Part shown: positions 1 through 64,000 of the stretch, piece by piece
Layout of the letters: each line of letters begins with the position of its first letter
Position numbering within the stretch: the stretch's first letter is position 1
Source: Haliotis asinina
Lineage: Eukaryota > Mollusca > Gastropoda > Lepetellida > Haliotidae
Length of the DNA: 64,000 nucleotides
Direction of reading: 5' to 3'
Assembly (NCBI RefSeq): GCF_037392515.1
Contig: NC_090280.1
Coordinates: forward strand, 20,150,618-20,214,617
Notes under the pieces: generated by a model
The model's database searches: none
What the model was told of the DNA's origin: nothing
What the model saw: only the letters and a program-made list of their open reading frames with translations
Made by a program: the position numbers and the translations under genes

Positions 1-61
1 TAAAGCTAATTTCCATGGACAAATGTGTGATTAGAAGTGCGACATGATGTCAACAGGCAGT

Positions 62-203
62 TCATGAATATAGTTTTACGACGCGTTTAGCAATATTTCA
101 GAAATCAGAAATGGGCTACACGCAATGTGCCACCATTACAAATCGAACCTGGTGGTCGACGTGACGAGCAACCGCTTTAATCATTAGGCTAATCCACCGC
201 CCC
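62..203 (-). mobile_element. tRNA-derived SINE (family S1)
   Basis: Reverse-strand copy of the window's commonest repeat. Read on the minus strand it has a tRNA-like head (A-box-like and B-box-like stretches), a middle that reads 'gaagcccatttctg', and the end 'gcggcgtaaaac'. This copy is diverged, with changes in both promoter boxes, so it is probably silent. Confidence 0.8.
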
Positions 204-1629
204 TTGAGATCAGCACTGATTCTGATCCTTTTCGCTATCTGTTGTTTTCAGACTCGTTATCTGTTGTTTTCATATCTTTGAGTCGGGATGTGTATACATA
301 TACATTAATCTTCGCGTGACAAACCGAATGTATCCAGTTCCACTATGGAGAACAGAATCCGGATTAACAACGTGACGAGCGAACGCTCACGCGACAAGGC
401 TACCAGACTGCTTTGTCAGACCAAAGGCCATCCAATAACGCCCTTTCCCTTCAGTTATCCCAGTGACACGAACCACTAAATAATACTGTTTTCTCTTTGT
501 AATACATATTCATCTGTACCCCTGTGATCATTGTTTAGTTCAACAGTGTACTTCCTACTCAGGATAAGTATACAAAGTGTGTAGTGTGTCAACAAGTACC
601 ACCAAATACGTAAGTGAGCAACAATGGCTCGAATTATATTTACAGTTTACAATTGTCCCTCTGCCAGCCAGGGAAAAGTATGGACAAACAGTAGACGAGG
701 AAGAAGATGTGAACAGAGATGTCGATGGTTTATATCACTTCCTTGAAAGGATCACTAGCGACGCAGTACCAAACCATTGTCGAACAGGAAAAACAATAAA
801 AAGATAGTCTTTAAAAGACTTTTAGAGTTTAATACACCAGATTGCATGTTCGGAATTTTCCCCATTTTCTCTTCTAATACCTACCTAATACTACGTGATA
901 TTGTGGTTGATTTGGTTCGTTATTTAACGCTGCATTCTGCAATGTTCAATCAATCAATCGATCGATCAATATTGACATGGCCAATTGATGAGTCAGTCAA
1001 TCGACCAGGAAGTCAGGCAGCCAACCAACCAACCAACCAAGCAATTTAGATAATATCCCAGCAATTTCAAACAAGGCCAGTTTCTGGGCTTTGATTACGT
1101 TTAACAATATCAAGGGAAATGAACCAACTTGTTACCTGAGTACCTGACATTTACCTGACATGTATTTTTAGCGTAGCTTTCTTTTGTGGGCTGATAAAAT
1201 CACCGTGTTACCTTGGTGTAGCATGTATGATAAACATTATCTATAACACTAACAGACACACCGGATAAGGCACTGAGTGCCTGGGTATGTATAGAAATCG
1301 TATAGGCTGTCGTTGAGTCTCTAAACATATAGATTTTTATGTAAACAAAGCATTACATCTAAACGAACAAGGAGCACTAAAGAACGCGGAGATTCCCACC
1401 TGAGCCTAAAGAAGATCGTGTCTTACTTCTGACAGGGCTTTCGAAGGATGGAGTGGGATATCACGGGGTTGACCGACTGTGTGACAGACTGGGTTCCGGA
1501 CCTGTCATTGTCTCGCTGAAGGCGCTGACGTAAAGATAACGGATTTGTTTTCTTGGTGTGTTTGCCTGATATCACCCGGATATAGCGTGTTGATCAGTTG
1601 TTGGGGTGCTGTACATAGATCATAACTTA
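204..1629. other. intergenic, no gene seen
   Basis: No long open frame, exon-like ORF with splice sites or named repeat is visible. Around 945-1045 there are short CAAT/CGAT and CCAA runs. A weak trace of the second repeat family (R2-like head and tail words on the minus strand) may lie at about 915-990, but is too diverged to call. Confidence 0.5.
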
Positions 1630-2145
1630 ACTTTAATATAGGCTAATACTAACGACTGTCGTAGCGCTGAAGTGATTGTAACTTCCATACCTTAACATAG
1701 ACTTACGATTGCCGTAACGCTGAGGTGACCTTAACGCTCAATACCTTAACATAGACTTACGATTGCCTTAGCGCTGAGGTGACCTTAACGCTCAATGCCT
1801 TAACATAGACTTACGAACGTCGTAGCGCTGAGGTGATCGTAAAACCCAGTATCTTAATAGAGACTTAAAACTGTTGTAGCGCTGAGGTGATCGTAACTCC
1901 CAATATCTTAATAGAGACCCAAAACTGTCGTAGCGCTGAGGTGATTGTAAAACCCAGTATCTTAATAGAGACTTACGATTGTCATAGCGCTGAGGCGATC
2001 GTAACTCCCAATATCTTGATAGAGACCTAAAACTGTTGTAGCGCTGAGGTGATCGTAACTTCCAATATCTTAATAGAGACCTAAAACTATCGTAGCGCTG
2101 AGGTGATCGTAACTCCCATACCTTAACATAGACTTGTGGTTCTTT
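1630..2145. repeat. 54-bp minisatellite, 9 units
   Basis: The landmark 'gtagcgctgaggtga' recurs at 1661, 1714, 1768, 1822, 1876, 1930, 1984, 2038 and 2092, so the period is 54 bp with one 53-bp step. Because 54 is a multiple of three the minus strand stays open for 126 codons as an 18-residue repeat; I read this as a by-product of the period and not as a gene. Each unit contains a hyphenated palindrome centred on AGCGCT, flanked by ttacgat and atcgtaa. Confidence 0.9.
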
Positions 2146-2348
2146 CAGAAGGTATGAGTTCGATATCGACAATCAGAATTAGAGGGACTGATCGATTTGT
2201 ACGTTTTACCCTTCTACGTAAGTGTTAATTAAACTGACATCTGTCACATCAAAACACTTTTTTAAATGCCGTATGTATATGTTATTCAAAGCTTTGATTT
2301 TTGGAGTCGAGCATTTGACCATTGTGTACCTTGTCTACGCTACCAGAT
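2146..2348. other. spacer, nothing seen
   Basis: Unique-looking AT-rich DNA between the minisatellite and the next SINE. No feature recognised. Confidence 0.5.
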
Positions 2349-2506
2349 GCGATGGCTCAGCCTAGTGATTAAAGTGTTTTCTAGTAACGCCCCAAACCCA
2401 GGTCCGATTCAGTACATGCGTACGATGTACGAAGCCCATTTCTGATGTCCCCAACCCTGATATTTATATTATATTGCTTAAAGCGGCCTAAAATCACATT
2501 CACTTA
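2349..2506 (+). mobile_element. SINE S1, diverged
   Basis: Head 'cagcctagtgattaaag', middle 'gaagcccatttctgatgtcc' and end 'aaagcggcctaaaatcacat' match the family in order. Several changes in the promoter boxes point to an old copy. Confidence 0.8.
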
Positions 2507-2704
2507 CGCTTCCACTTTGTAGAGGTCGATGTGTCTCAGGGGGTTTGATCGCTGCCTTCGTGTGCTGACGTTTACATCGTCATCGGGTTCGAATTCTAGA
2601 TATGATTTAACATCCCAACGTAATAAATTTCTGTACATGTTACACCTAAACACTTCCTGGAAGACATTTATTGTGCATTCGAAGAGAATACTATCTCCCG
2701 AGTT

Positions 2705-2861
2705 GGCGGTGGGGTAGCCAAGCAGTAAATGTGGTCGATCGTCACGCCGAAAGTCCGGGTTTGATTCCCACATAGGTACACTGTGTGAAGCATATACTTG
2801 GTGTCCGCCGCCGTAATATTGCTGGAATATTGCAAAAAGCGGAGTAAAGAAATACTCACCC
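2705..2861 (+). mobile_element. SINE S1
   Basis: Full-length copy: 'ggtggggtagcc' head, 'gtcacgccgaa', a B-box-like 'gggtttgattccc', 'gtgtccgccgccgtaatatt' and the 'tgcaaaaagcgg' end. The head carries changes in the A box. Confidence 0.88.
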
Positions 2862-3309
2862 CAGCCTGCTTTAAAGGCGTGCGAATGACAACAATCCGTT
2901 TAGGTCGGCAATTCTGCTTAGCTGGTCAGACGCTAGGATTACCAAAACCGAAAATATTGTACCTGTTATCACTGATGAAGAATCCATGTATTCCTGCAAT
3001 AGATCGGTAAATAGGTACCTGCAATTACCCAAACTGTGGTGCTAACATATTTTCCATGCATTTTTACTTAGGCAACTTAAAACATTATTTGGCAATATTA
3101 AGTGTATTCGAAGTCTACCCTTTGTCATACTGATCCTAACGACAGTTAGGGAGCGATATTGCCCTTCAGTAAACTCAAATAGTAAGGGGTTGTTACGACA
3201 GTGTTATAATGCAGTACTCCCCTCAACTTCAAGCAAAGCAAAAATGCAGTAAGTAAATTTACCCATTTCACAGAATCAGTTTGAGAGCTTTAACTCTAAT
3301 TTGCGAGTT
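2862..3309. other. intergenic, nothing seen
   Basis: No coding frame with support and no repeat recognised. Confidence 0.45.
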
Positions 3310-3545
3310 GCGATGTGTGTGCACCTTCATAAGTCTGTGTTTGTGTGCGTGTGCATGCGTGTGTGTGTAAAGAAGAGTATTGTTCGCGTGTAATTGTGCC
3401 TGTGCGTATGTGTGTACGTGCGGGTATATTTGTACGTGTGTGTATTTGAATACATGTGTACGTAAAGAATGTCGGTGGTATTTGCGCCTGCACGTTTGTG
3501 TATGCGTGTATGTCAGTGTAGAACGATGGAAGTGTACGTTGGGGA
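3310..3545. repeat. GT-rich degenerate microsatellite
   Basis: Alternating purine-pyrimidine (TG/TA/CG) sequence for about 230 bp. Open frames on both strands here (97 and 71 codons) are Cys/Val- or His/Thr-biased products of the repeat and are not called as genes. Confidence 0.8.
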
Positions 3546-3674
3546 AGACCGTTTCAAACATGTATTTGGTTATAAAAAGTGGAAAACATAATTAAAGATT
3601 AAAAAACTATATTTATGAAAGGACCAACACCCCAGTAAGAGGAGAAATTCAAACATGGCCCCTTCCCTAAACCA

Positions 3675-4606
3675 GTCCGACAACTCTTCCCTAAACCGAC
3701 AACTCTTACCTAAAGCGACAACTCTTACCTAAAGCGACAACTCTTACCTAAATCGACAACTCTTACCTAAAGCGACAACTCTTACCTAAAGCGACAACTC
3801 TCAGCTAAAGCGACAACTCTTACCTAAAGCGACAACTCTTACCTAAAGCGACAACTCTTACCTAAAGCGACAACTCTTACCTAAAGCGACAACTCTCAGC
3901 TAAAGCGACAACTCTCACCTAAAGCGACAACTCTTACCTAAAGCAACAACTCTTACCTAAAGCGACAACTCTCAGCTAAAGCGACAACTCTTACCTAAAC
4001 CGACAACTCTTACCTAAAGCGACAACTCTTACCTAAAGCGACAACTCTCAGCTAAAGCGACAACTCTTACCTAAAGCGACAACTCTTACCTAATGCGACA
4101 ACTCTCAGCTAAAGCGACAACTCTTCCCTAAAGCGACAACTCTTACCTAAAGCGACAACTCTTACCTAAAGCGACAACTCTCAGCTAAAGCGACAACTCT
4201 TACCTAAACCGACAACTCTTACCTAAATCGACAACTCTTACCTAAAGCGACAACTCTTACCTAAAGCGACAGCTCTTACCTAAAGCGACAACTCTTACCT
4301 AAAGCGACAACTCTTACCTAAAGCGACAACTCTCAGCTAAAGCGACAACTCTTACCTAAACCGACAACTCTTACCTAAACCGACAACTCTTACCTAAAGC
4401 GACAACTCTTACCTAAAGCGACAACTCTCAGCTAAAGCGACAACTCTTACCTAAAGCGACAACTCTTACCTAAAGCGACAACTCTTACCTAAAGGGACAA
4501 CTCTTACCTAAAGCGTCAACTCTCAGCTAAAGCGACAACTCTTACCTAAACCGACAACTCTTACCTAAACCGACAACTCTTACCTAAAGCAACAACTCTT
4601 AGCTAA
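3675..4606. repeat. 19-bp satellite array, about 49 units
   Basis: Tandem unit 'gcgacaactcttacctaaa' (19 bp). Recurring variants are 'ctcagct' in place of 'cttacct', and ccg or tcg in place of the first gcg. The ctcagct variant recurs every 3 to 8 units and is often followed by one normal unit and then a ccg unit, which indicates block-wise (higher-order) amplification. Confidence 0.95.
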
Positions 4607-5258
4607 AGGTTAATATCAACCACAATTTCTCTTTAATGTTGTCATGTTGTCCCATGATGTGTTGTACAAGGTCCCCTCAACGTCCCACTACTAACACTGC
4701 TGCGTGTTATCACAAAACTAGTTACAAATAGGATGTGCTGACGTCTCATAACTGTACCACCATGACATTTGTCATCCAAGTTCGAGGAAACTCGCGCCAG
4801 CTTAATTGGAAGGATTGGTTTGCAAAGTGGGTTGACCCCAGCTGTTCAAATAGCGAGACACGGGTCGACATGTAAAGGGTTAAGGCGTGAAGCTCAACCC
4901 GGAAGAGAATTCTGTCCTCGTAATGAATCAGATTAAACTTGTTGAGCAGTCAGAAGACCTTTGGACGTACATCAGTATCGTTGTGTTGGAGTTTCTGTAA
5001 GGATAATTTCTAGCGGATTATACTGTATTAGGTATGTCGCTTTTATTCCTTTTGTCAGATACACCTAGAGAACAAACAAAGTCTCAAACATTCGTTTGCC
5101 CGCGATACGTCATTTGTCACTGACGTATTCTTAAACATCCTAACGTTTCTCTCATGTAGAATTTAACAACATGGGGCATAGGATACTGATAGAAGTTAAA
5201 ATCGTGTTTCCGTTGAAATTACACTGTCAGTAAATTAACTTTATCACGAACACGCTTG
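4607..5258. other. intergenic, nothing seen
   Basis: No ORF or repeat I can support. Confidence 0.45.
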
Positions 5259-5436
5259 TAACAAAGTGGAAACTGGCGGTACGTATTTGTCGAAATGGAT
5301 ATAACGTCCAAGCGCTATAACGAAGTAGCAAACAGCGGCATGTATTAGTCGAAATGGATAAAACGAACAAATGCTATAACGAAGTGGCAGGTGACGGTGT
5401 GTATTTGTCGAAATACGTATAACGAACAAGCACTAT
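5259..5436. repeat. 59-bp tandem repeat, 3 units
   Basis: The word 'taac(a/g)aagt' recurs at 5259, 5318 and 5377, an exact 59-bp period. Units share 'gtattтgtcgaaat'-like centres (one reads gtattag) and diverge by roughly 15-20%. Confidence 0.85.
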
Positions 5437-7833
5437 AATAAATAATGGTGGATAAATGTAACAAATAGAACAGAATGAACTTAGCAGTGTCTTTGTACCC
5501 TGGTGTACTGTAACTTTATTGACACTGGCTGGTCAGGCATTTTACGTACACGTTATCTAGACTAGATATTAGATAGAAAGGACACCCCAGACAAAGGTAG
5601 TCAACACGACCGTAAATCCACGCTTGAATTAGATCACAGTCGGAATGTGCATGGCTGACAATACGTTCATTCTATACGCCTGTTTAATCCCAGCTTTTTA
5701 TTACATCAAGCACGCTTTGTACTGTAGTGTAAATCATTCAGGATTGCTCTACGAAAACCAGCACGTGCACTCTTGACGGGTACAACATGTAATATTCTAA
5801 TTGTGTTATAGTATATTTGGAGTCGGACACACTCATTACCTGTACAGAATATGTCACCCTTTGAACATCCTGGTTAGAATGTGTGTGTGTGTGTGACTCT
5901 GCGAGTTTGGTCGATGCACGTTACAGTATCTTAATCGCTTAGGATAATGTTCATGATATTAATCACTGCACTGTTTGGTTGGAGCGATCATGTACAGACC
6001 GCCGTTTAGTTGGTTGTTGTTAAACGCTGCATTCAACAATTCCAAAACTCAGGTCTCAACTAGACAATCCGATGACTGACATCATGATCTATTTAACTGG
6101 AATACCATAGCTCATATTACTCAACAAAACAAGTTTAGGGCCACCCCAATATTCAATATTTAATCATTATATGGATTATAATATGAACTATTAGATACCA
6201 AAATATTGATAAATGAGTTGGTTCTTGACTTTTATTTTGATGAGCTTGTAAACCATTCTCATTACCCCAAAAAGGTCGATACCACTGACAGTAAGACGGG
6301 AGGTGTTGGGGGGCAGTAAATGTTCCTGTCCACACAACTTCAGCTGTAATGGGTGATAAGAACCACTGTACATTTTGTAAGATTCCAAGACATTATCCCA
6401 GTGATCACCCGATTGTCAGGTCATAATGCTGAGTCTATGAATATATAATTTTAATCGTAAAATGTTTAAATTGAAAAGGAGTCTAAGGGAGACCAGAAAT
6501 TCAGAGACTAAGAAAATCTGTTGCACGTGCTGGGGTCATTACCAATCAGAAGTCCCATCAGATAACGGTATAAGTACCAGTCATATTTACTGGTCCTCTT
6601 GTTACGCCCTGCCCTATCTCCATGCTGTCACACCCATGACCAAGCAAGCCCTTCTACTGTCTGAAAGGTTGCAGTTTACAGTTTGCAGCCCACAATGTCA
6701 CATGGAGACTAGACCTCAAAGGTGCAAGATCTACCTTGACCACCAACAATTTCACCTTGAAATTTGAACTTGTCTCCAAACTCAAAAGTTTCAATTTGCA
6801 TAATATGCGAAAAGGATATAGATGCTCATGCTTTTGATCACTGGATTGTCTGACATATAGCTGAACCGGAGGAAATCTAGACTTGCTTTTTTAAGACTTT
6901 AGAATTTTCAGAGGGGAGTTGACAGTAGGGAAAAATAACGTGGTTCGGGGACTGTGAGACAGACTATCTGTCATACAGACCCTGAAGCAAATATATCCCA
7001 GAAAGCCTACGTAAGTCTAGAAAATGTAGCAAGTCTAGATTTCCACAGCCTCAATCCACAGTACCAATTCACAAGCCGGTACAGGACTTGTAATTGTCAG
7101 TTGATCTCTAGCTGTCACTAGTGTTTGATATCGACTCATGGGAGCCCCATCCCACCACACCCCAAGACCTCACGGCCTCCTGCTTCTGCTTGTCCCGTCA
7201 CTCCAGACAAACAACATGTGTGATGACCACAAAAAATCTGATTGTTGCTTGAACTGTTTCCTTTTACACTGGTGAGGAGAGGGGATGATTTCGAAAGGTT
7301 TCCATCTCTGTATAATATTAAATAGACACTTTGATGATGTGAAAACAATTATGCATAATGATTGCATTTGTCCAAATCAGAAAACAACAATGGAAAGCTT
7401 CTAAAGAAGCGAGGATGTGTTGATTTGCTCGCCAACCAGGAGGGGAAAATCACTGAAATTCTATATTTTCCCTATGTTTACAAGGCAGTAGAATATGCAA
7501 GCCATGCTACTGTCAATGCTGCGTAACCCATGATATCATGATGAAGAAACAAACGGAGAAATATAAATCAAAGCTGTGAACCGTAACAATGAGGACATTT
7601 GTGACTCTATCCATAAGATTTAGAAAGACATTGTCATGGGGATCAGATGGCATATTCCTTGATTTGTGAACGAAATTGTAGATATCATGTCATCAATATA
7701 CTACTCATTCTTTTCCGTGATGCCAAGATTTTTTGTCTGTGTTTTTGCGCATTTCTTTCATGGATTTACGAAGTATCCATGCAGTTTTACAAGCGAAAAA
7801 TATTTTGTATGGTGTTTTGGAGAATATATAGGG
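5437..7833. other. intergenic, one partial repeat
   Basis: Mostly unrecognised. A partial minus-strand copy of repeat family S2 sits at about 6015-6115 ('aacgctgcattcaacaatt', then 'gacaatccgatgactgac'). A 101-codon open frame at 6462-6767 has no family resemblance I can name and no supporting splice or promoter signal. Confidence 0.45.
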
Positions 7834-7893
7834 GATACTAAACGACCCTCCGTTTTATAACATTTTTATAAAACGAAGGAATGATTTAGTATC
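7834..7893. repeat. 60-bp near-perfect hairpin
   Basis: The left arm begins 'gatactaaacgaccctccg' and the right arm ends 'aatgatttagtatc'. The arms pair over about 27 bp with a few mismatches around a very short 'cat' loop. It may be a foldback element or MITE remnant. Confidence 0.8.
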
Positions 7894-8089
7894 AAACGAG
7901 CGAGAGCGAGGGTCTATTTTTCATTAAATTGTATATTTTGCACTATGAGATTTTTTTTCTGTAATTATGTTCATTTCAGAAACTAATTGTTAGTCTAGAT
8001 AGTCGGCTCCTACAATCAACATGGATTGATGAAGATCAATTATTAACCGGCAATACTGTTGAGCTCGGCTTTACACAAAGAACAGCAGC

Positions 8090-8192
8090 GAGTGAGTGTG
8101 GTTTTACGCCACTTTTAGCAATATTCCAGCAATATCACGACAGGGAACACCAGGAGAGACAACATCATGTGTGACCCGTACCTCTAGCGGTG
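8090..8192 (-). mobile_element. SINE S1, partial
   Basis: The tail half on the minus strand is clear ('ttttacgccacttttagc', 'atattccagcaatatcacga', 'ggacacc'-like). The tRNA-like head is lost or scrambled after about 8190. Confidence 0.7.
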
Positions 8193-8700
8193 TATTTGCC
8201 TTTCACAAAGACACAACCTGTACCTCCAGAATACACACATGGACACACACAACCTTTCTTACAAAACACAACAATTTATATCCCCTCGAGGGATCAGCTG
8301 AAAGGGCTCCGCTGTCATGAATGCCTTTCATGTTTAATAACTCTTTAAATGCCCTTGGTACTACATTGGTGTAGCCTGGCTTATCAAATATTTTCTGAAT
8401 AAGCAAGCTGTGAAATATCTAAAGCCGGGTATGAAAAGATACGTTCTGTAGGTGGGGTAAACAGAGAAACTTTGGGTGCTGTAGAGCGTGCTTATAGTGG
8501 GCGGTGGTAACTCAGTAACTGATCAAAAGCGATTAACACCTTACATGTCATGTCCACTACACAAGCAATATGCTCCTAAATGTGTTGCATATGGCACGTT
8601 ATTTTACGTTATATGTTGCGCATGCACACTTTACATGTTAAGTACGTTACACATTATATCTACATCTTTTGCAATAATTATTGTTTTCTATTCCCTAAAT

Positions 8701-8796
8701 GGGTACAATGCGTTAATCTCACTTACGGTGTCCCCCGCCGTGATATTGCTGGAATATTGCTAAAGGCGGCGTAAAACTAAACTCACTCATTCATTC
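8701..8796 (+). mobile_element. SINE S1, 5'-truncated
   Basis: Begins within the 'gggtacaatg' block; the 3' half is nearly intact ('gtgtcccccgccgtgatatt', 'gcggcgtaaaactaaactca') with an ACTC/ATTC tail. The head and promoter boxes are absent. Confidence 0.85.
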
Positions 8797-9249
8797 TGAA
8801 AACTCTTATCTGTAACTGGAACATGGTAGTAGGGGTATCTTGATAGAAATCCATGCGGTTGTCACATTTGTTGTTGTAGTTCTCGGGAACTGGCTTGTTT
8901 CAGTTATACTTAAATCCTTAATCTCAGTATATCGCAATGATGAGAGGGTTACAGTTTTTCCGAGAAAGCTACAAATGCATTCTCATCTTTCAGAGGAATT
9001 TGTAATTAGATGTGATGTTTGATGTATGTGTTCTTAAATGTCGTCAGCTTCGTGGTCATATTTTTTTATCTGTTCCCATAAGTGCTGGACATTTATGGGA
9101 TGTTTACTGTCATAGTGAGCGAGAGACGGGACACACCTACTGCTTCATCACAAGCGGAATACAATTTGACCTAGTTCTCGTCTGAAGAGCTTAATGCGCA
9201 AATATACTAAGTAAAGAGTTTTGCATTATGCAGGAGACGTATATAGTGT
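8797..9249. other. intergenic, nothing seen
   Basis: No supported feature. Confidence 0.45.
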
Positions 9250-9405
9250 GTGAGTGAATGTATATGGTTTAAGCTTTCAGAAATATTCCAACAATATCAC
9301 GGCCGGGGACACCAAAAATGGGCGTCCAACACTGCACTCATGTGAGGAATCAAACCGTGTCTTCGGCGTGATGAGTAATCGCTTTAACCGATAGGCTACC
9401 CCACA
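9250..9405 (-). mobile_element. SINE S1
   Basis: Complete minus-strand copy: 'gagtgaatg' tail, 'aatattccaacaatatcacg', 'ggacacc', 'gaggaatcaaacc' (B box complement), 'cttcggcgtgatgag', 'taggctacccca'. Confidence 0.88.
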
Positions 9406-9781
9406 GTTCGAAAGGCACATTATGAAAATAACGTGTAATGCTGGAAACGATTTGAAACCATTAGTGTATGTCATTTTAGGCTTAAAAAGTTGTAGAACCA
9501 TCATCTCCATTGTAACTTTCAAATATTCATGAAGTAAATGCCTTTGAATATGTACTTTATATGTAAGTAGAACCTGATTCATTGTGACTGAAACCCATTA
9601 TTTTCAAATGAAAAAAGTACACATTTGCTAAAATGCATCCTTTCATAAATATTGGACATTTGTAGACATTATGCCATTTCTGTGATATACCTATGTTAAA
9701 TGTTTAAAAAATGAGAGATTCAAACATTTTAGATGACATTTCATATCCCGATTGGAAAACGCCATCAATGTCATTCATTTG

Positions 9782-9990
9782 ATTGGTTGGTCGGTCGGTC
9801 GGTCGGTCGGTCGGTTGGTTATCGCCGCACTTCCAGCTATATGGTCTGTAAAAAATCCACTCTGGCTCAGACAATCCAGTGATCGACAGCATGAGCATCG
9901 ACCTATACAATTAGAATACGATGAGATGTGTCAACAAAGTCAGTGAACCTGACAACCCGATCCCGCCAGTCGCGGATCTTCTCGGGTCAT
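9782..9990 (-). mobile_element. repeat family S2 with GGTC run
   Basis: Minus-strand copy of the second interspersed family, recognised by 'ccagctatatggtctgtaaa', 'gacaatccagtgatcgacag', 'catgagcatcgacctatac', 'gtgtcaacaaagtcagtgaa' and 'gacaacccgatcc'. Its tail side abuts a (GGTC)n run at 9786-9817. Confidence 0.82.
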
Positions 9991-10603
9991 ATCATTTGGA
10001 GAGGAAGAACATCATATCCCACAACCTAGTTTCTGTCGTATATTATGACACACGTAGTTTATAGTTGATACATTGAAAACATTTTGTCGCGACTGATGCA
10101 TCACTGGTTCACGGAACCTGTATTTCACAACACGACAAAACATTACTGATAATAAGACGAGTATATGGATGACAACTTCCATTTTATTGTCTAACACGAC
10201 GTTTCTGCGCTACTTCTTGCCCCTTCTTCAGACAGGAAGAGACAGGAGTACACGACATATTATATATATCAGAACTTGTATATCCACCAACTTCTAAATG
10301 CGTCTCAAGAATCTCAAAACATCACTGTTTAAGCGAACGTATTCACAGGCTTTAACAAGGGTGAACCTAAAGAATAAGGTGGAGTTTAATCTGGTTAACC
10401 CTTTGTAGATGTAAACCTGTTGGGAGTACTGTAGGAGTATAGTTCACCAAGCCTGTTGAAGGGAAGATATAAGTAAAGATATTGCCAAATTATTGTTATT
10501 ATACCAGACGTTTATAGCTCAAGGGCGCTACAAATACGTGTGTCTAGTATAATAATACTGAAAATGATTGCCAAACACTAAATTACAACAGTTACGTAAC
10601 AGC
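9991..10603. other. intergenic, nothing seen
   Basis: No supported gene; short TA run near 10260-10270. Confidence 0.45.
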
Positions 10604-10860
10604 CCAAAGCATTTTGTTTTCGAAATGTTTAAGCTGTTGTTTTTTTGTTTTGTTCTGCTTTGCATTGCTATGCTCTTTAATGCCTGTCTTATTTTGGTTT
10701 TGGTTTTGTTATGTTCTCCTTTGTTTTGTGTTTTGTTTGGTTTGGGTTCCTTTTTTAGGTTTTTGGGTTTGGGTTTTGGGGGTTGTTATTTCCGACTCTT
10801 CTTTTTCTTCTTGTTCTTGTTCTACCTTTCCTTTTTGTTTGCTTTTCTTGGCGATGAATA
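10604..10860. repeat. T/G-rich low-complexity tract
   Basis: Runs of GTTTT/TTTTG and TTCTTCTT. Open frames here (Phe/Leu/Cys-rich, about 100 codons) look like membrane proteins only because of the base composition. Confidence 0.85.
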
Positions 10861-10984
10861 GATTAATATGCCACTCATGGTACGAATTTATATTTGTCAA
10901 AAACATAATTATGCATATGCCGATTTAAAAAGTGAAACATGTTGGGGCCCAACGTCCCATACTGCCTCAAAAAGAGGACTGGTC

Positions 10985-11118
10985 GCGATCGGGCTCGTTG
11001 ACTGTTGACACTACGTTGTCGTTTATCTATTGCGTGCACCGATGTTCATGACATCAGTCACGGGATTATCTGATTCGATTATCCACACATATGGCTTGAA
11101 AATAGTTGCGTGCCGCCT
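10985..11118 (+). mobile_element. repeat family S2, decayed
   Basis: Order of words agrees with family S2: 'gatcgggctcgttgac', 'tgttgacac', 'gatgttcatgacatcag', 'gattatctgattcgattat', 'acacatatggct'. Heavily diverged. Confidence 0.55.
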
Positions 11119-11403
11119 TACATGACAAACAAACAAACAAACAACAGACACATAGCTGAAATACTATTGTGCGCAACACTTATTCAGAAACATCAAACAT
11201 TGCTCAGGGCGACGTCAAACAGGAAAGGGCTGTTTACCTACATCTGTTTACCTTCCTCATTGCAATCGCCATGTGTAAAACACCATACCTTCCTTGTTCT
11301 TTACCGCAGCTGTCTGAACGAAAGACCTTTGAAGGAAAATTTAAATTTCAAATGCTTTAATAGTAAAATACGCGCATATACTTGGTCAAAGTCGGCCCAT
11401 CGA

Positions 11404-11445
<42 letters not shown>

Positions 11446-11552
11446 CCCCCTCTCTCTCTCTTCTCGGCCTCTCTCTCTCCCTCTCTCTCTCTCCTCTCTC
11501 TCCTCTCTCTCCCTCCCCTCTCTCTCTCTCTCTCTCCCTCTCTCTCTCTCCG
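11404..11552. repeat. (CT)n microsatellite, interrupted
   Basis: About 150 bp of CT with occasional CC and TGG interruptions. All ORFs on both strands here are repeat artefacts (Ser/Leu or Glu/Arg). Confidence 0.95.
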
Positions 11553-13794
11553 AGATACGTAACAATAATTATTAACCTGATCACAACAGTTTTTAATGTG
11601 GGCTGAATAGTACAAGATTTATATAGAGAACACACGGTCCCAGTGCATTGGCGATGAGTTCGACTAAGTAACCCATCTCGACATTGATATGCGACATTTA
11701 TGGAATGTTATATCAATTTCACATTTAAAACATTTTGTTTTAGTCAGCAAGACTATAACATACATATCATCAACACCAAATTATAACGAGCAAAAACTGA
11801 GTTGTTTCTGATTAACGAACTGTGATATATACTCAGGGAAAAAAGTAAGGGATCACATGAAAGCAACAATGTTGCCTTACTGTTTTCCAGGTTTCTTCAC
11901 ATACTAAGCGATACATTGTGAACAAACCTGAAATAATAAAGGAACGGTTGTGGTTTCATATCCTTATTTTTTTTCCGTCAGTATATGTAAAAATCACTGA
12001 TAATGGGTGCTCATATTAAAAGTCCGCCATTAGTAAGCATATTCTGTTCATGGTCCCCACTGCCATAATTTGCATAGAAGAATATACCTTGTTTTGGTTT
12101 TGATTTCGTTTCTGCATGATGACGTTTTTCTCTCTTGCCATGTTGGATCGAAAACCAGGATAGGGTGGCATCAGCTGATCGAGAAGACAGGCCATGACTT
12201 TTTAAACATTTATCATGATGAATTTCAACTCTCTGCTGTTCACTGACAGACGTTTGAACTCTTAAAATTTTACCTGAGACTTTATCGTGTGTAATACAAG
12301 AAATATCGCATTTTCAATGTTGGAATATTTAAATAACGTTCAGGAACCCGGAAGTAAATCGATGGTTTCAATACGAGGTATGTTTTCAGAAGAAAAAATA
12401 TAAAGTTAATGTAGGTTTTCATAAAACATGACACATGTTTATGAAACGATAAGAATGATTCAGCCGTGTCATGGGTCAACGTGTACATGTGTTACGGGTT
12501 GTAGGCAGTACGTTCAGACTTTGCATGTACATGTATGTTTGGGGTGACACTTGAGGGGGGAAATTATTGCGATAGCAACATACTATTGCGATATCGATGG
12601 CCTATTGCGACTGAAAGTTGCAATATTAATTACTGCAATTGGTTTTTTCGTTCCTTTGTACAACGGGACCCAGGACCAGGGATACCCTGTCCTTCGTACT
12701 TATGATTTTACCAGTATTTGACAATTTGACTAGTATTTGAAAATTTGACTAGCATTTGGCAATTAATAGTACCGAGAAGTTTAGAAGTCTAGATGAACAC
12801 GTTCATTTTCCAAGTAGTATTGGTGTATCCGGCTATGACTTCTGAGCACTCTATACAGGGACAGTAGAATCCAGTGGGTCCCTCTAAAACTGATCCAAAA
12901 GCCAGGAATGTTCTGTGAACTCAGTTCAACTGTCAAGGAGGATATGAATTCAAATTTGGTTAGAGCGATTTCTGAGGATTCTATACGCGAACGATATGTC
13001 TGAAGATTGTACACACATGTATACTGCCGCTACTATGGCCGACCATGGTCTGTAGTGCTGTAGCTTTCTGGACCCAAACCTATACTGTCTCATGTGCCTG
13101 ATATAAGTAACTGTATGGCATTGAAGAATGATATCACATTTACATAAACGACATATTGATATGCACATGTCGCTAGTTTCCGGTCACGTTACATTCGATC
13201 ATCTAATCACACGTACCCACATTGAAAAGGCAGAAATAGATAAGCCTGAGTACAGAGCAGTCAAAACGTTTTCGGTCCTCGAGGGCCATCCGGCGAAGCA
13301 CATAGAAGAGCGAATGACAGACTGAAGACCTTTTCGACGGAGGTACTGATGAGCTGCCATTATGTTGTCCCTCCTTCGTCATACTTGTCCCTTGGTGACG
13401 CAATATCACCCCGAACAAGTGATTCACGTCAAGCACAGAACTTATCATTGATGAACAAAAGGACCGATGCCTCCCAGGGTAGATCTTTTTCTTAAATACG
13501 TGGACATAAGAGTGCTCTGCCGCGAGACACCAGATTAATAAAAGCTATAATCTGATACATTATTTTTATTAGTACATACAAGTCATGAACACGGACAATG
13601 ACATTTCCAAGTACTATTAATGTGGAAATGACATGATTTATAATGTCATATTTACAAAGTTCGAGTGGGGTTTACACTTTTAGGTTATATTTACAAGGAA
13701 GTACAGACAACCAGATAGCAGCTCAACACAGTTAATGCTATGAAGATGGAATTTATCCAGACTGAATGTTCAGAACTGATTAGAGACAGTAAAA
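11553..13794. other. intergenic, nothing seen
   Basis: About 2.2 kb without a recognisable gene or interspersed repeat. Short near-duplicates occur, such as 'tgactagtatttgaaaattt' near 12725-12760. Confidence 0.45.
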
Positions 13795-14400
13795 GGAAGA
13801 AGGGAGAAAGAGGGAGGATCTGAGAAAGACACAGAGAGAAGTTAGAGAGAGGCGGGGAGGGAGAGAAGTTAGAGGGAGGGGGAGAAGTTAGAAGGCGGAA
13901 GAGAGGGGAGAGAGAGAGGTTAGAGAGAGGCAGGGAGGGAGAGAAGTTAGAGAGAGGCAAGGATCGAGAGAGAGGAAGAGAGCGGAGAGAGATTAGAGAG
14001 AGGGAGGGAGAGAGAGGAAGAGAGCGGAGAGAGAGAGGTTAGAGAGAGGGAGGAGGAGGGGAGAGAGAGAGAGGTTAGAGAGAGGGAGGGACAGATAGAG
14101 AGGAAGGGAGGGGAGAGAGAGGAAGAGAAGGGAGAGAGGTTAGAGACAGGAAGAGTGGGGAGAGAGAGATGTTAGAGAGAGGGAGGAGGAGAGGGAAGAG
14201 AGAGAGGTTAGAGAGAGGGAAGGAGAGAGAGGAAAAGAGGGAGGGGAGAGGGAGAGAGAGAGGTTAGGGGAGAGAGGGAAGGGAGAGAGAATGATGGCGA
14301 GATAAGTTGGAAAGAGAGGGAGGGCAAGAGAGTGAGGAGAGGGAAGTGAGAGAGTACGTGTGTGCGTGAGAGAGGGTGTGTGTGTGTGTGGGGGGGGGGG
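13795..14400. repeat. GA-rich degenerate tandem tract
   Basis: About 600 bp of purine-rich 'gagagagaggttagagagagg' type units of irregular length, ending in TG and G runs (14378-14400). The minus-strand frames are Ser/Leu/Pro artefacts. Confidence 0.93.
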
Positions 14401-14790
14401 GTATTCAGTGTTGGGTAGTGACAGAAACAGCATAGGTGTAAGCGTTTTCACAGCATAATTATGCGTTGGTCAGCCCTCTTAGACCAAGTAATGCGGACAG
14501 TTATATGGATATGTGACTTCTTTAGTATGTACACGTGGCGTTCCGACATACATTCTAATGTGGCAGTCGAATCTATGCTACAACGCTGCCTATACAGACT
14601 AAAGGAGTCGCATGTCCATTAAATATGTGTTTTTTTCTCCTTAACTTCTAGAAATCTTTGTCACTATCCGAAAAAAATTGTCAAATTAGTGATGCATGAT
14701 GTTACTAAACTAATTTCTTTTATTGATGTAATTTAAAACCATGGGTACTAAAGACATTTAAGTGTATTGTGTCTGTTTTACGTAGTTGCA
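14401..14790. other. intergenic, nothing seen
   Basis: No supported feature. Confidence 0.45.
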
Positions 14791-14940
14791 GCGGCAATGG
14801 GGTAGCCTAATGGCTAAAGCGTTCAGTTATCACACCGAAGACCCAGGTTCCATTCCCACATGGGTACAATGTGTGAAGCCCGTTTCGGGTGTCCGTCACT
14901 GGAATATTTCAAAAAGCGGCGAAAACCTAGATTCACTCAC
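14791..14940 (+). mobile_element. SINE S1
   Basis: Head 'ggggtagcctaatggctaaa', B-box-like 'ggttccattccc', 'gggtacaatgtgtgaagccc', then a shortened middle and 'aaaaagcggcgaaaacctag'. Lacks about 10 bp of the usual 'cccgccgtgatattg' part. Confidence 0.88.
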
Positions 14941-15149
14941 GACTGTCGCTAAATCCAACTGCTCGTGTCTTCATATTGGGCTTTTACGATGAACCAATTT
15001 TCTTATCTTCCGACAAGTTGTTTATGTCAATGCAAACGGGGCTCAAAAGATGAAATCCGAGATAATAAATGGTCGAATTGGGTATCCGGTTAAATAAACT
15101 TCCCTAGTGCTAAGAAGTATGCATTGTAAGCGGTGATTGAGGAAGTAAA

Positions 15150-15269
15150 ATGGATTCCGAGTTACAAAATCCAGCCGAGGCACAGCTACCTGATGACGAA
15201 GTCATCGAGGAAAGTTTCTTCGAACTGCGACGATTAATGACGCGTATCCTGTTTGTCCGCGAGTGGTGA
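15150..15269 (+). CDS. tiny ORF (39 codons), doubtful
   Basis: An ATG in fair context (aaaATGg) opens 39 codons rich in acidic residues (PDDEVIEESFFELRR) before TGA at 15267. A strong donor-like 'ct|gtaagtaaa' lies at 15352, downstream of the stop. It may be part of an untranslated first exon with a short upstream ORF, or chance. No partner exon was found and I recognise no family. Confidence 0.15.
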   Translation: MDSELQNPAEAQLPDDEVIEESFFELRRLMTRILFVREW

Positions 15270-15524
15270 TGGCGTGAAGAGCATGCATGGAAAGACGCAT
15301 TATTCTAACACTTATCCCAACTCTCAGAGATAGTTCAACAGACTGCATCTGTAAGTAAAACGATTTTAAAGATGAATTCATGTTTCCTACACATATATTA
15401 CATTAAGTCCATACGCATACCTCCATTCAAATTATCTAACGTCTTTAGCCAAGCTGATGGGTACCCGGTAGTATCACATGGAAATGTTAAAGTAGACAAG
15501 GCGTGTGCCTCCGAAAACCACTGA

Positions 15525-15696
15525 GTGAGGTAGCCGGGTGGTTAAAACGTTCGCTTGTCATGCTGAAGACCTGGGTTCGATTCCTCACATTGGTACAATG
15601 TGTGGAGGGGATTTCTGGTGTCCACAACAGCGATTTTCCGTGAATATTGCTAAAAGCGGCGTGAAACCACATTCATTCACTCACTCACTCACACAG
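15525..15696 (+). mobile_element. SINE S1
   Basis: Full copy: 'gaggtagccgggtggttaaa', 'gggttcgattcctcacat', 'ggtacaatgtgtgga', 'aatattgctaaaagcggcgt' and a (CTCA)n tail. The B box is intact; the A box has two changes. Confidence 0.9.
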
Positions 15697-15860
15697 GACG
15701 AAGATGTATAATGATAAATACATGCTCTGACGTAAGGCATAATTGTACAAGCAACGGGCTGGGGATATGGCATATTTGTTATTATTATAATTGTTTTTGT
15801 GTATTGCTGTTGTCGCTGGTGCTGCTGCTGTTGTTGATATTAAACAAGTGATGTCAGAGT

Positions 15861-16010
15861 TGAGTTTCACAGCCCTAAAGTAATAGTCCAGCAATATCGC
15901 GGCTGGGGACACAAGAAATGAGCTTCACTCATTGTACTCATGTGGGGAATCGAATCCAGGTCTTCAGTATGACGATCAAACGCTTTATCCACTAGGCTAC
16001 CTCATCGCCC
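15861..16010 (-). mobile_element. SINE S1
   Basis: Minus-strand full copy with 'ccagcaatatcgcggctggg', 'ggggaatcgaatccaggtc' (B box complement) and 'ccactaggctacctcatcgc' (A box complement). Only about 165 bp from the plus-strand copy at 15.6 kb, so the two form an inverted pair. Confidence 0.9.
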
Positions 16011-17482
16011 TTAGTATGGCACTGAAGCTCACTCAGACAGTTTACTTACTCACACTTGTGAACAAGAAGTGGCTGAGTGGGTTAGAAGGCTAAATTCGTG
16101 TTCTGACGAGTAGGTGCTTGACTCTGAGGATGTGGATTCTAAATACTGGATTGGACTCAGACAAAAGTAAAAACATCTTTGTACCCGACTTTACTTCTCG
16201 GCGTCTTTCATCAGAAACATGTGTATTTTATCCTTTACTTTTCTCTTCAGCCACGTAATGTCAGTGGGGAATAGGCTGATAAATCTGCTTGTCATGTTCA
16301 AGAACACGTGCGTGTTTAACCCTTTTTCTCTCTATATATATGGAAAACTAGTGAGGAAGTGTAAATGAGGAGGTGCATATGCAGATACATTAATTTTACA
16401 AATCGTTACACCAACAGGGTCAATATTTTTATGATTTCGCTCAATACATATGCATACAAAGGTTGTTTGCGTTTTCCAGCAATGGGAAATATATAGATAC
16501 GGAGATAGGTGTGTGCGGTAGATATTTCTGAGGAAAACACATACACCTTACACTCACGTGATTGACATCGTTTATTGTTTCCGCGTGATACTTCGTTCCG
16601 GAAACTGGACGCACTCCCATGATTCCTTAGTTCGAAACTACCGGTCTCTTTGAAGCGACTTCTTCGCTTGAATCGCATTTGTATTTGGCAACAAGCGTCT
16701 CTTTTTACGTAAACGCTAAACTTCGGTTATGCCGAACTCACAGGGCCTCTAATTCGCGCTCGTTATAACGGAAGTTTAATAGATGCGTTATTAATAAAAT
16801 ACGAAAAATACAGTTCGTCATATTCACCAGTTTGTTATAACAATATTCGATATGAACGTAGTTTACAGTACTTCATGGAGTAACGCTATTTATGCAATTT
16901 AACCTTACATGTTAGACCTATAGTTAGTTATATGCATTTTGAATAATAAACTCCAGAAAGTACACTTCGTCAGTGCATAACAATGGTGCTCGTGATAAAC
17001 GTCTCTTAGTCCTTCGAATGTTGCTGTTCATACACTTCACTGCCTATCAGGTGGTTTTGACAGCTTATGCTTCGATATTTCTAACACCCACTGGTACAAA
17101 TTCTTCCGGTTCAAGGATAAACACATTCTGGTCCTTCGAATGAGTTGGGAAACAGAGCGCGCTTGAACCTCGAACACTGTGTCAACCACGGTCCGAATCC
17201 ATATCCGAATGCACTCTCTCAGTCTCAAAAACATCCCACGCACGCTTGAACGCACGCACGTATATCAACAGTTAATATCAGTTAACGCAAACACTCGCGC
17301 GCGTATCACGCGCCACATTCTCAACACACAAACCTCACACACATAGGCCCAATGGGTTCATATGTCTGGTACAGACTCTATTATTAATAGATCGCCGCCA
17401 TACAGCTGGAATACTGCGACGTCAAATTAAACTTGATCGATCAATCAAACATATGGTCGTACGGTGGTCAAAACTACTCGTG
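16011..17482. other. intergenic, nothing certain
   Basis: No gene supported. A 90-codon minus-strand frame at 16406-16678 has a donor-like 'atcac|gtgagt' within it, but no partner exon was found. CGCG-containing sequence at 17220-17320 is locally richer in CpG than its surroundings. Confidence 0.4.
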
Positions 17483-17690
17483 AAGGTCCGGGTTAGAATT
17501 GATCTTCAGCAAACCATGTTTATCGTACATGGTGATTGATAGCTTGGTCAGGCTCACTGACTTGATTGACACATGGCTTCGTACCCTAGTTGAGTAGATC
17601 GATGCTTATGCTGTTGATCACTTGATTGTATGGTCTACACTCGATTATTTACAGACCATATAACTGTAATATTGATGAGTACGGCGTTAA
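17483..17690 (+). mobile_element. repeat family S2
   Basis: Copy of the second family: 'gatcttcagcaaaccatg', 'tggtcaggctcactgac', 'gatcgatgcttatgctgttg', 'gattatttacagacc', 'ggcgttaaac'. Lies just upstream of the receptor gene. Confidence 0.85.
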
Positions 17691-17951
17691 ACAAACACAC
17701 AAGCAAACAAACTTGACGGAATTCACTTTTCTCACACTGTTCCTCCGCGATAGGATGGGAGAGCTGTGTGACATATTTCATCTAACGGCGTCACTCCCCT
17801 CCTACAACACACGCACTAACTTCCAGCACCTCTTCCGCTTCAGCTGGTTTCACTTCCACACACGCCACGTCAGGATAGGAGGAGGAAGAGGTGCTGACAG
17901 ACGAAGACCAGGATGACAACACTTGGACTCTTGACCCGAAGGTCATTCAAG

Positions 17952-18000
17952 ATGGCGTGCTGGGCATGGGTCTGGCTGCTTACATCTATCCTCCTTTCAG
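17952..18000 (+). CDS. receptor exon 1: signal peptide
   Basis: ATG in good context (caagATGg) followed by the hydrophobic stretch WAWVWLLTSILLSG, a classic signal peptide. Ends in phase 1 at 'ctttcag|gtatgt'. An in-frame ATG at 17913 (aggATGa) would add 13 residues ahead of the hydrophobic core; I prefer 17952 because it gives a normal-length signal peptide and a better start context. Confidence 0.8.
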
Positions 18001-21000
18001 GTATGTTTTGTCACACGCGTGAAAATCCGAGTTAGAACTGATATTCAGAAACCTGTGCTTGTCTCCCCAGTGGAAATCCCAGCTAGAACTGATCTTCAGA
18101 AACCTGTGCTTGTCTCCCCAGTGGAAATCCCAGCTAGAACTGATCTTCAGAAACCTGTGCTTGTATCCCCAGTGGAAATCCCAGTTAGAACTGATCTTCA
18201 GAAATCTGTGTTTGTTTCCCCAGTGAAGAACCGGGTTAGAATTGATCTTCATGATTGTCATAATTGGCAACTAACGGGATCGTATGGTTTGGCTCACTGA
18301 CTTGGTTGACGCATGTCATCGTATCCCAGTTGTAAATATCGATGCTGTTGAACACTGGATAGTTTGGTCCACTATGTGTGAACCTCATTTCAGGTGTCCC
18401 TTGCTATGGTATTGCTGGAATATGGCTGGACATGGCGTAAAGCCTAGCTCGCGTTCCCACGCCCATGTCAGAGACAAAGGTTATTGTGATACACGTAATA
18501 GCAAATAGAGATTTAAATGTTGCAAATGGAATGTTGTTATACAGAAAGACTAAAGTTTCAAGGTATAGTAACGACCAGTGGCCCCTGAGACAATGCCCCT
18601 GGCATATATAAACGAGCCCACAGGGGCCCACAGGGTCTCATGGTTTAGTAGAGAGTTGCACGTGCAAGTTGCAAGGTCTGATCTTCAGCAACCCATGCTT
18701 GCCGTAAGAGGCGAGTAACGAGATCGGGTGGTCAGGCTCTCGGACTTGATTGACTCATGTCATCAGTACCCAGATCGATGCTCATGTTGTTGATCACTGA
18801 ATTTTCTGATCCAGACTCAATTATTTACAGACCGCCGCCCAATAGCTGGAATATTGTTGAGTGCGGCGTAAATCTAAACTCACTCACTAGTAGCGACTGT
18901 ATCAACCTTGCGTATTGATGCATACCCGTCAATCCGCCACTCAACATCATGAAACTCTTTAGCATGACAGTCCTGCTTCCTCCACAGTTTGGCAAATATT
19001 GAAAGAAGCAGTCATACAATCTCTGACACTTAGATTTAGGATTTGGGAGAACGGAGTGGTGGGTGGCGTTGGGGATGGGCGATTATGTGAAGTCCAAAGG
19101 TGTTCGGGTTAATGCTCAAAGAAAGAGTTTTTGTGGGTTGTAGGGGTGGGAGGGAGAAGAGAAGAAAGCGCACACACACGGGGCACACACACACACACAC
19201 TCGATCCACCCTTGAGCGGCCTAAGCTGGATAATGTGTGCTATATTATTATTTTGAATTGTGGCTTGATTCTATCCTCCAGGTGAGAGTGATGCTGCAAC
19301 ACTGAGTGTCACTGGATCAACTTCCATCGCAGTCGCCTCAACGAAGGAGATTCGTTTAACATGCACGTTTACACTCTCGGGGAACGAAACGGCCACGAGA
19401 CTCACCTGGAATGATCCAACAGGGGCCGAAATTCTTACATGGAACATTAAAACTTCTCCAGCAAGAAAATCCCCCTGGACAGCAAGCGCCTCCGGGACAA
19501 ATGCAACGGCCGTGCTGCCCCCTACATCCGTGACGAAGACGTCGGGGGGGGCGTACACATGCAAGCTTGCGTCTTCGACTGGAAATACGACAAGAAGTCA
19601 GACGGTTACTATACAGTGTAAGTGACAATGTTTCTGTCTGTCTGTCTGTTTTTTTATCGATGCACTCAGCATAATCCAGCTATATGGCATCGTACTATAA
19701 ATGATTGAATCTGGAACAGACAACCCAGTGATAAACAGCGAATATCGATCTACGCAAATGATATACGATGACGTGTCAATCAAGTCAGCGAGCATGACCA
19801 CCCGATCCTGTTAGTCGGATCTTTAGAGTATTTCTTACATGCAGTTGGGACACGATGGCATGTGCCAACCACGTCAGCGAGTCAATGTTAACATGATCGA
19901 TAGATTAGTTATGGTTGGGAAGAAAACTTAATGTGAAGAAGCAGATAAGGTCTCTGAGAGTCCATCTCGATGCATGCCAATGCTTCTCTCGTCTTCAGTG
20001 AGTTTCTCGATGGGGTAGCCTAGTGGTTAAAGCTCCACTCCTCACACCGAAGACCTGAGTTCTCTTCCCCACACGGTTGCAATGTGGTAAGCCCATATCC
20101 GGTATCCCAGCCGCCGGGGTATGTGATTGTTAGAGTGCTGGTAAAAGGGGCTTGAAACACAACTCACTCACTCATTCTGTCTCTTTTCGGGTTGATATCT
20201 TTAGATAAACCGACCGTGACTCTTAATCGCGGACGTACCTACGACGTCAACGAAGGCACACCGTTGTTACTGACGTGTACGGCACAGGCTCTACCGACGG
20301 CGACAATACAGTGGAAGAAGGGGTCAGCGATTCTCAGCAGCAAGTCAGGTAGGCTGGAACTTGTCCAAACAACAACCTGTACAATCCGGATGTTTGTTTT
20401 ATATTACTTTATAAACTGGACTACTTTCACTTTGTCAACATTTAGTACAGGTTTGATTATAGTCCAATACTGATTAGCTACACATGGCTTAAAACAGGGA
20501 TCGATACAGCTCACGGGGATCGATACAGCTCACGGGGATCGATAATCGTTATGTACATATGGATCGAGTATCGATAACTATCGGAGAAGTAACTGTAAGC
20601 AAATATGCAAAACAATGTCAGAAAGATATCTTTCTACCAACTGCGGAGTCGTGACTTGTGTACACATGCGGTACTAACAAAACATTGCCCTGAACAGAAT
20701 TTAGGAGCAGTCCAAATCAATATCAAACACTCCGTACTGTGTGGGTAAAAGACAGAAGTATTCTGTCAAGTAGGTTTATGAACCGTATTATAGTTGATGC
20801 TAGTTATATCGATAACCATTCATATTGTTTTCCTCTCGACGATATTTCTGTCTATCTTATTAGCCAGCACTAGTGTAAGGTCATTCAGTGCAAAGATAGT
20901 TCACTTTTATGTGTGACAGAATCATATGATGGTTGTAATCCCAGATTCTCTGAATGCACATTGTCATTTAGAAAGTGGTCAGGTGTAGCATATGTTATAA

Positions 21001-24000
21001 ACTTAACTCGATAACTTTCATCATGTGATTGTCCTTCACAGTGAACAAGAACAGGGCTGAGCGTGCTGATGCAGGGACATACACGTGCACGGCAACTAAC
21101 TCCAGAGGAAGTGCTACGGGGACAGTCGCCGTAACGATAAATTGTACGTATGACTACATCAGTGAGTGAGTGAGTGAGTGTGTCAGTCAGTCAATGTGTT
21201 GTTACGATATGCAAATATTGCACTGCGCTTGCAGCTGCAGTTACTGTAACAGTTCGATTCCGCAAATGAAATACCTGGATGTACCTATCCTTCTGTTCCG
21301 TGGTAACCTGGGGTGTCCCACTTCGAAGCCTTGGTTTGTTAAAACGGGTGAGTTTAGTTTTACGCTGCACCCTGAACTAGACAATCCAGTTATCAACAGC
21401 ATGAGCATCGATCTGCACAAATGGGAACCGATGACATGTTTCAACCAAGTCAGTCTGGCCACCCTATCCCTTTAGTCGCCTCTCCCGACGAGCATGGTAG
21501 CAAGCATGGGTTGCTGAAGACTATTCTACCCTGGATCTTCACGGGACTTGAAATACGTCTCATATATGACTGATGGTATCCTGGTGAACGGTAAGGTGAT
21601 GTGCCACGACAGACAGATACTCCCCAAACTCCAGACATCCATTTACAGCCGTGAGTCACGGAATAACAAATGCTTTCACATATACATGCCTAAATGCCTA
21701 GCACCATCTAAAAGCCAAAACGACCCTATAGGGCAATGTCCCTGCTCACGATTCCTCAGAACCTATTGCCAACCACTTTTTCTCGCTGACATTTTCATGC
21801 AAGCTTACTCTTTCTTTGAATACTGGTACACAGGTTTGCGAAGATTCGTTTTTCCGCTGTGCATTCATTCTACGTACAGAAACTAGCATTATAATGGCGG
21901 AGGGATGATAGGGGTAGCCTACTGGTTAAAGCGTTCGCTCGTCACGCCGATGCCTCGGGTTTGCTTCTCCACATGGGTACAACGTGTGAAGCCCATTGAT
22001 ACTTTCCCCGCCGCGATATTGCAGGACAGTTGCTAAAAGCGGTGTAAAACCAAACCCACTCACTCGCTCACGATACTGGCGATATTCGTCCAGATTTGTA
22101 ACTGATAGACAGGGTTGCCGTGAGATGTCTGTTGTAGGTTAAACTTACGGAAGGTAGTGTCAGGAATGCCTCTCAATGTGAAGAGGAACTATGAACAGTG
22201 TTCAGCTAATTGTAACCATTTCAACGATTACACCAAGGGTTCTAACTTGTGAAGATTAGAATAGCATTGAGCTGCCCTTTCTTGCCGAAAGAGACATGAC
22301 ACGGTGTCGAATGTCAGGTATAATCTCTGTGAAGATTAGAATTACATTAGGCAGCCCTGGCTTGTCGCTCGTTGATCAGGCCGGACGCTGAACACTAGCA
22401 AACTAGCACGTATTAAGGATACTTGTCATATTTCCTTCTCTTGTTCTTCAGACCTAGATGTCCCGAGGATGGAGATATCAGTGAAGAACACTACAGTGAA
22501 GGAGAATCAAACGGTGACCATCTCCTGCAGAGTTAGCAGCGTTCCAACTCCTACACTGACCATCACCGGACCATCCGCCCCGGTGACCAGAACCAGCACA
22601 TCGAGCACATCGGCCTCAACCACTTTCAAAGCCAGGTGTTCCGACACAGGAACTTATCGATGTAAAGCAGTTAATACAAAGGTTCAGCGGTCACCGAAGG
22701 AGGACAGCACAACATTGCGTGTATTGTGTGAGTATAAAGTGAGTGAGTGAGTGAGTGAGTGAGTGAGTGAGTGAGGTCACGAAAACACCGCGGGTATTGT
22801 GTGAGTATAAAGTGAGTGAGTGAGGTCACGAAAACACTGTACATATTGTGTGAGTATAAAGTGAGTGAGTGTGTGAGTGAGGTCACGAAAACACTGCGTA
22901 TATTGTGTGAGTATAAAGTGAGTGAGTGAGTGAGTGAGTGAGTGAGGTCACGAAAACACCGCGTGTATTGTGTGAGTATAAAGTTTGTAGGTACGTGGGT
23001 GGATGAGTAAGTAAGCGAATGATTGAACAAGTGAGTGAGTGGGAGTGAGTGAGTAAGCGAATGAGTGAACGAATGAGTGAGTGAGTGAGCGAATGAGTGA
23101 ACGAATGAGTGAGTGAGTGGGAGTGAGTGAGTGGGAGTGAGTGAGTAAACGAATGAGCTACTGAGTGTGGGAGCGGGAGCGGGAGTGGGAGTGAGTGCGT
23201 GGGTGGGTGGGTGGCAGAGTTAGTAAGTGTGTGTAAGTGAGTGAGTGGATGGGTGGGTGGTAGAGTGAGTGAGATGAGTTATGACTGTGAATGCTATACT
23301 TGACGTCTTCAGTAGCGTGACGAACACTTTAACCTAATGTCCAGAGCTAACTTACACGAAACATTAAGACAGAGCTAATAGTGAATTACAGATTACTGAA
23401 GGGCTACTTTCACAAATTAGTACTCCATGCTATCTTCTGGGATCTATGATAACAATGACGACACCTGCGTCAGTTAAAATACTTTCGTCGTTTCATACAT
23501 TTTGAAAAGGATGGCGAAATATATCACCTCATTTGACTGCAAATTTATGTATGTTGTAGTTTGCGGCAAATGAACAGAATAGTCGTGTATTCTTAATGTG
23601 TCCTCAAACCTACAGGACTTTGAAAATGAATTATTAGTTGTTCCCCCTTTGTTACACTCAATGATGGGGGAAGAAACTGTTTTATTCATGAGAAAAGGAT
23701 TGGATACAAATTATGCAACTTATACACCCTCTACGTAGTATTTACATAATATTTTTACATTCATTATACAATTGAGATGGACAGACAAGAACAGAAAGAT
23801 GAAAAAGAGTGGAACACTTGCAACAATTTATCAAAATCAGTTTGACTGACAGATATATTGTAGAACAGTTCTAAATATGTTCTGATTTATATGAACAGTC
23901 AGATCTGCATTGCCATGGAATGGTAACTCTGTGTTTATATTCAGATTGGCAACACTGCGGAAATTAGTCATCATGGTAGTTCTGACCCGTGAAGGTCTCT

Positions 24001-27000
24001 AGTGTAGAACAGGCCTTCAGCAACCCATGTTTGCCATAAAAGGCGACTAACAGGATCGACTGGTCAGGCTCGCTGACTTGCTTGACAATTGCGCAGATCG
24101 ATGCTCATGTTGTTGATCACTGGATTGTCTGGTCCACACTAGATTATTTACAGATCGCTGCCATGTAGCTGGAATATTGTTGAGTGCGGCGTAAAACTAA
24201 ACTCACTCACTCACATCCTGGTAGTTCTCTTTTGACTATATAACTGACAGTCAAATAGATAATGATAAGAATTTTCACAAACATTTCCACAAGTACAACT
24301 TGGGTTACCTCGGAAGAGATCATGATTCAGTTATGGGGCTGCGCAATAAAACCGGTTTACCCGTATTTATCGGTTCAGACATGAAATCGATACGTATTTC
24401 GATACCCTGATCGAAAACCGCCATTTTCGACATGCAATCGGAAAACTTCGTAACACGTTGTTCACACTGGAAATCAAGTTAAGTTTTTTGGTTTGGAGTT
24501 GTGTTCTTCATTTTTGTTCAGGTGTTTTGCAGTGTTTTGGATCTGAATATTATAAATATTTATTCATTAATGACTAGTGATCTCTGATAACCAGGTCAAG
24601 TTATATAGTCCCGGGGCTTTTGGAAGAGTGGAGAAACTATTACCACTATGTTGATGTTACAGTGTTCATTGTTGTCTTCATTTTGACATGATTAAAAGTT
24701 TTCATTAAAGCTTAATCAAGGGTAAAGAATTTATTGTCTTCGTAAGTTAATTATAAGTATTTTGGGGTTTTTTTTAGTTTTTTGTATTTTTTATTTGCTT
24801 TCCAATCGCAGTATGAAAATACTCTGTCTTACCCATCCCTATTCAGTCATAACAATTTGTCTGGTTCATTCAGTACCACATTGACACCAAGAACAAAATT
24901 ATTGGGACTGTTCTCTCTATCAACTAGTGAAATGTTCTTTCTAACCAGGCAAGCCACGTCAGCGAACAAGCAGTCCTCAAAATGTGACCAAGATGGTGTC
25001 CGAGTCTGCGATATTCACCGTCAACGTCATCGCCGACCCTCCTCCTCAGTATACGTGGAAGATCAAATATCCAGATACTGGTTTCGTTAGAGAATTGCAG
25101 AACAGGTCTGACCATATTGCAATAATCAAGAAAAACTTGATGACATCGCTGAACGTCACAGTAGAAAACGCTGACGACTACGCTCAGTATATCCTTGAGG
25201 TCATGAACGGAGAAGGGGCGACAACTCTAAATTACTGGCTTCGTTCTCAAAGTAAGAGTTTGTGGTTTGATGTTTAAAATTATTTTTTATGAAATCATGA
25301 ACGAACTGATAAGCAGTACAACCATATTTATAACCCTGGCTAGCTATTCTCGAAACGTTTGTAGCCTTACGAGCTTCGATAATTTACTCCGATCAAAGTG
25401 TTGAATTCTTAGGGCTACGAACGTTTCGAGACCAAGAATGGGTTTACGGGTTTAATTGTTTCAAAACACGTCACAAATAAGAAACTGTATTGTAAATAAT
25501 TATGTCATGAGTCTGAAGATAAGGTGTTTTATGTCAGCAACTTTCGTGTACAACAGGGGCGGTGGGGTGGACTAGTAGTTAAAGAGTTCTCTCGTCACGC
25601 CGAATACCCGGGTTCGATTCCCCACATGAATACAGTGACTGAAGCCTATTTCAGGATCTTTCAACTGTTAGTTTGCAGGACGCCTGGATTAGAGTTAAGA
25701 TGGCCGTATTTTAATGTATGGCACGTACGACTATCTTAGCATGACGAGGGTTCGAAATTTCATGCGACTGAATATTGTAAAAGGCGTCTTAAAACCATAC
25801 TCGCTCACTATGGATCAATGTTTAACCCTAGCTGCTTGTGATTCACAAGATGGTTAAAAGTAATCATCCTACCGGGTACCCAATCTTTGCCGGACTCTCG
25901 AATAACTCGATTGGGGTCGTGACGCTCTCGGGCCATTTCCGGTCACACCGTCGTGGTATTATTGTGTTTGACTCACCAGTTGTAACCAAATGAAAAATTA
26001 ATGTATTTGGTAGTTCATTGGTATAAGCCTTTGCTCCTTACGCTGATACCGCAACCTTTAAATTTCCGATAACTATTTCTGGTTTCCTGCAAAGTCGTGA
26101 GGCTGGAATGTTGCTAATAAAAGAGTAGAAGAGTACTCACATAGTCTAGAATCAACAGGGGCAATAAGTTAGCCTAATATATATGCACATGAGTCTGGTT
26201 CTACGCCGCTGTTTGCAATATTCCAGCAATATCACGGCGTAGGACACCAGAAGTGTGTTTCAAACATTACACCTATGTTAGGAGTTATCCTAGTAGTTCG
26301 TCTCTACGATAACCCGGTTTGATTTCACACATTGGTTCGATGTGTTGAATCCATTTTGTGACCCCCGCCCTGGTATGTCTGGAATATTGCTAAAAGCGCA
26401 AAACGAAACTCACTAACTCACATTATTCAAGTTGTATGTCAGATCTATATAAATGTATTCTTCCGGCTAGAATATTGATCTTCATCAACCCATGCGTGTC
26501 GTAACTAACGGAATACGGTGGTCAGGCATGTCATCGGTTCCCAATTGCGCAGATCGATGTTCATGCTGTTCATCACTGGATTGTCTGGTTTAGACTCGAT
26601 AATTTACAGCAATATTGCTGAAAGCTGCTTGAAACTAAACTCACTCTCTCTAAATTAGATATGTTGTTTGTTAAGCGGCGCCGTTCAGGGTTCAAGACCT
26701 AGAAGCGGCTAAAGTGACGACAGATTCCATCACCGTACGCTGGACATCGGCCTTCGACGGCGGTGCTCGGCAACAGTATCACCTACAGTACCAGACCACA
26801 CTGGACAGGGAGAGGCGGGTCTGGACACAGAAGACAGCCATGATTGAAGACCCCGGTCGGAAGAATGTGGTGAAGGCAACCATATCAGACATCCACCCTG
26901 GTAGAACGTACACCGTTAGAATATTCTCCAACAACACTTTTGGGAACAGTGAATATTCCAACAGCATCAACCTCACGACGTTAGGTAGGAATTCGATTAT

Positions 27001-29628
27001 TGTCACATACTTCATCACATGGATGATAGCATAGTTCACAGGCAAACCGTAGTGCAAATACGGTTGCGCAGGAAAAGAATATGACCAGTCTTCTTATACG
27101 CGAGCGAAGCCAGCAAATGTTGGCAACGCATGTCCATCGCTTCGGTCGAAAACTATTTTTCATGGCAAAATAAGATATCACCACCATCAGGTATACACCC
27201 ACTTCTTCAATGGTTTGTGCTTTCAGATTTCCAACCCCATGTTGACTAATTACTCACGTGAAATATATTTTATTCAACATTTAAGGACAATTCGTGGTTT
27301 ATCACGTTTTTCATCTCCAATCCCCGTGTCAGCATGCGGTTCAGCGGAATGAAGGAACAAGAGGGCATTATTTCATTTGCAATACTTTTAGAGTTAGCTC
27401 CCTTGCTTCATTCGCCCACTACGCTAGAAGTGATTTATGTAGAATAAATTCTAGGAAACGTTTAACAATAACGACAACAGATAAGACAAATAAACTCCAA
27501 CAGGTTCATGCTAAAATTAGGCAATATGATATTTCTTTTTTTTAATTTCTGCTTATTCTTGTTCCTTCACTCCGTTGAACCGGAAGCTGACGGAGGTAAC
27601 TGAGGCGAAGAACGATCTGAATACCACAAGTGGCGCTTACAGTGTTTTGTTTTATTGGTTTTTTATTATTATTTATAGTGCCAGAACAGTTGTCGGGCGA
27701 GGCTGGGATTGGGATAGGCCTTGCAATAGCCATCCTTCTTGTAGCAGTAATCATTGGGTGCCTAGTGCTGTGGATTAAAGTGGTTCGACCAATGAGAAGT
27801 AAGTAAGATAACTGCGCATGCGCATTATGACGTCTATAACCCATGAAATCTAAAGACGTCTCTCTGTTGTATTGTTGAGGAAAATGCGAGATGACGTCAT
27901 CCATTGTTCATGAAGTCACGAGTTTATCACATTTTGTCATTTAAACAAACGACTACAATTTACCCGAGTTACTTAGCTTAGCTAAATATACGTAAATATA
28001 CCTACTGAAATAGCAGAAATAACGTGAAACGTGAATTCACTTATTATGACTCCACTTTGCAGATAAGGAAAAGAAGAAAACTGGACTGTAAGTTCATATG
28101 CATTTTAACTATAACCAACGCTGATGTAAAGGGTTTTACTGTTTTTATATCAAATACTAGTACTGTATTTTATGCGATTCTCGATGTAGGCGACAACGTT
28201 TGAGGGAATAATGTAACCTTAAAATGCAGTTAAGGATGTTTGAGATATGAGATATGGCATCAGAGCAGCGGTGTACTTTAGTGGTCTAGTGGGCTCGTCA
28301 ACCCGAAGGCCCGAGTTCGATTCGCCTTATGTTTGAAGCCCAGTTCTGATGTCCTCCGCCATGATATAGCTGGGATATTGCTAAAAGCGGCGTAAAACTA
28401 ATCTCACTCACTCACTAAATGAGTGAAAAAAACGTCCATCTGGGGTCCGTGTACACAACCCAAAACCAACGAATACCGATCATAGTGTAAGGTTGACATG
28501 TATAATTGGCCCGAAAGATATTGTATAGTAAGGAGAAAATATGCATGACATGGAAAGCTTTTGAGAAGATCATCCTGTGTTGTCTTTTCTCAACTCTCGT
28601 TATCGCTATGACTCACTTGTTTTGCTTGATTCTTAGAAAGATCAACAATTCAGAATACGACCCACAATCGGTTGAAAATGCAGGTATGTCAATAAGTGAA
28701 CCATGCATAACGGCCTTATTGTCCAGGCAAGTGAACACACACATGATCACATTATAGTTCAGATACGTCATCATGTCAGCATGTCAACACACACAATCAC
28801 CCCATTCTCTAGGTATGTCACAACACGATCAATCACCTAATTCTCCATGTCAACATCCAGATGACGTTTCTTTAAAAAGACAAATATCTCAGAAAATATA
28901 CGAATGGTGCGAATAAGAAATGACTTTGTGGCTATCATCCCAGTGTATGTGTGAATATTTTTATTGACCTAGGTATGTCCCATTATTCTCACCTGGACGT
29001 AAACACCCGTGAAAAGGATTCGCCGGAGATGTATGATGACCTGAACAATGCACCGGTATACCAGAACTACAACCATCCACAGAATAGTAAGTGAGACAGT
29101 TGGTTAGTAAGGATATTGTAGTTGGATGAAAGAAGGGCTGAATGGGTTGATGGGTGAGTACAGGGTCGATGAATGAGTAAGGGGTGGGTGAGTGAGTCGG
29201 AGAGTTGACTGGTAAGGATACGGTGGGTGGATTGGTGGTTGAATGTGTGACTGAGTGGGTGGGTTGGTGGTTGGTGGGAGTAGAGAGATGAGTGAGTTGG
29301 GGGTGGGTGATTTGGGGGTGGGTGGGTAGTAGGTGAGGATATGGTCTGTGTATGACTGAGGGGCTGAGTAGTGGGTGAGTTTATGAGTGAGTTGTTATAA
29401 GTTAGGTTGTGCGCCCTTCTGGCAGTATTTCAGCTATATCCGGGCTGCTTAATAATGAGTATGGGCAGCAACAATTTTAGACGTTCATTACTTCAAGCAT
29501 GGAATTGTGCTGACAAAGCAAGAATCCTAACCAGTACGAATTAGAATTTGAACCTAGACTATCTGTTCTTGCCTTGAAAAATAAGCATGCCTGAGTCAGC
29601 CTCTTTTTCCATTCATACTAGTCACTAT

Positions 29629-29662
<34 letters not shown>

Positions 29663-31141
29663 GATGATGGTGCATTGCAGATTCACCAGGTGCAGTCTCA
29701 CCCGAAGTTTACATGAACCTCTCTGGTCTTAAAGAAAACGGTAAGCTTGAAACAAACATCCTCTTCTTTTTCCATTGAACAGAGCACAATGCCAATTCAT
29801 TTTGGCAGAGAGACAATGAACTTGACTAGACTATGCATGTGTTTGTCTTGGGTGACAGCCTCTTATTATAACTCCTTCATAGCGATGGGATCGTGAGGTC
29901 AGATTCGCTGACGTGGTTGATGCTTGCCAACATGGCCACATAGACTGACAGATCACACTCACTCACACACTCACACAAATCACACAACACTATTGAATTT
30001 TAAAGGCATGGTGTGTAGAACATGTACAACATGCTTGAATGCCTCTCTTTCTCACTCATTCTGGATTTTTATTTGTTGTTGTTGTTGTTTCCAGAAAAAG
30101 AACCCAAAGACAAGAAAGAAAACAAAAAGAAAAAGAAGCAAGGAAAAGCCAAAGACCAAACCGAGGGTTATGAGAATAGGGCCACACAGGGTATAAGTCG
30201 TATTATTTTCAAAAATGCTTTCCCATATATACTCTACATGTATATGTACTCCCATATGTACTTACATATGGATATATGCATCCTAGTGTGTATAAATTCT
30301 CCTCATCTACTGATATGTGCATTCACTCTAAGCTTGTACACATTCAACCCTCATTTACATCAACGTGTAGTATTGAACATAGAAAATGCCATCATTGCCG
30401 GTCGGGGTATCGAGTCAAGGTATGGGTGTCAACCAGGTTACGGGTGCCAAGTAAGCTACCTACAGGTGTCAAGCAAGGTACTGGTCTGAAGAAGGGGATG
30501 GGTGTAAAGCAAGATACAGATGTCAAGTTAAGTACGGGTGTCAAGAAGGGTACGGGTATCAAGTAAGGTACGGATTTCAAGCAAGGTACGGATTTCAAGC
30601 AAGATACTGCTGTCAAGCAAAATACGATCAAGTGTCACATAGGGTACAGGTGTCAACCAGGGTACGGGTGTCAACCAGGGTACGGGTTTCAAGCAAGGTA
30701 CGGGTGTCAAGCATTGTACGGGTGCCAGGCAAGGTACAATGTGATATGTACGTTGCATGACATTAACATTGTTGAGGTTGGTCCGTCACTTCTGGGCATG
30801 TCTGGCACAGACATATTTGTCTAGCATATCGGGAACGGCGAGGTAGCCTAGCGGTTAAAGCGTCTTTTCGTCACGCTGAAGACCCGAGTTCTCCACATGG
30901 GTACAATGCGTGAGGTCCATTTCTGGTGTTCATATTTTTGGGATTTTGCTAAAGGTGGCGTAAAACCAAACTCACTCACTCCAGCGTACTGGTAAGGTGC
31001 TTCTTATCATATGTATCCAACCTAACTGTACTTTCAGGAAATGATTCTGCGCATGTCAAAAACAGGCATGTTCGACGCCATAAACACAGGCCGGATGCAT
31101 ACCAAAATACTGAAATACAATATTATACAGGTTTGGAGTAG
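17952..31141 (+). CDS. Ig/FN3 receptor with tyrosine motifs (gene span)
   Basis: Fourteen exons join in frame to 2,085 nt (694 codons plus TAG). Order: signal peptide 1-17; Ig1 about 24-128 (C44, W59, C110); Ig2 129-210 (C153, W165, C192); Ig3 211-302 (C236, C281, no core Trp); Ig-like 4 303-403 (W present, both cysteines replaced); FN3 404-506; TM about 517-539; basic juxtamembrane and a 150-residue tail with Y562, Y575, Y591, Y600, Y619, Y654, Y682, Y690. Y575 and Y591 form YSHL-x12-YDDL, within ITAM spacing; the first also fits the ITIM pattern SxYxxL. YQN, YMN, YEN and YQN are Grb2-type SH2 docking patterns. Known of the family: such proteins act in adhesion or immune-type signalling at the plasma membrane. 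Ligand and exact orthology are unknown; nephrin-like or immune-receptor-like are both possible. An in-frame upstream ATG at 17913 would give 707 aa. Confidence 0.88.
18020..18243. repeat. 51-bp tandem repeat in intron 1
   Basis: 'gat(c/a)ttcag' recurs at 18040, 18091, 18142, 18193 and 18244, an exact 51-bp period. The unit equals the first part of family S2 ('gttagaactgatcttcag') plus local sequence, so an S2 head appears to have been amplified in tandem. The 17-codon frame stays open on both strands by arithmetic only. Confidence 0.92.
18239..18446 (+). mobile_element. repeat family S2
   Basis: Continues directly from the 51-bp array: 'gttagaattgatcttcatga', 'ggctcactgacttggttgac', 'catgtcatcgtatcccagtt', 'atgctgttgaacactggat', 'attgctggaatatggctgga', 'ggcgtaaagc'. 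Confidence 0.82.
18680..18886 (+). mobile_element. repeat family S2
   Basis: Well-kept copy: 'gatcttcagcaacccatgct', 'gtaagaggcgagtaacgaga', 'gatcgatgctcatgttgttg', 'attatttacagaccgccgcc', 'agctggaatattgttgagtg', 'cggcgtaaatctaaactcac' with (ACTC)n tail. Confidence 0.9.
19172..19203. repeat. (CA)n microsatellite
   Basis: Short CA runs interrupted by GGG, inside intron 1. Confidence 0.8.
19282..19617 (+). CDS. receptor exon 2: Ig domain 1
   Basis: Acceptor 'ctatcctccag', donor 't|gtaagtg'; 336 nt, phase 1-1. Residues 17-128. Shows the Ig pattern: C44 in 'LTC', W59 in 'LTW', Y108-x-C110 in 'AYTCK'. One exon encodes the whole domain. Several NxT sites (N51, N90, N118) could carry N-glycans. 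Confidence 0.92.
19665..19815 (-). mobile_element. repeat family S2 (intron 2)
   Basis: Minus-strand copy: 'ataatccagctatatggcat', 'gacaacccagtgataaacag', 'gtgtcaatcaagtcagcgag', 'gaccacccgatcctgttag'. Confidence 0.85.
20008..20177 (+). mobile_element. SINE S1 (intron 2)
   Basis: Head 'tggggtagcctagtggttaa' with intact A box, then 'gcaatgtggtaagccca', and tail 'ctcactcactcattc'. Its tail ends only 27 bp before exon 3. Confidence 0.88.
20205..20348 (+). CDS. receptor exon 3: first half of Ig domain 2
   Basis: Acceptor 'gatatctttag', donor 'tcag|gtaggc'; 144 nt, phase 1-1. Residues 129-176, with C153 ('LLLTC'), 'LPTATIQW' (W165). The domain is finished by exon 4, so this Ig domain is split by an intron, unlike the others. 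Confidence 0.9.
20349..21041 (+). other. receptor intron 3
   Basis: Contains a perfect 24-bp tandem duplication at about 20498-20545 (gggatcgatacagctcac type) followed by a further partial unit. Ends 'tgtccttcacag'. Confidence 0.8.
21042..21143 (+). CDS. receptor exon 4: second half of Ig domain 2
   Basis: 102 nt, phase 1-1, residues 177-210. Has the Ig signature 'DAGTYTC' (C192) and 'ATNSRGSATG'. Donor 'aatt|gtacgt'. Together with exon 3 it gives an 82-residue I-set-like domain. Confidence 0.92.
21355..21545 (-). mobile_element. repeat family S2 (intron 4)
   Basis: Minus strand: 'ttttacgctgcaccctgaac', 'gacaatccagttatcaacag', 'catgagcatcgatctgcac', 'caagcatgggttgctgaaga'. Confidence 0.88.
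21910..22071 (+). mobile_element. SINE S1 (intron 4)
   Basis: 'aggggtagcctactggttaa', 'gcgttcgctcgtcacgccga', 'gggtacaacgtgtgaagccc', 'ccgccgcgatattgcaggac', 'taaaagcggtgtaaaacc', with CTCACT tail. Nearly full and well preserved. Confidence 0.92.
22452..22727 (+). CDS. receptor exon 5: Ig domain 3
   Basis: Acceptor 'ttgttcttcag', donor 'ttgt|gtgagt'; 276 nt, phase 1-1, residues 211-302. C236 ('VTISC') and C281 ('DTGTYRC') are present; the usual core Trp is replaced ('TLTIT'). An extra C273 may pair elsewhere. Read-through of the donor meets a stop after eight codons. Confidence 0.9.
22728..23280. repeat. GTGA minisatellite carrying copies of the exon 5 donor
   Basis: The exon 5 end plus its donor ('attgt|gtgagtataaagtgag') is repeated, so donor-like sites lie at 22728, 22801, 22850, 22907 and 22972, with 'gaggtcacgaaaacac' between them. 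The array then decays into GTGA/GAAT units to about 23280. Confidence 0.93.
23281..24007 (+). other. receptor intron 5, unique part
   Basis: Unrecognised AT-rich intronic DNA; no exon-like frame with both splice sites seen. Confidence 0.5.
24008..24214 (+). mobile_element. repeat family S2 (intron 5)
   Basis: Well-preserved copy: 'cttcagcaacccatgtttgc', 'ggcgactaacaggatcgact', 'gatcgatgctcatgttgttg', 'agctggaatattgttgagtg', 'cggcgtaaaactaaactcac'. Confidence 0.92.
24949..25251 (+). CDS. receptor exon 6: Ig-like domain 4, cysteine-less
   Basis: Acceptor 'ctttctaaccag', donor 'caaa|gtaaga'; 303 nt, phase 1-1, residues 303-403. The fold pattern is clear ('ADPPPQYTW', then 'ENADDYAQYILEV', 'NGEG'), but the two core cysteines are replaced by Val and Leu. 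Such disulfide-free Ig domains are known elsewhere (for example CD2 domain 1), so the domain can still fold. Confidence 0.85.
25346..25431. repeat. foldback element (intron 6)
   Basis: Arms 'tctcgaaacgtttgtagcc' (from 25348) and its complement 'ggctacgaacgtttcgaga' (to 25431) surround about 40 bp. Looks like a small MITE. Confidence 0.8.
25557..25810 (+). mobile_element. SINE S1 interrupted by about 90 bp
   Basis: Head 'ggcggtggggtggactagta', 'cgggttcgattccccacatg' (B box intact), then from about 25660 unrelated sequence, then the SINE end 'gaatattgtaaaaggcgtct' and 'actcgctcac'. Confidence 0.8.
26187..26422. mobile_element. inverted pair of SINE S1 copies (intron 6)
   Basis: Minus-strand partial copy 26187-26285 ('tctacgccgctgtttgcaat', 'ccagcaatatcacggcgtag') joined head-on to a plus-strand copy 26286-26422 ('tcctagtagttcg', 'cccggtttgatttcacacat', 'ctggaatattgctaaaagcg'). 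Confidence 0.82.
26468..26651 (+). mobile_element. repeat family S2 (intron 6)
   Basis: 'gaatattgatcttcatcaac', 'cagatcgatgttcatgctgt', 'catcactggattgtctggtt', 'aatttacagcaatattgctg', 'aaactaaactcactctctct'. The tail ends 24 bp before exon 7. Confidence 0.85.
26676..26984 (+). CDS. receptor exon 7: fibronectin type III domain
   Basis: 309 nt, phase 1-1, residues 404-506. FN3 marks: 'APFRVQDLEAAKVTTDSITV' is typical of the first strands, 'VRW' core Trp, 'YHLQY', 'IHPGRTYTVRIFS', 'GNSEYS'. The acceptor must be 'tttgttaag' at 26675; the stronger-looking 'ccgttcag' at 26688 would put a stop in frame, so I reject it. Confidence 0.9.
26985..27678 (+). other. receptor intron 7
   Basis: No repeat or further exon recognised; ends in 'attattatttatag'. 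Confidence 0.6.
27679..27798 (+). CDS. receptor exon 8: transmembrane segment
   Basis: 120 nt, phase 1-1, residues 507-546. A glycine/isoleucine/leucine-rich membrane span of about 23 residues (517-539) is followed by 'KVVRPMR', the positive stop-transfer side. Donor 'gagaa|gtaagt'. Confidence 0.92.
28063..28087 (+). CDS. receptor exon 9: 25-nt microexon
   Basis: Acceptor 'ccactttgcag', donor 'ggact|gtaagt'. Encodes a basic juxtamembrane stretch NKEKKKTG. Enters in phase 1 and leaves in phase 2; exon 10 restores phase 1, so the two exons must be spliced in or out together to keep frame. Confidence 0.8.
28267..28416 (+). mobile_element. SINE S1 (intron 9)
   Basis: 'agtggtctagtgggctcg', 'cccgagttcgattcgcc', 'gaagcccagttctgatgtcc', 'gctaaaagcggcgtaaaact', CTCA tail. 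Confidence 0.85.
28637..28683 (+). CDS. receptor exon 10
   Basis: 47 nt between 'ttgattcttag' and 'gcag|gtatgt'; phase 2 in, phase 1 out. Residues about 555-570, 'KINNSEYDPQSVENA', with Y562 in YDPQ, a possible SH2 site. Confidence 0.8.
28973..29086 (+). CDS. receptor exon 11: ITAM-like pair plus YQN
   Basis: 114 nt, phase 1-1, residues 571-608. Acceptor 'ttattgacctag', donor 'aata|gtaagt'. Contains YSHL (575-578), twelve residues, YDDL (591-594), then YQN (600-602). YxxL-x(6-12)-YxxL is the ITAM definition, so spacing is at its upper limit. YQN is a Grb2-type docking pattern. Three signals in 38 residues make this the densest part of the tail. Confidence 0.87.
29090..29400. repeat. GTGA/GGGT-type degenerate repeat (intron 11)
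   Basis: Irregular 'gagtgagt', 'gggtgggtga' and 'ggttggtgg' words following the exon 11 donor. Confidence 0.75.
29629..29669. repeat. (GAT)n microsatellite
   Basis: About 12 GAT triplets, ending 11 bp before exon 12. Confidence 0.9.
29681..29740 (+). CDS. receptor exon 12: YMN cassette
   Basis: 60 nt, phase 1-1, residues 609-628. Acceptor 'tggtgcattgcag', donor 'aacg|gtaagc'. Carries Y619 in 'EVYMNL', which fits both YxN and YxxL. Confidence 0.87.
29874..29965 (+). mobile_element. repeat family S2, fragment (intron 12)
   Basis: Only the middle remains: 'gatgggatcgtgaggtcaga', 'tcgctgacgtggttgatgc', then a tail-like 'cactcactcacacactcac'. Confidence 0.5.
30095..30190 (+). CDS. receptor exon 13: lysine-rich segment with YEN
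   Basis: 96 nt, phase 1-1, residues 629-660. Acceptor 'tgttgtttccag', donor 'cagg|gtataa' (weaker than the others). A highly basic KKKKK-type run precedes Y654 in 'GYENR' (YxN). The basic run could bind acidic lipids or act as a localisation signal; that is inference. Confidence 0.82.
30395..30750. repeat. 18-bp minisatellite (intron 13)
   Basis: About 19 units of 'gtgtcaagcaaggtacgg' with changes. Because 18 is a multiple of three it gives hexapeptide-repeat frames on both strands (96 and 79 codons), which I do not call as genes. Confidence 0.92.
30835..30981 (+). mobile_element. SINE S1 (intron 13)
   Basis: 'gaggtagcctagcggttaaa', 'cgtcacgctgaagacccgag', 'gggtacaatgcgtgaggtcc', 'ttttgctaaaggtggcgtaa', CTCA tail. 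A few bases of the B box ('gttcgattcc') are deleted, so the copy is probably dead. Confidence 0.88.
31038..31141 (+). CDS. receptor exon 14: last exon, YQN and C-terminus
   Basis: Acceptor 'tgtactttcag'; coding to TAG at 31139-31141. Residues 661-694: a basic 'RHVRRHKHR' stretch, then Y682 in 'DAYQNTE' (YxN) and the end 'QYYTGLE', whose YTGL is another YxxL. A donor-like 'gtttgg' at 31131 is weak; the stop 9 nt after it supports a terminal exon. No clear AATAAA was found in the next few hundred bases. Confidence 0.8.
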
Positions 31142-31585
31142 CCATTTTTTGACGCTTAGCATGCATGCTGTTTGCTTCCTCTTCAACATTAACTCATGAA
31201 CGTTAATATACTGTTGAACAAATGAAGTACCCAAATGTTGATGTGTTGGATTTTTAGTTGAAAATATCATATATTATATATAGCTATATTATTTTCATAA
31301 ACCAACCCGGCAATCACTCAGTCAGCACTGAGCAAAACATTCTGCTTTATTAATGAATAGTATTTCACTTAATTCTTCAAAATATGCTTTCATTCACACA
31401 GTAGATTGTAGGTATCCTAGACATGATGTCAGTAAATTTACACATCAAACACTGAAGTAAGGATGTTGAAATTCATTTTCCACACCAGTCTTAATTAACC
31501 CAAAACATTTTCACACCAAAGTACGATAGGAATGAATGATGGGGAAATGTACTTTAAAATAGTTTACAATTTAATTTCAGTTAGA
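31142..31585 (+). other. possible 3' UTR, AT-rich
   Basis: Follows the stop; AT-rich, no recognised repeat. The poly(A) site is not identified. Confidence 0.4.
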
Positions 31586-31743
31586 GGGGGAGGTGAGGCA
31601 ATTTAGCGGTTACTCGTCACTCCGATGGCCCGGGTTCGATTCCTCATATGGGTACAATGTGTGAAGCCCATTTTTGGTGTCCCCCGCCGTGATATTGCTG
31701 AAATATCGCTAACGTGGTGTAAAACGTTACTATCTCACTCACT
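31586..31743 (+). mobile_element. SINE S1
   Basis: 'aggtgaggcaatttagcggt', 'cgggttcgattcctcatatg', 'ggtacaatgtgtgaagccca', 'gtgtcccccgccgtgatatt', 'taacgtggtgtaaaacg'. About 8 bp are missing between the two promoter boxes. Confidence 0.9.
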
Positions 31744-31891
31744 CTTTCAATAAGCTGTTACAGGGAACTAAATTATTGATAATGCTTTGACCTTTATTGT
31801 GTTTCGTTGGAAATGGCAGTCAGTTTGATCCACCATACTCGTGATATTCCCATTTTACCATAACTGTATTTGTCACTTAAAGATCTTTGTC

Positions 31892-31966
31892 CCGACCAAA
31901 ACGTTCTTAACGTTACGACCTGTCGTAACTCTATAGTTACGTAGCTGCGAACGTTTTGTGTATCGG
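31892..31966. repeat. foldback element
   Basis: Left 'ccgaccaaaacgttc' and right 'gaacgttttgtgtatcgg' pair as an inverted repeat; inside, 'gttacgacctgtcgtaac' is a second palindrome. Shares the words acgttc, gtcgtaac and cgtag with the other foldbacks in the window. Confidence 0.75.
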
Positions 31967-32289
31967 AATCCTAGCCTACTGTCAAAACTTGGCACTAAGG
32001 GAGTTGCAACCTCCATATCTGATCTGGCGATCTGAAGATTTTACGAACTCTCCATGGAGCGAGATCCATCTCTATGATAATATTGTTTCAGAAAAAGTTG
32101 AACCTGAAAATGAATATCTATCCATTCTTTATTCCAGGAAATGTGTACGATTTATTTGGGTTCCACTATATCACAATGTCGTTATTCTCCCAGCCATTAA
32201 TCACTTACGTTTCCGTTGCAGAGGAACTCTACGCCAATTCATGATCAACACTGGGCGAGAAGAAACTGCCAACTTCTTTCAACGCAAAT

Positions 32290-32545
32290 ACCGGTGTAGT
32301 GTAGTGTAGTGTATAGTGTATACAACAATGGATTGACTATCCGTGTGATGGATAGATGTAGTGCTGGTATGCAAGAATGGCTGTAAAGCTAGCATGCAAT
32401 AATGCATTTAATGCTGGCATGCAACAATGAATGTGTTGCTGGCGTGCAATAATGAATGATGTAATATTGGCGTGCAATAATGAATGTAAATCTGGTATGA
32501 AAGAGTGTCTGTAAAGCTAGTATACACAATAATGAATGTAATGCC
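32290..32545. repeat. irregular minisatellite (tgcaataatgaatg)
   Basis: 'gcaataatgaatg' recurs at several places between about 32395 and 32540, with 'gctggcatgcaac'/'gctggcgtgcaat' variants; preceded by gtagtgtagt repeats at 32296. Confidence 0.8.
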
Positions 32546-32782
32546 CTCTGATGCAAGGATCTGCTCATCATCGGTCTCCATGCCAGCATCGTTAACCTGC
32601 TGTATTTCCGGTGTTCGTCAGTGTAGCTGAAATGCTGCCGAGTGTTGAGCGGACGTTGAAGATTCCGGGTCAGACAACAGGTGGCCCAGCACAAATTCGT
32701 ACACCTAAAAAGATATGGTTGTCAAGCTCGCTGACTCAGTAGCTCATATTCTATCCTCTCCGGTGAGGATCTGCGTTGGCAC

Positions 32783-32985
32783 TGGTCTTCTGTAGTACTT
32801 GCTTGTCGTAAGAGGCGACTAACGGGATCGGATGATCAGACTCGCCGACTTGGTTGACACATGTCATCGTATCCCAGTTGCGTAGATCGATGTCCATGTT
32901 GTTGATCACTGGATTGTCTGATCCAGATTCGGTTATTTAGAGACCGCCGCCATATAGCTGAAACATTGCTGAGTGCGACGTTAAA
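32783..32985 (+). mobile_element. repeat family S2
   Basis: 'gtcgtaagaggcgactaacg', 'ggatcggatgatcagactcg', 'gttgacacatgtcatcgtat', 'gatcgatgtccatgttgttg', 'agaccgccgccatatagctg', 'gagtgcgacgttaaac'. Best-preserved S2 copy in the window. Confidence 0.93.
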
Positions 32986-33569
32986 CAACTCTCTGTGGCA
33001 TCATGTGAGTCACACAAAAAACAAATGTGTACCCATAGATGTCTCTTGTAACGTTATATTTGTCTTTCTTTGGACAACACACAGCCTGGCCAAGCTGTAC
33101 AAGAATCACATATTACCGCTAGTTTAACTCAATACCGGTAGCGGAACAACCACCAGTACCGCAGCAATTGTAGTTGAAAATATCATTGGTTAATAATTTC
33201 AACATAGGTCAAAAATATCATAGAGTCGCATCTACACAATATCATGGAGTCGCAGCTGCGAGAAACAGGGTTACGTACTTTCAGGATTACATAAAACGTT
33301 GAATGGCGCCGAATAATCTTTCTTAACTTATACTGTTTTTGTTTTGCGATTGTTCTTTTTAGGGTTTTATTTATTATTATTTTCTTATTATTATTTGATT
33401 TGAATTTATATATTTTATCTTGCTTCGTTTAATGGTGCCTTTAGCAAGACTTCAATCAGAACACAGTGAAGAGCACCTTCATATAGTTGACAGCTCAGTA
33501 TTTAATAACCTTTCTGGATGTATATCGACAGGCTGCCTGTCTCATACCAGTGTCGATAGAGTGGGCGGG
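32986..33569. other. intergenic, nothing seen
   Basis: AT-rich with a short TTATTATT tract near 33370. No gene supported. Confidence 0.45.
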
Positions 33570-33710
33570 TTGGTTTTGACGCCGTTTAGCAATATTCTAG
33601 CAACATGACGCCAGATATCCGCTTCACACACTGCACACATATGGGGAATCGAATCTGGACCGTCGGCGTGACAATCGAACGCTGTAACCACTAGGCTACC
33701 CCGCGCCCCC
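33570..33710 (-). mobile_element. SINE S1
   Basis: 'ttttgacgccgtttagcaat', 'ggggaatcgaatctggac' (B box), 'ccactaggctaccccgcgcc' (A box). Nearly full length. Confidence 0.92.
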
Positions 33711-34096
33711 GTGTGTCAATAGAAGTACACACTATAACATGTCAGTACGGTGCAGTAAGACTAAAATGAGGAATGTGTGATATTAGCGGATACATTTATC
33801 TGTAAAGTGTGTTTATATATTTCAAGAATACGTTCATGAAAGATTTCAAACTGACAATATGTTCATGACAGCTTTGTAAATATATGCAAATTTATGCAAA
33901 TGAAACGGAATATTGTTGTCACATTATTGTTATACCAATAAATCCTTTTGTAACGTATTTTCGATTTCTTCATTCTTGATAGAGGTCATAGAGCTATACG
34001 TTTTAGAACAATCGGCAGGACACGGTTTTACAAAGCGATCTTAACGCTAAGGAGGTCGTAACTGCAATACTTTAATATAGATTTACGATTTGTTCA
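33711..34096. other. spacer with one lone minisatellite monomer
   Basis: At about 34037-34092 the sequence 'cttaacgctaaggaggtcgt', 'aatactttaatatagattta' matches one unit of the 54-bp minisatellite at 1.6-2.1 kb. Otherwise unrecognised. Confidence 0.6.
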
Positions 34097-34154
34097 CTCT
34101 CACGTAGCCAGAATGTTCCCAACAAGACAACATTGCACTATGGCTACGTGAGAG
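34097..34154. repeat. 58-bp hairpin
   Basis: Perfect 14-bp arms, 'ctctcacgtagcca' (34097-34110) and 'tggctacgtgagag' (34141-34154), around a 30-bp loop that has its own short inverted repeat (aatgtt/aacatt). Confidence 0.85.
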
Positions 34155-34227
34155 ATGCGAGTCAGATAATTAGGTGATGCGTGAGTCTGTACCTATATAT
34201 TCACATGTTAACATTTTTTACGTCACC

Positions 34228-34326
34228 TTTCACCACACCACACACCACACACCACACACCACACACACACACACACACACACCACACAGGCACGCACATA
34301 CACACACACGTGTGTGTGTGTGTGTA

Positions 34327-34362
<36 letters not shown>

Positions 34363-34386
34363 CTAGTTTATATGCGTCTCTCTCTG

Positions 34387-34474
<88 letters not shown>

Positions 34475-34475
34475 T
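34228..34475. repeat. compound (CA)n, (GT)n, (TA)n microsatellite
   Basis: CACA tract 34228-34310, GTGT tract 34311-34343, TATA 34344-34362, TCTC tract 34377-34398, then TA for about 75 bp. CA followed by GT makes a potential long hairpin, and the TA tract could extrude a cruciform. Confidence 0.95.
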
Positions 34476-35693
34476 GAGCCCTAGATAATAGCCACCCTAA
34501 ATTTTGTGATGTTTCAAATGATCCGATATATCAGCATACTAAACATCTATGCGTTATTTCATCGGACAATACAAAATGTAACCCCTGTAACAGAAAACTG
34601 CTGTTAAACTGATTTCCTCTGTTCATTGTCCATTACACGTGTTTTTCTTCATGTAACTTTTCGGAGCAGACTTTAAAAAGCTGATTAGTCTGAGCCCAAT
34701 TTTGAATAAAGTATATTCAAACACACAAACAAACACCTGAAACTGTTATCAAGCATATATGCAAACTATGACGAAATTCAAACAATACCTCAGTATGATA
34801 CAAAGGTTACTAATGTCACTAACTGAGGACTTTGTTGATATAAACTATGACTCATCTAGACTAAGTGTTATCAAAACACTAACCCTTGTTAGACAAATCC
34901 CACTTTGGCTATGTGAAAGACCTGTTTTGACAGAATCTGCCTAAGCAAGAGGACACCTTACGCCATAATCTTACGATCATCGCTTTGAGTCCCTGTCCAC
35001 AGAACGTTCATAGCGCTGCCATACTCGTACGTCTATGATCAATAAACCATTGAGTTACGACAGGTCTTAACTTTACGAAGGCTTTGTGGATCAAGGCCTT
35101 GGCTCTAAGTCCTAATAAGGTAATTGTTGTTAATCAACTAAATTATATCCCTGAATCCTGGTGAAATCAAATCACTCTGAAGGGTCTCATTAAAATCACA
35201 TCGTCCTTCTCTCTACGCTAAACGAGGAAATAAACCACGTCATAACGAGGTCATGTCAGAGCGACCTTCAGTGGAAGATATCCATATATGGATGAACACC
35301 TTCATCGTCACAATGAGAGCGACGTTTCCGTGTAGATGCTAACACTGTTATTAAGCCAGTGGTTACAACATGATTGTACTATACGTAGCCCCGTCAGCGA
35401 ACAGTGTGCCTGGTTATGAGCACCATACATCATTACATTAGTGTGGCTTGGGGCATCTGACTTTTAACTTGGTCGTGGTCATAACATAGACTGAGAAGAT
35501 GCAGACAATATGGAGACAATCGAACTCTTGACACAGACAAACGGAAATAAATTACTTACAGAGCTAACCTCGACCTAAAGAGTCATATGTCAATCGAGTC
35601 AAACTTTTATAACGTTTGAAAGAAAACTTGATATAAATTCACGCATCACTAACAAAAACGTGTAATAAGATCTTATCTAACTTAAGGGAGTCC
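34476..35693. other. intergenic, possible foldback
   Basis: A weak foldback-like pair lies at about 34995-35090 ('tgtccacagaacgttcatag' against 'ttacgaaggctttgtggatc'). A 61-codon frame at 34759-34944 has no recognised relative. Confidence 0.4.
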
Positions 35694-35798
35694 ACCTTTA
35701 CGCCTTTATAATAATATTCCAGCAATAACAGATTCCATGTGAGGAATCGAAGCCGTCTTTCGGCGTGACGAGCGAACGCTTTAACCACTATGCTATCC
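35694..35798 (-). mobile_element. SINE S1, internally deleted
   Basis: 'acgcctttataataatattc', 'gaggaatcgaagcc', 'ttcggcgtgacgagcgaacg', 'taaccactatgctatcc'. The middle third is missing. Confidence 0.82.
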
Positions 35799-35914
35799 AT
35801 GCTATAAAAGGAATCGGGAATTATTGTGAATTATCGGGAATTACCGTGTTCTGAACTTCTGAATAAATGAAAACATATCTAATGTCACAAACGTAAGTGT
35901 CAAACAGGCTCAGG

Positions 35915-36046
35915 AGCGGTGAGGTAGGCGAGTGGTGAGAGTATTCACTCGTCATGTCGAAGACTTGGGTTCGATTCCCCACATGGTTTCCCCTGCCGTG
36001 ATATTGCTGAAATGTTGCTAAAACGGCGTAAAACTAAACTCACTGA
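35915..36046 (+). mobile_element. SINE S1, internally deleted
   Basis: 'ggtgaggtaggcgagtggtg', 'gggttcgattccccacatgg', directly joined to 'tttcccctgccgtgatattg', 'aaacggcgtaaaactaaact'. Lacks the 'gggtacaatgtgtgaagccc' part. Confidence 0.88.
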
Positions 36047-36056
36047 CAGACAAATA

Positions 36057-36128
36057 GGGGTCCCCTGATGGTCATAGCGTTCGCTCGCTACGCCGAAAAC
36101 ACGGGTTCGATTCCCGACATTGGTAGTC
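36057..36128 (+). mobile_element. SINE S1 head only
   Basis: Only the tRNA-like part is present: 'ggtcatagcgttcgctcgct', 'acgggttcgattcccgacat'. It follows the tail of the previous copy after 10 bp, so the two may be one dimeric insertion. Confidence 0.8.
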
Positions 36129-36233
36129 ACTCACTGTAGTGACTATTGGAGGATGATATACATAATAATCCGAGATCTTTTATGGCTAAATCTTCTTTTA
36201 ATTCTTTGACAGACAATGTTCGGGTTATATAAT

Positions 36234-36235
<2 letters not shown>

Positions 36236-36273
<38 letters not shown>
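36236..36273. repeat. (CA)n microsatellite
   Basis: About 18 CA units followed by TATA-rich sequence to 36300. Confidence 0.95.
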
Positions 36274-36277
<4 letters not shown>

Positions 36278-36438
36278 ATATATATTTATATATATATAAA
36301 TAAATAAAGTGATGAGAATACCGTGCGTACTGTACAGTTCAAGTGAAATCACTTCTCCCTGAAGATACACGATTGAAAGATGTAGATCTATATATCTATC
36401 TATCTATGATATATATGAGAGATACACATATATATATG

Positions 36439-36454
36439 AGGGGGAGACAGAGAC

Positions 36455-36491
<37 letters not shown>
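36439..36491. repeat. (GA)n microsatellite
   Basis: GGGGGAGACAGAGA leading to a pure GA run. Confidence 0.95.
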
Positions 36492-37238
36492 TGGTTCCGT
36501 GGAGAATACCTCAGCGTTGCAAAACACTCACATGCCTTGGGGATATCAACTGAGATGGTCAGCTATAGCTTAAGTAGCGTAAGCTGATCTGGAGTCGTGA
36601 TAAACACTGTTGCCCTTCCGTGATAGGAATCTGATTTCACTCCGGTACACATGTTTATAATTCATCATGTCTGGAGGCCACTGTTTTGTAGTCATGTCAA
36701 TTCTAAATGTTCATATACGCAGACATTACGTTCAAGGTCTTCCGCCATTACACCCTCGTCATACCTGAGGCGCAATGAGCCGGGATACTGTCGGATTGAA
36801 GATTCCGAAATATTCCTTGAAATTCGAACTGACTTTCGAAAAATTCTTACTGCATTGCGAATGCATTCCAATTATTCGGGTCAGTTCTTATAGAACATGC
36901 CCGAAAAGTATCGAACGGTATTTGAAGCTTGCTTTAACTGCATCTTAAGTATTCTTACTGCATTCTAAGAGATATGCCCGTTAGAACCCACACCACCATC
37001 CCCACATCCTCTATGTCTCTACGAATGTTAGATATAACCGTTAGGACACCAACCCTACCCCACCACTCCTCTACATGCATTTAAATATTTATGTTTGTTT
37101 GAATATATGTATTTTATTCAGCATTAAAGGTTACTGGGTTCACGTTATTCAACTTATCAAAACCCGCCTCCGACAATTACATGGAAAATTACATCTGATG
37201 GACAATGAAGAGAGGAAAACACATAAACTGAAACGCTT
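36492..37238. other. intergenic, nothing seen
   Basis: No supported gene or interspersed repeat. Confidence 0.45.
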
Positions 37239-37285
<47 letters not shown>

Positions 37286-37640
37286 GGTTTATTTCGTAGA
37301 TATGGCCATGAGGCCAATAGTACAAAATGACATCTTGTGTTAAATTACTGCAGAGCGCCTGGACAAGATTTTATTTTAAAAAATTGCGTGACGGAGTATA
37401 ATGTTATGGTTCTTAGTATTTAGAAGATGTATAAATTTATGTATATCCGGGTTCATGGAATAGATACTTGGTATATAGTGGGTTCGTTCTGCTGCATAAA
37501 GAGGACATTTCATCAGCACATGATACTCATCCTCTGGTGTATATTTGCAATAGTCACACATGATGCTCATCCTCTGGTGTATATTTGCAATAGTCACACA
37601 TGATGCTCATCCTCTGGTGTATATTTGCAATAGTCACACA
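37239..37640 (-). mobile_element. LINE 3' end with (CTGT)n tail
   Basis: On the minus strand the frame at 37597-37376 ends with 'DYCKYTPEDEYHVLMKCPLY', a C-x2-C...H-x4-C zinc-knuckle ending typical of Jockey/RTE-like LINE ORF2 C-termini. It is followed by a short 3' UTR with 'gaaataaacctg' (AATAAA) and a (CTGT)n tail, seen on the plus strand as ACAG repeats at 37239-37286. A 38-bp segment with the knuckle is repeated three times (about 37520-37635). Confidence 0.8.
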
Positions 37641-37929
37641 CGGCTAAACTCAGATCAGTGTCTTTAGAAACGCTTACTATATACAATGAATTTAAAATCG
37701 TGTCATATATACCTAGCTAGTGACAGACTAATGCTCCCGTACAGAATGGTGGCTATATCTAAGCCAACTTTTAGGATTTCAAAGTCTTGTATATAATCAA
37801 CCCGGCAGGTGACATACTTTGGACTTTTAAGAAGACGTGATTGACATCTTCCACAAGAGTACCTCAATGGCAAGCTTCATTTTAAGATAAACTGACAAAA
37901 GATCAGCATTTTAGGAACTAGTATGTTGT

Positions 37930-38480
37930 GTGAGTTAGTGAGTGACTTAAAATTTAAAGTCACTTTGGCAATATTTCGGCCATTTCACGGCTAACACAAT
38001 ACATAGATTAACAATAATGAAAGATAGATCATACAATCCTGTCAACGAACGACAGTAAGATAACTAGAAAATTACATGTACATCTAGTAATTAAATCTTA
38101 AACAGTTTGGCTGTAAGGGACAACGCAATATAAAAATAGGCTATAGATCACCAACAACTGAAGGTAGATCACCACACTAGCGACCATGGGGACTTGCGGT
38201 ACTTTTGTTACCTGCATGGACCCTAGTTGGATATACACCATCTCCTCGGTCGCTGTCGATTGTAAAAATGTTGGTCAAAATTAAAATAACAAGAATACTA
38301 CGTTTAAAAATCCTGGTATGTTTACATTGACTTTGAACATCTGGAGTGTTACGTACCCTCTCAGGAGGACAATAATTTTATAATACTTCAACCCTCTTTG
38401 AGGGTACAACCACTAACAATTTTAGTTACTAATCTAAACTACCAATCATTAAATGTGGTTAACGAGATCTTAGTGATTAC
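37930..38480 (-). mobile_element. 3' end of LINE family L1x (5'-truncated)
   Basis: Matches the 48.9-49.5 kb block in the same orientation and the 3' end of the LINE at 41.2-41.66 kb in the opposite one: 'aatatttcggccat', 'cgaacgacagtaagataact', 'caccaacaactgaaggtaga', 'accatggggacttgcgg', 'tggaccctagttggat', 'gtaccctctcaggaggac'. Noncoding: a LINE 3' UTR. Confidence 0.82.
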
Positions 38481-39089
38481 AACACATTGGGGTATAATAT
38501 TTCTTTATAAATTTGCAGAACATGAAAAACGATCTGTTAGCAGACAATGGTATGCCTTCAGATAATATCATATAGAATCTGTTCAGTATAGTATGGGATG
38601 AAAAACGATCTGTCAGCAGCTGCCTTTTGGATAATGGTATGCCTTAAGATGATATCATATAAACTAAATCTGTTCAGTACAGTAAAAACCTGTTCAGTAC
38701 AGTAAAGGATGACTTCCCGTCATAATCAACAGTCAAAGATTTGAACTGCTTGATTTATATTTAGGCGGGGACTGTTTTTCAAAGGACAGCCCCCCATTTT
38801 AATCTTTCAAAAACTCTCCAGATGTTAAACGTATATTGTGAGCTGACCACTCAGTATTTATTTTGAACCCTAACTATCATGTATGGATAAGTGAACACAT
38901 TAGAACACTTATGTCCTTATCATTACATCATCAGTAAGGGGAGTAGGTAGAGTCCCCAAAGCAAGTACTTTCTGTAAACATGAAGGGGGAGTCACTTTAA
39001 CAAGCGATTGTAGTTTCAAATTGCCTTTCTGTGTGCATGTAGTTTAATATTTAAGTACGATTCTAGCTGACTTCTACCAATCTCAAACA
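38481..39089. other. spacer with local duplications
   Basis: The block 'gaaaaacgatctgt.agcag' with 'aatggtatgcctt' occurs at about 38523 and 38600, and 'cctgttcagtacagtaaa' twice near 38680-38705. May be part of an older element. Confidence 0.6.
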
Positions 39090-41660
39090 TACAAAATGTT
39101 TCTTGCAGGGTTTGAGCCTAATAACTGACATTCAATGTGTTTTTCGTAAAAACAGACGTACCATTGATCACTTCGTGCATTTAGAGCCATTTGTCAAAAA
39201 CGCTGTAATAAATAAACAACATGCAATGTTGATCTTTTTCGATCTAGAAAAGGCATGCGGAATTACATGATAATAGGATATTTTGAAAGAGTTACATTAC
39301 TTTGGATTGCGAGGTCGTTTGTCTTATGTTATTCCCAAATTTTTAAATCACTGGTGTTGTGTATGTAGAAGAAAAGGACCAATACCTTCTCGGTCCGTTG
39401 GGCCACACACGTGGTTCCCTTTTATTATGCCTCCCCCAAAAACAAGCCTTCCAGCTCAGAAATGAAACGCGTATTATTGGTTACATGTAAAAGTACAACT
39501 TGAAAGCGGAATGCGGAATATGGAATGCGAATGACCAAAACATCACAACTGGCAGTTTCAAGTACGAGTGGGTTCATTACCCTGTCTGATCATAAATGTC
39601 AGGGGTGTCCCACTATGTAGTATTTTGTCTGCCTTCTTTATTGGCATAAAGATTAACAACTGAGCAAAGGTTTTAAAAGATTCTATTGGTGGATCGTTAT
39701 TTGTGGATATACTTTAACTTTTATTGTGGAAAAAACATGCATTTTATTGGAGGACAACTGCAGCTTTATTCAAACAAGATTAATAAATGGTATTTTGAAA
39801 ATGGATTTAAATTGTATTAATACAATACAAACTAATTGTATCAATTTTTGTCGCAAATATAAGCCTCACAAAGACCCAGGCTTATACTTACATAACACAC
39901 CTCTTTCATTGGGAAAAGAAGCGAAATTCTTTCATGCTTGGTGGACACTTGGCCTTTCGACCTCATATTAAACATTTAAAAAACAAATGCCCGAAGGCTT
40001 TTGATTAGCTGCATGGTATCTCTAATACAAAGTGGGGAGGTAATATGAAAGCCATCAAAATCTACCCAGCATTTATACGCTCCAATCTTACTTTTAGCCC
40101 CACTGTCTGTGGTGAAGTCAACAGAAGCCAGTTTTAGATTCTAACTATCATCAAGCTGAGACTTCGGATCTCTTCGATCTCCAGTCGAAAGTATATATGT
40201 CAAGGCTGTTGAGTCTTAAACCATCACCGTTTCTAATTATCTGTGTTAAACTGTTTCTCCCAAATCAGCCCAACCCTGCTTATACCTGTGTTTAATCTTC
40301 TTCATGAGGATCTCTACCATTGAAACATGTTCCCTAATTCCACGTCTTAGAAGAAAACCGTTTCTTTCTGCGTCCAACATTTACCTAAACAAAACATATC
40401 CTTCTGAATTACAATACAGACAAGAATATAATCAGTTAAGAAACAAATATGAAACTTACAAATCCTTATTTACAGATGGATCCAAGGATGGTGCCACATC
40501 TGCTTGTGCCAGCCACTGTCATTGGATGCACAACAATATCTTCTCGATTACCCGATAACAGATCTATTTTTGCAGCTGAAGCAAATGTCATATCTACAGC
40601 CTTAACATGTATTAATAAACACTCTTAACATACACAATGCACAACTTTTTCCCACTCTCAGGCTATTAAAAGGTGTCTTCTCAAAATCCTCTTTAACTAG
40701 AAATTATTGAATGATGTAATGATTATGCTAGTAGCCAATACGTCATCTTCTCCTGATTGTCCAGTCATATGGAACATTTGTAATATAAGCTGTACAATGA
40801 TCGATTTTGTTGCTAAGGCAACACTCAACACATCTGTGACACCACTCCTAATTCAATACTCTGATCGCTATCATCAAATAACCATAACCTAAGGCAGAAG
40901 AAGTGGGTTACACAAGTAAATATCAATAAATTGCATCAAGTAAAAGCAACAATCGGTTCCACCTTCTTTCTTTTGTCACATTTGGGGACGTCATTGGCCA
41001 CACATGAATACTTATTAAAAGGTGAGGGTCCTCCGTCTTGTATCCCTTGTAATGAAAGAATAACGACCAAGCATGTCCTGCTTGACAGTATTGATTTCTA
41101 CCTTACATGGGATAAGTATGTGTTTAAAGAAATAGAACTGTTTCCTGAATTCTTATGTGTTTTGTAAATAGACAAATATTGTATAATTAATAGTTTAGAT
41201 TAGCAAGTGTGATTGCTCAGGTCTGTATCCAAAACGTTCAAAATAAATTTAAACTTACTACTTGCAGTACATAAGTCATTTTAATTTATGGGTTGAGTGC
41301 CCAGAATTGACAACATCTGAAAAGGATGGAGCAAACCCAGCTAGGCTTCATGCGGGTAGCAAAGGTACTGTAAGTCCCCATGGCCCCTAGTATGGTGATC
41401 TACCTTCAGTTGCTGTCAATCTACAGCCTGTTTTATATTGTATTGTTCGGTAATAGTGAAAATACTAAAGATATAATTACTAGTTTTAAGTTTATATCTA
41501 TGATGATCTAGTGTTTTACACTTCTTTGCAGACAGGGGAGTACATTCTGTAAATGTGTTTTTTCATTCATTCATAAATGTACAAATTTGTTAGTCACAAT
41601 ATGGCCGAAATACTGACGATGTGACATTAAATGCTAACTCACTCACTCACTCATTCACTC
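39090..41660 (+). mobile_element. decayed LINE with RT and RNase H (Jockey-like)
   Basis: Broken open frames in one order: RT fingers/palm about 39140-39340 ('RRTIDHFVHLEPFV', 'FFDLEKA', 'LKELHYFGLRGRL'), an RT 'LFVD' box near 39700 whose second catalytic Asp is lost, connection region 39726-39971 ('CINFCRKYK'), RNase H with 'LFTDGSKDG' near 40470, a C-terminal Cys/His stretch near 41030, and a 3' UTR (41230-41650) ending in (ACTC)n. Many stops and frameshifts; long dead. RT plus RNase H fits the Jockey/I group. Confidence 0.8.
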
Positions 41661-42886
41661 ACTCCTAGTTAATCACCGAGGATGCCGAACAGAAAAACAA
41701 CACTTACTTTAAACATTATGCTGGCTTATAAAATGTATGCATGTTTATGTAATCGAGAATGTGAGGCATTGGAGGCAAAGCATTGTGTAATGTTTGTGTG
41801 GCTTTTCTTGTTGCTCATGAGGCTGAACCGTCACGAATCGCCACAACAGATCCGGTTAGAAATGCAGTCTATTTATGTCGTTATTTATGACGTCGTGAAC
41901 ATACCTGCACAATCGCTGAATAAAACGACCTTGGTCTACCTCTCAACATTTTGTTATTTATCAAGTGAGCACGAGCACATTAGTCATAAAGTTCGTGTAA
42001 TATTGATGTTGCTTTTCTTCTGACGCATCCGTAAAGGATCGCCACGCTGGTTCTGCTTAGAAATGTAGCCGTTTAATCTCTGATTATCATTTAACAAAGT
42101 CGAGGTCACCTTGACCCTCCAGTGGGACACGCAACAAACTCCGTCCTTATAACAGGGATTATCGCGTAATAACAGGGATTATCGTGTAGAATCTCTCAGC
42201 GGCATCAAAAGCGTCATCAACAAAATCCGTCCACTCTCTAGTAAAACCTCGGATCTAGCCACAGAATGTCCACGTTACTGACAACAACCATGGTGTGAGG
42301 ACGTGGGTGACAAGTATCCAGCTTGTAAATTTACAAACAAACAAAGGTGCAGGGTTCAAAGCACGAGCTGAAACACGAACCTTGGAACGTTATAAACTTT
42401 TGACATATATAGCGGAACTGAAATATTGCTATAGATATTTCGTTTAACATAAATAAAAATGAAATATTTACCTGATATTACAATGCATCACGTTCGCTGT
42501 GACAAACGTATAGCTACATTACAAATTTCTTCCTACATCTCGAGGTGGAAGATATTTCTGCGTCCATGGCCACGCATACAGGATCTTGAAGAGAAGAAGA
42601 AATTAAATGACTGGTGTCGTGGCAATGTACCATGAAAGGCTGTAAACAGCTGTCTCCACTGTCAACGATATCGTCACCAAGCCACACAGTGCACACAACC
42701 ACCTCCATGTTCCGAATGACATTGAGATTTATCGATATTTAATGATAAAATAAGTATCATAAGTATCAAAATAAGTGTCATTTTTCATTTGATATATGTC
42801 TAACATTCAGATTCTAATATGTATATGCATACCATTAGTCACATATATATTATACTACTAATTTTGTATTTTAGATCCGTGAAACC
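41661..42886. other. intergenic or transposon edge, nothing named
   Basis: A 113-codon plus frame (41682-42023) and short direct repeats ('aacagggattatcg' twice at 42154-42185) are seen; no family recognised. The start of the MULE relic may reach upstream of 42886. Confidence 0.4.
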
Positions 42887-43870
42887 ATGCCGAAGCTCAT
42901 GGAAAAGGTTACGAAGACGCTGAGCCCAGTGTCGAGTCTTTTTGACGAGGTAGTTTCATCTCTCAAGAATGACCCATGGACGGAAGAGAACCGTTCCCTA
43001 GTTACCTCCATGCCCACCTTCCACACGAAGAAAGATGTCTTGTACAGAACCAGACGAGCGGCACTCCCACCCCTGCCATCCCACAGACGAGATCTTGACG
43101 TTCTAGACCATCTCAAACAGGAGAAAAATTCCTGCTGATTGACGATGGCAGTGATAACAGGATCCTTGGCTTCAGCGCCACACCAAAAAAAAACACATTT
43201 TAATTACATTTTCAAAAACATTGTCTTTCAGATGGACTTTGAAGATGCGGCCAGGAGTGCAGCATTGACAGTCTTCCCCATGACGACGATGAAGGAGTGG
43301 TTTTTTCACTATATCCAGTGTATCTGTAAGAAAACCCAACAGTGTGGGCTGCAGACAAGCTATAATGTGGACCCAGAGATCACCCGGTTCATCCGACGAT
43401 GTGCAGTTCTGCCATTGGTCCCGTTAGCTTATGTAAGTTTTACTTATTCACCTATCTAACTTAATCCTAAAGTAATTACAATACTAAAATCATTTGACAT
43501 GTGCTGTTTACATGATTCGTCTAATAAACATATCTGATTTTTGATGATGTATGGATACAAGCCTTAGCAGACATGCCCCAGGATCCCCGCTGTGTTCAGG
43601 TTGCAGATTATGTTACATCGAACTGGATGGAAACCGCCAAGGAGGACGGGAACCATCACGACACCAGTAGGCCAAGAACAAATAATCACTAGGAAGGGTG
43701 GCACGGGCGCATGAAGAAGATCATTGGGAAAGCACACCCGAATGTCTTTGAGCTGAAGACAGAATGCAAACTGGTGGAGTATGAGGCCGGTCAGCGTCAT
43801 CCTCCCAAGAAGGCGCGATATTCAAATCTGCAAGAAAGATACATGGCCACAAGGAACAGATTAAACCGTG
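42887..43870 (+). pseudogene. MULE transposase relic
   Basis: Three pieces in one order, separated by frameshifts: 42887-43136; 43233-43437 ('FEDAARSAALTVFP', 'EWFFHYIQCI', 'RRCAVLPLVPLAYV'), matching the end of a Mutator-like transposase core; and 43565-43860 ('DYVTSNWMETA', 'NHHDTSRPRTNN', 'GRMKKIIGKAHPNVFEL'), matching the following region of the same family. The N-terminal DNA-binding part is not seen. I did not identify terminal inverted repeats. Confidence 0.78.
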
Positions 43871-44623
43871 AAAGAAATGCATGTGTTTACCGTATAAATC
43901 TACTTGTTATTTATGAAAGCACGATAAACACAAGTATTTCTATGTATGAGAGAAAGAAACTTGTACAAAAAATCCTTGTTTTGGTTCCTTATAACTTCAC
44001 AATCTAGAATTGCCGCCAGTCGTGGAATCATACACTCTGTCTATTGTCTGGCGTTAATTAGCTTAGTGATCCATTTGCAAGACGTGGACACTTTTTTCTG
44101 GACTGTTTTTACATGACCCAGAGTGTCCACGTCCCGAGAATACCCCGGATGATATAGTTCGTGTTGCGCAGGTAATAATAATAATGAGTCTAGTTCAATT
44201 GTTTTAGTTACTACTGTACATCAGTTGATCAAAAACTAATATTTTTGTCAAAATCATAATGGCATACACATTTACCGCATTTAAGGTGGTATTTATTGAT
44301 CAAATTGCAATAATAATTAATTAATAATTACTTATGATAATTTTTATTTTCTCGAAGTGAAATTTTTATCATAAATGTACAATAAGATGTCTTTAAATCA
44401 TTTCAAAATTATAAATCAATGAAAATGAACCTTGGAAATTATGGTCATTTAATTACTCAATTATTTATATTATAAACAAGTTGGTAATGCGGATTAGAAC
44501 TAAGTTTTATATATGATGCCATAAATGCCATTAAAGAGAAAGTAGGAATTTCCGCCAGCACAGTGCCACTATACAGAGCCTGACAAATTTCTTTGTTTAA
44601 ATGTACAAATGTGAACTTGAATT
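43871..44623. other. AT-rich spacer, nothing seen
   Basis: Very AT-rich (taattaattaataatta near 44312), no gene. Confidence 0.5.
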
Positions 44624-46349
44624 ATGGATCCTATCATTCAGCTGATGAGACCTGCATCTCCGGAGTTAGATATATGCATAATTTGTCAAATTCCACCATC
44701 AAACAATCTGAGTGAATCAACGACGCAAGGTCCTGATAGAATCAAAGAAGTTGTTGATATCAGAAGGAAACTGCGTGATTCAAAGAATACGGTAGTGATA
44801 GATCGTCTACAAGATGTGTTATCAGGTAGTAAGAGAATCAGGGGGCACAGGTCTTGTTTGGTATGCCCATTTCACAGACAAAAGTCAGATTGAACGATTG
44901 CGTAATTCAAAATGCAGGAGCAGCTGCAGCAGATCTACTAGACCTACTAGTGAGATCAGTCACACGTGCACATTACGAAAGAAAGTAAAACCAACAAACT
45001 GGGAGAAATGTAGAAGATGATAATATATGCGACTGACGTCTGTTATGAGGGAAACCATGAGTCGACAGGTACTGGAAGCAGCATCGTTTGATCATATATT
45101 GAGTATACAGCTAGCTGGTGGAATTGATTTGATTGCCTCTGAAGACAAGTATCATTTAAAGTGTTACTCAAATTTCATGCAAGTAACACATAAGTCAAAA
45201 CAAAAATCAGTGAACACAGATATTGCCTTGATATGGTTATCCCAAGAACTACAGCAATCAGCAGGAAAAGGTCCTACTGGACGATGTGTGGGATCGGTAT
45301 GTGCAAATGGCAGAAGATTCTTCTACAGTCATTCAATCTTCATACATTAGCAGAAGATCAACTTTCATAGAGAAGTTGAAATCACAAGTACGTGACATTT
45401 TCACTTTCTTCGGACCTCTCGATAGACGGGTTTAAGATAGGAAAATGATGTTAGTGCCTTCAACGTGTCAACATAATGCAGAAATGCAGAAATTGGAGTA
45501 AATCAATGACTCACCCCTACCCAAGTATCAACCCCCAAGATGACGATACCTTAACACTCATACACATGGTGTTAAAGATACGGGGAGACATCTCAGATAC
45601 ACCTGGTCATAGTGGCGTCAGTGAGGATGTCCCAGATAGTTTATATATGTTTTTGAGGTGGGTATTTGGCGGGCACAAACTTTTAGAGGGCAGGGACTCT
45701 GAACAAGAGGAATCTTGTCCGCAGCAAGGTCCTTAGTATTTCACAAGATCTTGTGTATGGTGTCAGTGGCGTAAAAAAAATGGACTCCCAAACACACTGG
45801 TCTCGGAAATGTATTGCATCAAGCAACGCAATCTAAGGATTAGGTAGAACTGGTACACAAAGCAGGTCACTGTTCGAGTTATAAGCAGGTGTTACATGAG
45901 GATACCTCATTAGGTGAACATACACAAAGATCGATTGATAGCAATACAGGAGCTGTTATCCCACCAAACATGATAGCTGACCAATTCATCCATTTCACAA
46001 CTGATCATATAGATATTCTGGATGAGACCCTGGATGGAAAAACATATTCCATATCAAAGAAATGGCAACATGGCAACGTGGTTCACAGGCATGCAAGCAG
46101 CTGAAGGATTTGAAAACGCCCAGCAGACATACACTAACAGTGCCAGATGTTATGCAGAGTCTGATTCCTGTCAATATTGATCCTTCAGTAAGTGAACCAT
46201 AATTTACTAATCCAATTGACAAGACAGTGTTTATATCACCCAAAAGTGAAAGTGAATGTATCAAAGGAGCGATTGCAAGAGATATGGCTTTTATTATTCA
46301 ACATGAGGATGCAACTGTCTTGGACTGCTTTGAGCCAGTCAGTATCATC

Positions 46350-46660
46350 TGATGAACAAGAGAAGACAGCTGTTGGATGTTTACCAATAATCATATCCTA
46401 TGATAATTTGAACACTGTGGTCAACAGATGCATGGTCATATCTTCACATTCACAATACACAGTTCTAACAGTGGATCAGGCATTGTATTGTGAATTGATG
46501 GAACTCAAATGGAGTGTTGGCGAGTAGACGAACAGCAGACAGGTATTGGATATTTACCAATAATCATACCCTATGATACTTTGAACACTGTGGCCATATC
46601 TTAATATTCACAATGTACAGTTCTAAGAGTGGATCAGGCATTGTATTGTAAATTGATGAA
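46350..46660 (+). repeat. local tandem duplication inside the relic
   Basis: About 46365-46500 and 46535-46660 are diverged copies ('tttaccaataatcata', 'gaacactgtgg', 'gtggatcaggcattgtattg'). The second copy lacks about 20 bp. Confidence 0.85.
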
Positions 46661-48224
46661 AACAGGTAGATACCCCGTTTGGGCGGCTTTCATACTGCAG
46701 TGAAGAGAACAATAGGGGACCATATGTCTAGTTAAGGCTTAGCAGAGGTGTGGCTGGAAAGTGGTTTAATTGGGGAAGGTGCTATTCAACGGTTCTTTCG
46801 GGAAAATCGTACAACAAAGTTATGAGAGCACACAAAATGACTCTCCAAACCTTATAGCGCATACTGATGCCGCCATTCATCTCAGGAGGACAAGGAATAT
46901 CACGCTCTTTATTTGGCAACTGGCGATTCAGAGCACATAGCGTATCTAGTAACCTTTCTGAAACATGCACGGTTCCACAAGGTCTTGGACAAGTTTATTT
47001 CCAGTAAATCTAATTATGTAAAATTTGGATTTGGGGGGAACTACATAAGAAATGGTATCCATATTGAGGCACTTCACTCGTGCTCAACGCAAAGAGAATT
47101 GGGATCTTCATCTACACCCCTTCTCTCGCATGTTGCCATACTTCCATAGGTATGACCACTTGAACCTATGTACGATGGGGTCCAGTGTACCTGAGGGATA
47201 TGAGCCAACTGCCACCACCAGTTCTTGCAGAATTCAAAAATGGAAACTTTGTTGTCAAGCGATCTGCTCAGAAATTCAGTCAAGTTGATCCAGATCAAGC
47301 AATGGAGTGGATAAATGGTTGTGGGGAAAAGGAGGTGGGATCGTTGGCATCACCAAGACTACATCAGCACTGAGTAGATGGACTCTTTCTAATAATCCTG
47401 GCTGTCTTCATAATTCAATGAACCTTCTGAACCAATAGGGGACCAATGGGGGACCATATATTCTGGATGAGACCTTGGATGGAAAAACACATTCCCTGCT
47501 CATCCTGAGATCTCAAATAGCAGCGGATACATATGAAATGTATAAACACACTCCAGGTACACAGCATGTTGAGAATGAATCAACAAAGGCACGACAGAAT
47601 CGAGACAATCAGGATGACGGTGCACTACTTGAAACCTTTGAAAGGTTTGGTGTATTCACATCTGACACTGGCAATTCATTGCAGAATCTTGTTACAAAAG
47701 ACCTTGCAACTCTAGTTATCCAAACTTCATTGTTTTCTGTCAAACAACTGGGACAACAAGCCTGAATATGCTGAAACATTTCGTGATCTGGCAGACACAT
47801 TTGTAGAAGCTGTTCTCAGATTTGGTTTTTGTTATCAAAGGATAGATATTGTGTTTGACAGATACAGAGAAAACCCAATCAAGGGTGAAACCAGATTTCG
47901 GCGCAAAATAGACGCTCGACCAATAACCAGGATAACTGAAAATCGGCAGCTGCCTCTCCCTATAAAGGGGTCACATTTTATGTCACTATCTGAAAATATA
48001 AGTGACCCTACACATTTCTTGAGTGAAGAACTGTGTTTGCAGGCACCCGTTGGCAAGGAAATCGTTCTTGCTGGTGGATTCAGAGTTGAACTAGACTGAT
48101 CAAGTTTTCAGGAAACTGCCAGAAGGTTCTGCCCCCACATCTGATACCATTTCACGCCTGATCACGACGGATGTGATACCACTTCCTACCTTGCTCGTCA
48201 CACCAAACATACCGTCCTCAAGGA

Positions 48225-48397
48225 AAACTACTAACTTCTTGAAGATCTTGGAGTTGGTGATCTTACACAAAAGACACTAAAATCCTCTCAGACATTTGTG
48301 TGCAGAATCCATGGTTGTCAAAATACAGATTCTGTGAATCAAGCAAGGTATTATCTGTTCTCTACAGCAGGATATCCTGAAACATTGTGTCCAACAA
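48225..48397 (+). repeat. 173-bp perfect duplication, copy 1
   Basis: Identical base for base, by eye, to 48421-48593. Both copies carry the 3' end of the 44.6-48.4 kb relic. Confidence 0.93.
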
Positions 48398-48420
48398 GTG
48401 TTTCACTTCTGTTTCATCTT

Positions 48421-48593
48421 AAACTACTAACTTCTTGAAGATCTTGGAGTTGGTGATCTTACACAAAAGACACTAAAATCCTCTCAGACATTTGTGTGCA
48501 GAATCCATGGTTGTCAAAATACAGATTCTGTGAATCAAGCAAGGTATTATCTGTTCTCTACAGCAGGATATCCTGAAACATTGTGTCCAACAA
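48421..48593 (+). repeat. 173-bp perfect duplication, copy 2
   Basis: Second copy after a 23-bp spacer. Identity beside heavily decayed sequence means the duplication is recent or an assembly artefact. Confidence 0.93.
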
Positions 48594-48749
48594 ATGCTGT
48601 TAATAGTCACATTTCCTGAAAATGGCACTAGTCTATAATGTCCCACTGTTCTTCTGGTGGGTGTCACTGGAAGATGTATCATCGAATTTTGTTTATCGTA
48701 GCAATAATACTTATTGTGTTTGTTTGTAATGAAATGCATGAAACGCTTG

Positions 48750-48840
48750 GTGTGTTTTATTTTTATTTTTTTTATTTTTTTGGGTTTTTTTTGTTTGTTT
48801 TTTCTTTTTTTTTTCTTTTTTTTTTTTTGGGGGGGGGTTG
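48750..48840. repeat. T-rich low-complexity tract
   Basis: T runs ending in an 8-9 G run; Phe-rich frames here are artefacts. Confidence 0.95.
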
Positions 48841-48892
48841 TTGTTTTGTACATAGATAAAAATTATGTCAGAAATATTGAATTTGTGATACC

Positions 48893-49510
48893 TGAGTGAG
48901 TGAGTGAGTTAATGTTTAACGTCACATCGGTAATATTTCAGCCATATCGTGACGAGAATGATTAATTATAAAAATACAAATGAATTAATAGCACATACAT
49001 TGTAAAACGCTGACAACGAAGGACAATAAAACTAACTAGAATATCACAGAGTAGAATGTAGAACTAGTAAATAGACCTAAAACAATGTATCTATAGAGGA
49101 CAGTACAATATAAAAATAAGCTACAGGTTGCCAACAACTGGAGGTAGATCACCATACTAAGGACCATGGGGACTTACAGTACATTTGCTTCCTGCTTGGA
49201 CCCTAGTTGGATTTACATCATCCCTTCAGCTGTTAGCAATTTAGACAAATCTAGTCATAAAGTGAAAACACACTTATTCTACGATTAAAAAGCTGGGGAA
49301 CTTAAATTAGCTTCAAATGTTTTGGGACTTAAGTACCCTCTCAGGAGGACAATTATTTTACAGTACTTCAACGCCCTGTGAGAGTACAGCCACTAACGAT
49401 TTGAGTGACTAATTCAATCTTCCAATTTTAAAATATTTATCTATTTACAATTCAGTGAACAAATCTAATTCCTTTAAAAATGCAGTAATTAAATGAGGGC
49501 TAATATTGCT
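48893..49510 (-). mobile_element. 3' end of LINE family L1x, second copy
   Basis: Same blocks in the same order as at 37.93-38.48 kb: (TGAG)n, 'cgtcacatcggtaatatttc', 'cgaaggacaataaaactaac', 'gccaacaactggaggtagat', 'accatggggacttacag', 'gtaccctctcaggaggac'. A 5'-truncated insertion. Confidence 0.85.
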
Positions 49511-49654
49511 AAAAAGATCCTTCATAGTTTGTGAATTAAAATACTGATCCCTTGTGATGGAGTACTCAACACAGTGTTTTCTCCCAGGGTTGCAGCAACA
49601 AAAAGACTACGCACACACATGCATGCTCCTACTATGCAGAGACACACACACACA

Positions 49655-49691
<37 letters not shown>

Positions 49692-49692
49692 T
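49655..49692. repeat. (AAT)n microsatellite
   Basis: About 12 AAT triplets, flanked by CA-rich sequence. Confidence 0.95.
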
Positions 49693-49879
49693 TGTGGCAT
49701 GGCACGCACACAAATGCGCACGCAAACACACAAGCACGCACGAGCATGCGCAACCGCATGAATGGTGTTCATGTACGACATAATTGTGAATAGTAGAGAA
49801 TAAAATCGATATAATATATATTGTATTAGTATATATATGTGAATTGGTTGTCTGTGAACGATCAGTACAAAAAGGAATC

Positions 49880-49984
49880 ATGAAGATGACCTTCTGTTCA
49901 GATTGCGCGATGACTTTTACACCAAAAGATAGCCTACGGAGACATCAGAAGCAAAAGATAGCCTACGGAGACATCAGAAGCAAA
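49880..49984 (+). pseudogene. C2H2 zinc-finger fragment
   Basis: Encodes 'FCSDCAMTFTPKDSLRRHQ', one C-x2-C half with the linker and first His. A 30-bp tandem duplication (about 49926-49984, 'agatagcctacggagacatc') follows and garbles the rest. In frame order it precedes the ATPase-like relic, and both probably come from one element. Confidence 0.6.
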
Positions 49985-50119
49985 TCACATGGAACAACTC
50001 ACGCCTTAAAACCTTAACACCTCCTCCAGAAAAGTCTGTGTTTACCTACCGTGTGCTGCTTCAGCGCTGCTTGATCAAACCCCCTCACGGACCGTATCGT
50101 TTGGTGCTACACACAGTGG

Positions 50120-50510
50120 CAGCTACTATATCAGACCATAAAGGAGCAATCGTCTCGAGTAGTGACATTTGTGAAAGGACTTCCTTATCATATATTAGAG
50201 GAGGATTACTTTGACGCTCTTCAGTACAATGTGTTGGTCTTGGGCGATTTCCTGGCTGAAGCTAAACATGACAACGGTATCTCTAGACTGTGTACCCAAA
50301 CCTCCCATTACCAGAATGTGCTAATATATCTTCTAGTACAAAACCTGTTTCCGAGAGGTAAAGAATCCAGAGATGTTGCTTTGAATGCTCATTATGTCAT
50401 CTGACAACAAATCAGGGTCTTTGCTCGTAGAATCTTCCCTGAAAACATTGATCGCTTTATATCCATGTATGGACGGGTTGCAGAACAACCTTTCGGACAA
50501 CTGACTAGTT
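50120..50510 (+). pseudogene. ATPase-like relic, virus/polinton-type (tentative)
   Basis: Open piece 50162-50404 with a Walker B-like 'NVLVLGDFLAEA', a polar 'SHYQNVLIYLLVQN' motif and 'FPRGKESRDVALNAHYVI'; after a stop at 50402 the frame goes on with 'FARRIFPENIDRF'. This layout recalls the packaging ATPases of the A32/FtsK-HerA group carried by polinton-like elements and endogenised DNA viruses. The nucleotide-binding P-loop is missing: the sequence upstream (50010-50120) shows no GKT/GKS box and contains stops. The element is broken. Assignment rests on motif memory only. Confidence 0.45.
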
Positions 50511-51116
50511 GATCTGAAACCTAACAAGAAGAATGACAAGGATCGTCTGCACATTATTGAAACCAAGGAGGAAGGTGCTACTAAAGCTCAGAGCACGCTG
50601 AAAGAGCCACAGTTCACCGGTACAACCACCAGCATTGCGAGGGGTGCCTCGCCAAATAGGATCCTCCCTCCTAAGCCGGCCACGACTGAAGAAGACGAGA
50701 GCTCAAACGATAACTATCATGATCATGTGGGTCGGGAAGAAAAAGGAGAAGAGTCTGACGAGGATTCTGACATGAGTAGTAGTAGCAGCAGTCTGTTCCC
50801 AATGGCCAAGGCTAGTGCTGGTTACGGGGTGCTGATAGATAACATGTACGATCTACAACGCCATATCAAATACTGGTGTCCAGAAAATACTAACTTAAAA
50901 TCAAAGAGAAAGCGTGACTGTGCTGATGATGAGATGGACAGTGATGATGATGCTGTCAGTGACGTAGGTTTCCCCATGAATGTTGGTCGGGATGGAGAAG
51001 GTCGTCCTGCTGTCAAACATCATCGACGTCATGGTAAGAAGCAGCAGTCACCGCCACTCGCTGATGAAGAAGCCAAGGAATGGCAAGATATGGTTTTACA
51101 ATGCATCTGGAAGTGA
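50508..51116 (+). pseudogene. acidic C-terminal region of the ATPase-like relic
   Basis: One frame is open from 50508 to the TGA at 51114, starting 'VDLKPNKKND' right after a frameshift in the ATPase piece. It holds a Glu/Asp/Ser-rich stretch (EESDEDSDMSSSSSS), 'ASAGYGVLIDNMYDLQRHI' and a Lys/Arg-rich 'KSKRKRD' that could be a nuclear signal. Weak similarity of layout to DNA-binding tail regions; function unknown. Confidence 0.45.
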
Positions 51117-51560
51117 TTGTATAACTTGCTTCGTGACGTGATGAAACTCAAGAGAAATAAGTACCAGCAGCAGGGTCGAACGATGACTGTGTGGACAGCT
51201 ATATGATGCAGTTGTGGGAAAATGAAATGGCGAATAGCCTCAACTGCGTGATAAAATACAATCACTACTTTAAACAGGCACCTCTGTTTCAACCAGTTCT
51301 ACGCAGTCTGGATAATATGAATCCTTCCACGAATCCATTAATGCTTAAAAATAACATTAAGCTCATTAAGACCCAGAATGAAAGGCATCGTGACTCGTAT
51401 AGATCTGCCCGAAGCAGCGGCGGTCGCGGCGGCGGAGAGTGACTCTGCCTCTGACATGACCAATAATGATGATGATGATGAGGAGGAGGAGGTTGATGAG
51501 GATGAAGAATGTGGTGGTGAGGATGAGGAGGAGGATGGTGATGACCAGACGAATTGAGTG
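51117..51560 (+). pseudogene. downstream broken frames and acidic tail
   Basis: 51191-51442 continues with 'LWENEMANSLNCVIKYNHYF' and ends in an RGG-like 'SGGRGGGE'. A second frame at about 51420-51555 encodes a run of Asp/Glu from GATGAT/GAGGAG repeats. Same element as above by position and direction. Confidence 0.4.
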
Positions 51561-51748
51561 TTTCTGATATGCTGAAAGTCTTACATGGAATTCAGAATCG
51601 CTGATATTGTGTTACATGGAACTCGGAACCCTGCGTTGGTTTTCCTATAGCGACATTTTACCGGGTAGAATTCAGCTTCTCATTCATGTAAACTACATAT
51701 GTATATCATTGTGAGAATGCATGTTAAATTACATTACGCTTTTGGTTC

Positions 51749-51754
51749 AATAAA
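51749..51754 (+). terminator. candidate poly(A) signal
   Basis: AATAAA about 190 bp after the last acidic frame, followed by AT-rich sequence. Could have served the 49.9-51.6 kb element. Confidence 0.35.
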
Positions 51755-52021
51755 ACAATATGTTATTTAACTCATTCATGTTGTTTGGTTTTCTCTCAGT
51801 AATGGTACAAACTACGGGTCTAGAGCTACAGGGAGGCGATTCCTAATTAGATCCGAAACTCGAACACATGCAACCTGATTCAGATTGGCTGCAATTTTAC
51901 AGTTACAACGTTTAGTTGGAATATTATTGCTAGATGATATCAATACGTTGTCAGGGGTGTAATGTGTTCGCCCCACAGCTAAGGCTTTCTCAATATGCTA
52001 GCTATAAGGCTTTCTCAATAC

Positions 52022-52198
52022 GCAGCCGACTTTGTTGTGAACATGTAAGTGAGGTCTGTCAATATTTTAGAACTGGCGTTGTACAACCGACGCTGTTGTC
52101 AGTTCACTGACTCCCTGCTTGAAGGACAAAGTAGTCATGCGACAGTTGGTCTTAAGTATCCGTCTAGACAAGGTCACCCACAACTATCGTATGCATAT
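52022..52198 (+). repeat. 177-bp direct repeat, copy 1
   Basis: About 96% identical (7 mismatches by eye) to 54658-54834. Both copies keep an open frame starting 'MRSVNILELALYN' and including 'GLKYPSRQGH'. Immediately upstream is a 21-bp duplication ('aaggctttctcaata' twice). Confidence 0.92.
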
Positions 52199-52900
52199 GA
52201 CTCTCTCAATATGCTATCATGTTCCTGTCTTTAGCTTTAACAAGGTATTTCTTTGGTAGAGTAGACATTTTGTGTTATCGTCAGATTCACCCAGTCAAAG
52301 TCAAGTCAAAGTCGGAGGAGAGGTACGTAGGTGGACGGTTCAACTTAAATAACAACTGTTTTTCACTGTAGTGGTTGTGACTTTACGAACTCCTATATCA
52401 CAAACGTCTCCACGAGCGCTACAACAATTAAATCGATCGCTATTCCAGGACCGAAGAAAGGTTACGAAAAAATGACTATACAATTCAACCCAGTATGTAA
52501 AATAAAGACACCCGCTCCCCTCCCCAAACAGCCGCTCTTTCGCGGAGGAGGGGACCAAATGAAATGGGTTCTTTTACAGTAACCGCGTAGTGTTTGTTGT
52601 TGTTTTTATAATGAGCCTTTTTTGATAGTGCTGAATTTTGACAAAATAAACAATTCAATCTTTATTATTCCTGAATATTACATTTCATCAGAGTGTGGTA
52701 TATATTAGCATAACGGATGACAGGATGGTATGTAAGAGACAGGAGAATGTACATACTATTAAATTACATGCAGTTTTAATTACATATTAATTCTTGTTTC
52801 TTTGCCTCAGAGCATTCGCTCGGCACTCGTCGCACGCGTGAGGGGGTTACTAGTAGTAACACCTTAGCAACCAATCGAGCGGTATGAAAAAGCGCACGCA
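52199..52900. other. spacer between direct repeats, nothing named
   Basis: A 72-codon minus frame (52340-52558) has no known relative. An 'aaataaacaattcaatcttt' stretch near 52640 could be a LINE 3' edge, unproved. Confidence 0.4.
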
Positions 52901-53203
52901 TCAAAACTCTGTGTAATGATCGTGTAGCAGTAGGTCCTCTTGTATGTGAATAATATCTGTGTGTATATTGTCACAGTCAGCACCATCAAAAATGCAGTCA
53001 ACAATCACCACATATGCGCGGCTCGAACTCTCCACGCACTGTTGGCTAAGGAAGTATGTTCTTAAATAACGCTTGTATAACTCGTATCCAATGTCTCGAA
53101 TTACACCGAAATACACCTCACCTGTTCCTTTTTGTGCCCTCGCGTTCTTGGGCTGTCGTCCGCGGTTGCCCAGGTGGTAGACAGGCGGAGGGACGAAGGT
53201 CAA
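52901..53203 (-). CDS. hypothetical 100-codon ORF in G+C-rich island
   Basis: Minus ORF with an Arg/Lys/Gly-rich start ('GNRGRQPKNARAQKGTGEVY'), a Tyr-rich middle ('YELYKRYLRTYF') and an acidic end. It starts in a locally G+C-rich stretch (53130-53260) unlike its surroundings. No family recognised. It lies between the two 177-bp repeats and could belong to the same element as the ATPase relic; that is a guess. Confidence 0.3.
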   Translation of the reverse strand: MTFVPPPVYHLGNRGRQPKNARAQKGTGEVYFGVIRDIGYELYKRYLRTYFLSQQCVESSSRAYVVIVDCIFDGADCDNIHTDIIHIQEDLLLHDHYTEF

Positions 53204-53880
53204 AGAGGTCAGGGGTAAAAAAGGTCAGGGGTCACCGGGGTCGGGTCGCTCCGCTTCATTTGGCGATGTAGTAACTTTTGGCGAGATAGTAAATCCATGT
53301 TAAATCTCCATAGGAAAATGTCCGGCTAGCAGCACGTAAAACACTGCTTACCCGTCAGAATCCCCAGATATACATGCATTGAAGTGTGTTAGATTTACCC
53401 CGTTAGAACCCCGGCCCCCGGCCCCCGGCCCCCGGCCTCCTTGAACTAATGTTTGCCAAAGCAATATGATACAGTGGACAGTTGGAGATGGTCCCAAATT
53501 TGAACAAAATCCATCATTTCTTTCTTGAGTTCTCGCCCTAAATGGTTTATATGATGCATGAAATGCAACCAAAAAAACAAACACACGCGTATTTACGAAT
53601 GATTAATTAAAACTGTTCTAACTATTAACGTAAGTATATATATTACATTTTATCGCAACTAAAATTATTACAATTTACGTCAGTTTTATTACAATTTGCG
53701 TTTTACAATTTATGTCAATTGTTATTACAATTTACGTTTTCATTACAATTTATGTCATGGGTTGTTATACTGTACGTCTTAACTGGAATGTCCTCGATTA
53801 AAGACCCATGCATAGCCTGATTAATCCCATTCTTTCTTGACGCGACGAGCCGCACGGAAGTAAACATATGGTCACTGCAT
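53204..53880. other. spacer, short repeats
   Basis: Contains 'ggcccccggcccccggcccc' near 53410 and several 'attacaatttacgt'-like words from 53650 to 53755. No gene. Confidence 0.5.
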
Positions 53881-54040
53881 GAGTCACTGAATGAGTATAT
53901 GTTTGCGCCGCTGTTAGTCATATCCGAGAAATGTCACACGGAAACATCAGAAATGGACTTCACTGATTGTACCCATGTGGAGAACTGAACCCAGGTCTTG
54001 GTGTGACCGACAGACGCCGAACTACTAGGCTACCCCACTT
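53881..54040 (-). mobile_element. SINE S1
   Basis: 'gagtcactgaatgagtatat', 'gtttgcgccgctgttagtca', 'cagaaatggacttcactgat', 'acccatgtggagaactgaac', 'actaggctaccccac'. Confidence 0.85.
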
Positions 54041-54657
54041 AGGTCACTTAATTCGCTACTTCTATGTTAGTGATCCAGCCTAGGTGGGTTTTATCTTGAA
54101 TAGCCTAAACCCATACAAATGCAACAAAAACAATGCCTCAGAAATACAGCGCGCAACTTGAATGTTGGATCAACCAACAGTTCTTTAATGTGGGAGAGTT
54201 TCAGAAACATAGGTATGGTCTTGAAAAACTAATTTAATAAGCATATCATGGCATGTCTGGATCCATAGTTACAGAATCCTGGCACGTTATACAAGAATAA
54301 TCCTCTGACAATAGGAAATTTGGATAGAAGTATACAATTCCATATATACTGAATTCGCCCCAGTGAGCTCGAAGCTTCAGAACCAGTGAGGGTCTAGACA
54401 GGCTTCACATTGGACTACAGAAAGGGTTGGGACATACAAGCGGCATGTGTAAGGTCCCAGCGATACAGAGTGAATGTGGTCTTTACAAGAAGGGAAACGC
54501 TAAAAACAAACAAACAATCTCATAGTTAGGCTAACATTCGTATTTCGGAAAATGAAAATATAGCTGTGGACAGACTGAAGATGTCCTTCATTTCAAACAC
54601 TCTCTGCAGATCACAGCTGGTGGTTTCATAATAACTGTTGGAACAAAGCAGTTGACT
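54041..54657. other. spacer, nothing seen
   Basis: No feature recognised. Confidence 0.45.
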
Positions 54658-54834
54658 GCAGCCGACTTTGTTGTGAACATGTAAGTGAGGTCTGTCAATA
54701 TTTTAGAACTGGCGTTGTACAACCGAAGCTGTTGTCAGTTCATTGACTCTCTGCTTGAAGGACAACGTAGTCATGCGACAGTTGGTCTTAAGTATCCGTC
54801 TAGACAAGGTCACTCACCACTATCATATGCATAT
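54658..54834 (+). repeat. 177-bp direct repeat, copy 2
   Basis: Second copy of the 52.02 kb repeat, same orientation, 2,636 bp downstream. Its reading frame runs on to 111 codons. Flanking DNA on both sides differs from copy 1. Confidence 0.92.
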
Positions 54835-55016
54835 ACGATTTCAAGGTTTTCTAATGTGTCTGTCAACGTATGTACCAACTTGTGTGCGTGTATTGAAGAG
54901 CTGAGAGTAATCAAATGCGACTTCACAATTGGCATTGGGAAGTACGATTTATGCAGAGACCAGTTAATATTGGCGACCTTCGTTGTGTCAATAATAGCAT
55001 TTGGAATGGTACGAAT

Positions 55017-55178
55017 ATGATGGGAGTGTTGCTTGCTTTATTAGGATACGAGTATGATGGGAGTGTTGCTTGCGTTATTATGACAGGATTCACTCATCAT
55101 TCTTTCATGACCGAATGTTTGATGAGCATAGGTGATACTAATACTATATAGAGCATAGGTGATACTGATACTATATAC
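55017..55178. repeat. two small tandem duplications
   Basis: 'atgatgggagtgttgcttgc' occurs at 55018 and 55054; 'gagcataggtgatact' occurs at 55124 and 55151. Confidence 0.88.
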
Positions 55179-57240
55179 TATTAAGCATACATTATGTAAT
55201 AAGTTTGCTGATCTAAGCACGGAGTACCAAATTTTGTTCCCTTGCAGTGTTTTTCCATCAATACAAAGACAACCAAATATATAGTACATGATTTTCAAAT
55301 GATCTTTGTTTTGGAAAAGTTGCCTTTAATTACCTGTAACGCTTAATCAAATGCCCTTTCTATTAAAACTGACCTTTGAACTTACCAACATATTTTTTGC
55401 GTTAAGAAAATGTGTAATATTATTGTCCACAATTTTAAATTGTTATCTGAGCATTCCAAAAGTACTGATTTGATGAACATCGGCCTATCCAAACCAGAAT
55501 TATTAAATTATACCATCCAACTATCACATAAAATATTGCCATAAATGACATGACATGTTGCACCTTAAAGGAGCCGCTGCGCAGTAGTCATGCACGGTAG
55601 CTGATCACAACCGGCTTGATATCAATGCTGATTCATTATTTCATGGTTGTGAAAAATCACATCCCATTCGGTCTCCATTTTCACCATTTTAGAGGTCTCG
55701 CTTCTTGAGAAAAAAGGGCATATAAAAGTTGTACATCTTTTTGAAAATAGGAAATGTCTAATAAAGTTAAGACGTCGTTCTTAAGTCATTATAAAAATGA
55801 CAATTTCCAAAGAAGGAATTTCACCCTGTACACTCCTGCAAAATGGACAGATTCAAATAATATTTACTGGTCATATGTATAATAAAGATCCGGTCATGAT
55901 ATCTTTGGAGATTGTTTATGAATCGACTGTACTCTGACCTTTGAAGATCCGGGTGAGGCCTTTAGTAACCCATGCTGGCCGTAAACACTGTATGGAACTC
56001 CTGAAAAAAACAGGAAGTCCACCTGGCTGATAACTGAAGAATGTTCCTGACCCTGTGAACGTGTAACCAGCCCTGTATTATAAATAGGAAACTGAGGCAA
56101 GGTGTTAAATATTCTCATCAAAGAATTACTTATAGTGAGATCATAGTGAGACCATATGCAAAAGCAAATTTTACAAAGCATTGCTTGGTGGTCCCTGTTG
56201 ATTCATTTAGTGTCACTGGTCAGTATATTTGGCTAGAATGGATTAACACAGGGGATTTGTAACTCTCCTTGTGGAAAGTGGAAATGTGCAACAGTAAATT
56301 GAACAAAAACAACATAGTCACTGAAAGCATTCTTTAGACCATTCACGTTTAGTGTTATAAAAGGGTAGGCTGATCTGTGGAAGGTACAGTTTAATTGGTC
56401 ATAAACTACACATACAGACGTGGTCTAGCTACCACAACTGTAAACTATTTTCAAAATTTCACCCATAGACAGTGACATGGTAAAATATATACTCATGGAA
56501 AATGGATTGCCCACAGGGCTGGCTATACACTAAAGTTGTAAGCCCGCCATATAACCAGCAAGCAGCGGGCCGCCTGGCAGACGCTATTTCATACACTGTC
56601 GTAAGAGATCACTAACGGGATCAGGGAGCCAGGCTTTACTGTGACAGTAAGGAATGACACCTTACATGCATTTGCTATGTAATGATAATTGTATACTACA
56701 CATTGCTTTGTGTGAATCGAGGGGCTTACATAGCTTATAGGGTAGTTACAATATAGAGCGGGTTTGAAGTGGCGCGTCATCAGTCATGTTTCGATCATTA
56801 AAGACTTATGCAGTATCACATTACATCGTGGTGTTTAAACATGTTATGACGAACATAACAACATAACAGGAATCTACATTATAAGGTATATTGAGAATAG
56901 AACAAAGGATGCGTATCTTTCCAACATATTGAATGTCACATCTGGGCAAGGCGACATCGACACTCCAAGCCAGGGACATATGTTCTGGTTGAACGGCTTC
57001 ACCAGTCACAGGAAAGAGCCGAGGGTTATGGGTATGCATCGTTACATAATCTGAGTCCAGTGGGTTTGTGCTTCATCGCTGAGGTTTCGACGATATGGAT
57101 TTAGGACGATCAACTGTGAAGGTACGTGGATATTGTTTTAAATATTTCGCAGTTTGTGTATGGATACAACGAAGCTGATTGTGAACCATAGACAATAACG
57201 TATAATGATGTAATGTCGGGTAGAACATGTACAGTGGGTG
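55179..57240. other. intergenic, S2 fragments only
   Basis: Two fragments of family S2: 55945-55990 ('tagtaacccatgctggccgt') and 56597-56640 ('tgtcgtaagagatcactaac', 'gggatcagggagccaggctt'). A donor-like 'gtgaag|gtacgtg' at 57121 could end a 5' UTR exon of the 58-kb gene; no other support. Confidence 0.4.
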
Positions 57241-57690
57241 GTGATTGGTAATGTTACTGTGTAGACCGGTATACAGACAGTCGGTGTGTCTCGTCCGTCA
57301 AGTGCATAGTGATTGGTAATGTTACTGTGTAGACCAGTATACAGACAGTCGGTGTGTCTCGTCCGTCAAGTGCATAGTGATTGGTAATGTTACTGTGTAG
57401 ACCAGTATACAGACAGTCGGTGTGTCTCGTCCGTCTAGTGCATAGTGATTGGTGATGCTACTGTGTAGACCTGTATACAGACAGACGGTGTGTCTCGTCC
57501 GTCCTGTGGGTGGTGATTGGGAATTCTACTGTGTAGACCAGTATACAGACAGTCGGTGTGTCTCGTCCGTCTAGTGCATAGTGATTGGGAATTCTATTGT
57601 GTAGACCAGGATACAGACAGTCGATGTGTCTCGTCAGTAGCATGGGTAGTGATTGGGAATTCTGCTGTGCAGACCTGTAGTTATTATAGA
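57241..57690. repeat. 68-bp minisatellite, 7 units
   Basis: 'gtgattgg' recurs at 57241, 57309, 57377, 57445, 57513, 57581 and 57649: a strict 68-bp period. Each unit has 'gtgtagacc' and, except the last, 'tacagacag' and 'gtgtctcgtc'. The first three are nearly identical. Confidence 0.96.
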
Positions 57691-58202
57691 GAATCAGAAT
57701 CTCTTTATTGTATGCAGTTTTAATCTTAACGCTGTGGTGTGTTCTTTTTCATTTACGTCAAATTGTTTGACAGACATATGGGCATTATATCCAGTCATTT
57801 TTGATAGAGCATCACTTGCGTAGCTGATACTATTTCTTTTACATCAGAACATTACGCGATTTTAATAGTGTTTGAAATAAAGTCAATTGTCCTTCAACTA
57901 ATGAAGTTGTTATTCGCCACTTATTCATTCAAATAGAACGAAACCCATGCTAATCTTGTCTACACAATAATCCCTGTTCAACAATCATTCAATCTGTACA
58001 ATAACTGGATAAAGTAATCAGGCAATGTACACAGTGCCTGGAAATTGCAGACAATGTACACGATTACTGGGTGAATCAGGCATTGTACAAAATGGTTATT
58101 TCCGTTATTTGTACACATTGCACGATTGTAGACATTCACTGGAAGATGTAAACATTTGCTCACCGAAATAACCTCAACTATTAACTTTGTTTTAATTTGT
58201 AG

Positions 58203-58328
58203 ACTTGATCCTTTCCCCATTCATGAGTCAGATCCAGAGAAAAATCTTCAAACATCATCTCAAACGACCGCTGGCCTATTGAACCCTCTGTGCTACGAGA
58301 ATCCGCAACAAAAGGCCGATCAGCCATT
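58203..58328 (+). promoter_or_regulatory. 5' UTR with upstream ORF
   Basis: A good acceptor ('gttttaatttgtag') ends at 58202, so the coding exon probably starts at 58203 and an untranslated exon lies upstream. The first ATG (58223) opens 19 codons and stops at 58280, 48 bp before the main start. Such uORFs usually lower translation of the main frame. Confidence 0.55.
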
Positions 58329-59891
58329 ATGGGCCATTTCATATGTGCAAGAAACAGCAAAGTTTTCAAGATTTTTGTATATTTTCTTTACGTTCAAATG
58401 TTAATACTGTTCGCATTGTTTCTCAAAGGATTATACAGAAATGTATTACGTCCTAATGCCACACTCAGTCAAAAGGAGATGCAGACTGAGACAACTAGAC
58501 TACTTAGATATTCAAACAAAACAACAGAACATATTCGAAGTGATCATGATGCTGTATATCCGCAAAGTGAGATAAATATGGACTGTGCCCAAAAAGATAA
58601 CGACAGACTGCTTCCATTCAGATCTGGAGAATCCTGGCGTCTCGAAAAGTGGTATCACTCAATAGATCATTTCTTTTCCATCAACAACACTCAACTTCTC
58701 GATCTTCCTGAAGATGATGGACATAATCTATATGAAGATTACGATCTGAAGAAGCCGAGAAATTTCACTCTTCCTGATCACGATAATGAGGAATTTACAT
58801 TCGAAAACGGAAAGCCTAAATGTTTTAAATCAGGCACATCCAAGGTACTTGGGAAGGGGTCTAACGCGACATGTGTTTGTGGCTCAAGTTATGCAGGAAA
58901 ACATTGTTCTGTGCCCCAAATCGTTAAGACTGCCTTGTCCAAATTGCCTCGCAGTTATATCATCACCCCAAGAGAAAAGCCACGGCGGATAATTCTAGCC
59001 ATGACATTCAATATGGAGCATCATGTTCTCATGCTTAAGATGCTACAAGTGCATTCAGCCGTGGATCTGTTTGTGATACTGGAATCAAACTATACCGGAC
59101 ATGGTGATCCGCGGCCTTTGAGGTTATTACACAATTTGAGACGAGGATACATGAAGCGATTCCACCACAAGATAATGCACGTTTATCTCGACACCTTTCC
59201 AGCAGGTGGACGAGCTAATGGTTGGATTGCTGAAACATACATCCGAGAGCAACTTGCACCTGCTGTTGAGAAGAGAGTCTCAGGGCTCAGAAAAGATGAT
59301 TTATTCATATTTTTGGACACGGATGAAACGCCATCAGTGAACCTCCTACACTTCCTTAAACTTCACAATGGCTATCCCTTCCCTGTGGGATTTGTTCTTC
59401 AAAATTTTATATATGGATTCTTTTGGTTAAATAAAAATTCAAAAACCGTTATCGGTGTGACTACTATCCAGATGCTAAGAGACATCTATAAAGGCAATAG
59501 TGATGCAATTCGTGGGAGTAAAGGTGTAATACAACAGCTCCAAAAAGGAAGTCACCCCTGGGGTATGTTTGAAACCTGGCTTATCGGATCACCTGACAAC
59601 TATGCAGGATGGCATGCATCATGGTTCTCCTCGCCAAGGGAGGTAATCACGAAGCTGACTTCCGCTATTAATGCTGACTTTCCCCGATGGGGAGACTATC
59701 CAGAGAAATGTACATTTCACTATGTTGCTACTCTGTTCAGAAAGGGGGAATACTTTGATGGGAAGGTCAAATTTGATCCAATTTGCTTTAAAGACATATA
59801 TGTATTGAAAGACCTTTCTTATCTGTTCAAGTACAAAAAATACTTCAATTTTATGTTACAAAATCCAACAGCAAAAGACGTAATATTTTGA
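58329..59891 (+). CDS. MGAT3: GT17 N-acetylglucosaminyltransferase, MGAT3-like
   Basis: Encodes 520 aa. Known of the family: MGAT3 (GnT-III) adds the bisecting beta-1,4-GlcNAc to the core mannose of N-glycans in the Golgi, using UDP-GlcNAc. Seen here: a short N-terminal cytosolic part, a signal-anchor at about 12-35, a stem to about 160, an EGF-like Cys cluster (165-193: CFKSG...CVCGSSYAGKHC), then the GT17 domain from about 218: 'DLFVILESNYTGHGDPRPL', 'FPAGGRANGWIAETYIR', acidic 'FLDTDETPS' (330-333 DTDE, likely metal/nucleotide-sugar site), 'YGFFWLN', 'GWHASWFSSP', 'DFPRWGDYPEK'. Length and single coding exon match vertebrate MGAT3 (about 530 aa). Start chosen at 58329 (attATGG, strong context); the frame is open further upstream but without an ATG. 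Whether it makes bisected glycans in this animal is not shown; invertebrate GT17 members may differ in activity. Confidence 0.92.
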   Translation: MGHFICARNSKVFKIFVYFLYVQMLILFALFLKGLYRNVLRPNATLSQKEMQTETTRLLRYSNKTTEHIRSDHDAVYPQSEINMDCAQKDNDRLLPFRSGESWRLEKWYHSIDHFFSINNTQLLDLPEDDGHNLYEDYDLKKPRNFTLPDHDNEEFTFENGKPKCFKSGTSKVLGKGSNATCVCGSSYAGKHCSVPQIVKTALSKLPRSYIITPREKPRRIILAMTFNMEHHVLMLKMLQVHSAVDLFVILESNYTGHGDPRPLRLLHNLRRGYMKRFHHKIMHVYLDTFPAGGRANGWIAETYIREQLAPAVEKRVSGLRKDDLFIFLDTDETPSVNLLHFLKLHNGYPFPVGFVLQNFIYGFFWLNKNSKTVIGVTTIQMLRDIYKGNSDAIRGSKGVIQQLQKGSHPWGMFETWLIGSPDNYAGWHASWFSSPREVITKLTSAINADFPRWGDYPEKCTFHYVATLFRKGEYFDGKVKFDPICFKDIYVLKDLSYLFKYKKYFNFMLQNPTAKDVIF

Positions 59892-60114
59892 AGTTTCTAT
59901 CATTTAATCTGTCGTGAAAGCCCAAATTTTATCAAATTCAACACATTTCGTTATCTATCAGCGGACGGAATATTCCATACAATATGTGATACTAACATTA
60001 AACAATGAAAAGTGTTTACATTGCAAGGTAACAGTTTTATTCCCCTTGGTACAGTATTGAATGTTTGTTGTATTGTGCTCCCTATGTCCAGGAGAGGGCA
60101 AAGCTGTACAAGTT
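59892..60114 (+). other. probable 3' UTR of the GT17 gene
   Basis: AT-rich sequence after the stop; no clear AATAAA found. Confidence 0.4.
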
Positions 60115-60226
60115 GAGTGAGTGAGTGAGTGAGTTGAGTCTTACCCCGCATTCAGCAATATTCCATCAATATCAAATAGAGCGGACACAACAAATGGGTT
60201 TTCACATTTATACACATGTGCTGGTA
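60115..60226 (-). mobile_element. SINE S1, 3' half
   Basis: (GAGT)n, 'cttaccccgcattcagcaat', 'attccatcaatatc', 'ggacacaacaaatggg'. Head missing. Confidence 0.78.
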
Positions 60227-60274
60227 CTAATTACATATTTAGCCTGCAGGACACAAATTATCTGAAAATTCCAC

Positions 60275-60335
60275 CTTACATCTCACCTTACATCTCACTT
60301 TACATCTCACCTTACATCTCACCTTACATCTGTGT
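60275..60335. repeat. 14-bp tandem repeat, about 5 units
   Basis: 'ccttacatctcac(c/t)' repeated. Confidence 0.9.
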
Positions 60336-60639
60336 AAAATCTACTGTGAAAATCTCTTTTCCGTCTGGATAATAATCCAAGGCCATTTTGTAGGCTAGGT
60401 CACTGTTGCAAATGAATATGTCCATCGCTGTCATTATTGCTTCAACACTGCTTTTATATATTACGTATAGAAACGGAATTTGCACAGCCTTTGTTATTTC
60501 TTTGTAGTGGTTTGCGTGTATTTGTCAACTAAGATAGGACAGGATACAATTATTAAATATATGATATTTGATTTTCGTTGTTGGACATAAACACGTAACA
60601 ACAAGGTTATTGTAAACACATTGCCTTGTAATTGTTGAC

Positions 60640-60836
60640 GCAGGTGAGCTGACGTTGCAGTTCTTGGCACAAACTATATAGATACCTTTGTAGCTGTTGG
60701 CACAACTTAGCCAACTTTGAAGCTGACAGCACAATTTATCTGACTTTTTAATAGGTGTCACAAGCTACCTGACGTTGTAATAGTTGACACAACCTAACTA
60801 ACTTTGTAGCTGTTGGCACAATCTAGCTGACTTATT
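60640..60836. repeat. 'ttggcacaa...ctgactttg' minisatellite, left part
   Basis: Units of about 28-36 bp with 'gttggcacaa' and 'gctgac(g)tt(t)'. The same array resumes at 62138 beyond the LINE. Confidence 0.85.
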
Positions 60837-62127
60837 ATTTTTTACAGATTAGAATGAAAATGCAGCAGAGAGGGTTCGGGTGATCCTGGCACAGTCAGGC
60901 TGGTCAAGCTCATCATCAGCTCAGGGCCCTCGCCCCCTCTACACGCAGCCCAGACAGCGAATGGGACTTCTCCCAGGAAACACTGCCTAGTCGAACCCAC
61001 CAAGAACTTTCCGGAGAATATGGAGGCTCCCCAACACTGCAGCCTTCTGCATTACCCAGATTGTCAGAAGGGCTGTGCTCCCGGTGGAGAACCCGGGCAC
61101 TCTCTTCATCTGCGCCAAGAGATCAGGAGGTACCAAACCAAGGGCACCGAGAACAATGCGGAGCCTGACGACAGTGTACTTGGGATTCAAGCGAGACATT
61201 TCAAAGGCGAGGTCCGCATATTTATCATGTTTTTCCTGAATCTTGCCAATCACATTGCTGTCAAAAGGGACAGAAAATTCTATGATATAAATAATTTCAT
61301 TGGCTTTATCAAAAAGAACAAGATCAGGTTTGTTGGCTGGAATTCGTCTCAGGCTGTATATTGGCCTATTCCAGAGGAGTTTAAAAGCATCATTTTCCAG
61401 GACATCCTGGACATGTTCAGGGTCATACCATGGATGGACCTCGGAGTCAAAGCCACAGGCATGGCGGAGACGATAATAAAAGCAGCGAGCCATGCCATCA
61501 TGTCTTTTAAGATATGCTGTTTGTGCCAAGGAAGGGCATCCACTGACAAGGTGTTGGACAGTCTCTGTAAATTGATTGCAAAGACGACATTTCATATTGA
61601 TGTTTTCTTTAAGAATCACATTCTGGCGATTGCGAGTGGGAAGTGACTGGTCCTGAGCAGCAAAAAGGAAGCCCTCAGTTTCACATTTGAGACCAGCCGA
61701 CTTCATCCAGGCGAAGGAGTCGGTTGGATTGCTGTTCTGTTCCACACACTGCATATACACACGATGCAGTGGCTTCTCAGACAGCTTCTCCACAAAGGAC
61801 CGACTCTGGGCAGATTTGGTGAAAGACTTCACCTGGTTTACTCCCATCACTGTACCGTCCAGCAGTACATCGCCATCAACAAAATCAACTTCAAATTTCA
61901 AATTGTGTCCAACAACCTTGGCACGCTTAAAGTAGCTGTGGAATTCCTTGCTTTCATCATGAATCTTGACGTGCATCACCAGAGGATCATCTGACAAATA
62001 AATATGTGCAAAAGTACACAATAACATTCTGTCATGAAGAGCTTCCACATTAATCAAACCCCGACCTCCCGAATTGATTGGCATATATAAACGATTAAGA
62101 GAGGAACGAGGGTGGTGTGCTCTGTTA
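60837..62127 (-). mobile_element. 5'-truncated LINE with restriction-like endonuclease
   Basis: The insertion is bounded by 'ctgacttatt' on both sides (60827-60836 and 62128-62137), a target-site duplication. On the minus strand it carries an open frame without breaks and ends in an A-rich tail (seen as 'ttattattttttac' on the plus strand). The truncated 5' end, direct repeat and tail are the usual marks of LINE integration by target-primed reverse transcription. Confidence 0.82.
60987..62084 (-). CDS. LINE ORF C-terminus: zinc knuckle and RLE
   Basis: The 365 codons (frame open further upstream to the 5' truncation) start just after the RT palm/thumb ('NRLYMPINSGGRGLINVEA'). A zinc knuckle follows: C166-x2-C169-x8-H178-x4-C183. 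Then a restriction-like endonuclease of the PD-(D/E)XK type: P253-D254 in 'KPDLVLFD', E269 in 'IIEFSVP', and K285/K288-Y289 in 'EKHDKYADL'. RLE-bearing LINEs (R2/NeSL/CRE-like groups) nick their target with this domain. No stop or frameshift, so a recent insertion, but the RT domain is missing and it cannot act alone. Confidence 0.82.
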   Translation of the reverse strand: MPINSGGRGLINVEALHDRMLLCTFAHIYLSDDPLVMHVKIHDESKEFHSYFKRAKVVGHNLKFEVDFVDGDVLLDGTVMGVNQVKSFTKSAQSRSFVEKLSEKPLHRVYMQCVEQNSNPTDSFAWMKSAGLKCETEGFLFAAQDQSLPTRNRQNVILKENINMKCRLCNQFTETVQHLVSGCPSLAQTAYLKRHDGMARCFYYRLRHACGFDSEVHPWYDPEHVQDVLENDAFKLLWNRPIYSLRRIPANKPDLVLFDKANEIIYIIEFSVPFDSNVIGKIQEKHDKYADLAFEMSRLNPKYTVVRLRIVLGALGLVPPDLLAQMKRVPGFSTGSTALLTIWVMQKAAVLGSLHILRKVLGGFD

Positions 62128-62137
62128 CTGACTTATT

Positions 62138-62235
62138 TATTATTATTGGCACAAGTTATCTGACTTTGATATTGTTGGCACAAGATAGCTGACTTTGTAA
62201 TTGTAATTTTTGGCACAAGATGGCCAACTTTGTTA
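62138..62235. repeat. 'ttggcacaa' minisatellite, right part
   Basis: Same units as at 60.64-60.84 kb ('attggcacaagttatctgac', 'ttggcacaagatagctgact'). Confirms that the LINE split an existing array. Confidence 0.85.
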
Positions 62236-63520
62236 GTTTTATCAAAGTAAGTTTATCCTACAACCGATTTCTTATTTACTATGTGCTACATGTACCTCTG
62301 CCTGGGTCCAAAGGAATTTCAAACGCTTACAAAATAGATTCTGAAGAAAACGAAATTGTCTCCTAAGTTCTAAGCGGCAAAGTGTCCAGTAGACAATAGC
62401 GGAGTATTGATAGGTCCACTTATTGGTATAACCATTTTAACCCCACATAGCTATTTATGTTCAAATCATCATCATGTCCACGTTTATGAATACTTAACCC
62501 TTGGGGCGCACACATACGTACGTAAGGCGATCTGAGGCGAGCATAGTGTACCTGTCATTAAGCAAATGTACGATTTCAGTACACTGCACATGTTCTTCAA
62601 GCTCTTTAACCTGGAAAAGTAATTTAATTCCTTGTTGATGGGACCTCTTCAACTAACAACTGTTTAAAGATGACAAGGCGTTGTATGCGGAATAGTGCCA
62701 TGTCTTTAGGATATTGCAGGGATGCTGGTTGACATCCATGGACTATCAGATGGCTGACCAGAAAGCATCAAGAAAGCAGCTAAGCGTCCAGATCAATCAC
62801 TCCCATCCACTACTAAGGAGGACATACTCACTTTTAGAATAACACGCTTTGATCCGTTAATGTTCAGTGGAGTGTTAAAGACCGTCACACAATCCAATAG
62901 AACGCTCAGAAATTACTTTAAAATATGATGTCGGGGGTTAAAATTCAAGCCACTTAAACATTTCATCGTAAGGAGAACCTTTATATTTAATACGACAAAT
63001 AGTCCGCTTATATGGCCCTCATATCCAGGCATGTTACCTGCTCACGGCGCTTCGTACGTTACTATCCCCGGTCATAGGATACACTTTTTCAACTCCCTGG
63101 GACCACACAGCCATGTTGCCTGTTAGGCGAAATGCACTAATCACTCAAATTGACAGCACACCCTCTAGGGTACTCACTGAGACAATGTGGATTTAAGTAC
63201 CTTGTCCAAGGATACTACGCAGATGTTTCTACATTGGGACCGGAACCTAGGTGCCTCTACCGTGGACAGAACAATCTGCGCTATTGCGTCCCACGGTAAA
63301 TACAGCACACAAAATATAGCACAACATGTGCAAACTTCGAGTCTTAAGTCTCCCCATTTCACATTCTGAAATGTTAAAACACATCCATTGCAAAGTTACT
63401 GAATTATCCATTTTGTTACGGGTGTGTATTTTCTGTATAGTTTGCTACTAATTCAGTAATATTTATTATTGGGTCACAATGTTTAGTGTTTTCAATAATA
63501 CTTATAATGGGTCACATTTC
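62236..63520. other. intergenic, nothing seen
   Basis: No ORF with support or repeat recognised. Confidence 0.45.
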
Positions 63521-63569
63521 GTATAAAAGATGATCTGCATTTTTAGAATTTTGGCAGCAGGCTTGTCCG

Positions 63570-63670
63570 GGAATTATCTGCCCTTGACCTCCTGTTTGTT
63601 TACTTCCGGGAGACTGTTTCTAGGGCAGTCTACAGTGTTGGCGATGGCAGTAAGTGCTCGTACTAAGACT
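63570..63670 (+). other. possible first exon and promoter
   Basis: Locally richer in G+C, with two 'cttccgg'-like ETS-type sites nearby and an ATG at 63644 ('gcgATGGCAGTAAGTGC'). Two donor-like sites follow: 'gca|gtaagt' and 'ctttg|gtgagt' (63673). It could open a gene that runs out of the window. No protein similarity is available from so short a piece. Confidence 0.2.
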
Positions 63671-64000
63671 TTGGTGAGTTTTATATATGTTACTATATAT
63701 TTTGTGACCCATTGCCTTAGATTTAGCCGCATGTGTATTGTACTTGAAATCTGTATTGTGAAATTGACTTGTGTGACTTTGTACAACTTGCTCCCTCGTT
63801 GCTAAATAATATAACATCTGAATGTTTGAGACTTGTCTTTGTTCTGTTTTGCTGGTTTTTTCTTACATTGATTATCACAGAAAATTCTTAACGGTAACAA
63901 TTTTTATAAATCTCTAAAGAATGAGAAATCATATTTATAAGACGGTCCCTGTTAATCAGTATCCAGTGTGGGAGAAAAAAATCTACACAATCAAGCAAGA

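Follow-up and report, generated by a model that had tools for sequence, protein, structure and literature searches.

A predicted Ig-FN3 receptor gene of the abalone Haliotis asinina with a tyrosine-motif tail, and its expanded family, concentrated on one contig

Introduction

Vertebrate leukocyte-receptor-type families are clustered Ig receptors with ITIM/ITAM-type tails on small exons. In nephrin, Sns and SYG-2, Ig domains are combined with one FN3 domain, a transmembrane helix and a tyrosine-rich tail. Whether ITAM/ITIM-type immune-receptor signalling with clustered families is present in protostomes, or was reinvented there, is an open question.

In an excerpt of PMC11999971, the oyster receptor CgIgIT2 is described as five Ig domains, a transmembrane region and an ITAM; for oyster Ig receptors the excerpt speaks of activation in its text, while two titles that it cites speak of inhibition. 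Excerpts of PMC8092387 and PMC4503800 report that in fly the ITAM of Draper recruits Shark, and that Corkscrew, the fly SHP-2 homologue, opposes Draper signalling and acts through an ITIM isoform. Invertebrates and jawless vertebrates typically have a single Syk-family kinase, as stated in an excerpt of PMC9601881. In the literature searched, which left most subscription journals outside its coverage, we found no gastropod report of ITAM/ITIM-type Ig receptors and no account of an Ig-FN3 array with a YxSI/YxN exon.

Here we describe a predicted receptor gene in a 64,000-nucleotide stretch of Haliotis asinina DNA (the window), together with its relatives in the same genome. The assembly has 1.14 Gb in 159 contigs, and the contig of the window, C1, makes up 106 of its 1143 Mb. 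The main result lies beyond the window: ectodomain relatives of the receptor concentrate on the same contig, where the stretch C1:15.27-15.62 Mb contains a single tail exon 20 times over.

Results

Conceptual splicing yielded a receptor of 14 exons (17952-31141, plus strand) and 694 amino acids with no internal stop, the same 14-exon gene that the original prediction had drawn from the letters alone. All splice sites are GT-AG with consistent phases, and exons 11-14 join in frame with exons 1-10 (17952-28683). The exons up to the juxtamembrane region are as follows.

17952..18000, plus strand: exon 1, start codon and signal peptide MACWAWVWLLTSILLS; in-frame ATG, GT donor, signal peptide assigned by eye
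19282..19617, plus strand: exon 2, Ig domain 1, V-set-like; Pfam V-set, Ig_3 and Ig_2 at E 8e-5 to 1.4e-4
20205..20348, plus strand: exon 3, first part of Ig domain 2; Ig_2 at 4.2e-14 for exons 3 and 4 combined
21042..21143, plus strand: exon 4, second part of Ig domain 2; Ig_2 at 4.2e-14 for exons 3 and 4 combined
22452..22727, plus strand: exon 5, Ig domain 3; Ig_3 at 1e-10
24949..25251, plus strand: exon 6, Ig domain 4, which lacks the usual cysteine pair; I-set at 3.8e-6
26676..26984, plus strand: exon 7, FN3 domain; fn3 at 3.5e-10
27679..27798, plus strand: exon 8, transmembrane helix with no internal charged residue (by eye)
28063..28087, plus strand: exon 9, juxtamembrane exon of 25 bases

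Scanned against Pfam as a whole, the protein had Ig domains and one fn3 domain over the cut-off, and no other family. When the domains were scanned singly, Ig2, Ig3 and Ig4 each passed a Pfam cut-off; Ig domain 1 fell just under it for V-set, Ig_3 and Ig_2.

Among the best 60 of 144 PDB matches, most were adhesion Ig proteins (CEACAM5, Dscam, neurofascin, contactin-2) and none was nephrin. These matches are consistent with an adhesion molecule of the nephrin/Sns/IgCAM type, whose tail would dock Nck, Crk or Grb2 for actin control. The single FN3 domain just before the transmembrane helix, which is the nephrin/Sns layout, points the same way, as does the tail site Y603 YNHP, which we take to match the Crk YxxP type. 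However, PDB ranking among Ig proteins is unspecific, and the repeated units on one contig described below would suit a fast-evolving recognition family better than a conserved adhesion gene, so that we regard this reading as unlikely on balance.

By eye, the introns of the receptor gene contain minisatellite-like repeats (window 22730-23270 and 30430-30740). The window also holds a glycosyltransferase-like open frame of 554 codons (58227-59891, plus strand) and a 381-codon open frame that resembles part of a reverse-transcriptase-type mobile element (60987-62132, minus strand), both named by eye.

The tail is encoded by the last five exons.

28637..28683, plus strand: exon 10, Y562 YDPQ
28973..29086, plus strand: exon 11, phase 1-1, Y575 YSHL (28984-28986), Y591 YDDL (29032-29034), Y600 YQN (29059-29061), Y603 YNHP
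29681..29740, plus strand: exon 12, phase 1-1, Y619 YMNL, which is both YxN and YxxL (29710-29712)
30095..30190, plus strand: exon 13, phase 1-1, lysine-rich stretch and Y654 YEN (30169-30171)
31038..31141, plus strand: exon 14, Y682 YQN (31100-31102), Y690 YTGL (31124-31126) and the stop

Splicing reproduced the residue numbering proposed earlier (Y575, Y591, Y600, Y619, Y654, Y682), the pair YSHL-x12-YDDL, which fits Yxx[LI]-x6-12-Yxx[LI], and the full row of four YxN sites (YQN, YMN, YEN, YQN). Two YxxL sites come on top of that list, Y619 YMNL and Y690 YTGL. The doubts voiced at the time stand as well: with a spacing of x12 the pair fails the classical ITAM form Yxx[LI]-x6-8-Yxx[LI], and the position about -3 of the first tyrosine is not acidic (residues 571-575 read GMSHY). 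The SxYxxL alternative also holds, in that SHYSHL fits the ITIM consensus [SIVL]xYxx[LIV], through the serine at -2 and as the one such site in the tail. No NPxY was present in the tail sequence.

Nine of the ten tail tyrosines (all except Y689) presumably sit in some SH2 motif type, which is weak evidence because these motifs are so permissive. The YxxL sites all fit the plain endocytic Yxx-hydrophobic motif too. What stands of the original prediction, an Ig receptor with an ITAM-like tail, is thus a single-pass Ig/FN3 protein with a tyrosine-motif tail whose sign is open; a classical x6-8 ITAM it is not. Such a tail had also been called unusual in a protostome, a view that does not stand: it is not without precedent, because Draper-Shark in fly and the ITAM of oyster CgIgIT2 have been described (excerpts of PMC8092387, PMC4503800 and PMC11999971).

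We compared the tail (153 residues) with 200,000 shuffles of itself, and the p values that follow are uncorrected for the choice among motif types. An ITAM pair (x6-12) had p 0.009, at least four YxN sites p 0.018 (mean of 1.2 YxN per shuffled tail), at least four Yxx[LI] sites p 0.0006, and the ITAM pair jointly with at least four YxN sites p 0.0002. At least one ITIM match occurred in 15% of shuffled tails. A genome search with the transmembrane and tail sequence recovered six exons of the gene itself and, beyond these, a weak match (E 2.5, 29% identity) that we judged to be chance; as far as this search goes, the window tail is single-copy. This single-copy state, the YxN sites that shuffling alone supplies and the value for the ITAM pair, uncorrected for multiple looks, would all be compatible with a chance run of motifs in a disordered asparagine-/lysine-rich tail, its YxxL sites being purely endocytic. 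The four Yxx[LI] sites and the joint value argue against it, as do the tyrosine-motif tail exons found in related genes, and we consider chance improbable.

Searching the genome with the ectodomain (E<=0.001) gave 31 exon matches, six of them the gene's own and 25 non-self, and these counts are a lower bound with 87 of 372 candidates scored. The non-self matches lie on C1 (16), C2 (4), C8 (3), C4 (1) and C26 (1), the last of which scores the same as a C1 match and is perhaps a second copy of it. Ig4-like and FN3-like matches occur together in two loci (L065 and L071), and a further locus (L072) has an Ig4-like match. By this likeness the window gene belongs to an expanded family of Ig-FN3 receptors in the same genome.

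Downstream of the FN3 exon we read nine related regions (L073, L074, L075, L077-L082), in which tail exons are the predictions of a simple splice scorer. Phase 1-1 exons with tyrosine motifs lie 3' of FN3 in four of the nine (L073, L075, L081, L082). The relative at C2:89.17 Mb has exons with YDNV and YCN, and a further YCN exon with weak splice signals; the one at C1:6.33 Mb has a tail exon with YTEI; and the one at C1:15.49 Mb has YTQM with YENT, followed by YEDV-x7-YESI-x4-YQN. The relative at C8:7.06 Mb (L082, C8:7054650-7060650; also L103) carries a YSDI-x7-YEDL exon of classical ITAM spacing, which is single-copy in a genome search, and a further exon with YEHL-x10-YQNI whose 3' end we placed by eye, the donor there being weak. 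The stretches read in the other five regions contained no convincing motif tail (L077-L080, with L074 uncertain).

With the tail exon of the C1:15.49 Mb gene as query, the genome gave 23 matches, all on C1. Twenty lie on the minus strand within C1:15.265-15.616 Mb, two of these with an internal stop, and the others are at 12.43, 13.27 and 13.35 Mb.

C1:15265160-15618406, minus strand: array of tandem Ig-FN3 and tail-exon units, with a tail of the kind YEGV-x7-YESI-x4-YQN

The FN3 domain of the same gene matched 36 times; 33 of these matches, that of the window gene included, are on C1, and 14 lie within the array. A tail exon follows at most 9 kb downstream in 12 of the 14 array FN3 exons and is absent in two, and 8 of the 20 tail matches in the array lack a neighbouring FN3 match of their own. 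A further eight FN3 relatives at C1:12.06-13.26 Mb, with 33-76% identity, possibly form a second receptor cluster.

For comparison of the tail exon we took 20 of the 23 copies, namely 18 from the array (L083-L087, L089-L092, L094-L102) and those at 12.43 and 13.27 Mb. In [VL]xYxS[IL]xxSxYxN both tyrosines, both serines and the asparagine are conserved in 20/20, so that every copy fits the ITIM consensus via [VL]xYxS[IL] and has a YxN. It should be borne in mind that all copies were identified through their similarity to one of their number and that the pattern itself demanded the core residues, although no copy failed it. An upstream tyrosine is present in 15 copies, as YEGV in seven and YEDV in three, and absent in five. 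A relaxed [LIVM] pair occurs in 15/20 and the strict ITAM in 1/20, and on this count we discarded the idea that an ITAM defines the family. The ratio pN/pS was 0.40 over the last 16 codons and 0.55 over the last 26, where a two-codon insertion in three copies misaligns the upstream columns.

We then set a profile built from 15 of the 20 tail exons against the window tail. It scored 1.3 bits, and 694 of 20,000 shuffles did as well; for exon 11 alone the figure was 1,220 of 20,000. These shuffles led us to reject the profile as proof that the window tail is homologous to the array tail exon, and the spacing of the pair differs too, at x12 in the window against x7 in the array. The same profile gave raw scores, taken without shuffles, of 7.7 bits on the C2 exon and 4.1 on the C8 exons. 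What the window gene and the array do have in common is their ectodomain ancestry and a style of tail, a phase 1-1 exon with YxxL/I close to YQN.

A scan of the genome for SH2 domains returned 49 matches of 82 candidates, the exons being named by eye apart from those compared with PDB, of which one (L039) could be given no assignment. SHP-2-like exons lie at C16:47.016-47.017 Mb, where the N-SH2 exon reaches E 5e-72 against PDB and is adjoined by a C-SH2-like exon (by eye). A Syk/ZAP-70-type N-SH2 is split over two exons at C7:18.13 Mb (E 7.9e-15 and 1.7e-16 against PDB). Some 91 and 106 kb downstream, at 18.04 and 18.03 Mb, the same strand has exons of tyrosine-kinase type that may belong to the same gene, in a search in which 142 of 748 candidates were scored; no second SH2 was seen at the C7 locus.

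On C5, three SH2 exons that resemble one another (41907900, 41977069 and 42013941) span about 106 kb and looked Grb2-like by eye. We dropped this identity after the one fragment tested, of 44 residues, matched the C-SH2 of SHP-2 above Grb2; the 2.5 kb downstream of that fragment, mostly minisatellite, held no rest of an SH2 domain. On C3, two SH2 exons 3.3 kb apart (68070654 and 68073911) are both Csk-like by eye and represent tandem genes or a duplicated exon.

The SHP-2-like exons bear on an inhibitory receptor, in which the YxxL/I sites would recruit SHP-2 and so shut off neighbouring signals. SHYSHL in the window gene and the ITIM-type match in all 20 family tail exons favour this, as do the two oyster titles on inhibition cited in the excerpt of PMC11999971. 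The window gene itself offers one consensus site, by a serine at -2, of a kind that 15% of shuffled tails also supply, and for this gene we find the inhibitory reading unlikely on balance.

In an activating ITAM receptor, phosphorylated Y575 and Y591 would recruit a tandem-SH2 kinase of the Syk/Shark type, and the YxN row would add Grb2-Ras signalling. The wide ITAM form of YSHL-x12-YDDL agrees with this, and so do the Syk/ZAP-70-type N-SH2 exons with kinase-type exons downstream on their strand, the classical spacing in the C8 relative and the Draper-Shark precedent (excerpts of PMC8092387 and PMC4503800). Against it are the x12 spacing and the residue at -3, together with a family tail exon that seldom forms a strict ITAM and in a quarter of copies (5/20) lacks the upstream tyrosine. 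We regard an activating ITAM receptor as quite unlikely.

Discussion

We conclude, with a probability of roughly 0.6, that the window gene encodes a single-pass cell-surface receptor built of four Ig domains plus one FN3 domain, which belongs to the Ig-FN3 family as a divergent member and has a phosphotyrosine docking tail. A contact or recognition receptor whose docking tail is modular is the most likely description. Exons 11, 12 and 13 are of phase 1-1, so that skipping or duplication of any one of them would in principle preserve the reading frame; with at least one motif on each, the tail looks like a modular docking platform. A docking or switching role is likelier than a dedicated ITAM because of the family pattern: YxxI/L stands beside YxN, the repeated exon is of ITIM type, and classical ITAM spacing occurs in one relative.

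In such a receptor, ligand binding would cluster the molecules and Src-family kinases would phosphorylate the tail. The YxxL sites might then serve as binding sites for SHP-2-type or Syk-type SH2 proteins, the reader depending on the family member, and the YxN sites for Grb2-type adaptors, with an output that could tune haemocyte or contact signalling. Phosphorylation, partners, ligand, cell type or tissue and the sign of the signal are what we infer for the receptor.

Within one genome, a docking exon that recurs, a relative whose ITAM spacing is classical, and candidate readers of the SHP-2 and Syk types make up a directly testable set. A tentative and, on present evidence, doubtful extension is that the tandem Ig-FN3 array, with its tail exon of YxxV, ITIM-type YxSI and YxN, and the single-copy relatives form a system like the leukocyte receptor complex on a gastropod chromosome. 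The C8 relative would bring a classical ITAM to it and the window gene an ITAM-like pair with four YxN sites, and activating and inhibitory tails might be mixed by phase 1-1 exons, independently of vertebrates.

Among described systems, oyster CgIgIT and CgIgIT2 (Crassostrea gigas) resemble the window gene as single-pass mollusc Ig receptors with ITAM/ITIM-type tails; CgIgIT2 differs in its five Ig domains, and neither an FN3 domain nor a YxN row is described for it in the excerpt, the comparison being by description only (PMC11999971). Draper in fly and MEGF10 in mouse are likewise single-pass receptors, and a Syk-family kinase recognizes their ITAM (excerpts of PMC8092387 and PMC4503800). 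They have an EMI/EGF-type ectodomain and NPxY, whereas the window protein has only Ig and fn3 over the Pfam cut-off and lacks NPxY. Nephrin, Sns and SYG-2 share its layout, but the window gene has fewer Ig domains and its related units stand in tandem. The leukocyte-receptor-type families of vertebrates resemble the abalone family in organization, being also clustered Ig receptors with ITIM/ITAM-type tails. The Haliotis family differs in its Ig and FN3 ectodomain and in having YxN beside YxxI, and the likeness need not mean orthology. Clustered relatives that carry an inhibitory-type motif beside a Grb2-type motif nonetheless hint at a mollusc counterpart of the vertebrate leukocyte receptor families.
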